Below are positions 1-64,000 of a stretch of 64,000 nucleotides of DNA, one piece after another. Within the stretch, counting starts at the first letter, position 1. Every line of letters begins with the position of its first letter. The DNA is from Anaerocolumna sp. MB42-C2. Its GTDB lineage: Bacteria > Bacillota > Clostridia > Lachnospirales > Lachnospiraceae. The stretch spans positions 4,241,501-4,305,500 of the forward strand of contig NZ_CP133190.1 in assembly GCF_030913705.1 (NCBI RefSeq). The letters run 5' to 3'. The notes under the pieces were generated by a model. It had not been told where the DNA came from and did no database searches. It saw only the letters and a program-made list of their open reading frames with translations. The position numbers and the translations under genes are program-made.

Positions 1-282
1 AAAGGTTATGAAACTGATGATTTTATTATCATATACTCAGAAAAGTGCAACGTAAACATTGGTTTTCAAAGAAATGAAATGTATGTTGCTCCAGTATGGC
101 CCGAAGAGGTTAACAAGCAACAGCAAATGCTGCACCTTGATTTTAGTATGGAGAAAGCAAAGCTTCAGGAATGGATTAATTACGCTTTAGAACTTGGAGC
201 AAGAAAAGCAGATATACAATACGGAGATTGGGCTGTAATGCTCGACCCAGAGGGACATCCGTTTTGCTTTGATGTAGTGTAA
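1..282 (+). CDS. VOC-fold (glyoxalase/bleomycin-resistance family) protein, 5' end outside window
   Basis: The frame is open from the first base and ends at TAA 280-282, so only the last 93 residues are present. The sequence resembles the C-terminal half of vicinal-oxygen-chelate proteins: an MLHLDFSME strand, a helix (residues about 58-70 of the fragment) and the typical closing motif DPEGHPFCFDVV, where family members often have a metal-ligand Glu or a structural strand. VOC proteins are small dimeric metalloenzymes or drug-binding proteins; the substrate cannot be told here. A start at ATG 79 would leave too little for a fold, so the gene is read as truncated by the window edge. It is followed directly by decayed gene fragments. 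Confidence 0.75.
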   Translation, partial: KGYETDDFIIIYSEKCNVNIGFQRNEMYVAPVWPEEVNKQQQMLHLDFSMEKAKLQEWINYALELGARKADIQYGDWAVMLDPEGHPFCFDVV

Positions 283-283
283 G

Positions 284-475
284 TGCAGTCATGCCGATGC
301 AGAAATTACAATAGACATTTATGCAGAAGCAACAAAGGACTTGAAGAAAGCTGAACTTATCAACTTTGGGGATTATTTTGACGCACAGAAGAAAAAAGAA
401 GACTGGTACAAATTAGCTTACGACCATCTTACGACAAATTTACGACTATTTATAAAGACTGGCATAGAACGATGA
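284..475 (+). pseudogene. Remnant of a tyrosine integrase (C-terminal tail)
   Basis: Reading from 284 gives CSHADAEITIDIYAEATKD followed by LKKAELINFGDYFD. This matches the end of Tn916/ICE-type tyrosine recombinases, where the H/G-HA box and the catalytic Tyr (in the IDIYAEAT segment) are followed by a KDLKK tail. There is no start codon and nothing of the catalytic core upstream: the preceding bases belong to the VOC gene. The frame runs on to TGA 473-475. This is a scar of an excised or decayed integrative element, not a working gene. Confidence 0.7.
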
Positions 476-611
476 TGTAAGAAGACGTATTTATCGCAAG
501 GGAATAAGGTATCAGGAATTTGCAGGAGAATTGGAAAATGTATTACTCCCAGTTTACCAATCTGCAAAAAATTGTGGATTTTCAAACTGGATTTATGAAG
601 CAAGGGGTTAA
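468..611 (+). pseudogene. Unidentified degenerate coding fragment
   Basis: A 47-codon frame without a start codon runs from just after a TAG at 465-467 to TAA 609-611. It reads like real protein (RRRIYRKGIRYQEFAGELEN, then LLPVYQSAKNCGFSNWIYEA) but I do not recognise the family. A different frame is open over the preceding bases, so a frameshift may separate it from the integrase tail. It belongs to the decayed stretch at the start of the window. Confidence 0.35.
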
Positions 612-613
612 AT

Positions 614-712
614 ATGAAAGAATATAATAAGTCAGTCAGAGATTAAATACCAGAAATTATAGAGGAAGATGGAAAGAAAGCGATAACGCATGTTCTTTCT
701 AAAGAAGAATAA
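614..712 (+). pseudogene. 5' remnant of a MazG/phosphoribosyl-ATP pyrophosphohydrolase-like gene
   Basis: ATG 614 opens MKEYNKSVRD, stop, IPEIIEEDGKKAITHVLSKEE, stop. Intact relatives in Firmicutes start with the motif NKLVRDKIPEII, so the Lys codon between D and I has become TAA (644-646). The frame ends again after 32 codons and nothing further of the family follows. It is a dead N-terminal fragment. Confidence 0.65.
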
Positions 713-715
713 ATA

Positions 716-766
716 GGTAATTGCGAAACTACATATTCAAAAAAACTATTTAGTTTCGTAATTGCC
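716..766 (+). repeat. Imperfect inverted repeat after the dead gene fragments
   Basis: The arm GGTAATTGCGAAACTA (716-731) faces TAGTTTCGTAATTGCC (751-766), pairing along nearly its whole length with G-U pairs. No T-run follows, so a standard intrinsic terminator is not supported. It could be a processed hairpin or a mobile-element end. Confidence 0.55.
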
Positions 767-801
767 TAAAGAAGAACAAAAATAGGGAGGAGTTATATAT
801 T

Positions 802-1323
802 TTGGTAAATAGAATTGCTATAGTTGGAGGCAATGGAAGTGGAAAGACAACTATGGGGGCTGCGCTTTCTAAAGCATTGGATTACAAACATATGGATATA
901 GAGGACTATTATTTCGAGGACACAGAAATTCCGTATTCACGCCCCCGTACACGTAAAGAAGTATTGCAATTAATGGAGCAGGATGCTTTTGAACATTCGA
1001 ATTTTATTATATCGGCAGTAAATGCCGACCTGGGTGATCAAATTAATTCACTATATGAGTGCGTAATCTATCTTAAGGTACCTCTTGAAATTCGTCTTAA
1101 GCGTGTAAAAGAAAGGTCTTATGATAAGTTTGGAGACAGAGTTCTTACGGGTGGTGATCTATATGAACAGGAGCAGGAATTTTTTGATTCAATCGTAACG
1201 AAAACCTTGGAAAAAACGGATGACTGGGTAAAATGTATACCCTGTCCCATTATTTACGCTGATGGGACAAAGCCGATTGATGAAACAGTAGGATTACTTT
1301 TGTCTAAAATGGCAGAGTTATAA
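802..1323 (+). CDS. P-loop nucleotide/shikimate-kinase-like ATPase
   Basis: This 173-residue protein has a Walker A motif GGNGSGKTT at residues 9-17, an acidic DIEDYYF segment near 32-38 where small kinases bind acceptor substrate, and an R-rich lid region (RLKRVKERSYDKFGDR, about 97-112). It resembles adenylate-kinase/shikimate-kinase-like P-loop kinases, with no closer assignment. The start is TTG 802, chosen because GGGAGGAG (785-792) lies nine bases upstream; no ATG is suitably placed. It opens a cluster with a NUDIX hydrolase (15-base gap) and an APH-kinase fusion, all on the plus strand. A nucleotide or small-metabolite kinase role is inference. Confidence 0.8.
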   Translation: MVNRIAIVGGNGSGKTTMGAALSKALDYKHMDIEDYYFEDTEIPYSRPRTRKEVLQLMEQDAFEHSNFIISAVNADLGDQINSLYECVIYLKVPLEIRLKRVKERSYDKFGDRVLTGGDLYEQEQEFFDSIVTKTLEKTDDWVKCIPCPIIYADGTKPIDETVGLLLSKMAEL

Positions 1324-1338
1324 CAGGGAGGGGATGTA

Positions 1339-1788
1339 ATGGCACGAACAGAAAAAGTTGAGTTAACAGTATTATGCTTGATACACAGGGATAATAAGTA
1401 TTTATTACAAGATAGAGTCAAAGAAGACTGGAAAGGATATACTTTGCCTGGTGGACATGTTGAAAAAGGAGAATCCATTGTAGATGCTGTAATTCGAGAA
1501 ATGAAAGAGGAAACAGGGTTAACAGTGTTTCATCCGAAATTGTGTGGAGTAAAACAATTCCCCATAGAAGATGGCAGATATATTGTCTTCCTATTTACTT
1601 CGGATAATTTTGAGGGAGAAGTTGTTTCTTCAGATGAAGGGAGTATGCATTGGGTAAATAAAGAGGAATTGTATAAAGAGGATCTGGTAAGCGATTTTAC
1701 AGAATTACTTCAGGTTATGTTGGATGAAAAACTTACAGAATTTCAGTATGTAGTCACAGATGACAACTGGAAAGTTGTATTAAAATAA
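1339..1788 (+). CDS. NUDIX hydrolase
   Basis: This 149-residue protein contains a full Nudix box, beginning GGHVEKGESI near residue 38 and continuing to REMKEETGL near 60, which is the Mg2+-binding loop-helix that cleaves nucleoside diphosphates linked to another group. The N-terminal strand (VELTVLCLIHRDNKYLLQ) and short length fit MutT/8-oxo-dGTP-diphosphatase-like members, but substrate cannot be set from sequence. The ATG is preceded by GGGAGGGG (1325-1332). The gene sits 15 bases behind the P-loop kinase gene and 56 bases before the APH fusion, so the three are probably co-transcribed. Confidence 0.9.
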   Translation: MARTEKVELTVLCLIHRDNKYLLQDRVKEDWKGYTLPGGHVEKGESIVDAVIREMKEETGLTVFHPKLCGVKQFPIEDGRYIVFLFTSDNFEGEVVSSDEGSMHWVNKEELYKEDLVSDFTELLQVMLDEKLTEFQYVVTDDNWKVVLK

Positions 1789-1844
1789 AGGAATAAAGTT
1801 GATCCGAAACAATTTGGAAAGGTTATAAAGATGAGGATTAGAAG

Positions 1845-3524
1845 ATGGAGTTTGTAAAAAAGGAACCGATTAATAAAGGGTGGTCATGTGATAAAAAGTT
1901 TTGTGTAACTACTGCAGATGGCGAAAAATATCTTCTTAGAATTACACCGAAAGAAAAAAGTGGTAACCGGGCAGATATGATTCGTATGCAGCAGGTGGTA
2001 GCTTCTCTTGGTATTCCTATGTGTAAGCCAGTAGAGTTTGGAGAATTTGAGGAAGGCATATATACCATTCAGACATGGATAGATGGAGAGGATGCAGAGA
2101 AAATCATACCCGAGTTATCTGATTCGGAACAGTATGCCTATGGTTTAGAAGCTGGTAAAATTTTAAAAAGAATTCACGAGGTTCCGGCTCCAGATACACA
2201 ACCAGATTGGGAGTCCCGATTTAATGAGAAAATGAATCGTAAAATCAAACTGTATGAGGAGTGTCTGATTAAGTTTGATGGAGCTGAAGATATTATTTCC
2301 TACATAGATGCAAATCGCCAGCTATTAAAGAATAGACCACAATCCTTTCAGCACGGCGATTATCATATCGGCAATATGATGATTGAAAATGGCAAGCTTG
2401 TAATTATAGATTTTGACCGGTATGATTTTGGTGATCACTGGGAAGAATTTAATCGCATTGTCTGGTGTGCCAAGGCAGCACCCATCTTTGCCAGCGGTAT
2501 GGTAAATGGATATTTTGATAATAAAGTGCCGATAAAGTTTTGGAAACTACTGGCTTTATATATTAGTTCCAATATGCTTTCATCAATTCCTTGGGCTATT
2601 TCATATGGAGAAAGCGAGGTACAAACTATGCTGAATCAGGCAAGGGATGTACTTGAATGGTATGATAATATGAAAAATCCTATTCCTACCTGGTACTTCA
2701 AAGGATACTATTTACAGTATGTGGATGGAATACCATACAAAATGAAGTCTTTTTATGATTTAGGCTTTATGAACCGGTATGGTACCGTGTTTAAAGTTTA
2801 TGATGATCAGGATTCGGGAAATATATGCTTTGGAACAGAAAAAGAGGGACAAAAGTTTTTTGTTAAATATGCAGGGTCTCCAACAGAAGCGTATGATGGT
2901 GAGGCAGAGGATGCTGTGAAACGATTACAAGCCACATTGCCAATTTACCGCGACTTAAAACATAAGGATTTGATTGAATTTGTTGATGCAGAAGAAATTG
3001 CTGGTGGCTATGCAATGATATTTAGGTGGGTAAATGGTGATTGCATGGGGAGAATGTACCCAAAAGCACATCGCAGATTTTTTGAATTGCCAGTGGAAGC
3101 ACGGCTTAAGGTTTATCATGATTTGTGTTGTTTTGTTGAACACGTGAATACACAGGGATATGTTGCGTTAGATTTTTATGACGGAAGTATTCTGTATGAT
3201 TTTGAAAATGAAAGAACCACAATTTGTGATATTGATTTATTCCGTAAAAAACCTTGTATCAATGATATGGGGCGTATGTGGGGAAGCTCAAAGTTTATGT
3301 CACCCGAAGAATATCGACTTGAAGCAGAGATTGATGAAATAACGAATGTGTATACACTGGGTGCATTTGCATTTGCTTTGTTTGGAAATTATGAAAGGTC
3401 TTATGATAAATGGTCTTTGAATAGTGAATTGTACAGTGTTGCAACAAAAGCAACATCAAGTGACAGAGATAAAAGGCATCAATCGATCAAGCAATTAATT
3501 AAGGAATGGAATGATGCTATGTAA
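1845..3524 (+). CDS. Aminoglycoside-phosphotransferase-like domain fused to a protein-kinase-like domain
   Basis: This 559-residue protein appears to hold two kinase-fold modules. Residues 1-270 are an APH domain: the Brenner-type motif HGDYHIGNM (His170, Asp172) is followed by the metal-binding IIDFDRYDFGD (Asp189). Residues about 285-559 look like a eukaryotic-type protein kinase: a glycine-poor loop with YGTVFKVYD, a candidate ATP Lys in FFVKYAG, a catalytic-loop-like YVALDFYDGSILYD and a DFG-like CDIDLF. Neither half has a membrane segment. APH domains phosphorylate aminoglycosides, macrolides or small metabolites; partner and substrate are unknown here. The layout could mean two active kinases or one regulating the other. 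It is last in the cluster and is followed by a terminator. Confidence 0.8.
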   Translation: MEFVKKEPINKGWSCDKKFCVTTADGEKYLLRITPKEKSGNRADMIRMQQVVASLGIPMCKPVEFGEFEEGIYTIQTWIDGEDAEKIIPELSDSEQYAYGLEAGKILKRIHEVPAPDTQPDWESRFNEKMNRKIKLYEECLIKFDGAEDIISYIDANRQLLKNRPQSFQHGDYHIGNMMIENGKLVIIDFDRYDFGDHWEEFNRIVWCAKAAPIFASGMVNGYFDNKVPIKFWKLLALYISSNMLSSIPWAISYGESEVQTMLNQARDVLEWYDNMKNPIPTWYFKGYYLQYVDGIPYKMKSFYDLGFMNRYGTVFKVYDDQDSGNICFGTEKEGQKFFVKYAGSPTEAYDGEAEDAVKRLQATLPIYRDLKHKDLIEFVDAEEIAGGYAMIFRWVNGDCMGRMYPKAHRRFFELPVEARLKVYHDLCCFVEHVNTQGYVALDFYDGSILYDFENERTTICDIDLFRKKPCINDMGRMWGSSKFMSPEEYRLEAEIDEITNVYTLGAFAFALFGNYERSYDKWSLNSELYSVATKATSSDRDKRHQSIKQLIKEWNDAM

Positions 3525-3617
3525 AGAGGAATTTACAGGTTAGCTATGGTACCGCAACGTGTTTTTTATGATTATTTTAAACGAATGAATATAATTGAAC
3601 ATTATATAAGTAGCATG

Positions 3618-3653
3618 AAAGGCCGTTTGTCGAATGACATTCGGTCTTTTTTT
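3618..3653 (+). terminator. Rho-independent terminator of the kinase/NUDIX cluster
   Basis: The stem AAAGGCCG / CGGTCTTT (one G-U pair) encloses an inner TGTC-GAAT-GACA hairpin and is followed by seven T. It lies 94 bases after the fusion gene. Confidence 0.8.
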
Positions 3654-3687
3654 ACGCATAAAACAATAATGGAGGAAAACCAGGGGT

Positions 3688-3894
3688 GTGAACAATGATA
3701 TTTACAGTATCAGTTTCAAAAATGGTATAAAAGTTTCTAATTATATTTTGAAAATAGCAAATGATAGAATAAAATTGAGACATGTTAGTCTTCCTCATAA
3801 TAGAAGTAAGGAGAGGTGTTATTTACTGATATATACTAGTGTATGGCATAATAAACATGATACAGGGTATTTAAAACAAATTTACTTGAGATAA
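3688..3894 (+). CDS. Possible small protein of unknown function
   Basis: A 68-codon frame starts at GTG 3688, 11 bases after GGAGGA (3671-3676). The product (starts MNNDIYSISFKNGIK) has no motif I recognise and no membrane segment. It lies between a terminator and the LytTR operon, a stretch that could instead be only leader and promoter sequence. Codon use is unremarkable. It may be spurious. Confidence 0.25.
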   Translation: MNNDIYSISFKNGIKVSNYILKIANDRIKLRHVSLPHNRSKERCYLLIYTSVWHNKHDTGYLKQIYLR

Positions 3895-3935
3895 GAAATA
3901 AAATGATTTATATTGAACGTAAAGGAGGTGTTTCC

Positions 3936-4385
3936 TTGAAATTAATGTTGCAGCATAAAAAAGAATTACAAGAAATAGAGTTAGAGATCAGATACCCGGA
4001 AATGACGAAAAAAGTATCGCAAATGATACAATTAATAAGACAATATGATTTTGTAATAGAAGGTTTTAAAGGGGATAAAGTTTATCAAATCTCTTTAGAT
4101 CAGATTTACTATATTGAGTCAACGGATAGAAAGACATTTATCTATTTAGACCAGGATGTATATGAAAGTCGAAAGACGATTCAGGTAATCGAAACTATGA
4201 TTGACGGTTCTACTATGGTACGAATTGGAAAATCAATATTATTAAACATTGCTATGTTAAAAAGTGTAAAACCATATCCTAATCATAGGATTATGGTTGA
4301 GTTATCAAACGGAGAGCATTTAATTGTATCAAGAAGATATATTGGAAGCTTAAAGGAAAGGATTAGGAGAGAATATGGTACATAA
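3936..4385 (+). CDS. LytTR-family DNA-binding regulator
   Basis: This 149-residue protein has a C-terminal LytTR domain (about residues 45-147) with the hallmarks DQIYYIESTDRKTFIY, a basic SRKTIQVIE recognition stretch and a final SRRYIGSLKERI. There is no receiver domain, so it is the stand-alone type found with DUF3021 membrane proteins. The start is TTG 3936, because GGAGG (3924-3928) stands seven bases ahead; the upstream ATG 3903 has no ribosome site. It overlaps the DUF3021 gene by 11 bases. Family knowledge suggests autoregulation and control by the adjacent membrane partner; that is inference. Confidence 0.88.
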   Translation: MKLMLQHKKELQEIELEIRYPEMTKKVSQMIQLIRQYDFVIEGFKGDKVYQISLDQIYYIESTDRKTFIYLDQDVYESRKTIQVIETMIDGSTMVRIGKSILLNIAMLKSVKPYPNHRIMVELSNGEHLIVSRRYIGSLKERIRREYGT

Positions 4386-4797
4386 AATTTTAAAAGTATT
4401 TCTTCCTGCAATTTCAATGTCTTTTACCATAATAATTATATTAGCGGGAATCATAAGTTGGGTAGTAGATAAAAATCGAAATAGTTTTATTTCCTTTGTC
4501 TTTGAAGTGTTTATCTGTTTGATTATTACTTGTGTTATGGATGAATTAATTGGAAAGATAGATTTTAAATCCTATATTAGTCATTTTATAACAGTAAGTA
4601 TATTGATTTACCCAATTATTTTATGTTTCGGTATTACCTTTAAATGGTTTGGATTGGGTGCTGTTAATATATTATTTTACTCTATTATCTATTTTTGCAT
4701 AATGATAGGTATTCATATTTATTTTTATTATATTGAAAAGAATAATGTTGCAGAAATTAATCGTTTATTAAAAGAAGGGAAAGGTAATAATGGGTGA
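4375..4797 (+). CDS. DUF3021 family membrane protein
   Basis: This 140-residue protein has four predicted membrane helices (about residues 9-29, 39-57, 68-88 and 95-118) and a basic cytosolic tail. Size, topology and position immediately after a receiver-less LytTR gene match the DUF3021 family, usually considered the membrane partner of LytTR regulators. It overlaps both neighbours by a few bases, so translation is probably coupled. The signal it senses is unknown. Confidence 0.8.
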   Translation: MVHKILKVFLPAISMSFTIIIILAGIISWVVDKNRNSFISFVFEVFICLIITCVMDELIGKIDFKSYISHFITVSILIYPIILCFGITFKWFGLGAVNILFYSIIYFCIMIGIHIYFYYIEKNNVAEINRLLKEGKGNNG

Positions 4798-5404
4798 TCC
4801 ATCAAAATTTTCTAATCTAAGCTTGTTTTATATATTTCATTTAGTATTATTATCAATGATACTGGCAGAGGTATTCATATTTTTATACACATATCAGAGG
4901 GGAACAAAAACACAAAAAGTAAACAAAACAGATAAAGGTACCAAATGGATGTTAATATTTAATTTTTATATATGTATATATATTAGCTTTTATATGGTTG
5001 GACTTAATGTTTCCGATAGCATTCGCAATATGAAATTACCTGTCATATTTTCATATGTTGGAGTTACATTAATGCTAGCGGGTATAATAGTTCGTTTATG
5101 TGCAGTATTAACTTTAAAAAGAGCGTTTACCTTATCAGTGCAAACAGCAGAATCACAACATCTTATTACAACCGGTATTTATAATAAAGTAAGAAACCCT
5201 GCGTATTCGGGTAGTATTTGTAGTTTGATTGGTACAACATTAGGGTTAAGGAGTATTTATGCACTTATAGTTGTGTTTCTGCTATCTATAGGTTGCTATT
5301 CTGCAAGAATACATATTGAAGAGAAAGCATTAGTAAAACATTTTGGAAAAGAATTTTCTGATTACGAAAATCATACCTATCGTTTAATACCTTTTGTATG
5401 GTAA
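4790..5404 (+). CDS. Isoprenylcysteine/phospholipid methyltransferase (ICMT/PEMT) family membrane protein
   Basis: This 204-residue integral membrane protein has helices near residues 12-32, 50-70, 80-105 and 140-165. The C-terminal part shows the family pattern: YNKVRNPAYSG (substrate and SAM-side loop), then IEEKALVKHFGKEFSDYENH, the signature closing motif of isoprenylcysteine carboxyl methyltransferase and related phospholipid methyltransferases. In bacteria the substrate is usually unknown. The eight-base overlap with the DUF3021 gene places it in the LytTR operon, as probable output or resistance function. A terminator follows at 5461. Confidence 0.82.
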   Translation: MGDPSKFSNLSLFYIFHLVLLSMILAEVFIFLYTYQRGTKTQKVNKTDKGTKWMLIFNFYICIYISFYMVGLNVSDSIRNMKLPVIFSYVGVTLMLAGIIVRLCAVLTLKRAFTLSVQTAESQHLITTGIYNKVRNPAYSGSICSLIGTTLGLRSIYALIVVFLLSIGCYSARIHIEEKALVKHFGKEFSDYENHTYRLIPFVW

Positions 5405-5460
5405 CATTAGTTGGTAATAGTATTATATCAATAAATATTTAAATAACTAACGTCTCTATA

Positions 5461-5494
5461 AAGCATTCAAGCCAAAAACTTGGGTGCTCTTTTT
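5461..5494 (+). terminator. Terminator of the LytTR operon
   Basis: AGCATTCAAG pairs with CTTGGGTGCT across a short A-rich loop and leads into TCTTTTT. The T-run is shared with the left arm of the repeat copy that begins at 5490. Confidence 0.75.
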
Positions 5495-5630
5495 ATTGCA
5501 TAGGAAAATTCTCTGAACTTACCTATGCAATAAAAAGCCCTCCGGGCAGGATGCACATGACGCACTTAAGGAAGATGTCACTGTCGTGACGGCGCGTCAG
5601 CGCTAGAGTCTGGCAAGCCAGACTCTTTTT
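5490..5630 (+). repeat. Dispersed hairpin repeat, copy A
   Basis: The copy begins with a perfect 15-base inverted repeat (5490-5504 with 5522-5536, TTTTTATTGCATAGG). It continues with a conserved block CCGGGCAGGATGCACATGAC, then AAGGAAGATGTCACTGTCGT. It ends in a perfect 10-base hairpin AGAGTCTGGC / GCCAGACTCT (5605-5626) plus T-run. Three more copies lie at 7391, 50710 and 57344, all on the plus strand between genes. The final hairpin would act as a terminator. Confidence 0.85.
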
Positions 5631-5721
5631 CATCAAAATTGGAATAATAAAAATTGCATCTTGACATTCCAGTGAATGGAACCCTTAAACTGAATTTATT
5701 AAATTCACAGGAGGGATACAA

Positions 5722-6567
5722 TTGAAACAGAATATTATGGAAATGAATTGGACGGATTTTAAAAAAATGAATAAGGAAAAAACGGTGGTATTTCTTGGGT
5801 TTGCACCAATAGAACAGCATGGAAAACACCTGCCACTGGGAGTAGATGTTTATGAAACCCAGTATTGGATGGATCAGGTGATAAAAGAGCTGGAAGGGGA
5901 GTATAAAGAGTTTACGTTTCTTACACTTCCGGTGATTCCCTATGGACATGCAGAAATGAAAGGATTTCCAGGAAATATACACTTGTCCCAAAAATTATTT
6001 TATGATCTGGTTCTTGCCACACTTCAAAATGTGATAGAATGGGGGTGCAGCAATATTATTATCATTTCAGGACATGCAGATCCAAAGCATGCGATTGCAG
6101 TGGAGCAGGCTTGTGAAAGAATAAAAAAAGATACCGGAGTGGTCGCATATGCCCCGATGGGAGCAATTTTTTCAAAGAATATTATATCCAATTTAGAGAA
6201 ACCGAACTTACAACTGCAGGATAAAATGCAGCAATATCCGAATGATTTTCATGCAGGATGGATTGAAACTTCCAATATGCTTACAATCAGGCCGGATCTG
6301 GTGTCATTCAACTACAAGGAACAGCCGGATATTGAAATCAACGGCAGAGATATGATAAATTCCGGATTTGTTTTGGATAAGACAAAAGGATACGGACACC
6401 TGGGGTTTCCGAAAGAAGCCACAAAAGAGCTTGGAGAAGCTTTAAATAACTCGGCAATTCAAAAAATAAGACATTGTGTATCAGCTTATCTGAAAAGAGA
6501 GAACTACGAACAATATGAGCACCATCAGTTGTATCATGTGCCTGTATTAAGAGTTAAGGAGGACTAG
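5722..6567 (+). CDS. Creatininase family amidohydrolase
   Basis: This 281-residue protein carries the metal-binding motifs of the creatininase (creatinine amidohydrolase/MftE) superfamily: GFAPIEQHGKHLPLGVD at residues about 31-47 (Glu, His and Asp ligands), an internal SGHAD near 112-116 and HAGWIETS near 177-184. The fold binds two divalent metals and hydrolyses cyclic or linear amides; members also act on riboflavin-precursor or mycofactocin peptides. The substrate here is open. The start is TTG 5722 behind ACAGGAGGG. It is three bases upstream of a MerR regulator, so the pair forms one unit lying between repeat copies A and B. Confidence 0.88.
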   Translation: MKQNIMEMNWTDFKKMNKEKTVVFLGFAPIEQHGKHLPLGVDVYETQYWMDQVIKELEGEYKEFTFLTLPVIPYGHAEMKGFPGNIHLSQKLFYDLVLATLQNVIEWGCSNIIIISGHADPKHAIAVEQACERIKKDTGVVAYAPMGAIFSKNIISNLEKPNLQLQDKMQQYPNDFHAGWIETSNMLTIRPDLVSFNYKEQPDIEINGRDMINSGFVLDKTKGYGHLGFPKEATKELGEALNNSAIQKIRHCVSAYLKRENYEQYEHHQLYHVPVLRVKED

Positions 6568-6570
6568 CCA

Positions 6571-7377
6571 ATGTACAGTATCGGACAGTTTTCAGTGATG
6601 TTTAATGTGAATAAAAAAACATTGCGATATTATGATGAAATTAGTTTGTTTAAACCGGCTTTTGTAGACGAGAATAATCAATATCGTTATTATGGCGAGA
6701 ATCAGATTGCAGTTATGAAGGAAATTCAACGCCTGAAAGATATTGGAATGCCATTGGAACAGATTAGCATAGCACTGAATAATCAGGATAATACAAAACT
6801 TATAGAATTTTATAACGAGCGTTTACGTGAAATTGAGGAAACACAAAAAATGCTTGAAAAACAGAAACGTCTAATTCTGCACTATAAAGGAAATGAAGGT
6901 GAAAGGAATGATTTGCGGCCTTTCTTAACTGTAGAGATGGGCCATTTCATTGAAAAAGGATCTGTTTATTATAGATGTGTAAACTGCGAAATGGATGAGA
7001 TTCAGAAATTCATCGGAATGTTTTATGAAAAAGCAAAAGGAATATCATTACAGGGATCACATATTTTTAAAATGAGTATGGAGGAAGATACGAACAGTGT
7101 TTCTGAAATATTTGCTTATACAGTGGAAAGAAAACATGAGCATGTCAGAGATCAGGAGAGAGAGAGGTGTCTAAAAGTAACATGTATGGAAATAAATCAG
7201 AGGGTGGATGGTTATCATACGATATTTGAGCACATGAAAAAGAATCATTTTAAGTTAAAGAATATTTATGAAAAATATAGCATGGAAGAAGGACAAATGA
7301 AGTTAGAGATAATAGCCAGTATTTTGTTGAGCAGTAATACATTAAATTCTGAGAGTAAATTTGAAAATGTGTATTAA
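6571..7377 (+). CDS. MerR family transcriptional regulator with effector-binding domain
   Basis: This 268-residue protein starts with a MerR winged helix: IGQFSVMFNVNKKTLRYYDE (residues 4-23) and an RYY wing, then the coiled-coil dimer helix (about 75-110, ERLREIEETQKMLEKQKR). The remaining 150 residues resemble the effector-binding domain of BmrR/TipA-like multidrug regulators. AAGGAGG lies nine bases upstream. Tight linkage to the creatininase gene suggests that it controls that gene or responds to its substrate. The usual 19-bp-spacer target promoter was not located. Confidence 0.87.
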   Translation: MYSIGQFSVMFNVNKKTLRYYDEISLFKPAFVDENNQYRYYGENQIAVMKEIQRLKDIGMPLEQISIALNNQDNTKLIEFYNERLREIEETQKMLEKQKRLILHYKGNEGERNDLRPFLTVEMGHFIEKGSVYYRCVNCEMDEIQKFIGMFYEKAKGISLQGSHIFKMSMEEDTNSVSEIFAYTVERKHEHVRDQERERCLKVTCMEINQRVDGYHTIFEHMKKNHFKLKNIYEKYSMEEGQMKLEIIASILLSSNTLNSESKFENVY

Positions 7378-7390
7378 AAATGATTAATGA

Positions 7391-7487
7391 AAAGCCTTCC
7401 AGGCAGGATGCGCATGACGCACTTAAGGAAGATGTCACTGTCGTGACAGCGCGTCAGCGCTAGAGTCTGGCGAGCCAGACTCTTTTT
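7391..7487 (+). repeat. Dispersed hairpin repeat, copy B
   Basis: It starts 13 bases after the MerR stop codon. It shares nearly all of copy A from CAGGCAGGATGC through AAGGAAGATGTCACTGTCGT to the perfect terminal hairpin AGAGTCTGGC / GCCAGACTCT (7462-7483) and T-run. The left TTTTATTGCATAGG inverted repeat is missing, leaving only a short ATTAA/TTAAT remnant. It probably serves as terminator for the MerR gene. Confidence 0.85.
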
Positions 7488-7675
7488 CACATAACTAAGA
7501 TAAAGCAGATTCAATGAAATCACAGGCGTGAACTCAATAATAGTATTAGGAACAAATAACCTGCACATGGGTTTATATCAACTCACATAAAATACTTTAC
7601 AAGAAAAAGAAAATACGTTATGTTAATACATATAGTACAGACAGAAATACATAATTGGGGAATGGTTGGGTGTAC

Positions 7676-10021
7676 ATGAAAAATTTTTCACGCAGTATTA
7701 AGGAATTTCGGATGAATAGCGTATTTGTCAGAATTTTTTTGTATATTATTATACTGGTCCTTGGCTCGGTTGGACTGGTATCTTTTTTTTCTTATGGGAA
7801 ATCCTCTGATACGCTGATCAAAGAAGTGCAAGTCAATAATATGCTGATTCTTGCGCAGGCACAAAAAGGGATAGACCAGGAAATCAATGCACTGCAGTCC
7901 GATCTGATGCAGATGGCTTTGGCACGCAACCTGAATAAGGTGCTTTATTTGTCGCTGGAGCAAAGCTACCAGGAGACGGAACTGATTCAGGATTCCATTG
8001 CATATTTAAGTGCTTTGAAATCCAATAGTAATTATATTGCAGATATATGGTATTACCAGAAAAAGGCGGATATTGTATTGGGAACAGGAGGGAAATATCA
8101 AAAATCCCTCTTTCTTTCGGATGTCTGCGAGTATGCAGGTGACATGGACTGGGATGAAATATTTAACCAGAGCGGCTTCCGGGTTCTGGGAAAACAATCT
8201 GTTCACCATGGAATGTTTGATGTTCCTGTGCTGGTTTTTTCAGAATCATTGCCTTTTATCAATAAGAAACCTAAAGGAATGATTGTTGTCAATCTCAGTG
8301 AATCGCTGTTTAAAAAAGAAATGGCCAATTCCAACGATGAGAAAATCGTATTTGATTATGTTATTGATGCAGCTGGTAACGTGATATATACCAATGAGCA
8401 GTCCTATCCTGATTTTGAGGACCTGAGATTGATTCGGGAAGCCGTTGGGAGCAGATCCGCAGAGATGGAAAAACCGCAGGATACTGTGGAACTGTCCATT
8501 GAAGGAAAACCCTTTACGGTACAGTATGTGAAATCAAGTGTATTTGACTGGCTGTATATTTCTGTGATACCAACGGAATATATCACCAAAAGTGTAAACC
8601 AGATCAAAGAGTTTACTATGCTGATATCTGTCATCAGTTTTTTCCTGGCAGTAATTCTTACCTATTACATCGTGGCAGGACTCTATCAGCCGATGAATAA
8701 GATCATGAATTATATTAATATCATAGGCAGTAAGAAATCCGTGATGCGACACGGGAAGAATAATAACGAATTTACTTTAATCAATGGAATCATTGATTAT
8801 GTCTATAAAGAAAATCAATCCCTGCAGGATAGTTTTGAAAAGAATAAACCCATGCTCCAGGATAAATATATTTATGATATTATTAACGGGCAGATCAGAA
8901 AAGATAACTTTATAGATTCTGGTGCCGATGTTGGGATTGTATTTCCGTTTCCATATTATCAGGTTATTGTTTACGAAATCGGTGACAGGGCCTCTATGGA
9001 GTTAAAAAAATACGGGAAGTCCTGTAAAGAATATGTGGAAGAGATGAATAAAATTGCGGAAGACTCACTGGGAGAACAGTGTAAGTGCTATTTCCTGGAA
9101 AAAGATGGTCAGACCATCGTATCCGTATTAAACGCAGAGAAGTCTTTTTACGAATTAAGTGGAATCAATAATTATCTAGGTAAGATTCAGAAGTATCTGG
9201 AGGAAAGCTCCGATGCACCTTATACTATAGGCGTGGGCCAGAGCTATGAAAATATCTGGAATTGCTATCTTTCTTTCATTGATGCATTAGAGACGTTAAA
9301 ATATAAGAGTGTGAGGGGACAGAACACAATCATTTATATCGATGAAGTCAATAATATTTCCAATGCTGTGATTTTATATCCCATTGAGGAAGAAATGCAA
9401 TTGATGACTGTGGCCAAATCAGGTAACCAGGCAGCAGTTTTTGGGATTCTGCAGAAAGTATATCAGGATAATTTTAAAGAGAAAAATGTTTCTCCTGAGC
9501 AGGTGGATAATCTATTCCATGCGCTGACAGGGACAGCAATCAGAACCATATTTGAGATGCGGCTGACCAGTGACAGGATTTTTGGGATGAAAGAAGATAT
9601 TTATAACGAAATAGATAACAAAAAAGGTCTTGAAGAGAAAGAAACATATATCTCCTATGTATTTGAGATGATTACCAGATTTGCGGAAGAGAACAAGCAT
9701 AGCCAGCAGAGTCATGTTCTGGAGAATATTCACCAGTATCTGGAGGAAAATTACAGCGAAGATATCTCATTGGACACAGTGGCGGAAGTGGTTAATCTCT
9801 CTACTTCCTACTTAAGTTTTATTTTTAAAGAGATATCAGGAAAGAATTTTGTGGATTATGTAAATGAATTCCGTATTGAAAAGGCTAAAATACTTCTGGA
9901 GGAGACTTCATTTAATATTTCACAGATAGCGGAAAAAGTTGGTTATAACAGTGCCAACAGCTTTAGTAAAGTTTTTAAAAAATATGTCGGTATCTCACCA
10001 GGACAATTCCGGAAACTATAA
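7676..10021 (+). CDS. Membrane-bound AraC family regulator with extracellular sensor domain
   Basis: This protein of about 781 residues has a first membrane helix (about residues 18-40), an extracellular Cache-like sensor (about 41-300), a second helix (about 306-330), a cytosolic linker, and a C-terminal AraC double helix-turn-helix (last 100 residues; VAEVVNLSTSYLSFIFKEIS and IAEKVGYNSANSFSKVFKKY). This type commonly sits beside carbohydrate ABC transporters of the LplB/YtcP kind, as it does here. ATG 7676 was chosen because the upstream TTG 7655 and GTG 7670 also lack a clear ribosome site; the start is uncertain. It likely senses a saccharide outside the cell and activates the downstream operon. 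Confidence 0.88.
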   Translation: MKNFSRSIKEFRMNSVFVRIFLYIIILVLGSVGLVSFFSYGKSSDTLIKEVQVNNMLILAQAQKGIDQEINALQSDLMQMALARNLNKVLYLSLEQSYQETELIQDSIAYLSALKSNSNYIADIWYYQKKADIVLGTGGKYQKSLFLSDVCEYAGDMDWDEIFNQSGFRVLGKQSVHHGMFDVPVLVFSESLPFINKKPKGMIVVNLSESLFKKEMANSNDEKIVFDYVIDAAGNVIYTNEQSYPDFEDLRLIREAVGSRSAEMEKPQDTVELSIEGKPFTVQYVKSSVFDWLYISVIPTEYITKSVNQIKEFTMLISVISFFLAVILTYYIVAGLYQPMNKIMNYINIIGSKKSVMRHGKNNNEFTLINGIIDYVYKENQSLQDSFEKNKPMLQDKYIYDIINGQIRKDNFIDSGADVGIVFPFPYYQVIVYEIGDRASMELKKYGKSCKEYVEEMNKIAEDSLGEQCKCYFLEKDGQTIVSVLNAEKSFYELSGINNYLGKIQKYLEESSDAPYTIGVGQSYENIWNCYLSFIDALETLKYKSVRGQNTIIYIDEVNNISNAVILYPIEEEMQLMTVAKSGNQAAVFGILQKVYQDNFKEKNVSPEQVDNLFHALTGTAIRTIFEMRLTSDRIFGMKEDIYNEIDNKKGLEEKETYISYVFEMITRFAEENKHSQQSHVLENIHQYLEENYSEDISLDTVAEVVNLSTSYLSFIFKEISGKNFVDYVNEFRIEKAKILLEETSFNISQIAEKVGYNSANSFSKVFKKYVGISPGQFRKL

Positions 10022-10075
10022 CAGGGAAATACAAAGATGGTATTATTTGTGAAGCACATGCCATTCAGAAATATA

Positions 10076-10133
10076 AAAGGGCTGTTACACCGCTGATTTC
10101 ATGATAATCAGCAGGAGTGACGGCTCTTTTTAT
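10076..10133 (+). terminator. Terminator after the AraC regulator gene
   Basis: AAAGGGCTGTTACAC pairs with GAGTGACGGCTCTTTT around an inner CTGATT/AATCAG hairpin, followed by TTTTTAT. It separates regulator and transporter transcripts. Confidence 0.8.
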
Positions 10134-10252
10134 CGTGGACAACTAAAAATCTGCAGAAACACTGGAGATCTGCATGAAACTGCCCGGCACGAAATCTAAA
10201 AAATGGACACTTGCAATCATAAGAATTTCCACAAATCCTAAAAAACGGAAGA

Positions 10253-10281
10253 TTTACAGAAAGGGTCCTCTATGCTAATCT
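10253..10281 (+). promoter_or_regulatory. Candidate promoter of the sugar ABC operon
   Basis: TTTACA (10253-10258), a 17-base spacer and TAATCT (10276-10281). It lies 55 bases upstream of the first permease and after the regulator's terminator. The match is partial and an AraC-type activator site is expected nearby but was not identified. Confidence 0.4.
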
Positions 10282-10336
10282 AGGTCACAAGCAAGGAGCA
10301 TAGCGAATGCTTAATAAAAATTGTGAGGTGTGATGC

Positions 10337-11284
10337 ATGGGAAATATGAGAAAGAAGGCCACTGGTGATCGGGCGAAAAAAGGACACAAGTTAGCCATTA
10401 GGAAATACGTTCCATTCTATATTATGTTTCTTCCGGTACTGATATATTATGTTGTATTTCGATATGTACCTTTGATTTTTGCTTTTATCATTTCAGTAGA
10501 AAAGTATAAGCCGGCGAAAGGAATTCTCCATAGTAAATTTATTGGTTTGGAATATTACCGCCAATTCATCAGTTCGCCGTTTTTCTTGAGACTGATTCGA
10601 AATACGTTAGGAATCAATTTCTTACAGCTGACGATAGGATTTGTGGCTCCGATTATCCTGGCGCTACTGTTAAATGAAGTGGGAAGAACGCGATATAAAA
10701 AAGCGGTACAGACTGTTACATATCTTCCGAACTTTATATCAAGTGTAGTAGTAGTCGGTATGGTGGTTACGTTCTTATCACCAAGCACAGGTCTGGTCAA
10801 TAACATTCTGGCGGCCTTTGGAATGGAGAGGGTGAATTTCCTGACAGAACCAGGTTGTTTCTGGATTATCTATACTTTGATGACAATATGGCAGATGGCA
10901 GGTTACAGCGCTATTATTTATCTGGCATCACTAACGGGAATCAGCTCGGATATGTACGAAGCGGCCAGGATTGACGGCGCAGGAAGATGGAAGCAGCTAT
11001 GGTATGTAACACTTCCTGGAATATCCTCCACGATTATACTGATGTTCTTAATGAAAATCGGAGGCATTCTGGATGTAGGTTATGAAACTATCGTACTTAT
11101 GTACAATCCAAGTACGTACTCCACGGCCGATGTTATTGGAACCTATGTATACCGAAGAGGTATCTTGAATGGAGAATACAGTTTTTCTTCTGCAGTTGGA
11201 TTTTTCCAATCCGTCATAGGTCTGTTGCTCGTTGTATTTGCAAATAAAGTTGCAAAGAAATATTCAGAGGCTAGTCTATGGTAA
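10337..11284 (+). CDS. Sugar ABC transporter permease (LplB/YtcP type)
   Basis: This 315-residue protein has six predicted membrane helices and the binding-protein-dependent permease signature EAARIDGAGRWKQLWYVTLP (about residues 210-229), the EAA loop that docks with the ATPase. The N-terminus MGNMRKKATGD is basic and cytosolic. It is followed 15 bases later by a second permease and then by a lipoprotein, forming a CUT1-like importer. No ATPase gene is nearby; in Firmicutes such systems use a shared MsmX-type ATPase. Enzyme genes downstream suggest xylo-oligosaccharides as cargo. Confidence 0.92.
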   Translation: MGNMRKKATGDRAKKGHKLAIRKYVPFYIMFLPVLIYYVVFRYVPLIFAFIISVEKYKPAKGILHSKFIGLEYYRQFISSPFFLRLIRNTLGINFLQLTIGFVAPIILALLLNEVGRTRYKKAVQTVTYLPNFISSVVVVGMVVTFLSPSTGLVNNILAAFGMERVNFLTEPGCFWIIYTLMTIWQMAGYSAIIYLASLTGISSDMYEAARIDGAGRWKQLWYVTLPGISSTIILMFLMKIGGILDVGYETIVLMYNPSTYSTADVIGTYVYRRGILNGEYSFSSAVGFFQSVIGLLLVVFANKVAKKYSEASLW

Positions 11285-11299
11285 GGAGGAAAGCGTGAA

Positions 11300-12169
11300 A
11301 TGAAAGATAGTAAAAGCAGGATTGTTTTTCAATGTATAAATTATAGTTTTCTGTTTCTTTTGATGGTTGTTGCCTTATACCCGGTACTTTATGTTCTGGC
11401 AGCATCCTTAAGCAGCTTTGAATTCCTTGCAAAGGGCAAAGTAGGAATTGTTCCAATGGGCTTTACCCTGGATGCATACAAAAGAATATTGTCTTACCCC
11501 ATGTTGGGCCGGGCATATTTAAATACATTTTTCTATACGATTGCCGGTACTTTCATCAGTATGCTGTTATCGGCACTGGCGGCGTATCCGCTGTCCAGAA
11601 GACCATTTCCGGGACAGAAATTCATGTCAAGTGTAGTTGTGGTAGCTATGTTATTCAGCGCCGGAATGATACCAACTTTCCTGGTGGTCACAAAACTGCA
11701 TATATATAACACGGTATGGTCCATTTTATTGCCTACCGCAGTATCTTCTTTTAATGTGGTACTTCTGAAGAATTTCTTTCAGCAGATACCCTACGAGCTG
11801 GAGGAGTCAGCATCGCTGGATGGCTGCAGCCAGATAATGATTCTGTTTCGGATTATTTTTCCTCTTTCCATGTCGGGACTGGTTACGGTTGGATTATTTT
11901 ACGCTATAGCCCAGTGGAACAGCTATTTTCCGGCAATGTTGTATCTGCGGGACAGGACTTTAGTGCCTATGCAGATTATTCTGAGAGATATTGTTATTCA
12001 GAATCAGACCAATGAGTTAGCCATCGACCTGGTCAATGGTTCCGACCAGATCAGTGAATCCGTTAAATATGCAACAATCATGGTTGCCACAATTCCGATT
12101 ATGATGGTATACCCGTTTATCCAGAAATATTTTGTAAAAGGAATTATGGTTGGCTCTGTAAAAGGCTGA
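11300..12169 (+). CDS. Carbohydrate ABC transporter permease (YtcP/AraQ-like)
   Basis: This 289-residue protein has six membrane helices and the EAA loop ELEESASLDGCSQIMILFRI (about residues 173-192). The gene follows its partner permease by 15 bases, with GGAGGAAAGCG just ahead of the ATG. Members of this subfamily have the long periplasmic-side loop before the last helix seen here (QTNELAIDLVNGSDQ). It forms the second half of the heterodimeric channel. Confidence 0.92.
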   Translation: MKDSKSRIVFQCINYSFLFLLMVVALYPVLYVLAASLSSFEFLAKGKVGIVPMGFTLDAYKRILSYPMLGRAYLNTFFYTIAGTFISMLLSALAAYPLSRRPFPGQKFMSSVVVVAMLFSAGMIPTFLVVTKLHIYNTVWSILLPTAVSSFNVVLLKNFFQQIPYELEESASLDGCSQIMILFRIIFPLSMSGLVTVGLFYAIAQWNSYFPAMLYLRDRTLVPMQIILRDIVIQNQTNELAIDLVNGSDQISESVKYATIMVATIPIMMVYPFIQKYFVKGIMVGSVKG

Positions 12170-12265
12170 TAAACATGATGTAATATTAAAGAAAGGAGGC
12201 TGTAGGCAGGGGAAACAGGAAGTAAAGTAAAAACTATCAGGAATGAAAAAAAGGAGGAAGTATTT

Positions 12266-13861
12266 ATGAAACGAGTAATTGCATTGGCATTGGTATTAAT
12301 TTTAGCAATGTCCACACTAGCCGGATGCGGATCCACAGCATCTACAAATGGAAGTAATGGGGAAAATGGTGCAAAAAAAACTGAGGACCAAGCTGCCGGC
12401 ACAAACGATGAAAAAAAAGAGGACATTACAATCAGTCTGTTCCTGCAGGATTCTGCTGACCAGGCAATCAGCACAGATTTACCGATCATTCAGGAAATTA
12501 CAAAGAGGACAGGTGTGAATTTTGATTTCATAGCAGCGCCTAATACGGAGGATCAGTTCCGCGAAAAGTTTAATGTTACGGTTGCTTCCGGTGAGATACC
12601 GGATGTTATGGTCAGCACCTATCGGGATGATATGATGAAAGTTGCAGAGCAGGGAACCTTTGCTCCGTTAGATGAATATATTGACAAGTATGCACCGAAC
12701 TTAAAGAAAATCCTAGACGAGCATCCGGAATATATCAGAGATTTAAAATCTACCGATGGACAGATTTATTTTCTTCCGTTTATCGGAGCCGTAAGAACCT
12801 TCAAGGTGTGGATGTTACGCGGTGACTGGCTGGAAAAATTAGGGCTGGAGGCACCAGAAACATTGGATGACTGGTATAATGTATTAAAAGCCTTCAAGGA
12901 AAAGGATCCAAACGGCAACGGAGAAGCAGATGAGATTCCATATACCACGAGAAATACACAGGCTGGTGTTCTTGCTTTTATGGAAGCATTCGGAATCAGT
13001 GGTTTTGAAGCAAATGAGCAGTTCTTTATCGAAGACGGTAAAGTAAAATATGCATATACTGATCCACGCTGCAAGGAAGCATTAACCTATATCAATAAAC
13101 TATACAAGGAAGGTTTAATTGATCCAGAATATGCCACGAACGATACCAATGTATGGCTTTCCCGCATCACCAATGAAGTTTCCGGTTCATGCCAGGATAC
13201 CACCGCACGTGCTTATTCTTTGGGAACACAGGTACAGGCAGCAGGTTCTAAAGATGCACACTTTGTAGTAGTAGCACCACCAAAGGGTCCGGATGGAACT
13301 CAGATGACTACCAGCCAGATGCAGCCAATCAGAGGTTACACAGCAATCAGTGCAGATTCAAAATATATCAAAGAAATTGTGCAGCTGTTCGATTATTTCT
13401 ACAGTGAGGAAGGAAGCAGGTTAATGAACTTTGGTATCGAAGGCGAAACCTATAACATGGATAATGGCAAACCTGCTTATACAGATGCAATTGCACATGA
13501 TCCGGAAGGAAGATCAATTCTTTCTATGCTGAATATTTACGGACATAGAGAATGGGCATATCAGCAGGACATCGGGTATGAAGATTCCTTACTTAATCCT
13601 GAGTATGTCAAATACAGAAATGAAATGGAACAGTATATCCGTCCGACCATTCCGGCATTATCCTTTACAGAAGAGGAAAGAGATGTGATCAACAGTACTT
13701 ATCCGGAAATTCAGACCTATAAAGATGAAATGATCAACAAGTTCATCATGGGTAAAGAATCCCTCGACAATTTTGATTCTTTTGTATCAAAACTTGAAAA
13801 CATGAAAATAGATGCTGTTCTCGCAGCAGAGCAGGCGGCATACGACCGTTATATTCAGTAA
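12266..13861 (+). CDS. Extracellular sugar-binding lipoprotein
   Basis: This 531-residue protein has a lipoprotein signal: basic start MKRVIALALVLI and lipobox LAGC (Cys at residue 21), so it is anchored outside the membrane. A Ser/Asn/Gly/Glu-rich linker follows. The body fits family-1 solute-binding proteins of the LipO/YtcQ kind (about 490-550 residues, larger than typical family 1). AAGGAGGAAG is placed six bases before the ATG. It presumably delivers an oligosaccharide to the two permeases; GH43-like and GH120 enzymes downstream point to xylan fragments. Confidence 0.92.
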   Translation: MKRVIALALVLILAMSTLAGCGSTASTNGSNGENGAKKTEDQAAGTNDEKKEDITISLFLQDSADQAISTDLPIIQEITKRTGVNFDFIAAPNTEDQFREKFNVTVASGEIPDVMVSTYRDDMMKVAEQGTFAPLDEYIDKYAPNLKKILDEHPEYIRDLKSTDGQIYFLPFIGAVRTFKVWMLRGDWLEKLGLEAPETLDDWYNVLKAFKEKDPNGNGEADEIPYTTRNTQAGVLAFMEAFGISGFEANEQFFIEDGKVKYAYTDPRCKEALTYINKLYKEGLIDPEYATNDTNVWLSRITNEVSGSCQDTTARAYSLGTQVQAAGSKDAHFVVVAPPKGPDGTQMTTSQMQPIRGYTAISADSKYIKEIVQLFDYFYSEEGSRLMNFGIEGETYNMDNGKPAYTDAIAHDPEGRSILSMLNIYGHREWAYQQDIGYEDSLLNPEYVKYRNEMEQYIRPTIPALSFTEEERDVINSTYPEIQTYKDEMINKFIMGKESLDNFDSFVSKLENMKIDAVLAAEQAAYDRYIQ

Positions 13862-13980
13862 GGAAAGGCAATAGAGCGACTTTAAGGTTTTGTGTCAGCA
13901 AAGCTTTTGAGCCGTTCAAAACAAGTATGCCCTGGTGCATTTGAACAGTTAAACATCATAGATTGAAGGAGGAAATAATC

Positions 13981-14859
13981 TTGGATCTGAAACAACTTAG
14001 AAACCCTGTATGGGAGAGATCGGACAATTTGCGGGATCCGTCTATATATAAAACGGAGGAGGGGTATCATTTATTTTATTCCCGTTATTCCAATAAAGAC
14101 TGGAGCAAACCCGAGAACTGGGCCATTGGTTATACCTTTACAAAGGATTTTGTACATTATGAACAGGATCGTGACATATCAGCAAAAGGATTTGCATCAC
14201 CGGGAGATCTGATAATATGGAATGGAAAATATATTCTTCCCTACCAATCTTATCCCGAGACACCAACGATGCTTTGCTATAGTGTATCAGAAGATTTAAA
14301 AAACTGGACAGAACCGGTTTTCTTTCTAGAAGAAGCAAGAAACCTGCCCTGGAATCAGGCAGAGCGTGTGATAGACCCTACCTTTGTGGTGAGTGGGAAC
14401 AGACTGCATTGTTTCTTTGTAGGAACCGATCGTATGCATTATGAAAGAGCAACAAATCTGGTGGGACATGCGTACACGGATGACCCGGAACTTAAGAAGT
14501 GGGTTATTACAACTGTAGACAGTCCGTTAATCGGCGCAAGCAAGGCAGCACCGGATGGAGCGGAAAATGTCACTGTTTATCGGAAACAGGATGAATGGGT
14601 CATGATTTACAGTGAGGGATTGTTTGAACAGCATCTTGCATATGCGGTTTCCACAGATCTTATACAGTGGGAGTTTAAAGGTAAAATTGATATTGAGGTA
14701 CAGAACTGGATGACTGTTAGATATGGAGCACCTTATGTCTGGAAGGAGACAGAATGTTTTATGATGATTCTTATGGGTGAAGATAAAAGCAATCATACAA
14801 CCTTTGGGCTGTTATCTTCCGTAGACGGAATCCATTGGAAAATGCTGAAAGAAAAATAA
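13981..14859 (+). CDS. GH43-like five-bladed beta-propeller glycosidase
   Basis: This 292-residue protein without signal peptide is a cytosolic enzyme. It shows repeated propeller blades (LFYSRY, LPYQSY, CFFVGTD, VMIYSEG, MILMGED) and an early NLRDPSIYK motif whose Asp19 matches the GH43/GH32-type catalytic base region; WNQAERVIDPTF near residue 130 supplies a further acidic pair. The start is TTG 13981, since AAGGAGG (13966-13972) is eight bases ahead; the upstream TTG 13963 lies before the ribosome site. Substrate is probably a xylo- or arabino-oligosaccharide, by context. GH117- or GH130-like assignments cannot be excluded. Confidence 0.75.
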   Translation: MDLKQLRNPVWERSDNLRDPSIYKTEEGYHLFYSRYSNKDWSKPENWAIGYTFTKDFVHYEQDRDISAKGFASPGDLIIWNGKYILPYQSYPETPTMLCYSVSEDLKNWTEPVFFLEEARNLPWNQAERVIDPTFVVSGNRLHCFFVGTDRMHYERATNLVGHAYTDDPELKKWVITTVDSPLIGASKAAPDGAENVTVYRKQDEWVMIYSEGLFEQHLAYAVSTDLIQWEFKGKIDIEVQNWMTVRYGAPYVWKETECFMMILMGEDKSNHTTFGLLSSVDGIHWKMLKEK

Positions 14860-14891
14860 AGCCATTTAAGAATGAGCGAGGAGGGATTTTC

Positions 14892-16904
14892 ATGAAAATT
14901 TATGTATCAGGCAAAGCAAGAGGCGGAGACGGGACAAAAGAATATCCGATGAACTCCATTGCACAGGCGGCGCGTTTTGCACGTCCGGGGGACGAGGTTA
15001 TCGTAGCACCTGGTATTTATAGGGAATATGTTGATCCGGCGTTTGCTGGAACTAAAGAACAGAGAATCATTTATCGGTCAGAAGTTAAAAATGGCGCGGT
15101 AATCTCAGGCGCAGAGCGGGTCAGGACCTGGATACGGTATCAAGGCACCGTGTGGACAGCCAAAATTCCAAATGGTATTTTCGGAACCTATAATCCTTAT
15201 ACCGTTGAAATCTTTGGTGACTGGTACGATGCCATAAAACCATTACATACCGGAGAAGTATACCTTAATGATAAATCTTTATATGAGACAGATACACTGG
15301 AGGAGGTACTAAATCCTACTCCGTGCAGTGGTTCCTGGGATCAACCGGGCTCTTTTTACAAGTGGTATACGAAACAGGATGGAAATAATACTGTTCTGTA
15401 TGCAAATTTTCACGACTTTGACCCCAACGCAGAAAATGTTGAAATTAATGTAAGAAGAAACTGCTTCTATCCGTCCAGGGAAGGCATAGGTAATATTACA
15501 CTTGCCGGGTTTACAGTTACCAAAGCAGCTACCCAGTGGGCACCGCCGACTGCTTATCAGGAGGGTATGGTGGGACCTCACTGGTCGAAAGGTTGGATTA
15601 TCGAAGATTGTGAGATTTCCCATTCCAAATGCAGCGGTATTTCACTTGGTAAATATCTGCAGCCGAATAATAATAATAAATGGGCTGTGAAACATACCAA
15701 GACAGGAACGCAGACAGAACGTGATGCGATCTGTCAGGCACAGCGGGAAGGTTGGACAAAAGAAAAAATCGGTTCTCATGTCATACGCCGTTGTAATATC
15801 CACGATTGCGGACAGACCGGTATTGTAGGACATCTTGGCGGCGTATTTTCAGTTATAGAAGATAATGATATCCATCATATCAATAACAAGCAGGACCTTG
15901 CCGGTGCAGAAATTGGTGGAATCAAGATGCATGCGGCCATAGATGTTATCATCAGACGGAACCGTTTCCATCATTGTACCCGTGGATTATGGCTCGATTG
16001 GCAGGCGCAGGGAACGCGCGTGACACAGAACCTGTTCTACGCCAATACACCGCCGGATGGAACGGTTATGTCAGAGAATTTATCCGTAGCGGAGGACCTT
16101 TTTATTGAAGTATCCCATGGTCCGTCCTTAGTGGATAACAATATCCTGTTATCCGATGTCGCAGGACGTTTCTGTACTCAGGGAATTGCTCTGGTACATA
16201 ACCTGATTGCAGGCTCTTTTGCAGGTGTCGGAAGCGGTGTGGACAATGGCGGCAAGAAATTCCCCTCCCCGCGTTATACACCTTACCATGTTCCCCATAG
16301 AACAGAGGTGGAAGGATTTATGACCATCCTCCATGGCGATGCAAGGTTCTACAACAATATTTTTGTTCAGCAGCCGGTAAGGCAGCTTCTTGTGGATTAT
16401 GCAAGAGAGAGACACTTAGATTCCTTAGATCAGATGAATTATATCACGGGAACCAAGCCATACGATGGATATCCGGATGCAGAGACTTATTTTGCAAAAT
16501 TCCAAGAAGACAATTACAAGATCCGCGAGGAGAGAGATAAATATTACGATCATCTTCCGGTCTATACAGGAGGCAATATCTACTTTAATGGGGCAGAGCC
16601 TTATGATGGGGAAAAAGACTACGTGAAGGATGACCTGCATCACATAGAATTGCAGCTGGTGGAAGAGAAAGATGGTATTTTTCTCAAAACAAATTTGTTT
16701 CAGTATCTGCCGGATTCCAAAAACGAAGTTATCACAACGGAGGTGTTAGGAGAAGCCTTTGAACCGGAAGAAAAGTTTGAGCATCCTGATGGCTCACCAA
16801 TTACATTTAACGAAGATTATCAGGGACAACACAGAGGCATCCATCCGATGAGCGGACCTTTTGAGATTACGAAAGAGAGGAAGGTTAATGTAGTACCTGT
16901 CTAG
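14892..16904 (+). CDS. xylC: GH120-type beta-xylosidase (right-handed beta-helix)
   Basis: This 670-residue protein matches, from memory, the GH120 beta-xylosidase XylC of Thermoanaerobacterium saccharolyticum over its whole length. Shared blocks include VEINVRRNCFYP, WAPPTAYQEG, WSKGWIIEDCEI, KEKIGSHVIRRCNIHDCGQ and GHLGGVFS. The two catalytic residues of that family are present: Asp369 in GLWLDWQAQGTR (nucleophile) and Glu406 in IEVSHGP (acid/base). No signal peptide, so it cleaves imported xylo-oligosaccharides to xylose in the cytosol. ATG 14892 was chosen for GAGGAGGG (14878-14885); the upstream ATG 14835 lies inside the previous gene. It closes the xylan-type operon. Confidence 0.88.
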   Translation: MKIYVSGKARGGDGTKEYPMNSIAQAARFARPGDEVIVAPGIYREYVDPAFAGTKEQRIIYRSEVKNGAVISGAERVRTWIRYQGTVWTAKIPNGIFGTYNPYTVEIFGDWYDAIKPLHTGEVYLNDKSLYETDTLEEVLNPTPCSGSWDQPGSFYKWYTKQDGNNTVLYANFHDFDPNAENVEINVRRNCFYPSREGIGNITLAGFTVTKAATQWAPPTAYQEGMVGPHWSKGWIIEDCEISHSKCSGISLGKYLQPNNNNKWAVKHTKTGTQTERDAICQAQREGWTKEKIGSHVIRRCNIHDCGQTGIVGHLGGVFSVIEDNDIHHINNKQDLAGAEIGGIKMHAAIDVIIRRNRFHHCTRGLWLDWQAQGTRVTQNLFYANTPPDGTVMSENLSVAEDLFIEVSHGPSLVDNNILLSDVAGRFCTQGIALVHNLIAGSFAGVGSGVDNGGKKFPSPRYTPYHVPHRTEVEGFMTILHGDARFYNNIFVQQPVRQLLVDYARERHLDSLDQMNYITGTKPYDGYPDAETYFAKFQEDNYKIREERDKYYDHLPVYTGGNIYFNGAEPYDGEKDYVKDDLHHIELQLVEEKDGIFLKTNLFQYLPDSKNEVITTEVLGEAFEPEEKFEHPDGSPITFNEDYQGQHRGIHPMSGPFEITKERKVNVVPV

Positions 16905-17001
16905 GGGTACTTTTTTACAACTGGTCCGGCAAAAGGAACATCCGGATAAGAATCCTTTTGACGATGATAAAGCGTGGGTTAACCCTAAAATCTGGGCTTA
17001 A
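16894..17001 (+). pseudogene. Short protein-like remnant after the xylosidase gene
   Basis: A frame shifted by one from the xylosidase encodes LVRQKEHPDKNPFDDDKAWV then NPKIWA before TAA 16999-17001, with no start codon. It reads like the true C-terminus of a lost protein, perhaps a further glycosidase or transporter gene deleted from the operon. I do not recognise the family. It could also be chance coding-like sequence. The rest of 16905-17273 holds only the terminator and promoter listed below. Confidence 0.35.
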
Positions 17002-17032
17002 AATAAAATAATTAAATTAATATCATATATAA

Positions 17033-17104
17033 AATGCTGTCTATAAGGGAGCTTGGTGAAACATCTGTTTCACTGAACTCTTTCCCAGGCAGCTTCTTGT
17101 TATT
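17033..17104 (+). terminator. Large hairpin terminator after the xylan locus
   Basis: GCTGTC...GGTGAAAC pairs with GTTTCACT...GGCAGCT around an ATCT loop, an imperfect stem of about 25 pairs, followed by TTCTTGTTATTTT. It separates the sugar locus from the c-di-AMP operon. Confidence 0.7.
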
Positions 17105-17158
17105 TTAAGGGTGAGAATCCCAAATTAGCAAAAAAACATTTTTCTTTAAAAATAAGGC

Positions 17159-17187
17159 TCGAAAATAATTGGCTAATATGTTATAAT
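17159..17187 (+). promoter_or_regulatory. Candidate promoter of the cdaA operon
   Basis: TCGAAA (17159-17164), a 17-base spacer and a perfect TATAAT (17182-17187), 87 bases before the first gene. The -35 match is weak. Confidence 0.5.
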
Positions 17188-17273
17188 GTATGATAATACT
17201 GTGAAAAATACAAATATAATTATTACAATGAAAAGGAAGGGGCAGGATTATAGTATAAAACGGAGGTAATAAG

Positions 17274-17675
17274 ATGTTAAACAATAAAAAAATCAGAATT
17301 ATGACAAAACTTGCCTTGTATGAACAAAACGAAGGTAAAGAAGATATTAAGCTGGGTAAATACTATAAAACCGATTATGTAAGACTTCAGGTATTAAAAA
17401 CAGTAGTATGTGTTACTATCGGTTATCTTCTTATTCTGTTTATGATAGGGATGTATAAGGCTGAATATATAATCAGTAAATTAGTTACATTTAATTTTGT
17501 CCGCATCGGACAATACCTTTTAGGATTTTATATCATAATAATGGCAGTATTTATAACCGGCTCAATCATCGGATATTCATTAAAATATGATAATTCCAGA
17601 AAAAGTCTATCAAAATATTATAAATCTTTGAAGAAATTAAGCAATTTCTATCAGGAAGAAAAAGTGAACGGATAG
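17274..17675 (+). CDS. Small membrane protein of unknown function in the cdaA operon
   Basis: This 133-residue protein has two predicted helices (about residues 44-64 and 80-106) with basic flanks at both ends and a Lys/Ser-rich C-terminal tail. No motif is recognised. GGAGG lies just ahead of the ATG. It heads the operon that continues with another membrane protein, cdaA and cdaR, with a 16-base gap to the next gene. A role in envelope or c-di-AMP signalling is guilt by association only. Confidence 0.75.
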   Translation: MLNNKKIRIMTKLALYEQNEGKEDIKLGKYYKTDYVRLQVLKTVVCVTIGYLLILFMIGMYKAEYIISKLVTFNFVRIGQYLLGFYIIIMAVFITGSIIGYSLKYDNSRKSLSKYYKSLKKLSNFYQEEKVNG

Positions 17676-17691
17676 TTGGGAGGCAAACATA

Positions 17692-18747
17692 ATGATGACA
17701 TTTTTAGTACTTAGGTCAAGACTTAGAAGCCTTTATCAAAAGTATGAAATATATCTTGAGACGGTAGTAAAGTTTATTATAGCATTTGCGGTATTCCAGA
17801 TAATTAATAATTCAATTGGTTATGACCACCGGATTAAACAGATATCCATAGTCCTTGTATTGTCGTTACTAAGTGCATTTACTCCATCAGCCATTATGGT
17901 TTTATTAGCCGCACTGGTAGCCATCGGTCATGTATATTATTTATCAAAAATCTTGTCCGTAATTGTAATACTTATTATGTTAATCATGTATTTTTTATTT
18001 ATACGCTTTACACCTAAATTGGGTTATGCGGTTATCGCCGTGCCTGTTTTATATTTCTTAAAGATACCGTATGTAGTACCAATCGTGCTAGGATTGTTTG
18101 CGACACCTATCGCCATAGTACCTACTGCCTGCGGAGTAATTCTATTTTACTTATTCCAGGTTATACAGGAAGCAGCTACTATGCAGATTAGTATCAGTGT
18201 GGAAGATACCCTGCAATTATATACTTATGTTGTTGACAATTTAGTTGAAAATAAACAACTATTCATGACTATAATTATTTTTTCTTTAATAATTTTAATA
18301 ACATACTTTATCAGACGTAAGAAATTTGACTATGCTCGTGAAATCGCTGTAGCTGCCGGGGCTTTAACCTGTATACTCGGATTTTTATTCAGTGATTTAA
18401 GACTGGATGTATCGGAACAGATCGGGATCATGATATTAGGTACGCTGATTTCCGCTATTTTGGCATTAATAATACAGTTTTTCCATCTTGCGTTGGATTA
18501 CACAGGTGTGGAACATGTACAGTTTGAAGATGAAGATTACTACTATTATGTAAAAGCAGTACCTAAAATCAATGTAACAGAACCGCAGATAAACGTGAAA
18601 CGTTTTAATACACAAAAAAATGCCGGATTAAGTCAAAGAGTATCCGGTAAATTAAACAATGAAGTATTATCAGAAGAGGAAGACGATTACGAAGAGGATT
18701 ATGAGGATTACAAACTTGGAACCAGCAGTAAAGACGATGCAAAATAA
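17692..18747 (+). CDS. Polytopic membrane protein of unknown function upstream of cdaA
   Basis: This 351-residue protein has about nine hydrophobic helices over residues 25-260 (for example YAVIAVPVLYFLKIPYVVPI) and an acidic cytosolic tail rich in Glu, Asp and Tyr (EEEDDYEEDYEDYK) at the C-terminus. I do not recognise a family. Its position directly upstream of cdaA-cdaR, 37 bases before the cyclase, suggests a partner in the c-di-AMP membrane complex. The strongly acidic tail is unlike the neighbours. Confidence 0.8.
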   Translation: MMTFLVLRSRLRSLYQKYEIYLETVVKFIIAFAVFQIINNSIGYDHRIKQISIVLVLSLLSAFTPSAIMVLLAALVAIGHVYYLSKILSVIVILIMLIMYFLFIRFTPKLGYAVIAVPVLYFLKIPYVVPIVLGLFATPIAIVPTACGVILFYLFQVIQEAATMQISISVEDTLQLYTYVVDNLVENKQLFMTIIIFSLIILITYFIRRKKFDYAREIAVAAGALTCILGFLFSDLRLDVSEQIGIMILGTLISAILALIIQFFHLALDYTGVEHVQFEDEDYYYYVKAVPKINVTEPQINVKRFNTQKNAGLSQRVSGKLNNEVLSEEEDDYEEDYEDYKLGTSSKDDAK

Positions 18748-18784
18748 TAGTAACTAATAATACTATGTAAAGCAGGTGGTTATT

Positions 18785-19663
18785 ATGGAGACGATTATAA
18801 GTTTTTTTCAAGATTATGTAGCATGGCTGTCACTTCCCAGAATAGGAATTACAGATATTTTTGAAATTCTTATTATTGCTTTTGCAATATATAATGTAAT
18901 AACCTGGGTAAAACAGACGAGGGCCTGGATCTTAGTGAAAGGTCTGATTGTGTTACTGATTTTATGGATTATTGCCTCCATACTCGACTTAAATGTAATC
19001 TTATGGATCTTTTTTAAAAGTATTAATGTTGGAATTATTGCCGTTATTATTGTTTTTCAGCCGGAATTCAGAAAGGCATTGGAACAGCTGGGGCAGAATA
19101 ATTTAGTAACACCGCTGTTTAACTTCAATGATTCAAAAGACAGAAGTGAGAGGTTTTCTGACCAGACAGTTGCAGGTATTGTAAAAGCTTCTTTTGAGTT
19201 GGCTAAAACGAAAACAGGTGCTTTAATTGTAATTGAAAAGGATATTTCATTAATTGAATTTGAAAAAACAGGAATAGCAATAGATTCCCTGATAAGCAGC
19301 CAACTATTAATTAATATTTTCGAGCATAATACTCCTTTGCATGACGGTGCAGTGATTCTTAGAGGTAATCGTATCGTGGCGGCTACCTGTTATCTGCCGT
19401 TAACGGATAACATGCATTTAAGTAAGGATTTGGGTACCAGACACAGAGCAGGTATCGGCGTCAGTGAGGTCAGTGACAGTTTAACAATCATTGTTTCAGA
19501 GGAAACCGGTAAGGTTTCTATAGCCACCGGCGGTGCGTTAATCCGAAACGTGGATGGAGATTATTTGCGTAATAAAATTAATTCCCTCCAAAATAAAGTA
19601 ACTGATGTTAAGAAAATTAAATTATGGAAGGGAAGAGTTAAGAATGAAAGAAAGATTGACTAG
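18785..19663 (+). CDS. cdaA: Diadenylate cyclase CdaA
   Basis: This 292-residue enzyme has three N-terminal membrane helices (about residues 20-95) followed by a DAC domain with the two catalytic motifs: Asp187-Gly188-Ala189 in LHDGAVILRGNRI and Arg219-His220-Arg221 in GTRHRAGIG. It condenses two ATP into c-di-AMP, which controls potassium uptake, osmolytes and wall homeostasis. ATG 18785 was chosen for its distance from AGGTGG (18774-18779); the GTG at 18776 overlaps that site. It overlaps cdaR by 20 bases, so the regulator is translated with it. Confidence 0.96.
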   Translation: METIISFFQDYVAWLSLPRIGITDIFEILIIAFAIYNVITWVKQTRAWILVKGLIVLLILWIIASILDLNVILWIFFKSINVGIIAVIIVFQPEFRKALEQLGQNNLVTPLFNFNDSKDRSERFSDQTVAGIVKASFELAKTKTGALIVIEKDISLIEFEKTGIAIDSLISSQLLINIFEHNTPLHDGAVILRGNRIVAATCYLPLTDNMHLSKDLGTRHRAGIGVSEVSDSLTIIVSEETGKVSIATGGALIRNVDGDYLRNKINSLQNKVTDVKKIKLWKGRVKNERKID

Positions 19664-20870
19664 AAACCCAGGTCTTAAAATTCTATCCCTGCTTATGGCA
19701 TTTCTGGTTTGGGTCGTTATCTTAAATGTTGATGATCCGGTTACTCCGGGCTCTTTTAAAAACATAGAAGTTACGAAGATTAATGAAAATGCTATAGCTC
19801 AAAAAGATAAAGTATACGATGTGATTTCGGGAGATACTGTGGATGTGAAAGTGAAAGGTAAACGCCATATCATTGAATCCCTTAAAACATCGGATTTTCA
19901 GGCAGTTGCAGACCTTTCAAAGTTATCTATTGTGAATGCTGTCCCTATTAATATTACAATTCCCAAGTATGGTGACAGTGTGGAGATCTTACCAGAGAAT
20001 TATACCATGCAGGTCAGCCTGGAAGATCTTGAAACGAAGCAATTTCGTATAGATGTCGTTACAACCGGTGACGTTTCAGAAGGATATTATATAAAAGAAA
20101 AAACTGCCAGTCCTAACATTATACAGGTTTCCGGTGCGGAATCAGTAATTAATAAGATTAAAGATGTAGTTGTGGATGTAAATGTAGGAAATGCCAGGGA
20201 GTCCTTTAAGAAAGCAGGTGTTGTTCCTAAAGTTTATGATAAAAACGGTACCCTGATGGACTCTGGTAAAATGAAATTAAGTTATGAGGCAGTGGATGTG
20301 TCGGTTGATCTTCTTAAAACGAAAACGGTTAATTTGTTCATTGATCTAAAAGGCACCCCATATCCGGGCTATAAATATGGGAAAGCTGACTATGAACCAA
20401 AGCAGGTAGTGATAGCAGGTGAACAGAGTGAACTTGATAAAGTACAGTATATAATGGGTGAATACTACATTGATAATCAGAGGACAGATATTGAAGATGA
20501 AGTGAATATAGCCGATTTTATCAAGAATGATGTAATCTTAATCGATGAAAATAAGACAGCCGTTATTAATGTTAAAGTTGAAAAATTAAAAAGTAAAGAT
20601 ATCAGTTATAATACCAGTGATATAGAATTAAGAAATATACCGGCAGGTTTGGCGGCAGTATTAAATGAAAATAGCATCATACAGGTAGAAGTTATGGGTG
20701 AAGATGATATCCTATCCAATATTAATAAATATACGTTAAAACCTTACATTGATTTAGCAGATACCAAGATAGGAACAAAGCAGTTCAATTTAGAGTTCAT
20801 TCCGCCCGACAGCGGTTTAACTATTTCGAATACCAGCGTCAGCGTAACAATAACTGAAGCAGCCGGTTAG
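19644..20870 (+). CDS. cdaR: CdaA regulatory protein CdaR (YbbR repeats)
   Basis: This 408-residue protein starts with one membrane anchor (ILSLLMAFLVWVVILNVDDP, about residues 12-31) and then carries four YbbR-type repeats on the outer face. Typical repeat elements seen are KVKGKRHIIESL and FRIDVVTTGDVSEGYY. CdaR binds CdaA and modulates c-di-AMP synthesis. ATG 19644, inside the cdaA end and behind GGAAGGGAAGAG, is preferred to the upstream ATG 19605, which would extend the N-terminus past the conserved start. No glmM follows, unlike Bacillus. Confidence 0.93.
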   Translation: MKERLTRNPGLKILSLLMAFLVWVVILNVDDPVTPGSFKNIEVTKINENAIAQKDKVYDVISGDTVDVKVKGKRHIIESLKTSDFQAVADLSKLSIVNAVPINITIPKYGDSVEILPENYTMQVSLEDLETKQFRIDVVTTGDVSEGYYIKEKTASPNIIQVSGAESVINKIKDVVVDVNVGNARESFKKAGVVPKVYDKNGTLMDSGKMKLSYEAVDVSVDLLKTKTVNLFIDLKGTPYPGYKYGKADYEPKQVVIAGEQSELDKVQYIMGEYYIDNQRTDIEDEVNIADFIKNDVILIDENKTAVINVKVEKLKSKDISYNTSDIELRNIPAGLAAVLNENSIIQVEVMGEDDILSNINKYTLKPYIDLADTKIGTKQFNLEFIPPDSGLTISNTSVSVTITEAAG

Positions 20871-20939
20871 TAAAATAGCAGTCGGTTAACGGATTGAATA
20901 CATACAAATAACCAAAGGCGGTTTATAGGAGGTAGAAGA

Positions 20940-21203
20940 ATGGTAAGTGGTAAAGTGGTAGTTAAAAATCCTACCGGATTACATTTACGGCCGGCTGGAA
21001 TACTATGCAAAACAGCCATAGAATTTCATTCCAGGATAAATATAAAATTTAAAGATACGACTGCCAATGCTAAAAGTGTCTTAGGAGTATTAGGTGCATG
21101 TATAAAAACCGGAGATGAAATTGAACTTGTCTGTGAAGGTGAGGATGAGAACGAAGCTTTAACTGCCCTTATAAAAGCCATTGAATCCGGTCTGGGGGAG
21201 TAA
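20940..21203 (+). CDS. HPr-type phosphocarrier protein
   Basis: This 87-residue protein matches HPr in length and both key sites: His15 in PTGLHLRPAG (phosphorylated by enzyme I) and Ser46 in NAKSVLGVLG (target of HPr kinase in Firmicutes). It moves phosphate from enzyme I to sugar PTS enzymes and, as Ser-P form, acts with CcpA in catabolite control. TAGGAGGTAGAAG stands just ahead of the ATG. Enzyme I is not adjacent, so this could be the main HPr or a paralogue. It follows cdaR by 69 bases and may share its transcript. Confidence 0.9.
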   Translation: MVSGKVVVKNPTGLHLRPAGILCKTAIEFHSRINIKFKDTTANAKSVLGVLGACIKTGDEIELVCEGEDENEALTALIKAIESGLGE

Positions 21204-21230
21204 TACAGACTGAGCTCCAGAAAATAATGG

Positions 21231-21259
21231 TTGTAATATTGGATTTACAATGATATAAT
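21231..21259 (+). promoter_or_regulatory. Promoter of leuA
   Basis: TTGTAA (21231-21236), a 17-base spacer and perfect TATAAT (21254-21259). It leaves a leader of about 205 bases before leuA. The leader contains a short open frame MPSYLL (21318-21338) with two Leu codons and a weak AAACACTT/AGGTGTTT hairpin (about 21377-21408). No T-box sequence was found. Confidence 0.7.
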
Positions 21260-21470
21260 GAAGAACACATAAATTAAACATAGCAAAGGAATGATAAGGA
21301 TGGGGCTAGAATAGACAATGCCAAGTTATTTATTGTAAAAAAATACAGCGTGATATACCGACTCCGTAGTAAATAAACACTTCCAATTGGTAAATCCAGG
21401 TGTTTGTTAAACAGGCATTTGTGATTTACATGTTGCAATCAACCAGTGTAAAACATAAGGAGGATATACC

Positions 21471-23150
21471 ATGTTGAATTTTAGTAGATATCAAAGAGTA
21501 CCCGTAGTAAATTTGCCACAAAGAGAATGGCCGGATAAGCAGATAGAAAAAGCACCAATCTGGTGTAGTGTAGATTTAAGAGATGGTAATCAGGCATTAA
21601 TTGAACCTATGGTAGTAGAAGAGAAGGTTGAATTTTTTAATATGCTGGTTAAATTAGGTTTTAAGGAAATCGAAGTTGGTTTCCCTTCTGCTTCTCAGAT
21701 TGAATTTGATTTTTTAAGACAGTTAGTCGACAGAAAATTAATTCCTGATGATGTGGTTGTACAGGTATTAGTACAGTGCCGTGAACATTTATTAAAAAGG
21801 ACGTTTGAAGCTTTGCAAGGCGTTAAAACCGCAATCGTTCATATCTATAACTCAACATCCACTCTTCAGAGGGATGTAGTATTTGGAATGGATAGAGAAG
21901 AAATTAAAAAGATTGCAGTAGAGGGAACTAAGCTGGTGAAAGAATATGCCAAGGATTTTCCTGGTAAAATCATATTAGAATATTCACCGGAAAGTTTTAC
22001 GGGAACAGAACTTGACTTTGCATTGGATATATGCACCGCGGTTTCTGATGTATGGGAACCAACCCCTGATAATAAGATAATTTTTAATCTGCCTGCTACA
22101 GTGGAGATGAATACTCCCAATGTATATGCAGATCAGATTGAATGGATGAATAATCATTTTAAAAATAGAGATAGCATTATTTTAAGTGTACATCCCCACA
22201 ATGACAGAGGAACAGGTGTGGCTGGCAGTGAATTAGCTTTACTCGCTGGTGCCGACCGTATCGAAGGAACTTTATTCGGCAACGGTGAAAGGACCGGTAA
22301 TGTAGATATATTAACGATAGCCTACAATATGTTTTCTCAGGGTATTAATCCCGAATTAAATTTAGATAATATTAATGATATTATAGAGGTCTATGAACGC
22401 TGCTGTAAGATACCCGTACATGTACGGCATCCTTACGCCGGCAAATTAGTTTTTACAGCTTTTTCCGGTTCTCATCAGGATGCTATTAATAAAGGTGTTC
22501 GGGCTATGAATGAAAGAAAGAGCAAGATTTGGTCAGTACCTTATCTTCCTATTGATCCATCTGACATTGGTAGAAAATATGAGCCGATTGTTCGTATTAA
22601 CAGCCAGTCCGGTAAGGGCGGTGTTGCTTTTATTATGGAAACTAATTATGGATTTAAACTGCCGAAAGGAATGCATAAGGAATTTGCCAATGTAATCCAG
22701 TCCATCTCCGAAAAGAGTGGTGAAGTGACTCCTGAACAGATTATGCAGGAATTCAAGAAAAATTATCTGGATATGAAAGAACCTCTTCATTTTAAAAAGT
22801 GCAAAATTGAAGATTTATCAGATAAAGATTCTGCAGGTGATGATTCCTTTGATACATTAACCGTTGTTACCTATACAGATAACGGCGTAGAAAAAGTATA
22901 TGAGGCAACCGGTAATGGTCCTATTGATGCGGTACAAAGAGGCCTTCAGAAAGAATTAGGAATACAAATTAAAATTCTTGATTATTCGGAGCATGCACTT
23001 GGTGAAGGTTCTAATGCACAGGCAGCTGCTTATGTCCACATTTTGGATATAGAAAGCGGTAAAGCAGTTTTTGGTGTTGGTATAAGTTCAAATATAACCA
23101 GAGCTTCTATTAGAGCAGTCTTTAGTGCTGTGAACAGATTAAAAAAATAA
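21471..23150 (+). CDS. leuA: 2-isopropylmalate synthase (LeuA type 2)
   Basis: This 559-residue enzyme catalyses the first step of leucine synthesis, condensing acetyl-CoA with 2-oxoisovalerate. The HMGL-like TIM barrel opens with WCSVDLRDGNQALIEPM (metal-binding Asp and catalytic Arg) and includes SVHPHNDRGTGVAGSELAL with two metal-ligand His. A C-terminal regulatory domain (about residues 430-559) binds leucine for feedback. The long yeast/Mycobacterium-like form is common in Clostridia. AGGAGG precedes the ATG. It is a single-gene unit, closed by a terminator, with none of leuBCD nearby. Confidence 0.95.
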   Translation: MLNFSRYQRVPVVNLPQREWPDKQIEKAPIWCSVDLRDGNQALIEPMVVEEKVEFFNMLVKLGFKEIEVGFPSASQIEFDFLRQLVDRKLIPDDVVVQVLVQCREHLLKRTFEALQGVKTAIVHIYNSTSTLQRDVVFGMDREEIKKIAVEGTKLVKEYAKDFPGKIILEYSPESFTGTELDFALDICTAVSDVWEPTPDNKIIFNLPATVEMNTPNVYADQIEWMNNHFKNRDSIILSVHPHNDRGTGVAGSELALLAGADRIEGTLFGNGERTGNVDILTIAYNMFSQGINPELNLDNINDIIEVYERCCKIPVHVRHPYAGKLVFTAFSGSHQDAINKGVRAMNERKSKIWSVPYLPIDPSDIGRKYEPIVRINSQSGKGGVAFIMETNYGFKLPKGMHKEFANVIQSISEKSGEVTPEQIMQEFKKNYLDMKEPLHFKKCKIEDLSDKDSAGDDSFDTLTVVTYTDNGVEKVYEATGNGPIDAVQRGLQKELGIQIKILDYSEHALGEGSNAQAAAYVHILDIESGKAVFGVGISSNITRASIRAVFSAVNRLKK

Positions 23151-23191
23151 ATACTTCAGAATTATAGATTTTAGAATGAGGCTTAACAAAT

Positions 23192-23241
23192 GGAGGATGC
23201 AGCACGTGCAAGTATACGTACTTGTTGTGTCCTCTGTTTTC
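23192..23241 (+). terminator. Terminator of leuA
   Basis: GAGGATGCAGCA pairs with TTGTGTCCTC around an inner CAAGTA-TAC-GTACTTG hairpin, then TGTTTTCT. Confidence 0.8.
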
Positions 23242-23371
23242 TATTGTTTGGACATTTTTTAAGCAAACATGTAATTTGTCTTGGGATTACAATATATTTT
23301 AATACAATTGGATAAAACTTATATATCCTTATAAGTTAAAAATAAATAGAAGAAGAAAGGTAATGCGTACT

Positions 23372-23767
23372 ATGAAAAAAGTTATTACTTATGGAACTTA
23401 TGATTTGATTCATGTTGGGCATATTAATTTATTAAGAAGGGCAAAAGAATTAGGAGATTATCTTATTGTTGTTTTGTCTTCTGACGAATTTAATGCGATA
23501 AAACACAAAACCGCCTATCACTCTTACGAAGATAGAAAAATTATTCTTGAAGCAATTAAATATGTAGATGAAGTTATTCCTGAATACACATGGGAGCAAA
23601 AGGTAAAAGATGTTGTTGATAACAAGGTTGATGTTTTCGTAATGGGAGATGATTGGAAAGGCGAATTTGATTTTCTGAAAGACTATTGTGAGGTTGTCTA
23701 TTTGCCAAGAACAGAGGGAATCTCTACTTCAAAAATAAAAAATGACCTACACTTAGGAAAAAAATAA
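23372..23767 (+). CDS. tagD: Glycerol-3-phosphate cytidylyltransferase
   Basis: This 131-residue enzyme makes CDP-glycerol from CTP and sn-glycerol-3-phosphate, the donor for poly-glycerolphosphate wall polymers. It has the nucleotidyltransferase motif HVGH in TYGTYDLIHVGHINLLRRAK (residues 5-24) and the signature ISTSKIK near the C-terminus, and its length matches TagD (about 130). ATG 23372 gives the usual MKKVITYGTYD start; ATG 23363, three codons earlier, sits too close to the AAAGG ribosome site but is possible. It leads a run of glycerol-phosphate transferases. Confidence 0.93.
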   Translation: MKKVITYGTYDLIHVGHINLLRRAKELGDYLIVVLSSDEFNAIKHKTAYHSYEDRKIILEAIKYVDEVIPEYTWEQKVKDVVDNKVDVFVMGDDWKGEFDFLKDYCEVVYLPRTEGISTSKIKNDLHLGKK

Positions 23768-23782
23768 GCAGGAGAAACTTAC

Positions 23783-25036
23783 ATGGTTATTCCATCACCT
23801 GATCTAGTAAAAAAGAAGATTAAAAAGAATATTAAGGAATTTAAAAAAGCTTTTAAAATAGCAAAAAGAATTGCTAAAACGGTCGTAATAGCAGCTTATA
23901 GAATAGAAACAAAGATAATTCCTGTTCAAAAGAATATGATAGTTTTTGAAAGTAATATGGGACGAAATTATACCGGTAATCCAAAAAGTATCTATGAAGA
24001 AATGGTACGAAAGGGATTAGATAAAAAATATCGCTGTTATTTTATGTTAGATGATATAAATACGTATATTCCAGGTAATGCTAAAAAGATAAGAAGGACA
24101 AGAACCTGGTATTTCTTTATTATGGGGGTAGCAGGGATATGGGTAAGCGACTGCAGGCAGCCAAACTATATAATTAAGCGGAAAGGTGTCCATTATATTC
24201 AGACCTGGCATGGAACACCGCTAAAAAAATTAGCGCTGGATATGGACTCCGTCAATATGGCCGGAGAAACTGATATTGAAAAATACCATCATAACTTTTA
24301 TAAAAATACCCGGACGTGGGATTATTTAATATCACAAAACAAGTTTTCTACTGAAGTATTCAGAAGAGCGTTCGCTTTTGATAAGACCATGTTGGAAATT
24401 GGCTATCCGAGAAATGATATATTATTTTATGGTAACAATTCGGAAAATATTATTAGGTTAAAGAAAAAGATGGGATTACCCCTTAATAAGAAGATTATTT
24501 TATATGCACCTACCTGGAGAGATAATGAGTATTTCGAAAAAGGTGCTTATAAATTCAGCCAAGCTCTGGATTTTGATTTATTCAGGGAAAAGTTGGGTCA
24601 GGATTATGTGTGCATCGTTAAGTACCATTATCTGGTAAAGGAAAACCTGGATTGGTCTGCATACACAGATTTTGTTTATAAATATGATATGTGCGATGAT
24701 ATAGCAGAATTATATCTGGTTTCCGATCTGCTTATAACAGATTATTCTTCCGTAATGTTTGATTACAGTTTATTAAAGAGGCCGATGTTTTTCTTTACTT
24801 ACGATTTAGAAGAATATAAAAATGAATTGAGAGGTTTTTATTTTGATTTTCTAAAAGAAGCTCCGGGTCCGATTTCTTGTACTACAAAGGAACTGATTCA
24901 TTCTATTCTTTCCTATCGTGCAGAAGATTATGCGAAACAATATGAAACATTTCATAATAAATATAATCACGTTGATAATGGGAAAGCCTCTGAAAAAGTA
25001 GTACAGTTGATTCAGGATCTCTATGCAAAGTCCTAA
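23783..25036 (+). CDS. CDP-glycerol:glycerophosphate glycerophosphotransferase (TagB/TagF family)
   Basis: This 417-residue protein carries family features: QTWHGTPLKKLALDMD (catalytic His region, about residues 137-152), YAPTWRDNEYFEKG, and LLITDYSSVMFDYSLLKRP near 320-338 that binds CDP-glycerol. It has a basic amphipathic N-terminus (KKKIKKNIKEFKKAFKIAKR) suited to membrane attachment. These enzymes prime or extend glycerol-phosphate chains on undecaprenyl-linked sugar. It lies 15 bases after tagD, which supplies its donor. Primase (TagB) versus polymerase (TagF) activity cannot be told apart here. Confidence 0.9.
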   Translation: MVIPSPDLVKKKIKKNIKEFKKAFKIAKRIAKTVVIAAYRIETKIIPVQKNMIVFESNMGRNYTGNPKSIYEEMVRKGLDKKYRCYFMLDDINTYIPGNAKKIRRTRTWYFFIMGVAGIWVSDCRQPNYIIKRKGVHYIQTWHGTPLKKLALDMDSVNMAGETDIEKYHHNFYKNTRTWDYLISQNKFSTEVFRRAFAFDKTMLEIGYPRNDILFYGNNSENIIRLKKKMGLPLNKKIILYAPTWRDNEYFEKGAYKFSQALDFDLFREKLGQDYVCIVKYHYLVKENLDWSAYTDFVYKYDMCDDIAELYLVSDLLITDYSSVMFDYSLLKRPMFFFTYDLEEYKNELRGFYFDFLKEAPGPISCTTKELIHSILSYRAEDYAKQYETFHNKYNHVDNGKASEKVVQLIQDLYAKS

Positions 25037-25095
25037 TCTAAATTAAAATAGGATATGATTCAGTTTAAAATAACTGTGGAGAAAGGTAATTAGGT

Positions 25096-26265
25096 ATGAT
25101 CAATAAATGGAAAAGTATATTAAAAATCAAGGTAAAAGGAATTTCTCACAGCCTTCAGGCCACGGTAGAAAAAAGACAGGTGAACTCAAGACTTGATAAT
25201 TATGATCCCGGCGCTATAAGCAATAATAAGCCTTCTAAAATTAATAAAATCACATTTGTAATAGAACGTATGGCAAAATATAGCGGAGGTCAGACTTCCA
25301 TATTAAGATTAGGAACAGAATTATCTAAGTTGGGATATCAAGTAGGTTATATCGTATATAAACCTCAGACAAAATCTGATATGATAGAGTGTTCTTCCAG
25401 TAATTTGAGCAATTATGAGGGAGAAATGTATACGAACAAGTATCTGGACAAGTTGAATTCTGATATTGTTATAGCCAGTTCCTGGGATACGGTTGCTTTT
25501 GCTAAAAAAATGAAAGGTTATAAAATGTATTTTATACAGGATTACGAACCTTATTTTTATTCTTTTGGAGAGCTGTTTTTAATGGCTAAAAAAACTTATG
25601 AGCAAGGACTTCATATGGTAAGTTTGGGGCCATGGAATAAAGAAATGGTGGAGAAAAACTGTAAGATTATCTCCCCTGTGGACGAGATCGAATTTCCTTA
25701 TGAGAGCCGTGAATATCCAACCTGTAATCGAGATTATGCTGCCTATGCAAAGAAAAAAGAATTTACACTGGCAGTATATTTAAAATATTACGGTAAAAGG
25801 TTGCCATGTATAACTCAATATTTATTAAGACAAGTTAAAGAAGAGTTTAAAAGAGATGGCATCACTCTGAATATTAAATATTTTGGAGAGGATAAAAGCT
25901 TTCGTTGTGATGCAGGAGAAAATCTGGGCATGTTATCGAAAAAGGAATTACTTTCATTGTATAAAAGATCCGATTTTGGTATGGTAGCTTCCATGAGTAA
26001 TATATCCCTTGTGCCTTATGAAATGTTAGCTACCGGATTACCGTTAATTGAGTTTGAAGATGGCACATTTCCTTATTTCTTCCCTGATAACAGTGCAATC
26101 CTGACTTCACTTTCCTATAAAGATTTATATCTTAAAATGAAAGAAGTAATTAAGAAACCGCAGATATTAGAAGAAATGCATAATACTTCGGGTGATTACC
26201 TGAAATCTTTAAGCTGGCAGAAATCCGCGAAAGAATTTAGTGATATTTTAAACGGATTACTATAG
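25096..26265 (+). CDS. Glycosyltransferase (GT4/WsaF-like)
   Basis: This 389-residue protein begins with a basic segment and shows a GT-B organisation: an acceptor-domain motif KYSGGQTSILRLGTELSKLG (about residues 61-80), YFIQDYEPYFYSFGE in the middle and a donor-side SLVPYEMLATGLPLIEFEDG near 310-330 that includes the GT4-like EMxAxGLP pattern. It resembles WsaF-type rhamnosyltransferases of surface glycan clusters, from memory. Placed between two glycerol-phosphate transferases, it likely decorates or primes the same polymer. Donor sugar unknown. Confidence 0.82.
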   Translation: MINKWKSILKIKVKGISHSLQATVEKRQVNSRLDNYDPGAISNNKPSKINKITFVIERMAKYSGGQTSILRLGTELSKLGYQVGYIVYKPQTKSDMIECSSSNLSNYEGEMYTNKYLDKLNSDIVIASSWDTVAFAKKMKGYKMYFIQDYEPYFYSFGELFLMAKKTYEQGLHMVSLGPWNKEMVEKNCKIISPVDEIEFPYESREYPTCNRDYAAYAKKKEFTLAVYLKYYGKRLPCITQYLLRQVKEEFKRDGITLNIKYFGEDKSFRCDAGENLGMLSKKELLSLYKRSDFGMVASMSNISLVPYEMLATGLPLIEFEDGTFPYFFPDNSAILTSLSYKDLYLKMKEVIKKPQILEEMHNTSGDYLKSLSWQKSAKEFSDILNGLL

Positions 26266-26311
26266 CTTATGACATTGCCCTTAAATACAATGATAATGTT
26301 TGGAGCGTTAG

Positions 26312-26340
26312 GTGAAAATGAAAAGCAATTTTCACTTTCT
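26312..26340 (+). terminator. Weak hairpin after the glycosyltransferase gene
   Basis: GTGAAAAT pairs with ATTTTCAC across an eight-base loop and is followed by TTTCTATTT. The weak A-T stem suggests partial termination before the next transferase gene. Confidence 0.45.
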
Positions 26341-26387
26341 ATTTAGACATTTTTGCAAGTAAACTTGTGAAATGCATGGGGTGTAAG

Positions 26388-27578
26388 ATGAGAAATCGAA
26401 TAAAGCAAATGTTACCCAAATGGGTGTTGGAAATATTAAAAAACATAAGATATGTCTGGATTGTAACATTATTTCATATATTTCATCTCTTTCCGATCCG
26501 AAAAAGAAGTGTTGCAATCTGTAATATATGGGGGTTTGGAGATAATGCGAAGTATGTTGCAGAAGAATTAGCAAAGCAAAAGGATAAAGTAAACAGTCTT
26601 GATATTTATTTCATTGCGAATCATCCGGATTCTGCTTATGCGCCCAAAGGAATTACGGTACTAAAGACTAATTCTATAAGAGCTATCTTTAACTTGGCCA
26701 CAGCAAGGGTCTGGGTTGATAATAACCGTAAAGAAAATTACATACGAAAAAGAAAAGGGCAATATTATATACAGACCTGGCATGGAGGTATAGCCCTGAA
26801 AAAAATAGAAAAAGATTATGCGGATAAATTAGGACCAAAGTATATAACCAACGCTAGAAGAGATTCTGCAATTACGGATCTTTATATATCCAACAGCAAT
26901 TTCTGTACTAAGATGTACCGAAACAGCTTCTGGTATACAGGGGAGATATTAGAATGCGGTAGTCCAAGAAATGATATTCTGCTGAATCCTTCAAATCAGA
27001 CACAGTCTAAAATCAGGACACGTCTTGGCGTAAACCCTGAGGTAAAAATAGCTGTTTATGCCCCTACTTATAGAGAAGGGGATAATAATACGGAACCTTA
27101 CCAATTGGATTTTAATACATTATTAAAAGCTTTGGAAGATAAATTCGGTGGTAAATGGATTATTGCAGTCAGACTGCATCCTTTAGTTTCCGGACAGAGC
27201 GGGTTTATAAGATATAATACTAAAATAATCAATGCATCTCATTACAGGGATATCTACGAGCTGATGGCGGTGAGTGACCTGCTAATAACGGATTATTCCA
27301 ATATAATGTTTGAATTTTCATTTATGAAAAAACCTGTGTTTTTATATGCCTCAGATGTAGAAGAATATGAGAAAGAAAGAGGGTTTTATTTTAATTATCA
27401 ATCTCTTCCATATCAGAAAGCAGTTACAAAAGAGGAATTGATAACAAATATCAATAATTTTGATTATAATAATTATTTAGAGAATATTGAAGCATTTTTA
27501 AATAAACTAGCAATATATGAGAATGGTTACGCCTCTAAACAAGTAGTGGAAAGGATTATTAAGACCATAAAACATTAA
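26388..27578 (+). CDS. CDP-glycerol glycerophosphotransferase family protein (second copy)
   Basis: This 396-residue protein is a diverged relative of the gene at 23783. It keeps QTWHGGIALKKIEKDYADKL, VYAPTYREGDNN and DLLITDYSNIMFEFSFMKKP. The N-terminus lacks the strongly basic stretch of the first copy but has a hydrophobic patch (VTLFHIFHLFPI, about residues 29-40) for membrane contact. ATG 26388 is preferred because GGGG (26379-26382) lies six bases ahead; ATG 26367 would add seven residues. With two such enzymes one may prime and the other polymerise. Confidence 0.88.
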   Translation: MRNRIKQMLPKWVLEILKNIRYVWIVTLFHIFHLFPIRKRSVAICNIWGFGDNAKYVAEELAKQKDKVNSLDIYFIANHPDSAYAPKGITVLKTNSIRAIFNLATARVWVDNNRKENYIRKRKGQYYIQTWHGGIALKKIEKDYADKLGPKYITNARRDSAITDLYISNSNFCTKMYRNSFWYTGEILECGSPRNDILLNPSNQTQSKIRTRLGVNPEVKIAVYAPTYREGDNNTEPYQLDFNTLLKALEDKFGGKWIIAVRLHPLVSGQSGFIRYNTKIINASHYRDIYELMAVSDLLITDYSNIMFEFSFMKKPVFLYASDVEEYEKERGFYFNYQSLPYQKAVTKEELITNINNFDYNNYLENIEAFLNKLAIYENGYASKQVVERIIKTIKH

Positions 27579-27621
27579 TTTAAAGTGTTACAATATGATA
27601 AGGCTTATTTATCAAATATTC

Positions 27622-27670
27622 AAAAAGCCCCAGGAATTAAGTGTCATCTACTAATTCCCGGGGCCTTTAT
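27622..27670. terminator. Bidirectional terminator between convergent genes
   Basis: AAAAAGCCCCAGGAATTA pairs with TAATTCCCGGGGCCTTT, giving A-runs on one side and T-runs on the other. It serves the glycerophosphotransferase gene from the left and the LCP gene from the right. Confidence 0.85.
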
Positions 27671-27771
27671 ATCTACTTAAGCTATTATAGTTTGTTATCT
27701 TAAGCTATTATATATTTTGTTATCTAAGATCTATCATAGTTTTCTATTTATATGAAGTTATTAATTAAATA

Positions 27772-28797
27772 CTATTTTTTACCTGTTATTTCAAGAATCT
27801 TCCCACTGGTTTCCTGTACTTTAGCAGAAGGTACGTACGCGTCATCATCAAATAAAAACTTATGGAGTTTGGTTACATTAGCAGCTAAATCGACCGGAAA
27901 AACATAAGAAATTTTATTATAATATTCAGCTACATTATCAAACGGAAAACCGGTTTCATCTACGATATTATAAGAAAGAATATCCTTAGCGAGACTTAAC
28001 ATATCCATAGAATCCAAATTGGTATAAATCTGTGGAAAGATTTCATTCACAATGGAATTGATGGTCAATATATCTGCCTTTTTAGCTTTTTCAAAAATCT
28101 TTTGAATAACAAGCCTTTGACGTTCGGCACGTTTAAAATCACCTCCGGCAGTGTACCTGATTCTTGCATAAGCCGTTGCGTGGGTACCGTTAACTAACTG
28201 AGTGCCGGCTGATTTCATCTTGCCTACGTTAGTTCCGTTTATTTTATTTAATTCTTTGGTATAACCATTGACATATTTTAATTCCTCTTTCGTTATATCC
28301 AGAGTGATTCCGCCTAACAAATCAATTACTTTACATACGGAATCAAAATTTACGGTAAGGTATTCTTTTACATCTAAGTCAAAGTTTGTATTAATAGTAT
28401 TTAATGCCAGAGGATAACCACCTTTAAAATACGCCGCATTAATTTTATCAAAACCCTTACCCGGTATATCAGAATAAGTATCGCGATAGATGGATGCTAA
28501 TTTGATATCTTTTGTTTTCCGGTTTATACTGGCAATTACGATGGTATCACTATGGGTACTCTTTTCAAGTGCATTATCTCTGGAATCTACGCCAAATATG
28601 GCTATATTACGGTAACCGCCGATTTCCTCACTATCTATGCTGTTAGTTACAATGGCTCCATCTCCGCTGGTATCCAATTGTGTTTTACCAGTAATAAAAA
28701 TGAAATAACCAAATCCAACGACTACTATTAAAAGTATTAAATCAATAAACAGAAGTACCTTCCTTTTTAATCTTTTTCTCTTTTTTTTCTTACTCAT
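27772..28797 (-). CDS. LytR-CpsA-Psr (LCP) family glycopolymer ligase
   Basis: This 341-residue protein has a very basic cytosolic start (MSKKKKRKRLKRKV), one membrane helix (about residues 14-33) and an extracellular LCP domain: IAIFGVDSRDNALEKSTHSD (pyrophosphate/metal-binding Asp and Arg), IASIYRDTYSDIPG, and ATAYARIRYTAGGDFKRAER with the phospholipid head-group Arg residues near 210-225. LCP enzymes transfer undecaprenyl-linked teichoic acids or capsules to peptidoglycan. It faces the tagD cluster, whose product is its likely substrate. Confidence 0.93.
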   Translation of the reverse strand: MSKKKKRKRLKRKVLLFIDLILLIVVVGFGYFIFITGKTQLDTSGDGAIVTNSIDSEEIGGYRNIAIFGVDSRDNALEKSTHSDTIVIASINRKTKDIKLASIYRDTYSDIPGKGFDKINAAYFKGGYPLALNTINTNFDLDVKEYLTVNFDSVCKVIDLLGGITLDITKEELKYVNGYTKELNKINGTNVGKMKSAGTQLVNGTHATAYARIRYTAGGDFKRAERQRLVIQKIFEKAKKADILTINSIVNEIFPQIYTNLDSMDMLSLAKDILSYNIVDETGFPFDNVAEYYNKISYVFPVDLAANVTKLHKFLFDDDAYVPSAKVQETSGKILEITGKK

Positions 28798-28827
28798 AAA
28801 GCTATCCTGACCCTTCTAATTTTGAAT

Positions 28828-28895
28828 GGGCTGCCGTAAAAATGATTTAGTAACATTTTTATATCCTGTCACTAAATCATTTTTGCGGCAAGCCC
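28828..28895 (-). repeat. Long inverted repeat between the LCP and sugar-phosphate transferase genes
   Basis: GGGCTGCCGTAAAAATGATT (from 28828) pairs with AATCATTTTTGCGGCAAGCC (to 28894); the arms extend inward through TAGTAACA/TGTCACTA for a stem of about 28 pairs with one bulge. No T-run follows in either direction. In minus-strand transcripts it lies between two genes, so RNA processing or differential stability is possible. Confidence 0.75.
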
Positions 28896-28961
28896 TATTA
28901 TTTCCGCGAAAGCAAAGTGAGAATTAGCAAGCTTGGTTGCAATAATTCGAACGCCCACGCG

Positions 28962-28999
28962 AACCGAAGAAACTGACAAAGCGTGTTTCTTCCGGTTTT
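28962..28999. other. Hairpin abutting the stop codon of the sugar-phosphate transferase gene
   Basis: AACCGAAGAAAC pairs with GTTTCTTCCGGTT (one bulged G). The T-run TTTTT at 28996-29000 lies on the plus-strand side, so it would terminate plus-strand (antisense) transcription rather than the minus-strand gene. Confidence 0.5.
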
Positions 29000-30417
29000 T
29001 AATATGCATTTTTATTAATAAATCCGTTAAATACGGTAAGAAACAAAATTTTGAAATCTAACGCAAAAGTCCAATTCTCAATATAATACAAATCACATTC
29101 GATTCGTTTGCGGATGGAGGTATCTCCGCGAAAACCTTTAATCTGTGCCCAGCCTGTCATTCCCGGCTGAACCTGATGTTTAATCATGTAACGAGGAATT
29201 TCTTCCTTAAACTTGTCTACAAAAAACGGTCGTTCCGGACGGGGACCCACTAAACTCATTTCACCTTTTAATACATTAAATAACTGCGGTAATTCATCTA
29301 TGCTGGTTTTACGAATAATCTTGCCGATCTTAGTAACACGGGGATCGTTAAAGGTTGTCCAGGCTTTTTTCTCTTTGGTTTCCGTCTGCACTTCCATAGA
29401 ACGGAACTTGTACATTTTGAACTCTTTATTATGCCGTCCTATCCGTACCTGACTGAATATAACCGGACCCGGTGAAGTGACTTTAATGATAATAGCAACT
29501 GTTATCATAGGTATTCCAAAAATAATTAATGCACAGATACAACCAAATAAATCAACTGCCCGTTTAATAACACGGTTAAAGGTATTACTCAAAGGTACAT
29601 TACGAATATTGATAACCGGTAGGCCATCAAGATCCTCAGTATAGGGAACAGTGGGGAAAAAGTTCTGGTAATCCGGTATAAATTTAGTGTGTACGCCTGA
29701 TTTTTCGCAGATACCTACAATACGTCCCAGTTTTGAGTATTCATCAATGCTTAAGGTAATAGCGATTTCATCCAGTTGGTTTTGGGGGAGTATTTCTAAC
29801 AGATCATCAATGGATCCAATGACCTTAATGTTCTTATATAAGGTTCCACGTTCCATGTTATCATCCAGAATACCGTGGATGTAATATCCCCATTGAGGAT
29901 TTACCAGAATACGGTCAATATATTCTTCCGCAGCGCGGCTGTAACCGACTAAAACAATATGTTTTAAATTATAGCCTTTTTTGCGGGCTGTTTTCAGGGA
30001 ATAGTCTAATATGGCACGAAAACCCGTATCCAGTATGATATTTACAATGAAGAAGATAAATATCATGTAACGGGAATAATTACTTTCCTTTATTATATAA
30101 AGAATAAAGGTGAAGTAAAAGGTACCTAAAAAATTAGCTTTAATAATATTCCAAAAACTGATCCGTTTACTTTGCACACGTTTCGGCGTATACAAATTAC
30201 ATAAATAATAAATAATTAAATAACCCGGTATTAAAAAGAATAATATTGTGGAGTATTCAGGAAGAGTATAAAACCAGGCATTCGGGTCCCATTTCAGCAG
30301 TCTGCGCAGCGGGCTGTAAAACCTTAAATAATAGGATACAACATAGGATAACGCCAGTAAAAATCCATCAATTATTACATGAACTCTATTAAATGTCTTT
30401 TGATTATCTTTTATCAT
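28999..30417 (-). CDS. Undecaprenyl-phosphate sugar phosphotransferase (WcaJ/polyprenyl glycosylphosphotransferase)
   Basis: This 472-residue membrane protein has four N-terminal helices, a CoA-binding-like Rossmann domain (LKHIVLVGYSRAAEEYIDRI, about residues 150-169), a fifth helix, then the catalytic bacterial sugar transferase domain: RAVDLFGC, GPVIFSQVRIGRHNKEFKMY, FRSMEVQT, KIGKIIRKTSIDELPQLFNV and LVGPRPERP. It transfers a hexose-1-phosphate to undecaprenyl phosphate, the first step of a surface glycan. The second ATG of the frame (30417) is used because GGTGAT precedes it. It sits upstream of the LCP gene on the same strand. Confidence 0.92.
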   Translation of the reverse strand: MIKDNQKTFNRVHVIIDGFLLALSYVVSYYLRFYSPLRRLLKWDPNAWFYTLPEYSTILFFLIPGYLIIYYLCNLYTPKRVQSKRISFWNIIKANFLGTFYFTFILYIIKESNYSRYMIFIFFIVNIILDTGFRAILDYSLKTARKKGYNLKHIVLVGYSRAAEEYIDRILVNPQWGYYIHGILDDNMERGTLYKNIKVIGSIDDLLEILPQNQLDEIAITLSIDEYSKLGRIVGICEKSGVHTKFIPDYQNFFPTVPYTEDLDGLPVINIRNVPLSNTFNRVIKRAVDLFGCICALIIFGIPMITVAIIIKVTSPGPVIFSQVRIGRHNKEFKMYKFRSMEVQTETKEKKAWTTFNDPRVTKIGKIIRKTSIDELPQLFNVLKGEMSLVGPRPERPFFVDKFKEEIPRYMIKHQVQPGMTGWAQIKGFRGDTSIRKRIECDLYYIENWTFALDFKILFLTVFNGFINKNAY

Positions 30418-30773
30418 AATTATCACCATAGCCGGTAGAAAGGCATTCTTATATCTTGGTATATTCTACTAAAGTATTGTCATAAAGCATCACTAATATA
30501 ATACATGATTCAATGCCAATCCACAATATACAAAATTCTTAATATTTAATGTAGGAATCTTAAGAATTAGAAACAGGATGTATATACAAGCTGAAATACA
30601 AGCCGGATGCAAACACAAATATTTTCATTTATTTTCACAAACTATACACAAAATACTGTTAAAATAAAACCATAAAATAATAAATTAAGTTTATTTCTTG
30701 ATATATGAAAAAAGGTACGATAAATATAAGTAACGTCAGGAATGGGTACCTTAAGAAAGGATGGAGCGTTTCT
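30418..30773. other. Divergent intergenic region upstream of htrA
   Basis: This AT-rich stretch of 356 bases separates the sugar-phosphate transferase gene (minus) from htrA (plus), so it must hold both promoters. TAAAAT (30660-30665) behind TTCACA (30634-30639) is a poor candidate because the spacer is 20. I see no strong hairpin and no convincing gene. The frame open from ATG 30705 is the upstream extension of htrA and has no ribosome site. Confidence 0.5.
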
Positions 30774-32438
30774 ATGTCAGATGATTTTTTAAATAACACA
30801 AATAACTCAAATAACCAAAATAATCAGAATGATCAGTCCAATTCCAATACACAATATGACCAGACGAATCAAAGTGGTACCGGATTTCATCATTTTGAAA
30901 ACAATAATAGTAGCAGTATTACAGGCAGTGACAATGAAGATTATACTGTTAAATATACAAGTAATGCTGCACAAAATAGTCCAATTGGTGTGGGTCAAAA
31001 TATAACAAGTGATTTAACTCAAAATAATTCAGGTGAGGGGAGTCAGAATACCTCTGCTCCTTATAGTTTCTGGGCCGAGCAGATTGCAGCTTCTAACCCG
31101 AATGAATCAGGCTCAGCTTATCAAAGCGAACAGTTTTCCAGTTCTTATAATAATAACCCAAGTCATGTATTTGAAATGTCAGAAGAAAATGGAAACATAA
31201 GGAAAAAACCCAATGTATTCAAGAGGGCAGTTAAATTTGTATTAGGAGCAGCGGTTTTTGGTGTTGTTGCAGGAGCTTGTTTTCTTGGTTTTAACCTGGC
31301 TTATTATGAAATTAATCCGGATGCGGCTCCGATTTCTATTCGTGCCTATGGGGATAAGGGAGCTTTTGGGGGATTTCAGTTAAGCTTATCTGATTCTGTA
31401 AATAAAAAAATAGCAGCAACTACGGTATCACAGGAAGGAATTCAGCAAAAAACCGATGTTACAGATGTAGTAGATGCTACAATGCCATCAATCGTAACGA
31501 TTACCACTACTTATACGCAATCCTATGACTGGTTTGGACAACAGTTTGATCAGCAGAACGAAGGCGGTGGTTCCGGTATTATCGTAGGTAAGAATGATAA
31601 GGAATTATTGATAGCAACCAACAATCATGTTGTTGAAGGAGCAGATCCTATTAAAGTAAAATTTATAGACGGCACCGAAGCAACTGCGATTATAAAGGGA
31701 ACTGATGCGGTAGCAGACCTGGCGGTTATTTCTATAGATCTTAGTACAATTAAAGATGCTACTCTTTCTACCATAAAAGTAGCTAAACTAGGTGATTCGA
31801 AATCGGTTAAAGTCGGCGAAATGGCTATAGCAATTGGTAATGCATTAGGATACGGACAATCTACAACTGTAGGATATATCAGTGCGAAAGACAGAAAAGT
31901 AAAATTAGAAGACAAGACGATGGTATTGTTGCAGACCGATGCAGCGATAAATCCAGGTAACAGCGGTGGCGCACTATTAAATCTCAATGGAGAAGTAATT
32001 GGTATAAACACGGTTAAATATGCTTCCAGCGAAGTTGAGGGCATGGGTTTTGCCATTCCTATTTCAAGAGCTTTACCTATAATAAATGAATTAAAAAACC
32101 GTGAAATATTAAAAGATACTGAAAAAGGATATCTTGGTGTATATATTGAAGATGTAACGGAAGATATAGCAAGTACCTACAACTGGCCGGTAGGTGTTTA
32201 TGTCAAATCTACTGTAGAAGGCGGAAGTGCTGAAAAAGCAGGTATTATTGCCGGAGATATTATCACAAAAGTAAATGACACAGAAATAACTGCAGGTACA
32301 CAATTAAGAGAGAAAGTAACCTCCTATAGAGTAGGTACGGATATAAAAGTAACAGTTATGAGAAGTGCTAACGGTAAATTTACAGAAAAACAGATTACTG
32401 TAAATCTGGGTAAAAATCCGGAGACGAAAAAAAATTAA
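30774..32438 (+). CDS. HtrA/DegP-like membrane serine protease with PDZ domain
   Basis: This 554-residue protein has an unusual cytosolic N-terminal region of about 150 residues dominated by Asn, Gln and Ser, one membrane helix (about 162-185), a trypsin-like protease with catalytic triad His285 (NNHVV), Asp315 (ADLAVI) and Ser397 (GNSGGAL), and a C-terminal PDZ domain (about 445-545; YLGVYIEDVTE, GSAEKAGIIAGDIITKVN). It degrades or refolds misfolded exported proteins. ATG 30774 was chosen for GGAG (30763-30766) seven bases ahead. No CssRS-type box was recognised. Confidence 0.93.
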   Translation: MSDDFLNNTNNSNNQNNQNDQSNSNTQYDQTNQSGTGFHHFENNNSSSITGSDNEDYTVKYTSNAAQNSPIGVGQNITSDLTQNNSGEGSQNTSAPYSFWAEQIAASNPNESGSAYQSEQFSSSYNNNPSHVFEMSEENGNIRKKPNVFKRAVKFVLGAAVFGVVAGACFLGFNLAYYEINPDAAPISIRAYGDKGAFGGFQLSLSDSVNKKIAATTVSQEGIQQKTDVTDVVDATMPSIVTITTTYTQSYDWFGQQFDQQNEGGGSGIIVGKNDKELLIATNNHVVEGADPIKVKFIDGTEATAIIKGTDAVADLAVISIDLSTIKDATLSTIKVAKLGDSKSVKVGEMAIAIGNALGYGQSTTVGYISAKDRKVKLEDKTMVLLQTDAAINPGNSGGALLNLNGEVIGINTVKYASSEVEGMGFAIPISRALPIINELKNREILKDTEKGYLGVYIEDVTEDIASTYNWPVGVYVKSTVEGGSAEKAGIIAGDIITKVNDTEITAGTQLREKVTSYRVGTDIKVTVMRSANGKFTEKQITVNLGKNPETKKN

Positions 32439-32744
32439 TTCTATAATGATTGAATAATTAATTTATCAGGTTAAAATAACCGGGGATTGCTTTAACGTAG
32501 AGAAAGGATAAGAAATTTTACGGGAAAGCATTATCCGGTTATATTTAATTTTAAGAAACAATACCGATTTTTCAAATAATTTACATTTCTAGTGAAATTT
32601 GTATTTATTTGTGTTAAAATAGAAAAAGAAGAAAGACTTCATTATAATACTACAGTGACTGAATAGGAATTGAATAAAAGATATGAATTAGAAAAATTTA
32701 TGTTTTCTATTATAATTGTTTATAAAAATTTAAATATTCTGCTA
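32439..32744. other. Long intergenic region before the clpX promoter
   Basis: This stretch holds no convincing gene. A GTTAAAAT sequence near 32613 could be a weak -10 element. The first 80 bases contain AACCGG/CCGGTT segments (32477-32482 and 32537-32542) that could pair at long distance, but no clear htrA terminator is visible. Confidence 0.4.
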
Positions 32745-32773
32745 TTGTACACCTGTTCGGTGTACGATATAAT
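32745..32773 (+). promoter_or_regulatory. clpX promoter with palindromic operator in the spacer
   Basis: TTGTAC (32745-32750), an exact 17-base spacer and TATAAT (32768-32773). A perfect inverted repeat GTACACC-TGTTC-GGTGTAC spans 32747-32765, covering the end of the -35 and most of the spacer, where a repressor would block polymerase. It is neither a LexA (CGAAC-N4-GTTCG) nor a CtsR (direct GGTCAAA) site. Confidence 0.75.
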
Positions 32774-32859
32774 AATATCAATGTCTGGGGGATTCATAAC
32801 ACTTCGGACAGGGTTGTACTACTAACAGGATTTGCACAGGATAAGGAGTGATAAGATAA

Positions 32860-34311
32860 ATGGCTGATGATTTTTTACATGATGATATAGATATTAAAAA
32901 CAGCAGTTCCCAGGGGAAAGAAACACAAGAAAAAAAAGATAAGGATGATTATGAAGCTGTCTGTTATATTTGCAGGAGACCGGAAAGCAAAGTCGGTAAA
33001 ATGATCCGAATACCAAATAATATATGTATTTGTTCAGATTGCATGCAGAAAACTTTTGATACCATAAATAACAGTGGGACACCTTATATGGATATGATGG
33101 GTTTCCCTCCTAATATGATGAATCTAAATAATCTTCAGAATGAGATTCCAAAAAGCCAGAAGATTAAGAAGAAAAAACCGGCAGAGGATAAGATAGAGGA
33201 AGAAAATATTCTGGACATTAAGAACATACCGTCACCTCATATCATAAAAGGACAATTGGATGAATATATTGTTGGGCAGGAGTATGCTAAAAAGGTGATT
33301 TCTGTTGCCGTATACAATCATTATAAACGGGTAGCTACCAATACAATGGATGAGATTGAAATAGAAAAATCCAATATGTTAATGATTGGACCTACCGGAA
33401 GCGGTAAAACTTTTTTAGTTAAAACACTTGCAAGGCTTCTTAACGTACCTTTAGCCATTACGGATGCGACTTCACTTACAGAAGCCGGATATATCGGCGA
33501 TGATGTGGAAAGTGTTGTTTCAAAACTACTTGCGGCAGCCGGTAATGATGTGGAAAAAGCAGAGCGGGGAATTATCTTTATTGATGAAATCGATAAAATC
33601 GCGAAAAAGAAAAATACCAATAATAGAGATGTAAGCGGTGAATCGGTGCAGCAGGGTATGTTGAAACTGTTAGAAGGCAGCGACATAGAAGTACCTGTGG
33701 GGGCGTCCAGCAAAAATGCCATGGTTCCTATGACGACAGTGAATACCAGAAATATATTATTTATATGCGGCGGAGCCTTTCCGGACCTTGAGAATATTAT
33801 TAAAACAAGATTGAATAAACAGTCCTCCATTGGTTTTTCTGCCGATCTAAAAGATAAGTATGACAGTGACCCTAACATCTTACAGAAAGTTATTGTAGAT
33901 GACCTCAGGGAATTTGGGATGATACCGGAATTTATCGGACGTCTTCCTATTATATTTACCTTAGAGGGGCTTACCAAAGATATGCTGGTTAAGGTTTTAC
34001 GTGAGCCAAAAAACGCTATTTTAAAACAATATCAGAAACTTCTTCTCTTGGATGAGGTTTTACTGGAGTTTGATGACGGAGCTTTGGAAGCAATTGCTCA
34101 GAAAGCTTTGGAAAAAAAGACTGGGGCAAGAGCATTACGCGCCATAATAGAAGAGTTTATGCTGGATATTATGTATGAGATACCTAAGGATGATAATATC
34201 GGGAAAGTAGTCATAACAGGGGATTATATTGAGAAAAGAGGAGTTCCGTATATTGAAATGAGAGGAAGCAGAACGAAACCATTTACTCCCATGTTAGAGC
34301 AGAATAATTAA
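32860..34311 (+). CDS. clpX: ClpX-type ATPase of the Clp protease
   Basis: This 483-residue AAA+ unfoldase has an N-terminal zinc finger (Cys35, Cys38, Cys58, Cys61), Walker A GPTGSGKT, Walker B IIFIDEIDKI, the SIGFSADLKDK loop carrying the IGF tripeptide that docks with ClpP, and a C-terminal sensor-2 GARALRAIIEEF. It is about 60 residues longer than usual ClpX, because of a charged leader and a Lys/Glu-rich linker between the zinc finger and the ATPase (about 66-125). No clpP or tig is nearby, so this is an orphan, maybe a second ClpX. The upstream promoter has a dedicated palindrome. Confidence 0.9.
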   Translation: MADDFLHDDIDIKNSSSQGKETQEKKDKDDYEAVCYICRRPESKVGKMIRIPNNICICSDCMQKTFDTINNSGTPYMDMMGFPPNMMNLNNLQNEIPKSQKIKKKKPAEDKIEEENILDIKNIPSPHIIKGQLDEYIVGQEYAKKVISVAVYNHYKRVATNTMDEIEIEKSNMLMIGPTGSGKTFLVKTLARLLNVPLAITDATSLTEAGYIGDDVESVVSKLLAAAGNDVEKAERGIIFIDEIDKIAKKKNTNNRDVSGESVQQGMLKLLEGSDIEVPVGASSKNAMVPMTTVNTRNILFICGGAFPDLENIIKTRLNKQSSIGFSADLKDKYDSDPNILQKVIVDDLREFGMIPEFIGRLPIIFTLEGLTKDMLVKVLREPKNAILKQYQKLLLLDEVLLEFDDGALEAIAQKALEKKTGARALRAIIEEFMLDIMYEIPKDDNIGKVVITGDYIEKRGVPYIEMRGSRTKPFTPMLEQNN

Positions 34312-34322
34312 AGAAAACCGAT

Positions 34323-34375
34323 AATACCTGTCCCGAACTTTGATTATTTTGAAAGTTAAGGACAGGTTATTTTTG
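34323..34375 (+). terminator. Terminator of clpX
   Basis: AATACCTGTCC pairs with GGACAGGTTATT, with an inner AACTTT/AAAGTT, followed by TTTTTG. Confidence 0.8.
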
Positions 34376-34464
34376 TAAAAATATGACAATGGATTAGTAG
34401 AAAAGTAGCGAGTCCAGTATAAGTTTGCATGGTCTTTAAATAGTTCGAATGGGAGGAAGCATGT

Positions 34465-35142
34465 ATGGAAGATAAACATTTGCCGGAGATAGACGGAAAT
34501 CTCAGGAAACATATGATCCGGGTACCTCAGGTTATCGATCAGGCAAGCGGTATCCGTATTTTTGGTAAATTAATTAAGTCCCTGGTATTTACAACAGATG
34601 TAGCTATAATTCGTAACTGCAATGCCAATGCAGTAATAGCGGTATATCCATTTACACCACAACCCATTATCACCCATTCCATAATCAATGTTTCCGATGT
34701 ACCCGTATTCTGCGGTGTCGGGGGCGGTACGACGACCGGCGTAAGAGTACTTAATCTGGCGGAAGACGCTGAATTTCAGGGAGCGGTGGGAGTTGTTTTA
34801 AATGCTCCAACTCCTAATGAGACCATATCATACTTAAAGCTGAAAATAGATATTCCTATTGTAATAACCGTAGTATCTGAAAAAACTGACATTAAGAGCA
34901 GATTGGAAGCCGGTGCAGACATTATTAATGTATCAGGAGCCTCCAAAACGATTGAAATTGTCAGACAAATCAGAGAGGAATATCCTAAGGTACCTATCAT
35001 AGCCACAGGAGGACCTACAGAGGAAAGTATTGTTAATACCATAGAGGCCGGTGCGAATGCAATAACCTATACACCGCCTTCCAATGGAGAAATATTTAAG
35101 AAGCTGATGAACAAATACCGTAGTGAGGAAAACATCATCTAG
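34465..35142 (+). CDS. TIM-barrel protein of unknown function
   Basis: This 225-residue protein shows alternating strands and helices with a phosphate-binding-like C-terminal end, IIATGGPTEESIVNTIEAGA (about residues 175-194), as in ribulose-phosphate-binding barrels, and a glycine-rich FCGVGGGTTTGVR near 76-88. The N-terminal region LRKHMIRVPQVIDQASGIRI resembles nothing I can name. GGGAGG is spaced well before the ATG. Annotated relatives are often called only 'hydrolase'; I see no support for that. It is followed by a zinc-ribbon gene after 59 bases. Confidence 0.7.
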   Translation: MEDKHLPEIDGNLRKHMIRVPQVIDQASGIRIFGKLIKSLVFTTDVAIIRNCNANAVIAVYPFTPQPIITHSIINVSDVPVFCGVGGGTTTGVRVLNLAEDAEFQGAVGVVLNAPTPNETISYLKLKIDIPIVITVVSEKTDIKSRLEAGADIINVSGASKTIEIVRQIREEYPKVPIIATGGPTEESIVNTIEAGANAITYTPPSNGEIFKKLMNKYRSEENII

Positions 35143-35201
35143 TTATATAAGTACTTATTGATTATAATTAAAATATTACCCGCAGGAATGTGAGGATTAT
35201 T

Positions 35202-35459
35202 ATGTTCATATTAAATAAACGGAAAAGGAAATCACAGGAAAAAGAAATTCAGAATAGCACAGCTAAGGATGAAACTCTGAATCAGAATGTTGAATCTGAA
35301 AAGGTTAAGGAAGAACAGGAGTATGAGATTGTTGAGCTGGAAATATTACCAGAAAAGATGATATGTCCGGACTGCGGTGGAATTACCCTGGTCGGCCTGG
35401 ACTTTTGTGATAAATGCGGAGGCGAACTTATAAACCACGACAATGAAACGAGAGAGTAA
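35202..35459 (+). CDS. Small zinc-ribbon protein
   Basis: This 85-residue cytosolic protein has a basic start, a charged Glu/Lys-rich middle and a C-terminal zinc ribbon CPDCGG-x8-CDKCGG with four Cys ligands (about residues 56-75). ATG 35202 follows GTGAGG by six bases; the GTG at 35190 is part of that site. Function unknown; it probably shares a transcript with the TIM-barrel gene. Confidence 0.72.
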   Translation: MFILNKRKRKSQEKEIQNSTAKDETLNQNVESEKVKEEQEYEIVELEILPEKMICPDCGGITLVGLDFCDKCGGELINHDNETRE

Positions 35460-35543
35460 TATCCCTTGGGAGAACTGTTTGAAAGATATGGATATTCGGC
35501 TCTAAAATACCCGATAACCATTAATTTACTGGTAAATTAGCAG

Positions 35544-35572
35544 TTGACAAATATCTGTTACAATAGTAATAT
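35544..35572 (+). promoter_or_regulatory. Strong promoter running straight into a terminator
   Basis: A perfect TTGACA (35544-35549), a 17-base spacer and TAATAT (35567-35572). Transcription would begin near 35579, only about six bases before the hairpin at 35585. The product would be an RNA of roughly 45 bases, or an attenuated leader of livK. Confidence 0.55.
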
Positions 35573-35584
35573 ATATGCAGAATA

Positions 35585-35624
35585 AAGGCGTTCAGTAATA
35601 CTCTATTGGAACGCCTTCTTTTCT
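35585..35624 (+). terminator. Hairpin terminator upstream of livK
   Basis: AAGGCGTTC pairs perfectly with GAACGCCTT around a 15-base loop, followed by CTTTTCT. It may end the zinc-ribbon transcript and attenuate the promoter at 35544. Confidence 0.8.
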
Positions 35625-35656
35625 ATCTAAACACGATTCTTTAGTTAATGAAAGAA

Positions 35657-35684
35657 TTGACATAGTTCTATACCCTGTTACTTT
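35657..35684 (+). promoter_or_regulatory. Second candidate promoter of livK
   Basis: TTGACA (35657-35662), 16-base spacer, TACTTT (35679-35684), about 85 bases before livK and after the hairpin. Confidence 0.45.
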
Positions 35685-35769
35685 AGCGCATTACTATGAG
35701 ATAAGTTCAAAGCGGTGAACAATGTAAAGGATATCATTATCTAATAATATATTAAAGGGAGGAAACTTT

Positions 35770-36915
35770 ATGAAAAAAACAATCAAAAAAGTTTTATGTT
35801 TAGGCCTTATCAGTGCTATGGCAGTAGGTTCTTTAGCAGGCTGCGGAAAGAAAGCGGGAAGCTCTACAGAATTTCTTATCGGCGGACTTGGGCCGTTAAC
35901 CGGAGCTGCAGCATCTTATGGTGTATCAGTTAAACAGGGTGCTGAGGTTGCAATCGATGAAATTACCAAGGCAGGAGGAGTAAAAGTCGGTGACTCAACT
36001 TTACAGTTAAAACTAAATTTTGCTGATGATGAAGCATCCGGTGATACTGCAATGTCAGCTTATAACAGTTTAATGGATAAAGGTATCCAGGCATTACTTG
36101 GTACCGTTACCAGCGGTGCAGGTCTTGCTATTGCGGAACAGACCAATGCGGATGGTATCTTCCAGATTACTCCGTCCGGTTCTGCACAGGACTTAACAGC
36201 TTATGACAATGCATTCCGTTTATGTTTTACCGATCCTGTTCAGGGTGTTACCATGGCTGACTATGCGGTGAAAGACTTAGGATTAACTAAGATAGCAGTT
36301 ATTTACAATAATGCAGATGAATACAGTACCGGTGTTATGCAGGCTTTTGCAGATGAAGTAGCGAAAGCCGGAGGCGAAATTGTTGCCAGTGAAGCTTTCG
36401 TAACGGATGCGGTAGATTTTACAACTCAGTTAACCACCATTAAAGGAACCGATGCACAGATTATCTTTGTTCCGGCTTATTATCAGGATGCTGCCTATAT
36501 TACGACTCAGGCTGCCGAGCTTGGTATGAATCTTCCTTTTATCGGTTCAGACGGCTGGGATGGTGTATTAGCTAAGGTTGTAGACCCTAAAGTATTAGAG
36601 GGCGCTACTTTCTTAAGTCCTTTCTACGCAACAGATACAGATCCTAAAATTCAGGCTTTTGCAGCTGCATATAAGGAAAAATACAATGCTGTTCCTGATC
36701 AGTTTGCAGCAGACGGTTATGACTCTGTATATGTAATAAAAGCAGCGTTGGAAAAAGCAGGATCTACTAAGAGTGAAGATTTAATTAAAGTCATGACTGA
36801 AATCCAGGTAAGCGGACTTACCGGTGATGTTACATTCACTGCTGACGGTGAACCGAATAAAGGTGTTAAATTTGTTAAAATTGTAAATGGTGAATATACG
36901 TCATTAACAAAATAA
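35770..36915 (+). CDS. livK: Branched-chain amino acid-binding lipoprotein
   Basis: This 381-residue protein has a lipoprotein signal (MKKTIKKVLCLG, lipobox LAGC with Cys25) and then a periplasmic-binding fold of the Leu/Ile/Val family: FLIGGLGPLTGAAASYGVSV at the mature start, FADDEASGDTAMSAYNSLMD and GSDGWDGVL near 240. It captures leucine, isoleucine or valine for the LivHMGF importer. GGGAGG is well placed. The 315-base gap to livH holds strong hairpins, a common way to raise binding protein over membrane parts. Confidence 0.95.
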   Translation: MKKTIKKVLCLGLISAMAVGSLAGCGKKAGSSTEFLIGGLGPLTGAAASYGVSVKQGAEVAIDEITKAGGVKVGDSTLQLKLNFADDEASGDTAMSAYNSLMDKGIQALLGTVTSGAGLAIAEQTNADGIFQITPSGSAQDLTAYDNAFRLCFTDPVQGVTMADYAVKDLGLTKIAVIYNNADEYSTGVMQAFADEVAKAGGEIVASEAFVTDAVDFTTQLTTIKGTDAQIIFVPAYYQDAAYITTQAAELGMNLPFIGSDGWDGVLAKVVDPKVLEGATFLSPFYATDTDPKIQAFAAAYKEKYNAVPDQFAADGYDSVYVIKAALEKAGSTKSEDLIKVMTEIQVSGLTGDVTFTADGEPNKGVKFVKIVNGEYTSLTK

Positions 36916-37007
36916 TTCATTTAAATGAATTATTTGAATAATATTGTTGACAAATGAAGAACACTTATTAATAATATAAATCGAATAACAAGAAATCCGG
37001 AATTGCA

Positions 37008-37080
37008 AAGAACAAAAGGAAATTTTATAACATGATAGAATAATTTTGTACTTCTATCAAAAAGACTTCCTTTTGTTCTT
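37008..37080 (+). repeat. Nested hairpin after livK
   Basis: AAGAACAAAAGGAA (37008-37021) and TTCCTTTTGTTCTT (37067-37080) are perfectly complementary; inside them TGATAGAA (37033-37040) pairs with TTCTATCA (37052-37059). There is no following T-run, so it may protect the 3' end of livK mRNA or partly stop transcription. Confidence 0.8.
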
Positions 37081-37094
37081 GTAATTCATAAAGG

Positions 37095-37201
37095 TTTTAC
37101 ATATGTAAAATCTGAGCTTCTTCGCTTGGCGCAGATCAAGTTCAGTGTTTGGTGAACACTGCATTAGGAAGAGGATGTTCTGAGTTTAGCGAAGAATCTT
37201 A
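37095..37201 (+). promoter_or_regulatory. Structured leader of livH
   Basis: The region holds a perfect 16-base palindrome TTTTACATATGTAAAA (37095-37110). A stem CTTCTTCGCT (37117-37126) with AGCGAAGAAT (37188-37197) encloses a perfect CAGTGTT/AACACTG hairpin (37143-37161). It ends 29 bases before the livH start. Function unknown; control of livHMGF is inference. Confidence 0.6.
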
Positions 37202-37230
37202 GGTGAAAAAGGAGAAAGAGGTGATATTTA

Positions 37231-38109
37231 ATGGTAAGCATAATAGAACAATTAATTAACGGATTACGTTCCGGAAGTATATATGCATTAATTGCTTTAG
37301 GATACACCATGGTATACGGTATTGCTAAAATGATTAATTTTGCCCATGGAGATATCATTATGGTTGGGGCATATACATTATACGTAACAACAGCAGGATT
37401 AAATATGCCGGTTATACCGGCAGTATTGTTAACAATAGTAGTTTGTGCTGTTCTGGGAATTACAATAGAAAAAGTAGCTTATAAACCGCTTAGAAAAGCT
37501 CCGGCGCTTGCAGTATTAATTACGGCTATCGGTATGAGCTTTTTGTTACAAAGTATTGCATTATTAATATTTAATGCAAATCCTATAACTTTTCAATCAA
37601 TTATTAAGATAAAATCGGTTAACATCGGAGGGGTAACTATTTCCGGCGTAACAATAGTGACATTAGTTGTTACCTTAATTTGTATGGTAGCCTTAACCTT
37701 GTTTATAACAAAAACAAAAGCAGGAAGTGCCATGAGAGCTGTATCGGAAGACAGGGCAGCTGCTGAACTAATGGGTGTTAACGTAAATAAAACCATATCC
37801 ATGACCTTTGCCATAGGTTCTGCTCTGGCTGCTGTTGCTGGTATCATGTTTGTATGCCAGTATCAATCCATTAAACCTACATTGGGAGCTTTGCCGGGAA
37901 TTAAAGCCTTTGTCGCCGCAGTTTTAGGCGGTATCGGAAGTGTACCCGGTGCTATGATCGGCGGTATGTTACTTGGTATAATCGAAAGTGTATCCAAAGC
38001 ATATATTTCTACCGAACTTGCAGATGCAATTGTATTTGGTGTATTAGTTCTGGTTCTTTTAGTAAAACCGTCCGGTCTTTTAGGAAAGAACCGAATTGAG
38101 AAAGTGTAG
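37231..38109 (+). CDS. livH: Branched-chain amino acid ABC permease LivH
   Basis: This 292-residue protein has about eight membrane helices and the LivH signatures SGSIYALIALGYTMVYGIAK, MINFAHGDIIMVGAY and GIKAFVAAVLGGIGSVPGAM (about residues 225-244). It forms the channel with LivM. AGAAAGAGGTGA precedes the ATG. It is separated from livM by seven bases, and the livM ribosome site overlaps its stop. Confidence 0.95.
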   Translation: MVSIIEQLINGLRSGSIYALIALGYTMVYGIAKMINFAHGDIIMVGAYTLYVTTAGLNMPVIPAVLLTIVVCAVLGITIEKVAYKPLRKAPALAVLITAIGMSFLLQSIALLIFNANPITFQSIIKIKSVNIGGVTISGVTIVTLVVTLICMVALTLFITKTKAGSAMRAVSEDRAAAELMGVNVNKTISMTFAIGSALAAVAGIMFVCQYQSIKPTLGALPGIKAFVAAVLGGIGSVPGAMIGGMLLGIIESVSKAYISTELADAIVFGVLVLVLLVKPSGLLGKNRIEKV

Positions 38110-38116
38110 GTGGGAT

Positions 38117-39115
38117 ATGAGTAAAGAGATTAATGGCAATATTCAGAATAAAAATAATATAGTAAATAAGAAAAACATCATTACTTTAGGAGTTATCATA
38201 GCCGTATATATCGCTTTAGTTGTTTTAGTGGAAGGCGGAATATTAAACCGTCAGGCTAAGTCCTTATTAGTACCTATTGGTATTAATATCATATTAGCAG
38301 TTTCCCTGAATTTGACTACAGGTTTTCTGGGAGAATTATCTTTAGGTCATGCAGGTTTTATGGCAATCGGAGCTTATGCCGGAGCTATTTTTACGCTTTA
38401 TGCCAACATGCCGGAAGCCATAGAATTTTTTATTGGAATTGTTTTAGGCGGTGCGGTGGCTGCTGTCTTTGGTATTCTTATTGGTGTGCCGGTACTAAGG
38501 TTAAAAGGGGATTACTTAGCAATCGTAACCCTTGGTTTTGGTGAAATTATTCGTTCCCTTGTTAATTTTATGGGAATTACGGGCGGTGCTATGGGATTAA
38601 AGCAGATTCCCCGATATTCTAATTATACCTGGACTTATGTAATTATGATTATCACTTTATTAGTTATTACAAACCTTGTAAATTCCAGACACGGAAGAGC
38701 GATCAAAGCCATACGTGATAATTATATTGCAGCAGAATCCATTGGTGTTAAAGTCAGCCGTTATAAAATTATGGCTTTCGTTGTTGCGGCATTTTTTGCC
38801 GGTGTGGCCGGTGTATTATACGGACATAATCTAAGCATCGTAAAACCCGGCGATTTCGATTATAATAAATCCATTGAAATTCTTGTTATTGTTGTGCTTG
38901 GCGGAATGGGAAGTATCCGTGGTTCTGTTATTGCAGCAATAATATTAACCATATTACCTGAAATGCTTCGCGCAGCCGATGATTTTAGAATGTTATTATA
39001 TGCTGTCGTATTAATTGCAATGATGTTGTTTAATTCTTCCGGTTTTCGTACCAGACTGGAAGAGAGCGGTAAATTGCCCAAGATTCCCTTACTTGCCAAG
39101 AGTAAAGGAAAATAA
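38117..39115 (+). CDS. livM: Branched-chain amino acid ABC permease LivM
   Basis: This 332-residue protein has a basic, Asn-rich cytosolic start, about ten helices and family motifs: LGELSLGHAGFMAIGAYAGA, RLKGDYLAIVTLGFGEI and the EAA-like SRHGRAIKAIRDNYIAAESI (about 195-214). ATG 38117 follows GTAGGTGGG; the TTG at 38096 lies inside livH. It pairs with LivH. Confidence 0.94.
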   Translation: MSKEINGNIQNKNNIVNKKNIITLGVIIAVYIALVVLVEGGILNRQAKSLLVPIGINIILAVSLNLTTGFLGELSLGHAGFMAIGAYAGAIFTLYANMPEAIEFFIGIVLGGAVAAVFGILIGVPVLRLKGDYLAIVTLGFGEIIRSLVNFMGITGGAMGLKQIPRYSNYTWTYVIMIITLLVITNLVNSRHGRAIKAIRDNYIAAESIGVKVSRYKIMAFVVAAFFAGVAGVLYGHNLSIVKPGDFDYNKSIEILVIVVLGGMGSIRGSVIAAIILTILPEMLRAADDFRMLLYAVVLIAMMLFNSSGFRTRLEESGKLPKIPLLAKSKGK

Positions 39116-39133
39116 GAAAAGAAGGTGGATAAT

Positions 39134-39892
39134 ATGGCTTTATTGGAAGTTAAGAATTTAGGGATCTCCTTTGGAGGACTTAGAGCAGTTGATAATGTAA
39201 ATCTTAATATAGAGAAGGGTCAGCTTTATGGTTTAATAGGACCCAATGGGGCAGGTAAAACCACAATCTTTAATCTTTTGACCGGCGTATACCGCCCAAC
39301 GGACGGAACTATTAAAATTGACGGAGTTAATATTGTTGGTAAATCCCCCTCTGAAATTTGCCAGGCAGGAATTGCAAGAACGTTTCAAAATATCCGTCTA
39401 TTTAAAAAAATGAGTGTTCTGGATAACGTTAAGACAGCTCTTCATAACCAGAAAAAATATTCTCTGGCAACCTGTTTTATCAGACTGCCCGGTTATTTTA
39501 AGGCTGAAAAAGAGATGGATGAGAAAGCAATGGAAATTTTAAAGGTATTCGACTTGGATGGCCAGGCGGATTACTTAGCAAGTAACTTACCTTACGGTAA
39601 ACAAAGAAAATTAGAGATTGCCAGAGGTTTGGCAACCAATCCGAAACTGTTATTATTAGATGAACCGGCTGCCGGTATGAATCCTAATGAAACAGCAGAA
39701 TTAATGGATACCATCCGCCTGGTTAGAGACCGTTATCAAATAACCATTTTATTAATTGAACATGATATGAAACTGGTAACAGGAATTTGTGAAAAACTAC
39801 TTGTTTTGAATTTTGGTACGGAGCTTGCAGCAGGAACTCCGGAAGAAGTTTTAAATAATCCGGAGGTAATCACAGCATATCTTGGTGAATAA
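39134..39892 (+). CDS. livG: Branched-chain amino acid ABC ATPase LivG
   Basis: This 252-residue ATPase has Walker A GPNGAGKTT (about residues 37-45), the LivG-type signature NLPYGKQRKLEIARG in place of LSGGQ, Walker B LLLLDEPAAGMNP and the switch His in LLIEHDMK. ATG 39134 is five bases after GAAGGTGG. A 196-base structured gap separates it from livF, unusual because these two genes are normally a few bases apart. Confidence 0.95.
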   Translation: MALLEVKNLGISFGGLRAVDNVNLNIEKGQLYGLIGPNGAGKTTIFNLLTGVYRPTDGTIKIDGVNIVGKSPSEICQAGIARTFQNIRLFKKMSVLDNVKTALHNQKKYSLATCFIRLPGYFKAEKEMDEKAMEILKVFDLDGQADYLASNLPYGKQRKLEIARGLATNPKLLLLDEPAAGMNPNETAELMDTIRLVRDRYQITILLIEHDMKLVTGICEKLLVLNFGTELAAGTPEEVLNNPEVITAYLGE

Positions 39893-39895
39893 TAG

Positions 39896-40057
39896 GGTAC
39901 TATTTACAGCCGCATCACGCGAGGTGTTTTCGGGTGTGCTTTACACGAAAATCCCGAGTTAAACGGCGCAAAACGGTGTTTTTACCGTTTTTGTGCATCG
40001 CGAAGCGTGTTACGTTCACAGTTCTGCCGTTTTTTTGGCAGGGCTGTGAATAGTAAC
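39896..40057 (+). repeat. GC-richer structured element between livG and livF
   Basis: The 3' arm (40037-40057) pairs with TTCACAGTTCTGCC just upstream (hairpin 40009-40057, about 19 pairs with two G-U) or alternatively with the far 5' end GGTACTATTTACAGCC (39896-39911, 14 of 17 positions). A perfect AAAACGGT/ACCGTTTT hairpin lies in the middle (39970-39991), extendable through GCGC/GTGC. It looks like an inserted repeat or structured RNA inside the operon. Confidence 0.7.
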
Positions 40058-40088
40058 AATAATAGGGGAAAGAAATGGAGGAATTTCC

Positions 40089-40799
40089 ATGGCAATGTTG
40101 ACAATTAAAGACCTGGAGGTCTATTATGGAATTATACAGGCAATTAAAGGAATCTCTTTTGAAGTTAACGAAGGAGAAGTAATTGCTTTAATCGGTGCGA
40201 ACGGTGCTGGCAAAACTACGATTCTTCATACCATAACCGGTCTGATAGCTGCCAAGTCAGGAAGTATACAGTTTGAAGGAAATGATTTAACAAAGATTCC
40301 TGCTCACAGTATCGTTTCTCTGGGTATGGCCCATGTACCGGAAGGAAGAAGAATATTTGCGGAGTTAACCGTACTTGAGAACCTAAAAATGGGAGCCTAT
40401 ACAAGAAAAGATAAAAAGGAAATTGAAGATACCATAGAAAAAGTTTATAAGCGTTTTCCACGTTTAAATGAACGTAAAAATCAGATCGCCGGTACTTTAA
40501 GCGGCGGTGAACAGCAGATGCTGGCTATGGGGCGTGCTTTAATGTCCCATCCCAGAATTATTTTAATGGATGAACCCTCAATGGGATTATCTCCGCTGTT
40601 TGTATCCGAAATTTTTGATATTATCAAAGAAATCAGTGAAAGCGGAACGACTGTTTTACTTGTGGAACAAAATGCAAAAAAAGCATTATCCATTGCGAAT
40701 CGTGCATATGTTTTAGAGACAGGAAAAATTGTTTTAGAGGGTGATGCGAAAGAACTTATGAACAATGATTCTGTAAAGAAAGCTTATTTGGGTGAATAA
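40089..40799 (+). CDS. livF: Branched-chain amino acid ABC ATPase LivF
   Basis: This 236-residue ATPase has Walker A GANGAGKTT (about residues 36-44), HVPEGRRIFAELTVLENL (Q-loop side, typical of LivF), signature LSGGEQQMLAMGRAL and Walker B IILMDEPSMGLSP, with switch His replaced by the usual LLVEQNAKKAL. ATGGAGG lies seven bases ahead of the ATG. It completes the LivHMGF transporter. Confidence 0.95.
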   Translation: MAMLTIKDLEVYYGIIQAIKGISFEVNEGEVIALIGANGAGKTTILHTITGLIAAKSGSIQFEGNDLTKIPAHSIVSLGMAHVPEGRRIFAELTVLENLKMGAYTRKDKKEIEDTIEKVYKRFPRLNERKNQIAGTLSGGEQQMLAMGRALMSHPRIILMDEPSMGLSPLFVSEIFDIIKEISESGTTVLLVEQNAKKALSIANRAYVLETGKIVLEGDAKELMNNDSVKKAYLGE

Positions 40800-40812
40800 T
40801 CCTGAAATTTAT

Positions 40813-40828
40813 GCGTGTTAAGACACGC
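40813..40828 (+). other. Short hairpin between livF and the kinase gene
   Basis: GCGTGT-TAAG-ACACGC, a perfect six-pair stem with a tetraloop and no T-run, 25 bases before the next start codon. It may tune expression of the following gene. Confidence 0.5.
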
Positions 40829-40852
40829 AGATATGAGTTAAGGAGGGTTACA

Positions 40853-41476
40853 ATGGAGCACTATGTAATTACAATCGCAAGGGGTTACGGCAGCGGCGGT
40901 AAAACGATAGGTAAGATGCTGGCGGAAGAATTGGGAATTCATTTTTACGACCGTGAACTGTTACGTCTTGCATCGGATGAAAGCGGGATTAATGAAGAAT
41001 TGTTCGGAAGAGCGGATGAACAGTTAAGGCAAAGCCTTTTGTACCGTATCGCAAGAAAAGAATATAAAGGGCAATTGATTCCCCCTGACCGTGAAGATTT
41101 TGTTTCAAATGATAACTTATTTAATTACCAGGCCAAGGTGATAAGACAGCTTGCCGAACAGGAATCCTGTGTTATCGTAGGTAGGTGCGCGGATTATATC
41201 TTAAGAGATATGGATAATGTAGTTAAAATTTTCGTTCATGCTTCCTTAGAAGATTGTGTAAAAAGGCTTACCGATATGTTCAGCTTGCCTGCTAAGGAAT
41301 TAGAGAAGAAAGTAGTAGCAACCGATAAACGCCGTGCGGAATATTATAAATATTATACCGGACGTAATTGGGAAGATGCCAAAAACTATGATCTATGTTT
41401 AAACAGCCAGCAATTAGGGTTTGATAAAGGGGTTCAGATTGTTAAGAATTATCTGGATATCCGGTTTCAGATGTAA
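40853..41476 (+). CDS. Cytidylate kinase-like family protein
   Basis: This 207-residue protein has a P-loop-like GYGSGGKTIGKMLAEELG (about residues 10-27) and FYDRELL, the pattern of the cytidylate-kinase-like family rather than true Cmk, which starts with a GPAGAGKS loop. A CVIVGRCADYILRD segment near 103-116 and an Arg-rich DKRRAEYYKYYTG lid near 160 support NMP-kinase fold. ATG 40853 follows AAGGAGGG. The substrate is unproven. It is last in the liv run and ends at a terminator used as an intron target. Confidence 0.82.
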   Translation: MEHYVITIARGYGSGGKTIGKMLAEELGIHFYDRELLRLASDESGINEELFGRADEQLRQSLLYRIARKEYKGQLIPPDREDFVSNDNLFNYQAKVIRQLAEQESCVIVGRCADYILRDMDNVVKIFVHASLEDCVKRLTDMFSLPAKELEKKVVATDKRRAEYYKYYTGRNWEDAKNYDLCLNSQQLGFDKGVQIVKNYLDIRFQM

Positions 41477-41507
41477 GGGATAATAATCTAAGATATTAAT
41501 ATTTTTT

Positions 41508-41537
41508 AAGGAGGACAGTTTAAGCTGTCCTCCTTTA
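41508..41537 (+). terminator. Terminator of the kinase gene, insertion site of intron copy 1
   Basis: AAGGAGGACAG pairs perfectly with CTGTCCTCCTT around a six-base loop. The intron begins six bases after the stem, where the T-tract would continue, the classic position for group IIC introns. Confidence 0.85.
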
Positions 41538-42043
41538 CTAGTGTGCCAAGCATGGCACTAATCTAACTGGTGCAAGTCCAGTCGCGGGTATTTACCGCCA
41601 AGTGTAGCGAACCACAAGTTGGTATCAGTAATGGTATGGATGAAGGAAGTGGTGTAGCAAAGTTCTTGAGCCTACGTACAGAAACTTGATAAGGCGATTA
41701 GGTGGGTAAGGTTGCTAGACAAACCAAAGCCCAAATGGTAAACGTAAACCGAAGTTGTAAATCAAGAGGTTGTGGAACGAAAGATTAGTGTCTTACCTTG
41801 GGAGACCCTACCCACATATCATAGATGTGGTCGAAAAAGGTTTAGGGAGGGAGTCAGATGAAGTTATAGTAGGTGTAATAACCGAAGGACTGAAACGATT
41901 TATAGTACAAATCGTTATTAAGAGAATAATACGCAAGCCAGAAATCGGATGGATAAAGAAAGTAGGAACGTAACCAATGACAATTATCTATATCCAGAGG
42001 GGTGATGTGTATAAATTTAGTAATAAGCAGAGGAGTAACAACA

Positions 42044-43348
42044 GTGGAATTAATAGATATGATTACATCGAAAGAAAACCTAAACAGAGCCTATAAAAAG
42101 GTGGTGGCGAATAAAGGTGCAAGTGGAGTAGATGGAATGACTGTAGATGAACTTGGTGCATACATCAGAGAAAATAAAGACACAATCGTACAGTCAATTC
42201 GAAACAGAACCTATATGCCCAAGCCAGTGCGTAGAGCATACATTCCAAAGGATAATGGGAAGAAAAGACCACTGGGAATACCAACGGTTTTGGACAGAGT
42301 GATACAACAAGCCATTGCACAATCGATATCTGATATTTATGAAGAAATATTTAGTGAATTCAGTTATGGGTTCAGACCTGGAAGAAGTTGCCATAACGCT
42401 ATAAAGCAAGCATTGGATTATCTTAATGAGGGATATGAATGGGTCATTGATGTTGATATAGAACAATTCTTTGATACGGTGAATCATGACAAATTAATTC
42501 AGATTCTTAGAGAACAAGTAAATGACAGTACAACATTAAATCTGATTCGCAAATATTTAAGAGCAGGAGTAATGGAAAAAGGACTGGAAAAAGCAACAAT
42601 CACCGGTGTTCCACAAGGCGGACCGTTGTCGGTTGTGTTGTCGAACGTCTACCTTGATAAGCTAGATAAAGAGCTGGAACAAAGAGGTCTGCGTTTCACG
42701 AGATATGCCGACGATGCATTGATATTCACGAGAAGTGAATTGGCGGCAAACAGAGTGATGAAGTCCATAACAGAGTGGATTGAAAGAAAGCTGTTCCTAA
42801 AGGTGAATGCAACAAAGACTAAGGTAGTCAGACCGACAAGGAGTAAATATCTAGGATTTACATTTCTGAAACATGGTGGCGAATGGAAAGTGAAACCAAC
42901 CACAGAGAAGAAAAAGAAACTGAAACAGAAAATGAGTGAATACCTCAAAAGAAACAAAGCGATTTCACGACCGCTTGCGGAAACAACAAAGAGAGTGAAT
43001 GAAATAGTAAGAGGATGGATTAACTATTTCAGAATCGGAATGATGAAACAGTTCATGGAAGAGTTTGGAACATGGCTTAGGCATAAAATAAGAGTAATTG
43101 TTATAAAACAATGGAAAATGCCTAAGACGATATACAGAAATTTATGTTATCTAAATCGAAAAAATAAGAATGGATTCGACCATGAGGCAATCTATAAAGT
43201 TGCAAATTCAAGACTGGGTTGGTACAGAAGAAGTGGAATGAACGTAGTGAATTTTATTATCAGCCCAGATTTGCTTGAAAACAAAATAAAGGACAATGCA
43301 GGTTTGCTCAATCCTTTAAATTATTATCTAAGAAAAGTTGGAATATAA
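42044..43348 (+). CDS. Group II intron reverse transcriptase/maturase, copy 1
   Basis: This 434-residue protein has reverse-transcriptase motifs IPKDNGKKRPLGIPTVLDRV, FSYGFRPGRSCHNAI, VIDVDIEQFFDTVNHDKL, GVPQGGPLSVVLSNV and the catalytic YADD in RYADDALIF, then a maturase X domain with WINYFRIG. There is no clear HNH endonuclease at the C-terminus, as in class C. GTG 44 (position 42044) follows AGAGGAG by eight bases; GTG 42002 is an alternative. It promotes splicing and retrohoming of its own intron RNA. Confidence 0.93.
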   Translation: MELIDMITSKENLNRAYKKVVANKGASGVDGMTVDELGAYIRENKDTIVQSIRNRTYMPKPVRRAYIPKDNGKKRPLGIPTVLDRVIQQAIAQSISDIYEEIFSEFSYGFRPGRSCHNAIKQALDYLNEGYEWVIDVDIEQFFDTVNHDKLIQILREQVNDSTTLNLIRKYLRAGVMEKGLEKATITGVPQGGPLSVVLSNVYLDKLDKELEQRGLRFTRYADDALIFTRSELAANRVMKSITEWIERKLFLKVNATKTKVVRPTRSKYLGFTFLKHGGEWKVKPTTEKKKKLKQKMSEYLKRNKAISRPLAETTKRVNEIVRGWINYFRIGMMKQFMEEFGTWLRHKIRVIVIKQWKMPKTIYRNLCYLNRKNKNGFDHEAIYKVANSRLGWYRRSGMNVVNFIISPDLLENKIKDNAGLLNPLNYYLRKVGI

Positions 43349-43354
43349 GTTGTA

Positions 43355-43385
43355 GAGCCGTATACGTGACCCGTATGTACGGTTC
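43355..43385 (+). ncRNA. Domain V of intron copy 1
   Basis: The 31-base hairpin GAGCCGTATAC-GTGA-...GTACGGTTC is the catalytic core of a group II ribozyme and carries the AGC triad near its 5' end. Confidence 0.8.
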
Positions 43386-43573
43386 AACGGGAGGGAAATA
43401 ATGTTAACCATTATTTCTCTACCCTATTATAGAGCCAGCTTATAATTATCGCGGTTAAGCCACCTTGTATATCCGAATAAATTCCCATAATAAAAAGCCT
43501 TTTAATAAGTTACTAATAATCACATAGTCATTTTAAGCTCATATAATGCAATAAAAAGTTGTCTGAGGATTGT

Positions 43574-44866
43574 ATGGAAATATATGTAGTACAGCCTGGA
43601 GATACCATTTACACTATTGCACAAAAATATGGAGTTTCTACTGCCAAATTAATAAGAGATAATGAAATGCCCGACCCGTATATGCTGGTACCAGGAGAGA
43701 ACATAATTATTTTATTTCCCGATAAAACCTATTATGTTAAAGAAGGAGATACGCTGGAGGAAATTGCTGCTTCCAATAATATAACAGTAGGTGAATTGCT
43801 GAGGAATAATCCGTTTATATCGGATATGGAATATATTTATCCGGGCGAGGAGTTGGCGATCAGCTATAATCGTACGGGAAGAGTATCTACCCATGGATAT
43901 ACTAATACTTTTATTGATAGAAAGACCTTAAGAAAAACATTGCCATATCTGTCCTACCTCACCATCTTTAATTACAGAACAGCACAAAACGGGGAGGTAA
44001 TCAGTAACTATGATGATACGGATATTATACGAATAGCCAAGGAATACGGAGTTCTTCCTTTCATGCTTATGACAACCCTGACAGTTCAAGGTGAGGTAGA
44101 TTTAGAATTGACCTATGATGTCTTAATTAGTGAAGATATTCAAAACAGGCTGTTTGATAATGTATTAAAAATTGTAAGAGAAAAAGGATATTCCGGAGTA
44201 AATATATCAGCTCAATTTATTACTGCTGCCAATCAGGAACTTTTTAATCGGTATACCCAAAATTTATCTGAACGGTTAAAACAGGAGGGTTATTTATCGG
44301 TGATAACAATTAATCCCAAGCTTGATATGAGTAATAATGATATTACATTTGAAACTATTAATTATACTGAGATTGGCAGTGAAGTGGACGCGACACTATT
44401 TCTCCAATATAAATGGGGCTTTAATTTTGGTCCTCCGTCGCCGGTAAGCTCTATTAATGCTACAAGCATTTTTCTGGATTATGTCCTGACACAAATACCA
44501 TCAGAAAAAATATTCGTTGGTATCCCGACCATTGGTTACGATTGGGAGCTTCCCTATGTACCTGGTTTCTCCAGAGCCAGCGCACTGACACTTGACTCTG
44601 TAATAGTTCTTGCACGTAATGTCGGAGCAAACATTGAATTTGATGAAATATCTCAGACTCCTTATTATTATTATGAGGATCCAAATGATAAAACACAGCA
44701 TAAAGTGTGGTTTATAAATGCCGTTACAATTAATACACTAATTGAATTAACCTTGGAAAAAGACATAACAGGCACAGGCATATGGAATATCATGCAATAT
44801 TTCACTCAGCTATGGATGGTAATTAATAGTCAGTATGAGATCCTAAAATATTTACCTGAGTTTTAA
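43574..44866 (+). CDS. LysM protein with degenerate GH18-like (spore-type) glycosidase domain
   Basis: This 430-residue protein starts with two LysM peptidoglycan-binding repeats (about residues 3-47, YVVQPGDTIYTIAQKYGV; and 53-98, YVKEGDTLEEIAASNNIT). A GH18-like barrel of the YaaH/SleL spore-cortex kind follows (about 110-425). The catalytic DxxDxDxE motif is ruined: GYSGVNISAQ (205-214) has Ser207, Ser212 and Gln214 where active enzymes have Asp, Asp and Glu. No signal peptide, as in spore-coat LysM proteins. ATG 43574 follows GAGG by five bases. Probably a binding protein of the spore. Confidence 0.85.
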   Translation: MEIYVVQPGDTIYTIAQKYGVSTAKLIRDNEMPDPYMLVPGENIIILFPDKTYYVKEGDTLEEIAASNNITVGELLRNNPFISDMEYIYPGEELAISYNRTGRVSTHGYTNTFIDRKTLRKTLPYLSYLTIFNYRTAQNGEVISNYDDTDIIRIAKEYGVLPFMLMTTLTVQGEVDLELTYDVLISEDIQNRLFDNVLKIVREKGYSGVNISAQFITAANQELFNRYTQNLSERLKQEGYLSVITINPKLDMSNNDITFETINYTEIGSEVDATLFLQYKWGFNFGPPSPVSSINATSIFLDYVLTQIPSEKIFVGIPTIGYDWELPYVPGFSRASALTLDSVIVLARNVGANIEFDEISQTPYYYYEDPNDKTQHKVWFINAVTINTLIELTLEKDITGTGIWNIMQYFTQLWMVINSQYEILKYLPEF

Positions 44867-44934
44867 TTTTAAAATTTTTGCATCATAATTTAAATTAACA
44901 TAAAGCTGTCAGCTATTTTCTTTCATTATCAGTC

Positions 44935-44964
44935 TTGCAATTTAGTACGTTACTATGCTATACT
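44935..44964 (+). promoter_or_regulatory. Promoter of the aminotransferase gene
   Basis: TTGCAA (44935-44940), an 18-base spacer and TATACT (44959-44964), 44 bases before the start codon. Confidence 0.6.
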
Positions 44965-45007
44965 AATCAAAATTAGATGGTATAAATTAAGAAAAGAGGA
45001 TACGGTT

Positions 45008-46198
45008 ATGATATCAAATAAGATGATTGGATTAGTACAAAATAGTTCTGTTATCCGGGCTATGTTTGAAGAAGGTAAAAGACTTGCTTCCATTTACGGC
45101 GCTGAGAATGTATATGATTTCAGTTTGGGAAATCCCAGTGTGGAACCCCCCAGGACAGTAAAAGACGCGGTTATAGAGACGATTAATGAAGAAAGTGCTA
45201 ATTTAGTCCACGGATATATGAATAACTCCGGATATGAAGATGTCAGGAGAGCAATAGCCAACTCAATTAATAAAAAGTTTAAAACCTCGTTCGGGGAAGA
45301 AAATATAATCATGACCGTAGGTGCCGCCGGCGGACTTAATGTAATATTAAAGACCTTGCTAAACCCAGGGGATGAAGTTATTACATTTGCACCTTTTTTT
45401 GGAGAATACCGAAATTACGTAAGCAACTTTGACGGAGAACTGGTAATTGTAAGCCCCAACACAATTAATTTCCAGCCGAATCTGGCTGAATTTGAAGAGA
45501 AAATAACGCCAAAGACAAAAGCGGTTATTATCAATACTCCAAATAATCCTACAGGAGTAGTATATTCTGAAGAGACGATTATAGCTCTTTCTGATATTTT
45601 AAGAAGAAAACAAACAGAATTCAATACCTCTATCTATTTGATTTCCGATGAACCGTACAGGGAATTGGTTTATGATGAGATAGAAGTCCCTTATCTTACA
45701 AAATATTATAAGAATACTATAGTGGGTTACTCTTTCAGTAAATCCTTATCTCTTCCGGGGGAGAGAATCGGCTATCTGGTAATTCCTAAGGAAGTGGATG
45801 ATTTTGCCGATATAACTGCAGCGGCGAATGTGGCAACCAGAATTTTAGGATTCGTAAACGCACCGTCTCTACTACAGCGAGTAGTAGCAAAATGTCTGGA
45901 TTCGGAAGTAGATGTATCCGTCTACAACCGTAACCGTGAGTTATTATATAATAGCTTAATTGATTACGGCTATACCTGCGTAAAACCGGAAGGTGCATTT
46001 TATTTATTTGTAAAAGCTTTGGAGGAAGATGATAAAGCGTTTGCCGCGGCAGCTAAAAAGTATAATATCCTCATCGTACCCGGTTCTTCCTTTGGATGCC
46101 CCGGTTACTGCCGCATCGCTTATTGTGTGGATTATAAAACCATTTTAGGATCCCTGGAGGGCTTTAAGAAGTTAGCTGATGAATATATAAATAAATAA
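45008..46198 (+). CDS. Class I/II pyridoxal-phosphate aminotransferase (aspartate-type)
   Basis: This 396-residue enzyme shows the fold-type I pattern: FSLGNPSVEPP near the start, TVGAAGGLNVILKTLLNPGD, INTPNNPTGVVYSEE (Asn binding PLP), SDEPYRELVYD and the PLP lysine in YSFSKSLSLPGERIGY (about residues 235-250). Such enzymes transfer amino groups between aspartate, alanine or aromatic donors and 2-oxo acids. The exact substrate is not set. AAGAGGA lies ahead of the ATG. It precedes a hisC-like gene by 129 bases. Confidence 0.9.
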   Translation: MISNKMIGLVQNSSVIRAMFEEGKRLASIYGAENVYDFSLGNPSVEPPRTVKDAVIETINEESANLVHGYMNNSGYEDVRRAIANSINKKFKTSFGEENIIMTVGAAGGLNVILKTLLNPGDEVITFAPFFGEYRNYVSNFDGELVIVSPNTINFQPNLAEFEEKITPKTKAVIINTPNNPTGVVYSEETIIALSDILRRKQTEFNTSIYLISDEPYRELVYDEIEVPYLTKYYKNTIVGYSFSKSLSLPGERIGYLVIPKEVDDFADITAAANVATRILGFVNAPSLLQRVVAKCLDSEVDVSVYNRNRELLYNSLIDYGYTCVKPEGAFYLFVKALEEDDKAFAAAAKKYNILIVPGSSFGCPGYCRIAYCVDYKTILGSLEGFKKLADEYINK

Positions 46199-46327
46199 GC
46201 AAAAGGAATCGAATAAGCATATTTATTGCAATCACAAGTTTAAACCGGTGGCCCGTAAGTAAATATTTTAGATAGGTTTCATTATGCAAGTGAGCTGTAG
46301 AAACAAATACAGGAAGAGGAGATTACT

Positions 46328-47389
46328 ATGAAAGCATGGGAAAATAATATCAGGAAAGTTGTTCCGTATACACCGGGTGAACAACCTGATTCACCAAATA
46401 TGATTAAACTCAATACCAATGAGAATCCATATCCTCCGGCACCGGGTGTACAAAAAGCGATTAGGGAATTTAAAATGGAACGTTTAAAATTATACCCTGA
46501 CCCCAAAGCTAAATTATTGATAAAGGCACTTGCAGATTATTATAAACTGGAAGAGAGCCAGGTTTTTGTGGGTGTGGGTTCGGATGATGTATTAGCTATG
46601 GCATTTATGACATTTTTTAATTCGGATAAACCTATTTTGTTTCCGGATATAACCTACTCGTTTTATGATGTCTGGGCAGATTTGTTCCGTATTCCTTACG
46701 AACAGCCGGCTCTTGATGCTAATTTTAGAATTAGAAAAGAAGATTATTACAGAGAGAACGGCGGAATTGTTATAGCTAATCCCAATGCGCCCACCTCTAT
46801 TTATGAGGGTGAGGATTTTATCCGGGATATATTAGAACATAATCAGGATTCTATTGTTATCGTAGATGAAGCATATATTGACTTTGGAGGTAGAAGTTCC
46901 CTGGAACTCATTAAAGAATTTGATAACCTTTTAGTTGTTCAGACTTTCTCCAAATCCCGTTCCATGGCAGGTATGAGAATCGGTTATGCAATGGGTAATC
47001 CGATACTGATCAAAGCGATAAACGATGTGAAATATTCCTATAATTCGTATACCATGAATCAGACTTCATTATATTATGGTGTGGAAGCAGTCAGAGACGA
47101 GGCTTATTTTAAGGAAACCCTTGAAAAAATCATGAAAACCAGAGAATGGGTGAAAGAAGAGATGAAGAGATTAGAATTTACTTTTCCCGATTCTAAAACC
47201 AATTTTATTTTCGCTTCTCATAAATACTTTCCGGCAGTAGAACTATTTAATGCACTTAGGAAGGAGAATGTTTTTGTCAGGTACTTTAATAAACCAGGGA
47301 TTAATAATTATCTCCGTATCACCATAGGTACCGATGAAGAAATGAAACAATTATTAAAAGCTCTTGAGCAAATTATAAACCGAAAATAG
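46328..47389 (+). CDS. hisC: Histidinol-phosphate aminotransferase
   Basis: This 353-residue PLP enzyme has KLNTNENPYPPAPGVQKAI at the N-terminus (typical of HisC), VGVGSDDVLAMAF, VIANPNAPTSIYE, VDEAYIDFGG and the PLP lysine in QTFSKSRSMAGMRIGYAMG (about residues 205-223). It converts imidazole-acetol phosphate to histidinol phosphate. It lies outside a his operon, so it may instead be a broad-range paralogue. AGGAAGAGGAG precedes the ATG. Confidence 0.9.
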   Translation: MKAWENNIRKVVPYTPGEQPDSPNMIKLNTNENPYPPAPGVQKAIREFKMERLKLYPDPKAKLLIKALADYYKLEESQVFVGVGSDDVLAMAFMTFFNSDKPILFPDITYSFYDVWADLFRIPYEQPALDANFRIRKEDYYRENGGIVIANPNAPTSIYEGEDFIRDILEHNQDSIVIVDEAYIDFGGRSSLELIKEFDNLLVVQTFSKSRSMAGMRIGYAMGNPILIKAINDVKYSYNSYTMNQTSLYYGVEAVRDEAYFKETLEKIMKTREWVKEEMKRLEFTFPDSKTNFIFASHKYFPAVELFNALRKENVFVRYFNKPGINNYLRITIGTDEEMKQLLKALEQIINRK

Positions 47390-47477
47390 ATTATGGTATA
47401 ATTACATTTGTTATTATTTATTAACAGGTAAAAGTTAACAGTTTTTTTATTGAAATATTAACAAATTGAATTAATAA

Positions 47478-47771
47478 AATAAAGGCAGCTATAATTTGTT
47501 TGTTCAAAAGGGTGTACAGTTCAGTGTTATCATAAAAGATGACAAAGGAACAAGTCCCTTTGGAAAAGCATTATATTTATATGACTCAAAGAAATATCAA
47601 AATACGTACGAGAAAGATAATATGGAAGAGTCGATCAAAGCCGCAAAAGCTGCACTGGAGGGTGAAAATAATATTGGGGATTACCTGTATTTCAGCGGTG
47701 ATAGCAGCAGCCTGGAAGAGAAATATTCCGTTCATGTTGTTCTGGGCGGACATATTTTTTATAATAATTAA
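47478..47771 (+). pseudogene. Truncated SleB/CwlJ-type cell-wall hydrolase (C-terminal part)
   Basis: The frame between stop 47475 and 47771 gives 97 codons, starting in VQKGVQFSV and containing IKAAKAALEGENNIGDYLYF and HVVLGGHIFYNN. This matches the end of the Hydrolase_2 domain of spore cortex-lytic SleB (pattern AAxAALAGENPVGDALYF...GNHVFY). The N-terminal half, with the catalytic Glu in the AEARGE block, is absent and a stop codon blocks the frame upstream. TTG 47496 could start an 91-residue product, but no ribosome site is visible. Confidence 0.7.
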
Positions 47772-47784
47772 TTAAATTACTTTT

Positions 47785-47817
47785 GCCTTTCCTAAGATAA
47801 TCAGGAAAGGCTTTTCT
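47785..47817 (+). terminator. Terminator after the SleB fragment
   Basis: GCCTTTCCT pairs with AGGAAAGGC around a nine-base loop, followed by TTTTCTTCT. Confidence 0.85.
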
Positions 47818-47961
47818 TCTGTGTGGGAGCGTTTGTTTGCCAGATTTTTGTCCTGAATATTTGTAGTAATTTTGCCCCATGGGGTATAAATAAAAGGATA
47901 GAAAGATATAATAGGCTGCATTATGTATTATATTTCATACTAATAATATTGTTTACCTGCT

Positions 47962-47990
47962 TTGACTAATAAATACAATTGTGGTATTAT
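47962..47990 (+). promoter_or_regulatory. Promoter of glnS
   Basis: TTGACT (47962-47967), a 17-base spacer and TATTAT (47985-47990), 40 bases before the start codon. No T-box leader. Confidence 0.7.
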
Positions 47991-48030
47991 ATAGCTTATG
48001 AAAATACACTGCTTTTAAGGAGGAATTGCC

Positions 48031-49755
48031 ATGGATAAGGAAGGCATAGGGCTAGAACTTAATTCAAATACAAATAATGACACGGATGTGCAGTCGGATA
48101 AAGAATCCACTTCTAAAAATTTTATAGAGCAAATTATTGAAAAGGATATCAGAGAGGGGAATTGTACCACAGTAATGACAAGATTCCCACCGGAGCCTAA
48201 CGGGTATCTTCATATTGGACATGCTAAGTCTATTTTACTTAATAACGGATTGGCAAAAAAATATGGCGGTAAATTTAATTTAAGATTTGATGATACCAAT
48301 CCAACCAAAGAGAAAACGGAGTTCGTAGAATCTATTATTGCCGATGTTAAATGGATTGGCGGTGAATTTGAAGACCGATTATTTTTTGCTTCTGATTATT
48401 TTGAACAAATGTATGAGGGTGCAATCAAGTTGATAAAAAAGGGAAAGGCTTATGTGTGCGAGCTTACCCCGGAGGAAATCCGAGAGTATCGCGGTACCCT
48501 AACAGAACCTGGTAAAAACAGCCCTTACAGGGATAGAACCATTGAAGAAAATCTGGAATTATTTGTGGCAATGAAAAATGGGGAATATCCGGATGGATCA
48601 AAGGTATTACGTGCTAAGATAGATATGGCATCCCCTAACATTAATATGAGGGATCCCATTATTTACCGCATTGCCAGGATGACGCATCACAATACCGGTG
48701 ATAAATGGTGTATTTATCCTATGTATGACTTTGCTCATCCCATAGAAGATGCCATAGAGGGAGTAACCCATTCTATTTGCACACTGGAATTTGAAGACCA
48801 CAGACCTTTATATGACTGGGTAGTAAAAGAATTAGAATATGTGAATCCTCCGAAGCAGATCGAATTTGCCAAAATGTATTTAACCAATGTAATTACCGGT
48901 AAAAGATACATTAAGAAATTAGTAGAAGAGGGAATCGTAGACGGCTGGGATGATCCTAGATTAGTTTCCATCAGTGCTTTACGCAGAAGAGGGTTTACTC
49001 CGGAATCCATAAAGATGTTTATGGAATTATGCGGTGTATCCAAAAGTCAAAGTTCCGTTGACTACTCTATGCTTGAGTATTGTATCAGGGAAGATTTAAA
49101 ATTGAAAAAATCCAGAGTAATGGCAGTATTGGATCCGGTTAAATTAGTAATAACCAATTATCCTAAAGACCAGACAGAATATGTAGATGTACCGAACAAT
49201 CAGGAAAATGAAGCGATGGGACTTAGAAAAGTTCCGTTTAGCCGAGAATTGTATATCGACAGACAGGACTTTATGATTGAACCGCCAAAGAAATATTTTC
49301 GTTTATATCCTGGAAATGAAGTACGTTTAATGCATGCATATTTTGTAACCTGCACGGACTATATTACGGATGCAAGCGGTAAAGTGACTGAAATCCATTG
49401 TACCTATGATCCTGAAACAAAAAGCGGAAGTGGTTTTACAGGGCGTAAAGTAAAAGGTACGATCCATTGGGTATCTGCGCGGGCGGCAGTAAAAGCGGAA
49501 GTTCGCTTATATGAAAATATAGTGGATGAGGAAAAGGGTGTATACAAGGAAGACGGCAGTGTTAATTTGAATCCAAATTCCATTACTGTTTTAAAAGAGT
49601 GTTATATAGAACCAAGTGTTGAGAGTGCAAAAGCTTATGACAGTTATCAATTTTTAAGACATGGTTACTTCTGCGTTGATTCGAAAGATTCAAAACCGGA
49701 GCAATTGGTATTTAACAGGATTGTATCACTTAAGAGTTCCTACAAACCCGAATAG
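48031..49755 (+). CDS. glnS: Glutaminyl-tRNA synthetase
   Basis: This 574-residue class I enzyme charges tRNA-Gln. It has the HIGH motif in [15 protein letters not shown] (His61-His64), [33 protein letters not shown] and two C-terminal beta-barrels for anticodon binding. The KMSKS-equivalent loop, MSKR in well-known GlnRS, reads ITGKRYIKK here (Thr289-Gly290-Lys291-Arg292): the Lys and Arg stay, Met-Ser do not. AAGGAGGAATTGCC precedes the ATG. It is followed 13 bases later by a DUF2225 gene. Confidence 0.95.
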
Positions 49756-49768
49756 AGGAGGAAGAAGA

Positions 49769-50614
49769 ATGGCTAATTTATTTTCAGGACTGGAAGCCTT
49801 TGGACTTGGCAAGATGTCTAATTTGGAAGTATACGCAGCAGAGGATAAAAGTAAAAAACCCGGTGACGGAACGGAAGCAGAAGAAAAGAAAATAGTAGAA
49901 GCAGACTTAATATTTGACAAAAGTTACACTTGTCCGGTTTGCGACAAAGAGTTTAAGGCGAAAACAGTAAAAACCGGTAAAGTTAAACTTATTTCGGCAG
50001 ATACGGATTTAAGACCGAAGTATCAGCTTGTGGATTCCCTTAAATATGATGCGATAGTATGCCCGCATTGCGGATATTCGGCTTTAAACCGCTTTTATAA
50101 TTATATGACATCGGTCCAGGCAAAACTGATAAAGGAACAGATTTCGGCTTCTTTTAAGGGAATAAAAACGGAGGGAGAAGCATTTACGTATGATGAAGCC
50201 ATAGCAAGGCATAAGCTTGCGCTCGTTAATACCATCGTTAAAAAAAGTAAGTTAAGTGAACGCGCTTATACCTGTTTAAAAACAGCTTGGCTGCTGCGAG
50301 GGAAAGCAGAGAGTCTGATGACAGAAAGTAATGGTGCCGAGGTGAAAGCACAGATTGATGAACTGCAGAAGGAAGAACTGGAGTTTTTGTCCAATGCCTA
50401 TGATGGCTTTCTGGAAGCTTTTTCAAAAGAAATGTTCCCTATGTGTGGAATGGATGAAAATACAATGACCTATTTAGTTGCAGATTTAGCCAGAAGAGTA
50501 GGAAAATATGGAGAATCCAGCAGATGGATATCAAAAGTACTTACTGCCAGAGATGCTAATGAAAGAATTAAAACAAAAGCCAGAGAATTAAAAGAACTGT
50601 TAAAACAAAATTAA
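49769..50614 (+). CDS. DUF2225 family zinc-ribbon protein
   Basis: This 281-residue protein has two CxxC pairs: CPVCDKEFKAK (about residues 51-61) and CPHCGYSALNRFY (about 93-105), then a helical region with repeats like those in tetratricopeptide proteins (residues 130-275). It belongs to DUF2225, unknown function. ATG 49769 follows GAGGAGGAAGAAG; the longer frame from 49661 lies in the glnS end. It is likely co-transcribed with glnS and is followed by a terminator. Confidence 0.85.
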   Translation: MANLFSGLEAFGLGKMSNLEVYAAEDKSKKPGDGTEAEEKKIVEADLIFDKSYTCPVCDKEFKAKTVKTGKVKLISADTDLRPKYQLVDSLKYDAIVCPHCGYSALNRFYNYMTSVQAKLIKEQISASFKGIKTEGEAFTYDEAIARHKLALVNTIVKKSKLSERAYTCLKTAWLLRGKAESLMTESNGAEVKAQIDELQKEELEFLSNAYDGFLEAFSKEMFPMCGMDENTMTYLVADLARRVGKYGESSRWISKVLTARDANERIKTKARELKELLKQN

Positions 50615-50641
50615 TTTAGTTGAATAGCTGGGAATTTATAT

Positions 50642-50685
50642 AACCGGATAAAACATGGGATAGGGTGTTTATCCGGTTTGTTTAT
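50642..50685 (+). terminator. Terminator of the glnS operon
   Basis: AACCGGATAAA pairs with TTTATCCGGTT, perfect over eleven bases, followed by TGTTTAT. Confidence 0.8.
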
Positions 50686-50709
50686 ACCAGGGATTACGTA
50701 ACGTGCCGG

Positions 50710-50840
50710 CTTTTTATGCAAAAGGAAATTGCGTCCTATTGCATAAAAAACCTTCCAGGCAGGATGCACATGATGCGCTTAAGGAAGATGTCACTGTCGT
50801 GACAGCACGTCAGGCTGGAGTCTGGCAAGCCAGGCACTTT
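50710..50840 (+). repeat. Dispersed hairpin repeat, copy C
   Basis: The left hairpin TTTTTATGCAA / TTGCATAAAAAA is kept in altered form. The core CAGGCAGGATGCACATGATG and AAGGAAGATGTCACTGTCGT matches copies A and B; the right hairpin GTCTGGC / GCCAGGC is weaker. It lies between the glnS operon terminator and the DUF6062 gene, whose stop is at 50849. Confidence 0.8.
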
Positions 50841-50848
50841 CTTATAAT

Positions 50849-51595
50849 TTAACCCTCTTGTTTGGACATCAGGCTTTCGTGTAGTATACTGTTTGTTTTT
50901 ACCATAGACCTTTGGAGTGCATCTTTTGAATTTTTCCAGGGTTCATTTACATAACGATAGTCAAATTTATCTATAAACCATTCTAAGTCATCCCGAACTC
51001 GTTTCATATTATCTAAATAGATTGTATCTAAAGTTTTCCTGAATTCTTCAGTTTTATCGGCATTAAAATGATTGGAAGCTTCCTGGTGCAGAAGTCCGTA
51101 ATGAGAGGTACAAAACCCTTTTGAATGTATAAATTTACTACGAAACTGGTCATCATTTTGATAAAGTGAGAATATGGTATCGATATAACGTAAAAATGTA
51201 TTGTTGATTTTATCGCAGATATAGCAGGAATGATCTAAGTTATCAATATATGTTTTGACTCCGGATATTTCTGCTTTTCTTTTAAATAAGGAAGGAGAAG
51301 ATAATTTACTGCTTCCTGGTGCCGATTTTTCTATATCTTTAATGGTTTTATCCATGTGAGTTTTAAGCATGAGCGCCAGACCCAGTCGGTTCTGATTTTT
51401 ATATAATTTTTCAATATGAAAACCACAGAAACCGATTTTATCTGTTTCAGCTCTAACGTCATCTTCCATATAACTTGGACCCATTACAAAATCGATCGCA
51501 TTATCTTCTAATGTTCTTTTCATTAGACAGATAGGGCATTCACTATCTGCTTGAAATGCGTCATTTACCGGTATGGTATATAACTTTTCTTTCAT
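50849..51595 (-). CDS. DUF6062 family protein (cysteine/histidine-rich)
   Basis: This 248-residue protein has two halves of similar design: CPICLMKR with FCGFHIEKLY in the first, and CYICDKINNTF with FCTSHYGLLHQEA in the second. The repeated CxxC...CxxH arrangement suggests two metal sites, a duplication within one chain. No membrane segment. It resembles DUF6062, from memory common in Lachnospiraceae, unknown role. ATG 51595 follows GGGAG; the longer frame to 51652 lacks a ribosome site. Confidence 0.72.
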   Translation of the reverse strand: MKEKLYTIPVNDAFQADSECPICLMKRTLEDNAIDFVMGPSYMEDDVRAETDKIGFCGFHIEKLYKNQNRLGLALMLKTHMDKTIKDIEKSAPGSSKLSSPSLFKRKAEISGVKTYIDNLDHSCYICDKINNTFLRYIDTIFSLYQNDDQFRSKFIHSKGFCTSHYGLLHQEASNHFNADKTEEFRKTLDTIYLDNMKRVRDDLEWFIDKFDYRYVNEPWKNSKDALQRSMVKTNSILHESLMSKQEG

Positions 51596-51901
51596 TTTTA
51601 CTCCCATTGCAAGAAACTCTGATATTATTAGTTTCCCGCATGTTTTTTTCATTTATTATAGCATAGGGTTTACTTCTTAGCAATGGTATAGAGGAAGCTG
51701 GTTTATCCGGGTTTCATAGGAGACGTTGACTTGTGAAAAAAACATATTGAAATGGGTATGATTCTATAAATTATGGGTATGTTTTAATTAATTGCTATTT
51801 TCTGATTGTCAAATTATAAAAAAGTGAGAAATAATGAGATAAAGAGACTATAGATTAGAATTAGTAAAATTAAAGGCTGTTTCTCTTACTTTTTAAACAG
51901 A
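51596..51901. other. Divergent intergenic region upstream of groESL
   Basis: About 300 bases between the DUF6062 gene and the groESL control region. AT-rich, with a weak AAGAGACT...TTTCTCTTAC complement near 51842-51892 that could form a loose hairpin. No gene seen on either strand. Confidence 0.45.
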
Positions 51902-51932
51902 AGTAAATTTGCATAATAAAAGCAAATTTACT
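51902..51932 (+). repeat. Perfect inverted repeat in the groESL promoter region
   Basis: AGTAAATTTGC (51902-51912) pairs perfectly with GCAAATTTACT (51922-51932) with a nine-base gap. It overlaps the -35 element and the spacer, so it may be a second operator besides CIRCE. Confidence 0.75.
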
Positions 51933-51937
51933 AATAT
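51909..51937 (+). promoter_or_regulatory. Promoter of groESL
   Basis: TTGCAT (51909-51914), 17-base spacer, TAATAT (51932-51937). CIRCE begins 12 bases further on, near the expected start site. Confidence 0.6.
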
Positions 51938-51949
51938 ATAGTTTATCAG

Positions 51950-51976
51950 TTAGCACTCAACTTAACCGAGTGCTAA
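51950..51976 (+). promoter_or_regulatory. CIRCE operator (HrcA site)
   Basis: TTAGCACTC-N9-GAGTGCTAA, a perfect match to the HrcA consensus, 86 bases before groES. It means groESL is repressed by HrcA and induced by heat shock. Confidence 0.97.
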
Positions 51977-52062
51977 TAATAAGTAAGGGACTTACCCTTA
52001 GGGATGTCTTTAAACATAAGCCTTTTAATCTTAAATAATTTATTTATAAGGAGGAAAATGAT

Positions 52063-52350
52063 ATGAAGTTAGTACCATTAGGAGACAAAGTAGTTTTAAA
52101 GCAATTAGTAGCTGAAGAAACAACAAAATCTGGTATCGTTTTACCAGGTCAGGCGAAGGAAAAACCTCAACAGGCTGAAGTAATTGCAGTTGGCCCTGGC
52201 GGTGTGGTAGATGGTAAAGAAGTTTCTATGCATGTGAAAGCAGGGGATAAAGTTATTTATTCCAAGTATGCCGGAACTGAAGTAAAATTAGGCGATGATG
52301 AATTTATTGTTGTAAAACAAAACGATATTGTAGCTGTTGTGGAAGACTAA
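52063..52350 (+). CDS. groES: Co-chaperonin GroES
   Basis: This 95-residue protein matches GroES in length and sequence: MKLVPLGDKVVLKQLVAEET at the N-terminus, the mobile loop TTKSGIVLPGQAKEKPQQA (residues about 20-38) that binds GroEL, and VIYSKYAGTEVKLGDDE. It caps the GroEL ring during folding. AAGGAGG lies ahead of the ATG. CIRCE controls it; groEL follows after 34 bases. Confidence 0.98.
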   Translation: MKLVPLGDKVVLKQLVAEETTKSGIVLPGQAKEKPQQAEVIAVGPGGVVDGKEVSMHVKAGDKVIYSKYAGTEVKLGDDEFIVVKQNDIVAVVED

Positions 52351-52372
52351 GGATTTAAAAATATCATTATAG

Positions 52373-54007
<1,635 letters not shown>

Positions 54008-54067
54008 TTTCGTTTTGTTAACACAGACATTACTAAGAATAATTTAAAATGAAATAAAGAATAGAGA

Positions 54068-54107
54068 AAAGTTCCAAGATATTAAAAATTAATACTTGGA
54101 ACTTTTT
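54068..54107 (+). terminator. Terminator of groESL, insertion site of intron copy 2
   Basis: AAAGTTCCAAG pairs perfectly with CTTGGAACTTT, followed by TT. The intron starts three bases after the T-run. Confidence 0.85.
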
Positions 54108-54613
54108 CTAGTGTGCCAAGCATGGCACTAATCTAACTGGTGCAAGTCCAGTCGCGGGTATTTACCGCCAAGTGTAGCGAACCACAAGTTGGTATCAGTA
54201 ATGGTATGGATGAAGGAAGTGGTGTAGCAAAGTTCTTGAGCCTACGTACAGAAACTTGATAAGGCGATTAGGTGGGTAAGGTTGCTAGACAAACCAAAGC
54301 CCAAATGGTAAACGTAAACCGAAGTTGTAAATCAAGAGGTTGTGGAACGAAAGATTAGTGTCTTACCTTGGGAGACCCTACCCACATATCATAGATGTGG
54401 TCGAAAAAGGTTTAGGGAGGGAGTCAGATGAAGTTATAGTAGGTGTAATAACCGAAGGACTGAAACGATTTATAGTACAAATCGTTATTAAGAGAATAAT
54501 ACGCAAGCCAGAAATCGGATGGATAAAGAAAGTAGGAACGTAACCAATGACAATTATCTATATCCAGAGGGGTGATGTGTATAAATTTAGTAATAAGCAG
54601 AGGAGTAACAACA

Positions 54614-55918
54614 GTGGAATTAATAGATATGATTACATCGAAAGAAAACCTAAACAGAGCCTATAAAAAGGTGGTGGCGAATAAAGGTGCAAGTGGAGTA
54701 GATGGAATGACTGTAGATGAACTTGGTGCATACATCAGAGAAAATAAAGACACAATCGTACAGTCAATTCGAAACAGAACCTATATGCCCAAGCCAGTGC
54801 GTAGAGCATACATTCCAAAGGATAATGGGAAGAAAAGACCACTGGGAATACCAACGGTTTTGGACAGAGTGATACAACAAGCCATTGCACAATCGATATC
54901 TGATATTTATGAAGAAATATTTAGTGAATTCAGTTATGGGTTCAGACCTGGAAGAAGTTGCCATAACGCTATAAAGCAAGCATTGGATTATCTTAATGAG
55001 GGATATGAATGGGTCATTGATGTTGATATAGAACAATTCTTTGATACGGTGAATCATGACAAATTAATTCAGATTCTTAGAGAACAAGTAAATGACAGTA
55101 CAACATTAAATCTGATTCGCAAATATTTAAGAGCAGGAGTAATGGAAAAAGGACTGGAAAAAGCAACAATCACCGGTGTTCCACAAGGCGGACCGTTGTC
55201 GGTTGTGTTGTCGAACGTCTACCTTGATAAGCTAGATAAAGAGCTGGAACAAAGAGGTCTGCGTTTCACGAGATATGCCGACGATGCATTGATATTCACG
55301 AGAAGTGAATTGGCGGCAAACAGAGTGATGAAGTCCATAACAGAGTGGATTGAAAGAAAGCTGTTCCTAAAGGTGAATGCAACAAAGACTAAGGTAGTCA
55401 GACCGACAAGGAGTAAATATCTAGGATTTACATTTCTGAAACATGGTGGCGAATGGAAAGTGAAACCAACCACAGAGAAGAAAAAGAAACTGAAACAGAA
55501 AATGAGTGAATACCTCAAAAGAAACAAAGCGATTTCACGACCGCTTGCGGAAACAACAAAGAGAGTGAATGAAATAGTAAGAGGATGGATTAACTATTTC
55601 AGAATCGGAATGATGAAACAGTTCATGGAAGAGTTTGGAACATGGCTTAGGCATAAAATAAGAGTAATTGTTATAAAACAATGGAAAATGCCTAAGACGA
55701 TATACAGAAATTTATGTTATCTAAATCGAAAAAATAAGAATGGATTCGACCATGAGGCAATCTATAAAGTTGCAAATTCAAGACTGGGTTGGTACAGAAG
55801 AAGTGGAATGAACGTAGTGAATTTTATTATCAGCCCAGATTTGCTTGAAAACAAAATAAAGGACAATGCAGGTTTGCTCAATCCTTTAAATTATTATCTA
55901 AGAAAAGTTGGAATATAA
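54614..55918 (+). CDS. Group II intron reverse transcriptase/maturase, copy 2
   Basis: This 434-residue protein is identical in sequence to the maturase at 42044, with all reverse-transcriptase motifs including YADD and the X-domain WINYFRIG. Start GTG 54614 was chosen on the same grounds. No inactivating change is seen. Confidence 0.93.
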   Translation: MELIDMITSKENLNRAYKKVVANKGASGVDGMTVDELGAYIRENKDTIVQSIRNRTYMPKPVRRAYIPKDNGKKRPLGIPTVLDRVIQQAIAQSISDIYEEIFSEFSYGFRPGRSCHNAIKQALDYLNEGYEWVIDVDIEQFFDTVNHDKLIQILREQVNDSTTLNLIRKYLRAGVMEKGLEKATITGVPQGGPLSVVLSNVYLDKLDKELEQRGLRFTRYADDALIFTRSELAANRVMKSITEWIERKLFLKVNATKTKVVRPTRSKYLGFTFLKHGGEWKVKPTTEKKKKLKQKMSEYLKRNKAISRPLAETTKRVNEIVRGWINYFRIGMMKQFMEEFGTWLRHKIRVIVIKQWKMPKTIYRNLCYLNRKNKNGFDHEAIYKVANSRLGWYRRSGMNVVNFIISPDLLENKIKDNAGLLNPLNYYLRKVGI

Positions 55919-55924
55919 GTTGTA

Positions 55925-55955
55925 GAGCCGTATACGTGACCCGTATGTACGGTTC
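55925..55955 (+). ncRNA. Domain V of intron copy 2
   Basis: Same catalytic hairpin as in copy 1, GAGCCGTATAC...GTACGGTTC. Confidence 0.8.
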
Positions 55956-56100
55956 AACGGGAGGGAAATAATGTTAACCATTATTTCTCTACCCTATTTT
56001 TCATTCTATATAAGGTTGATAGGTTTTTTCCTTCGCTAAACTAAAGTTTAACTATTTTGGATGAGATGCATATATTATGATAAAGGTGTATTTGTGGTGA

Positions 56101-56457
56101 ATTACGAAAACAGAAAGTTATTCAATATCATTTTTTGGACTTGATACTCAATATTATACAAATGCTATTATTGGAGATATCTGGAATATAGCAGCAATTA
56201 GAGTATATCAAGAAACAGGTATTAGTATTACCGGGGAGGTACATGAAAGATATTTTGTTAGTCCAGACATTGGAGAACTTAACGGCAGCATTATTTTTAT
56301 GATTGAAAGCAAAGAAGTTCGCAATGAAGAAGCAACGGAACAAGATTACTGGAATGCATATAGGTCGGTTGTTGAAGAGGTTAGAAGCAGATTGGGAAAT
56401 CCCAGCATGAGTCTGACAGTAGAGACAATTGATATTACCTATTTTGAAAAAATCTGA
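56101..56457 (+). CDS. Hypothetical protein lacking a normal start codon
   Basis: A 118-codon frame runs from ATT 56101, directly after TGA 56098-56100, to TGA 56455-56457. It reads like genuine protein, for example SYSISFFGLDTQYYTNAIIG and HERYFVSPDIGELNGSIIFM. No ATG, GTG or TTG lies in frame before the internal ATG at about residue 64. Either ATT is the start (AAAGGTG is 12 bases ahead), a start codon was lost by mutation, or a frameshift in the T-run near 56131 joins it to GTG 56094. Family not recognised. Confidence 0.55.
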   Translation: MTKTESYSISFFGLDTQYYTNAIIGDIWNIAAIRVYQETGISITGEVHERYFVSPDIGELNGSIIFMIESKEVRNEEATEQDYWNAYRSVVEEVRSRLGNPSMSLTVETIDITYFEKI

Positions 56458-56670
56458 CGTGTGGTAGTAAATACCACTTACTTAAAAAGTGTACAAGCAA
56501 TATAGAGGTTAGCTAGCTAAACGAAATTTAGAAAAATATTAGAATTATTTTAAGTATTAGGCTTTATATTTAGTGGAATTTTTAGTATAATATTGCATAG
56601 AGGACAAGTTTTCATTAGAACGGATAAATTTATAATGTTTATATTATGGGAAATAACAGGAGGTAAGGTA

Positions 56671-57168
56671 ATGAATGAATTATATGCTGAAGCAGGAGTA
56701 AAACGTAAGGAGACTGCTGGAAGTTATGCATTGCGATTCTTATTAATTATTGTTGCAGTTGTAGCTTTCTTCTTAACGTTTCAAAATTCCATACTGCTTT
56801 TTGTATCAGCTATATTAATTGTCGCAATTATTTATATATTCCCAAGACTTAGTGTGGAATACGAATATGTATTTTGTGACGGGCAATTAGATTTCGATAA
56901 GATTATGGGTAATGCAAAGCGTAAAACTGCTTTAAAGATTGACTTTGAACAGGTTGAAATTATGGCTCCGGAAGGCTCTCACGCTTTAGACGGATATACA
57001 CATGTAAAAAGTGTAGTTAAGGATTTCAGCTCCAGAGGTAAAGATGCGAAACCTTACGTCATTGTTTTAAGAGAAGGAGATACTGCAACCAAGATATTAT
57101 TTGAACCTAATGAAAAAATGATTAACTGCATTAAAATGAAAAACCCAAGAAAAGTCGCCCAATATTAA
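56671..57168 (+). CDS. DUF6106 family membrane protein
   Basis: This 165-residue protein has two close membrane helices (about residues 22-41 and 44-61) and a cytosolic beta-rich domain with VEYEYVFCDGQLDFDKIMG (about 65-83) and KPYVIVLREGDTATKILFEP. It resembles DUF6106, from memory a Lachnospiraceae family of unknown function. ATG 56671 follows AGGAGGTAAGG; the longer frame from 56593 has no ribosome site. It stands alone, with repeat copy D downstream. Confidence 0.75.
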   Translation: MNELYAEAGVKRKETAGSYALRFLLIIVAVVAFFLTFQNSILLFVSAILIVAIIYIFPRLSVEYEYVFCDGQLDFDKIMGNAKRKTALKIDFEQVEIMAPEGSHALDGYTHVKSVVKDFSSRGKDAKPYVIVLREGDTATKILFEPNEKMINCIKMKNPRKVAQY

Positions 57169-57343
57169 AAGGGCAATTTGTTGTATTAGCATAACCTATC
57201 TTAAAGTAACGAATAATAAGTTTTAATATACGGGAGAATGAAATAGTATTCTTTCAATAAACTGTGCAAAATAGGAACGATAAATCGTGTTTCGATTACA
57301 CCGATCCGATTGCCGGTTTAATGGAGATATGTTTTCATTCTCT

Positions 57344-57517
57344 TTTTTATTACATAGGAAAGCTCTCCAAATTTCCCTATGTAATAAAAAGGCCATTCCG
57401 GGCGGGGATGCACACGAGATGCAAAAAAAAGATAGTATCCTTTGGTAGATGTCACTGACGTGACTGCATTCGGCGCACAAAGCGGTCAAGTCCCTCGTGA
57501 TTGAGGGATTTTGGGAG
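57344..57517 (+). repeat. Dispersed hairpin repeat, copy D (diverged)
   Basis: The left perfect 15-base inverted repeat TTTTTATTACATAGG (57344-57358 with 57376-57390) matches copy A with one change per arm. The core CCGGGCGGGGATGCACACGA and GTAGATGTCACTGACGTGAC is diverged, and the right hairpin is replaced by TCCCTC-GTGATT-GAGGGA followed by TTTT. The paired changes in the left arms keep the stem, which argues that the hairpin is under selection. Confidence 0.75.
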
Positions 57518-57670
57518 TTGATGCGGACTTGTCTGCTTTGATCATTAAAATCTGTATAAATTTTTTATACTTTTAAAAACAGACAAAACAGAAAAAACAA
57601 ATGTGCTTGTGATGCGGACTAGCGTATTAATTTGTTTCTAATGAAAAGACAAGATAATATATTTTAGTTA

Positions 57671-57699
57671 TTGACAAGCTTTCCTTAATTGGTTATACT
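57671..57699 (+). promoter_or_regulatory. Promoter of guaB
   Basis: Perfect TTGACA (57671-57676), exact 17-base spacer, TATACT (57694-57699). A 15-base sequence covering the -10 (TTATACTTTTAAAAA, 57693-57707) is repeated exactly at 57565-57579, and GATGCGGACT occurs twice upstream (about 57522 and 57616), so the control region seems to contain an old duplication. No purine riboswitch was recognised. Confidence 0.8.
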
Positions 57700-57759
57700 T
57701 TTAAAAATCAACAAAATTATTAATTTATAAACGAAAACTCGAAAACAAACAAAATTTAA

Positions 57760-59262
<1,503 letters not shown>

Positions 59263-59310
59263 GAAGCGTCCGAACTACAGCGTAGAGGAATAGAAAAAAT
59301 GGATATAGTA

Positions 59311-59356
59311 AAAGGATGTCTCCCAAATGTAAATATTTGTGGAGGCATCCTTTTTT
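59311..59356. terminator. Bidirectional terminator between guaB and the amidase gene
   Basis: AAAGGATG-CTCC pairs with GGAG-CATCCTTT around AAATGTAAATATTT, with T6 after the stem and A-runs before it. Confidence 0.8.
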
Positions 59357-59374
59357 GTTTACTATTCTGCAGAT

Positions 59375-60070
59375 TTAATTCTCTACCGCATTTTTATCGA
59401 TGTAAGCCATCACATCACTTTTTAATTTTTCCCAGGCATCTTCATGCTCTACATAATAGAGAGGGCATAATTTGCCGGATACGTCATAGTGCCTGATAAT
59501 ATCATCCTTATCTAAATTATACTGACAGCATAACCATGAAACCAGGGCAATTAAGGATTGATAAGTCTTATCATTGAATTTGCCGGTTTCATCCGGATGG
59601 CAGCATTCTATGGAGATAGTATCATTGTTACGGTTATTGGAGGCAAATGAGATTTCATTTAAAGGAATACATTGAATAATCTCACCCTTAAGACCAATCA
59701 CAAAATGACTGCTGGCGGAAGTAGTTTTGTTAATTCTCAAATTCTCAAAGTAATTGCGGTTTGATTCAGCTCCGGTACCCGGATTAGCGGTATAGTGTAT
59801 AACAACGTTGTTTACTTTGTTTAAAGGAGTCTGTGGTCTGGAATACTCATTGGGGGTTAGAAGCATTTCAGATATTTCCGGTTTACTTATCACTTTGGAT
59901 GGCTGGAAGAAACCGAATGCAGTGGGAGAGCTGATATCCGCATTTTTTAAAACTGTAACTAACATCATAACGACTGTAAGGATAATTACCATGGCCATAG
60001 TTGTTACAGCAATTAACCTAAGGTATTTTTTTCTGCGTTTTTTTCTGTAATATTGTTTCTTGGTAAGCAA
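59375..60070 (-). CDS. N-acetylmuramoyl-L-alanine amidase (amidase_2)
   Basis: This 231-residue protein has a basic start (MLTKKQYYRKKRRKKYLRL), one membrane helix (about residues 19-42) and an extracellular PGRP/T7-lysozyme-like amidase_2 domain: zinc ligand His in NVVIHYTANPGTGAES, SSHFVIGLKGEIIQCIPLNE, and second His with Cys in IIRHYDVSGKLCP. It cleaves the bond between muramic acid and L-Ala. Family amidases have DH...D-K-P; here SGKLCP keeps the Lys and Cys. It is separated from the deaminase by a terminator. Confidence 0.9.
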   Translation of the reverse strand: MLTKKQYYRKKRRKKYLRLIAVTTMAMVIILTVVMMLVTVLKNADISSPTAFGFFQPSKVISKPEISEMLLTPNEYSRPQTPLNKVNNVVIHYTANPGTGAESNRNYFENLRINKTTSASSHFVIGLKGEIIQCIPLNEISFASNNRNNDTISIECCHPDETGKFNDKTYQSLIALVSWLCCQYNLDKDDIIRHYDVSGKLCPLYYVEHEDAWEKLKSDVMAYIDKNAVEN

Positions 60071-60237
60071 GTCAGATCCTGCCTTTCTATCTTAAGCGAA
60101 TAAAATTAGTGTATTTTCTTACTATATTATTTTTTCATAAATAGAGACTAATTTCAAGAAGAAAAGAATTAATCTTTTTTGCGAATATCTTAATTAAATA
60201 TGAAGTGAATTTAAGGATTTGGCAAACCTAGAACATA

Positions 60238-60286
60238 AACATTCCCATGCAGCAATAGAAAGAAGCAAAACCTGCATGGGAATGTT
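60238..60286 (-). terminator. Hairpin between the dCMP deaminase and amidase genes
   Basis: AACATTCCCATGCAG (60238-60252) and CTGCATGGGAATGTT (60272-60286) are perfectly complementary over 15 bases. It ends the minus-strand deaminase transcript, with T-rich sequence after it on that strand. Confidence 0.75.
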
Positions 60287-60301
60287 AAACTACAAAAGGA
60301 T

Positions 60302-60781
60302 TTATAAAGAAATTACGATATCCCGGTTTATAGGGGTATAGCTGCGGTAGGATATTCCTGCAGCGTTTAACATACGTTTAGAGGCCTTTACAATGTCTGT
60401 ATCCGCATATTTATCAGATAGATAGATTATTTCTGAAATACCTTTCTGGATCAGTGCTTTCGTACATTCATTACACGGGAAGAGTGTTACATATAATTTA
60501 GCACCTTTCATATGGGTTCCTGTATAATTAAGGATAGCATTCATTTCTGCATGGCATACATAAACATATTTAGTTTCCAAGGTTGATCCTTCTCTCTCCC
60601 AGGGAAATTCATCATCGGAACAACCTATGGGCATTCCGTTATATCCAACGGAAAGAATTTTGTTATCTTCACTTACAATACAGGCACCCACGCTTGTATT
60701 TGGATCTTTGCTGCGCTCCGCTGACAGAAGAGCAATACCCATAAAATATTCATCCCACTTTAAATAATCTTGTCTTTTCAT
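60302..60781 (-). CDS. Deoxycytidylate (dCMP) deaminase, ComEB-like
   Basis: This 159-residue enzyme has the zinc site HAEMNAIL (His, proton-shuttle Glu) and LFPCNECTKALIQKGI (two Cys ligands), and the early motif AERSKDPNTSVGACIV that positions substrate. It deaminates dCMP to dUMP for dTTP synthesis. Length matches the family. The gene stands alone on the minus strand, next to the pst region on the other side. Confidence 0.93.
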   Translation of the reverse strand: MKRQDYLKWDEYFMGIALLSAERSKDPNTSVGACIVSEDNKILSVGYNGMPIGCSDDEFPWEREGSTLETKYVYVCHAEMNAILNYTGTHMKGAKLYVTLFPCNECTKALIQKGISEIIYLSDKYADTDIVKASKRMLNAAGISYRSYTPINRDIVISL

Positions 60782-60924
60782 CTGTTAATTCCGCTCCTGT
60801 TCCTATATTATTCACTAATATATTTTTGTTGTACATACAGGTAAATTTATTTTAATATTTTAACATATAAAAATTAGAATGTAAATTATATATAAGGGCA
60901 GAATAATCCTGTTAAGAGGATAAG

Positions 60925-60941
60925 TTTACAAAGACTTTACA
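60925..60941 (+). promoter_or_regulatory. Pho-box-like direct repeat upstream of pstS
   Basis: TTTACA-N5-TTTACA, two perfect hexamers 11 bases apart, as in Gram-positive PhoP boxes (TT[A/T]ACA with 5-base spacing). A TATAAC (60957-60962) 15 bases downstream could be the -10. It suggests induction of pst under phosphate limitation. Confidence 0.65.
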
Positions 60942-61043
60942 ATATAAAAATACAGGTATAACAATTGAAGTATAAAATTCATCTTGTAAGATAAAAAAAC
61001 AAAAAATTCTTAGGGGGATACCCAAATATCAGGAGGAAAGAGA

Positions 61044-61976
61044 ATGAAAAAGATAAAGAAAATATTAGTTGCAGTTTTAACAATAGCTATGATAGCTGCA
61101 TTAAGCGGTTGCAGCAAACAGGGCGGCACCACAACAGATACTACAGAATCAACCAATGAGACAACAAACGAAACAGAGGTAACAACAAAACCGGAAGACA
61201 CAGCAGAACCTACGGAAGCACCGGCTGGGGATGACTTATCCGGAACGATTACCATAACCGGTTCAACATCAGTGGAAAAACCCTTAACTGCAATGATAGA
61301 TGAATTTACTGCATTAAATCCGGATGTGACAATTAATTATACCGGAACCGGTTCTTCTGCCGGAATTTCCGATACATTAGCAGGATCTAATGACGTTGGC
61401 GCTTCTTCAAGAAACTTAAAACCGGAAGAAAAAGTGGATGGTTTAAAAGAAGTAACTTTTGCTTATGATGGTATTGCGGTGGCAGTAAATCCTAAAAATC
61501 CGATTACAGACATATCAACCGAAGATTTAGCTAAAATTTACAGCGGTCAGATTACGAACTGGAAAGATGTAGGTGGTAACGACGCTGATATCGTGGTTGT
61601 ATCCAGAGAAGGTGCATCCGGAACAAGATCCGCATTTGAAGAGTTAATCAAATTAGAAGATGCAGGCGGTTTAGTAGAAGATGCAACAGTTGTTGAGGGT
61701 AACGGTAACGTACAGACTTCAGTAGCAGGCAATGAAAATGCAATTGGTTATGTTTCTTTCTCCTTTATAGATCAAACTGTAAAAGGCATTAATGTAAACG
61801 GTGTTGAGGGTACTGCAGAAAAAGCAAAATCAAGTGAATATCCTTTATCCAGACCATTCCTCTTCGTTTACATGGAAGATAAAGCAACACCGGAAGTGAA
61901 AGCTTTCCTTGATTTTGCATTAAGTGATGAGGGACAGGGATTTGTTGAAGAACACGGAGGCATAAGAGTAGATTAA
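61044..61976 (+). CDS. pstS: Phosphate-binding lipoprotein PstS
   Basis: This 310-residue protein has a lipoprotein signal (MKKIKKILVAVLTIAMIA, lipobox LSGC, Cys23), a Thr/Glu-rich linker, and a phosphate-binding domain: ITGSTSVEKPLTAMIDEF, NYTGTGSSAGISDTLAGSND, VVVSREGASGTRSAFEEL (Ser/Arg phosphate contacts) and GYVSFSF. AGGAGGAAAGAG precedes the ATG. Its stop codon shares the A of the pstC start (TAATG), so translation is coupled. Confidence 0.96.
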   Translation: MKKIKKILVAVLTIAMIAALSGCSKQGGTTTDTTESTNETTNETEVTTKPEDTAEPTEAPAGDDLSGTITITGSTSVEKPLTAMIDEFTALNPDVTINYTGTGSSAGISDTLAGSNDVGASSRNLKPEEKVDGLKEVTFAYDGIAVAVNPKNPITDISTEDLAKIYSGQITNWKDVGGNDADIVVVSREGASGTRSAFEELIKLEDAGGLVEDATVVEGNGNVQTSVAGNENAIGYVSFSFIDQTVKGINVNGVEGTAEKAKSSEYPLSRPFLFVYMEDKATPEVKAFLDFALSDEGQGFVEEHGGIRVD

Positions 61977-62896
61977 TGAATAATAATGCATACAAAGAAA
62001 ATCAGATAAGCAAACGAAAAGAATACCCTGAGAAGGTCTTTCACGGAATATTTCTCTTAAGTGCCTTAGTAAGTGTACTCAGCGTTATCGCCATTATCGT
62101 CTTTGTGTTCTCCAAAGGATTAAAACCTTTCTTTGGAGATGATGCATACAGCTTCCTTAAATTTATAACCGGATTAAAATGGGATCCCGGCCATGATGTA
62201 TATGGTGTATTTTATATGATAGTCGGATCAGTATTAGCAACCCTGGGTGCAATTGTGCTCGGGGTTCCCATTGGTTTATTAACAGCTGTATTCATTGCTG
62301 AATTGGCCCCGAACAGATTAGTGGCACTTATTAAACCGGCTATTGAATTGTTGGCCGGTATTCCGTCCGTTATTTATGGAGCTTTTGGTTTGGGGGTAAT
62401 TGTACCTTTAATTAATAAAGTATCACCGACAGGACAAGGTGAATCCTTACTGGCAGTTATCTGCGTATTAACGATCATGGTATTACCTACCATTATTTCT
62501 CTTAGTGAAGCCAGTATCAGGGCAGTTCCAAAATCCTACCGGGAAGCATCCTATGGTTTAGGAGCTTCAAAAATACAAACCATATTTAAATCCGTCGTTC
62601 CGGCAGCCCGTTCCGGTATATTGACTGCAACCGTTTTAGGTATTGGCAGGGCAATCGGTGAAACTATGGCAGTAATGATGATTGCAGGTAATAATATTGG
62701 TGGACTTCCTACCAGTATCTGGTCCAAAGTCAGACCGTTAACCACTAACATAGCGATGGAGATGGGGTATGCATCGGGAAGACACCAGGATATGTTGTTT
62801 GCAACCGGAGTAATTCTCTTCCTGTTCATTATGGTAATAAATATTACATTGATTAAATTGACTGGAAAACTGGGTGAGCAGGGAGCAAGAAATTAA
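61976..62896 (+). CDS. pstC: Phosphate ABC transporter permease PstC
   Basis: This 306-residue protein has six membrane helices, a cytosolic start KENQISKRKEYPEK and the EAA loop EASIRAVPKSYREASYGLGA (about residues 180-199). GIPSVIYGAFGLGVI and IGRAIGETMAVMMIAGN are PstC signatures. One-base overlap with pstS; pstA follows after 22 bases. Confidence 0.95.
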   Translation: MNNNAYKENQISKRKEYPEKVFHGIFLLSALVSVLSVIAIIVFVFSKGLKPFFGDDAYSFLKFITGLKWDPGHDVYGVFYMIVGSVLATLGAIVLGVPIGLLTAVFIAELAPNRLVALIKPAIELLAGIPSVIYGAFGLGVIVPLINKVSPTGQGESLLAVICVLTIMVLPTIISLSEASIRAVPKSYREASYGLGASKIQTIFKSVVPAARSGILTATVLGIGRAIGETMAVMMIAGNNIGGLPTSIWSKVRPLTTNIAMEMGYASGRHQDMLFATGVILFLFIMVINITLIKLTGKLGEQGARN

Positions 62897-62918
62897 TTCG
62901 TAAATAGGAGCAAAAGGA

Positions 62919-64000
62919 ATGGAAAAAAGAAATTGGAATGACAGAAAACTGAAAGATGGCATTTTACAGTGGTTCATATATTTATCCACCTTATTAACCG
63001 TTATGATTCTGGCTGTAATAATTGGTTTCATTCTATATAAAGGTATCCCCGGAATTAATGTACGCTTTCTCACAAGACAATGGGATGACAAAACAACCTT
63101 TGTAAATGTGGTTCAGAAAACAGATTCAGGAGCGAACAAGGAGGCTGAGTATGTTCCATCTCTTGGAATTACTTTAGTCCAGGATGGAGAAAATGTTGTT
63201 ATAGCAAAGATAGACAGTAATTCGCCGGTAAAAGCAGCCGTAAATATGAAAAAACAAGCTTATGCTTTAAAAGTAAAAGATATTATAACTAAATACGGTG
63301 ATGTAAAAATTGAAAAAATGACGGTAGAAAAAGCGGCAGAGGTTATGAAAGACGGAACCGGAACGGTCCGTATTAAAGTGACAAGACCAGGCGGAGGTAT
63401 CGTTCCGATGTTGGTTTCCACGATTTATATTATTTTATTGTCACTGGTAATCGCAGCACCGATTGGGATCAGTTCTGCCATATACTTAAATGAATATGCA
63501 AAACGGGGAAGAATTCTTAGTCTAATACGGTTTGCCATTCAGAACCTGGCAGGTATTCCTTCTATAATATACGGTTTGTTCGGTATGTTGTTATTTGTTC
63601 AGATTGCAAAAATGGAATATTCCGTATTAGCAGGTGCTTTAACATTAAGTATTTTGTTATTGCCGACGATTATTTCTACTACGGAAGAGGCACTAAAAGA
63701 AATACCAAAAGCATATCGGGAATCATCTTTCGGGCTTGGAGCCACAAAACTGCAAACCATAAGCAGAATTATATTGCCGGGTGCCCTGCCTGGTATTCTG
63801 GTCGCTATTATTTTAAGTATTGGAAGAATTGTGGGAGAATCTGCGGCATTGATTTGGACTGCAGGTACGGTTGCACAGATTCCGGAGGCCTTAGTGGGTG
63901 GCAAGGCCAGTGCCGCAACCCTCACAACTAAAATGTACTGGCTTATAAAAGAAACAGCGGATTTATCCACTGCCAGTTCCATAGCAGTTGTATTGCTGGC
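62919..64000 (+). CDS. pstA: Phosphate ABC transporter permease PstA with inserted PDZ-like domain (3' end outside window)
   Basis: The frame from ATG 62919 stays open to the window end (360 codons). One membrane helix (about residues 18-41) is followed by an external insert: residues 80-156 read like a PDZ domain (SLGITLVQDG, IAKIDSNSPVKAAV, LKVKDIITKYGDVKI, GTGTVRIKVTRPG). Then comes the usual PstA core: GGGIVPMLVSTIYI, APIGISSAIYLNEYAKRG, AGIPSIIYGLFG and EAA loop EALKEIPKAYRESSFGLGA (about 257-275). Normal PstA has only a short loop there. AAAAGG precedes the ATG closely. pstB is expected beyond the window. Confidence 0.93.
   Translation, partial: MEKRNWNDRKLKDGILQWFIYLSTLLTVMILAVIIGFILYKGIPGINVRFLTRQWDDKTTFVNVVQKTDSGANKEAEYVPSLGITLVQDGENVVIAKIDSNSPVKAAVNMKKQAYALKVKDIITKYGDVKIEKMTVEKAAEVMKDGTGTVRIKVTRPGGGIVPMLVSTIYIILLSLVIAAPIGISSAIYLNEYAKRGRILSLIRFAIQNLAGIPSIIYGLFGMLLFVQIAKMEYSVLAGALTLSILLLPTIISTTEEALKEIPKAYRESSFGLGATKLQTISRIILPGALPGILVAIILSIGRIVGESAALIWTAGTVAQIPEALVGGKASAATLTTKMYWLIKETADLSTASSIAVVLL

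Follow-up and report, generated by a model that had tools for sequence, protein, structure and literature searches.

The pstA gene at the end of a 64,000-nucleotide stretch of the Anaerocolumna sp. MB42-C2 genome (NZ_CP133190.1, positions 4,241,501 to 4,305,500; hereafter the window) raises the question of what a large additional segment is doing in the permease of a phosphate importer. In standard PstA, helix 1 leads almost straight into the conserved GGIxPM of the permease core, whereas in the window protein about 100 additional residues separate the two. The original prediction, made from the sequence, read this segment as a PDZ domain, a fold familiar mainly from the scaffold proteins of animals and the proteases of bacteria, and proposed several partners for it. 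The identity of the domain, its distribution and origin, and the readings of its role are considered below in this order.

The pst operon and its insert

The insert lies in the third gene of an operon that begins within the window as follows.

61044 to 61976, plus strand: pstS, an open reading frame for a phosphate-binding lipoprotein of 310 aa (TIGR02136, 226.8 bits against a cut-off of 206.6; PBP_like_2, E=6.5e-49)
61976 to 62896, plus strand: pstC, an open reading frame for a permease subunit of 306 aa (TIGR02138, 277.4 bits against a cut-off of 196.45)
62919 to 64000, plus strand: pstA with the PDZ insert, continuing past the window (TIGR00974, 247.1 bits against a cut-off of 193.45)
62958 to 63053, plus strand: PstA helix 1 region, about residues 14-45 (hydrophobic stretch in the sequence; helix 2-45 in the AlphaFold2 model)
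63090 to 63395, plus strand: PDZ domain, PstA residues 58-159 (strands and helices predicted by AlphaFold2; profile and structural matches)
63159 to 63170, plus strand: putative carboxylate-binding loop SLGI, PstA residues 81-84, of the form X-phi-G-phi (motif conservation)
63324 to 63350, plus strand: predicted PDZ helix alpha-B, PstA residues 136-144 (AlphaFold2 model)
63390 to 64000, plus strand: permease core, from GGGIVPM to the window end (BPD_transp_1, E=6.2e-16; matches E. coli PstA, 9k3s_A)

The full pstA encodes 384 aa in the genome (L009:3920-5074), the last 24 of which lie beyond the window, where pstB, phoU and two genes of the phoB (regulator) and phoR (kinase) types follow. Its membership in TIGR00974 is given by a score over the curated cut-off together with the pstS-pstC-pstA-pstB order at this locus, and E. 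coli PstA (9k3s; PstSCAB, TIGR00974) has the same permease core and the order pstS-pstC-pstA-pstB-phoU. PstS shows the normal domain order and ends in HGGIRVD. The closest named record found, from Anaerocolumna sedimenticola, is 86% identical over the insert region. Across the distinct insert loci, genes for PstS (47/48) and PstC (48/48) lie upstream and a PstB gene is present in 45/48.

The genome carries two further pst operons, with an insert-less PstA in both, and neither phoU nor phoBR was found in the 9.5-10 kb read around either of them. The second comprises S, C, A and B genes; its PstA has a loop of 8 residues in place of the insert, and its PstS (L010:6804-8195) is 463 aa long, with an additional C-terminal stretch of Ig-like appearance on visual inspection. 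The third (L011:4127-7006, at about 59-62 kb of genome contig C1) consists of pstS, pstC and pstA, with no PstB-like frame of at least 80 aa in the 4 kb past pstA.

Profile evidence and predicted fold

Scanned within the whole PstA, residues of about 80-158 fell short of the gathering cut-offs with both PDZ_2 (E=1e-4, 23.0 bits against 27) and PDZ (E=1.2e-4, 22.8 against 23.2). The excised insert scored 26.9-27.0 bits with PDZ (PF00595), over the cut-off of 23.2, and 24.9 bits with PDZ_2 (PF13180), below the cut-off of 27; in a scan of the whole genome, it reached 24.7 bits against Pfam PDZ, again over the cut-off. When the inserts of 27 relatives were scanned singly, PDZ_2 matched 16 and PDZ 14 (E<=1), before all other families (PDZ_6 with 7, the next with 4). 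Among eight relatives scanned as full proteins, four (L052, L060, L069, L071) gave no PDZ match at E<=1, and their assignment therefore rests on alignment with the other members. Elsewhere in the window, an open frame of 578 residues also exceeds the Pfam cut-off for PDZ, with 37.8 bits at positions 32115-32321.

Structure prediction with AlphaFold2 gave a PDZ fold of moderate confidence, with the same elements, for the full PstA (17 sequences; mean pLDDT 66.3, pTM 0.53, ten-residue blocks between 61 and 160 at 65-83) as well as for the insert alone (27 sequences; mean pLDDT 73.2, pTM 0.61). The predicted elements are strands 58-66, 84-89 and 92-98, helix 103-106, strand 122-126, helix 136-144 and strand 148-156, and the SLGI loop sits between strands 58-66 and 84-89 in both models. 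Among solved structures, the best match of the full model was E. coli PstA (9k3s_A), with Z 19.2 and an rmsd of 4.1 over 265 residues. Over residues 58-159 it matched the second PDZ domain of SAP97 (2awx_A), with Z 13.0 and an rmsd of 1.4 over 84 residues; the latter match spans Z 13.0-13.3 over both models at about 20% identity. For the insert-alone model, the best 50 structures listed by Foldseek and the best 50 listed by VIA-align were all PDZ proteins or complexes with them, PSD-95 being first by Z among the matches listed (13.5, rmsd 3.5 over 92), while no HtrA or CtpA PDZ stood among the best 50 listed in either comparison. Taken together, the Pfam score of the excised insert and the predicted fold bear out a PDZ domain after helix 1, an identification that we regard as nearly certain. 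The bounds first given for it, about 80-156, agree with the part that matches, but the domain begins near 58, with strand 58-66 preceding.

The original prediction had noted that this type of domain is usual in HtrA and CtpA proteases; the strand order predicted here is not that of HtrA. HtrA-type PDZ domains (PDZ_2, PF13180) are circularly permuted, as described in the available part of PMC6411480; the insert matches their profile, but below the cut-off, and has a strand ahead of the loop. Furthermore, its last predicted strand (148-156) runs directly into GGGIVPM and helix 2, and a permuted last strand could not be accommodated there. The strand order is thus predicted from the models to be canonical, or animal-type, rather than permuted. 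Since bacterial PDZ domains are described in that same part of PMC6411480 as circularly permuted, with canonical ones in Ctp proteases and in numerous bacteria, canonical order would not be new in itself. The PDZ domains of animal scaffold proteins (SAP97, PSD-95, PALS1; PF00595) share the fold, the strand order and the X-phi-G-phi loop with the insert, which differs from them in its identity of about 20%, its helix alpha-B starting with a hydrophobic residue, and its predicted place outside the membrane in a bacterial ABC permease.

Distribution and origin

Among 130 distinct PstA frames, drawn from best matches and hence not random, the loop after helix 1 measured 0-8 residues in 74 (including L136 and L143, probably partial frames of just some 157 aa) and 91-132 in 56. 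Most sampled PstA, including the other two copies of the genome, are without the predicted PDZ of about 100 residues between helices 1 and 2, and loop lengths fall into one range or the other; this is not an ordinary variable loop. Neither of the outcomes that the original prediction named as refuting it, a predicted structure without the PDZ fold or a loop shared by most PstA, came about. A search with the window protein gave an insert-spanning match in 17/61 genomes. Fourteen of these are among the 15 of the same genus (its own included; the fifteenth copy, L027, is interrupted by a contig end); the other three come from elsewhere in the order, one from a different genus of the family and two from different families. 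A profile covering the insert and helix 2 matched 18/392 genomes of an order sample (own included) over its full length, at 119-221 bits; the next-best match (65.6 bits) covered only the part after the insert. In the class sample, 9/391 genomes, among them the window's own, carry the insert, and two more (G634, G770) are diverged cases. The phylum sample yielded 2/398, again counting the own genome; these belong to that class as well, so that none was added.

A scan of named genomes, which used the single pattern GGGIxPM and missed other forms, returned 33 insert loci. Carriers were Anaerocolumna, Mobilisporobacter, Anaerosporobacter, Robinsoniella, Murimonas and further Lachnospiraceae, as well as Tissierellales, Soehngenia, Vallitaleaceae and metagenome-assembled genomes named just Clostridiales or Firmicutes. 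Two further insert loci are labelled Turicibacter (L071) and Defluviitaleaceae (L073); the former label, which would fall outside the clostridia, is suspect because the L071 row pairs with L073 on a 129-row tree of the permease core (support 97). Two diverged PstA (L114/L171 and L116/L172) carry inserts of 129-132 residues whose match to the insert profile starts only at about position 51; on their very long branch, these inserts are perhaps decayed or remodelled PDZ domains.

On a permease-core tree of 120 rows (54 with the insert, 66 without), from which nine long-branch or doubtful rows had been dropped, two of them with the diverged inserts (L114, L116), a single branch separates the two sets with support of 100/95, and no insert lineage is seen to revert to a short loop. 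When the long rows were kept (129 rows), the insert-less paralogue L073_1, with a branch of 1.71, fell inside the insert group, which requires two changes. The tree is unrooted; given the near restriction of the insert to one class, a gain is the simpler reading, and the domain seems from these sequences to have arisen once among clostridia and then to have been kept.

Position and binding groove

The N-terminus of PstA lies inside the cell, a topology that places the PDZ outside the membrane, beside the transporter mouth. An extracytoplasmic PDZ after helix 1, as originally proposed, is supported. The X-phi-G-phi loop is conserved in 48 of the 54 distinct insert sequences (41/54 if alanine is not counted as phi) and G83 in 52/54. 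As the carboxylate-loop motif is mostly conserved, use of the groove for peptide binding is plausible on sequence grounds. The first residue of helix alpha-B is hydrophobic in 49/53 sequences, a feature that indicates class II-like ligand specificity in PDZ domains and suggests such a specificity here.

With a mean distance of 1.81 against 0.43, the domain nevertheless diverges far faster than the permease core, and some members show erosion: L065 is without the alpha-B region, L028 is shortened and the loop motif is gone in 6/54. Fast divergence and erosion imply that the PDZ may be tolerated rather than essential. They also count in favour of domain accretion, in which the insert would bind no specific ligand and would at most space or stabilise the mouth of the transporter. 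The absence of a ligand signal (see below) adds to this reading, while the retention of G83 and of the motif in most members despite the divergence speaks against it, as does the lack of any return to the short loop on the 120-row tree, notwithstanding the placement of L073_1 on the larger one. On balance, we consider accretion rather unlikely.

Candidate partners of the domain

The mechanism that we favour begins with what appears to have been a single insertion, in a clostridial ancestor, of a PDZ of canonical topology into the chain between transmembrane helices 1 and 2. The domain would act as a docking module retaining a partner at the outer transporter mouth, and the likeliest partner would be the lipoprotein PstS, held by a surface or an internal strand and not by its C-terminus. 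Considered jointly and with the partner left unnamed, the inserted PDZ and its docking role stand at an evenly balanced probability; docking of PstS in particular, proposed by analogy, is more tentative and falls somewhat below that. MalF P2 of the maltose importer has another fold and another place in the chain than the PstA insert. It is likewise an extracytoplasmic region of an ABC-importer permease, though larger (residues 91-271) and in another permease, and according to the available part of PMC3150292 it contacts the binding protein, which provides a precedent for PstS docking; the likeness in role would be one of analogy. A PstS gene also lies beside insert-less PstA (36/37 loci), and PstS therefore does not need the PDZ.

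Canonical PDZ ligands have a hydrophobic C-terminal residue. Recognition of the PstS C-terminus, as proposed at the outset, would draw on the fairly uniform register of these ends at insert loci, with V next to last in 32/48 and I fourth from last in 38/48. The last residue, however, is hydrophobic in just 3/48 distinct insert-linked PstS against 1/38 distinct controls, counts in which ten loci with a permuted or permuted-looking PstS (L071, L073 and eight controls) were kept, and PstS ends in both sets are mostly charged or polar at this position. The three hydrophobic ends (L166, L167, L170) come from related genomes of one family (f77), the lone control (L175) is circularly permuted, and the insert loci L071 and L073 have a circularly permuted PstS with a different C-terminus. 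The PstS C-terminus is thus not supported as the ligand, and we hold this form of binding to be very improbable. A mirror-tree comparison, limited to those 29 of 49 distinct loci in which the operon is complete and PstS is of the normal form, gave partial correlations with the PDZ of 0.21 for PstS, 0.30 for PstC and 0.23 for PhoU; since this cytoplasmic control scored like PstS, the comparison does not single out PstS. A ligand signal for the PDZ emerged neither from the PstS C-termini (48 + 38) nor from the mirror-tree (29 loci).

Apart from PstS, the kinase encoded downstream deserves attention. The PDZ might touch the extracytoplasmic Cache-like domain of PhoR, and the state of the transporter would then be read outside too, besides through PhoU/PstB inside. 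Of the three pst operons, only the PDZ-type adjoins phoU-phoB-phoR within the stretches read, and its PhoR has an extracytoplasmic Cache-like region (sCache_like, Cache_WalK), whereas E. coli PhoR is described as lacking a periplasmic sensory domain (PMC5775613, available part). PhoB/PhoR-like genes, called by BLAST only, lie within 3.2 kb downstream at 31/42 insert loci against 15/34 controls, after six insert and three control loci with too little downstream DNA were dropped and under a criterion relaxed after the first result, the stricter one having left three controls with enough downstream DNA. The loci are related, which confounds the linkage, leaving it suggestive and not a clean test; at 11/42 insert loci no such gene lies downstream, although L052, L053 and L168 have one upstream. 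Moreover, the partial correlation between the PDZ and the PhoR outer domain was 0.16, a value as high being found in 23/300 permutations. Of the coupling to Pho signalling first suggested, what stands is a possible link to PhoR, weakly indicated by the downstream genes; a signalling contact appears unlikely to us. A composite module for both signalling and docking, the groove of which would clamp either the PhoR Cache domain or a PstS strand and so open a second phosphate-sensing route outside, we judge less probable still.

A link between Pst and the extracytoplasmic proteases HtrA and CtpA, or substrates of these, with protease coupling also part of the original prediction, has in its favour that most bacterial PDZ domains occur in proteases (PMC6411480, available part). 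Nevertheless, no protease was recognised by eye among the open reading frames in the 12 kb read on either side of and across the operon; the strand order predicted for the insert is unlike that of HtrA, and a search of the genome with the insert profile gave no second clear hit (the next at E=0.58). The proposal is not supported so far, and its likelihood is put marginally lower even than that of PstS C-terminus recognition.

Novelty and significance

Both the permease family and the domain are known; their combination was not found described in the open-access literature (titles and abstract beginnings), either for PstA or for any ABC permease. The words transporter and permease are absent from the main text of a survey of microbial PDZ proteins (PMC6411480), in its available part, where 7% of the PDZ proteins are unclassified and could include a PDZ permease. 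The finding would extend the known PDZ-carrying proteins to an ABC importer and give an instance, in a bacterium and outside proteases, of the canonical strand order. According to the available part of PMC5775613, it is still open how phosphate status passes from Pst to PhoR, and a permease with an additional outer interaction domain, in a genome where two insert-less copies can serve as natural controls, gives direct genetic access to this question.

Apparent circular permutation of PstS

A circularly permuted-looking PstS is encoded in eight control operons (L174, L175, L181, L182, L183, L195, L199, L200) and at two insert-type loci (L071:3922-4872, L073:4013-4876). The arrangement was read from the full sequence for L071, L073, L175 and L181, from the order of Pfam profiles for L181 and L073, and from the ends for the others. 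In these proteins, what is normally the second half, with a SREDGSGTRGAF-like motif, comes first, and the first half comes last, ending near TDWSEVQ.
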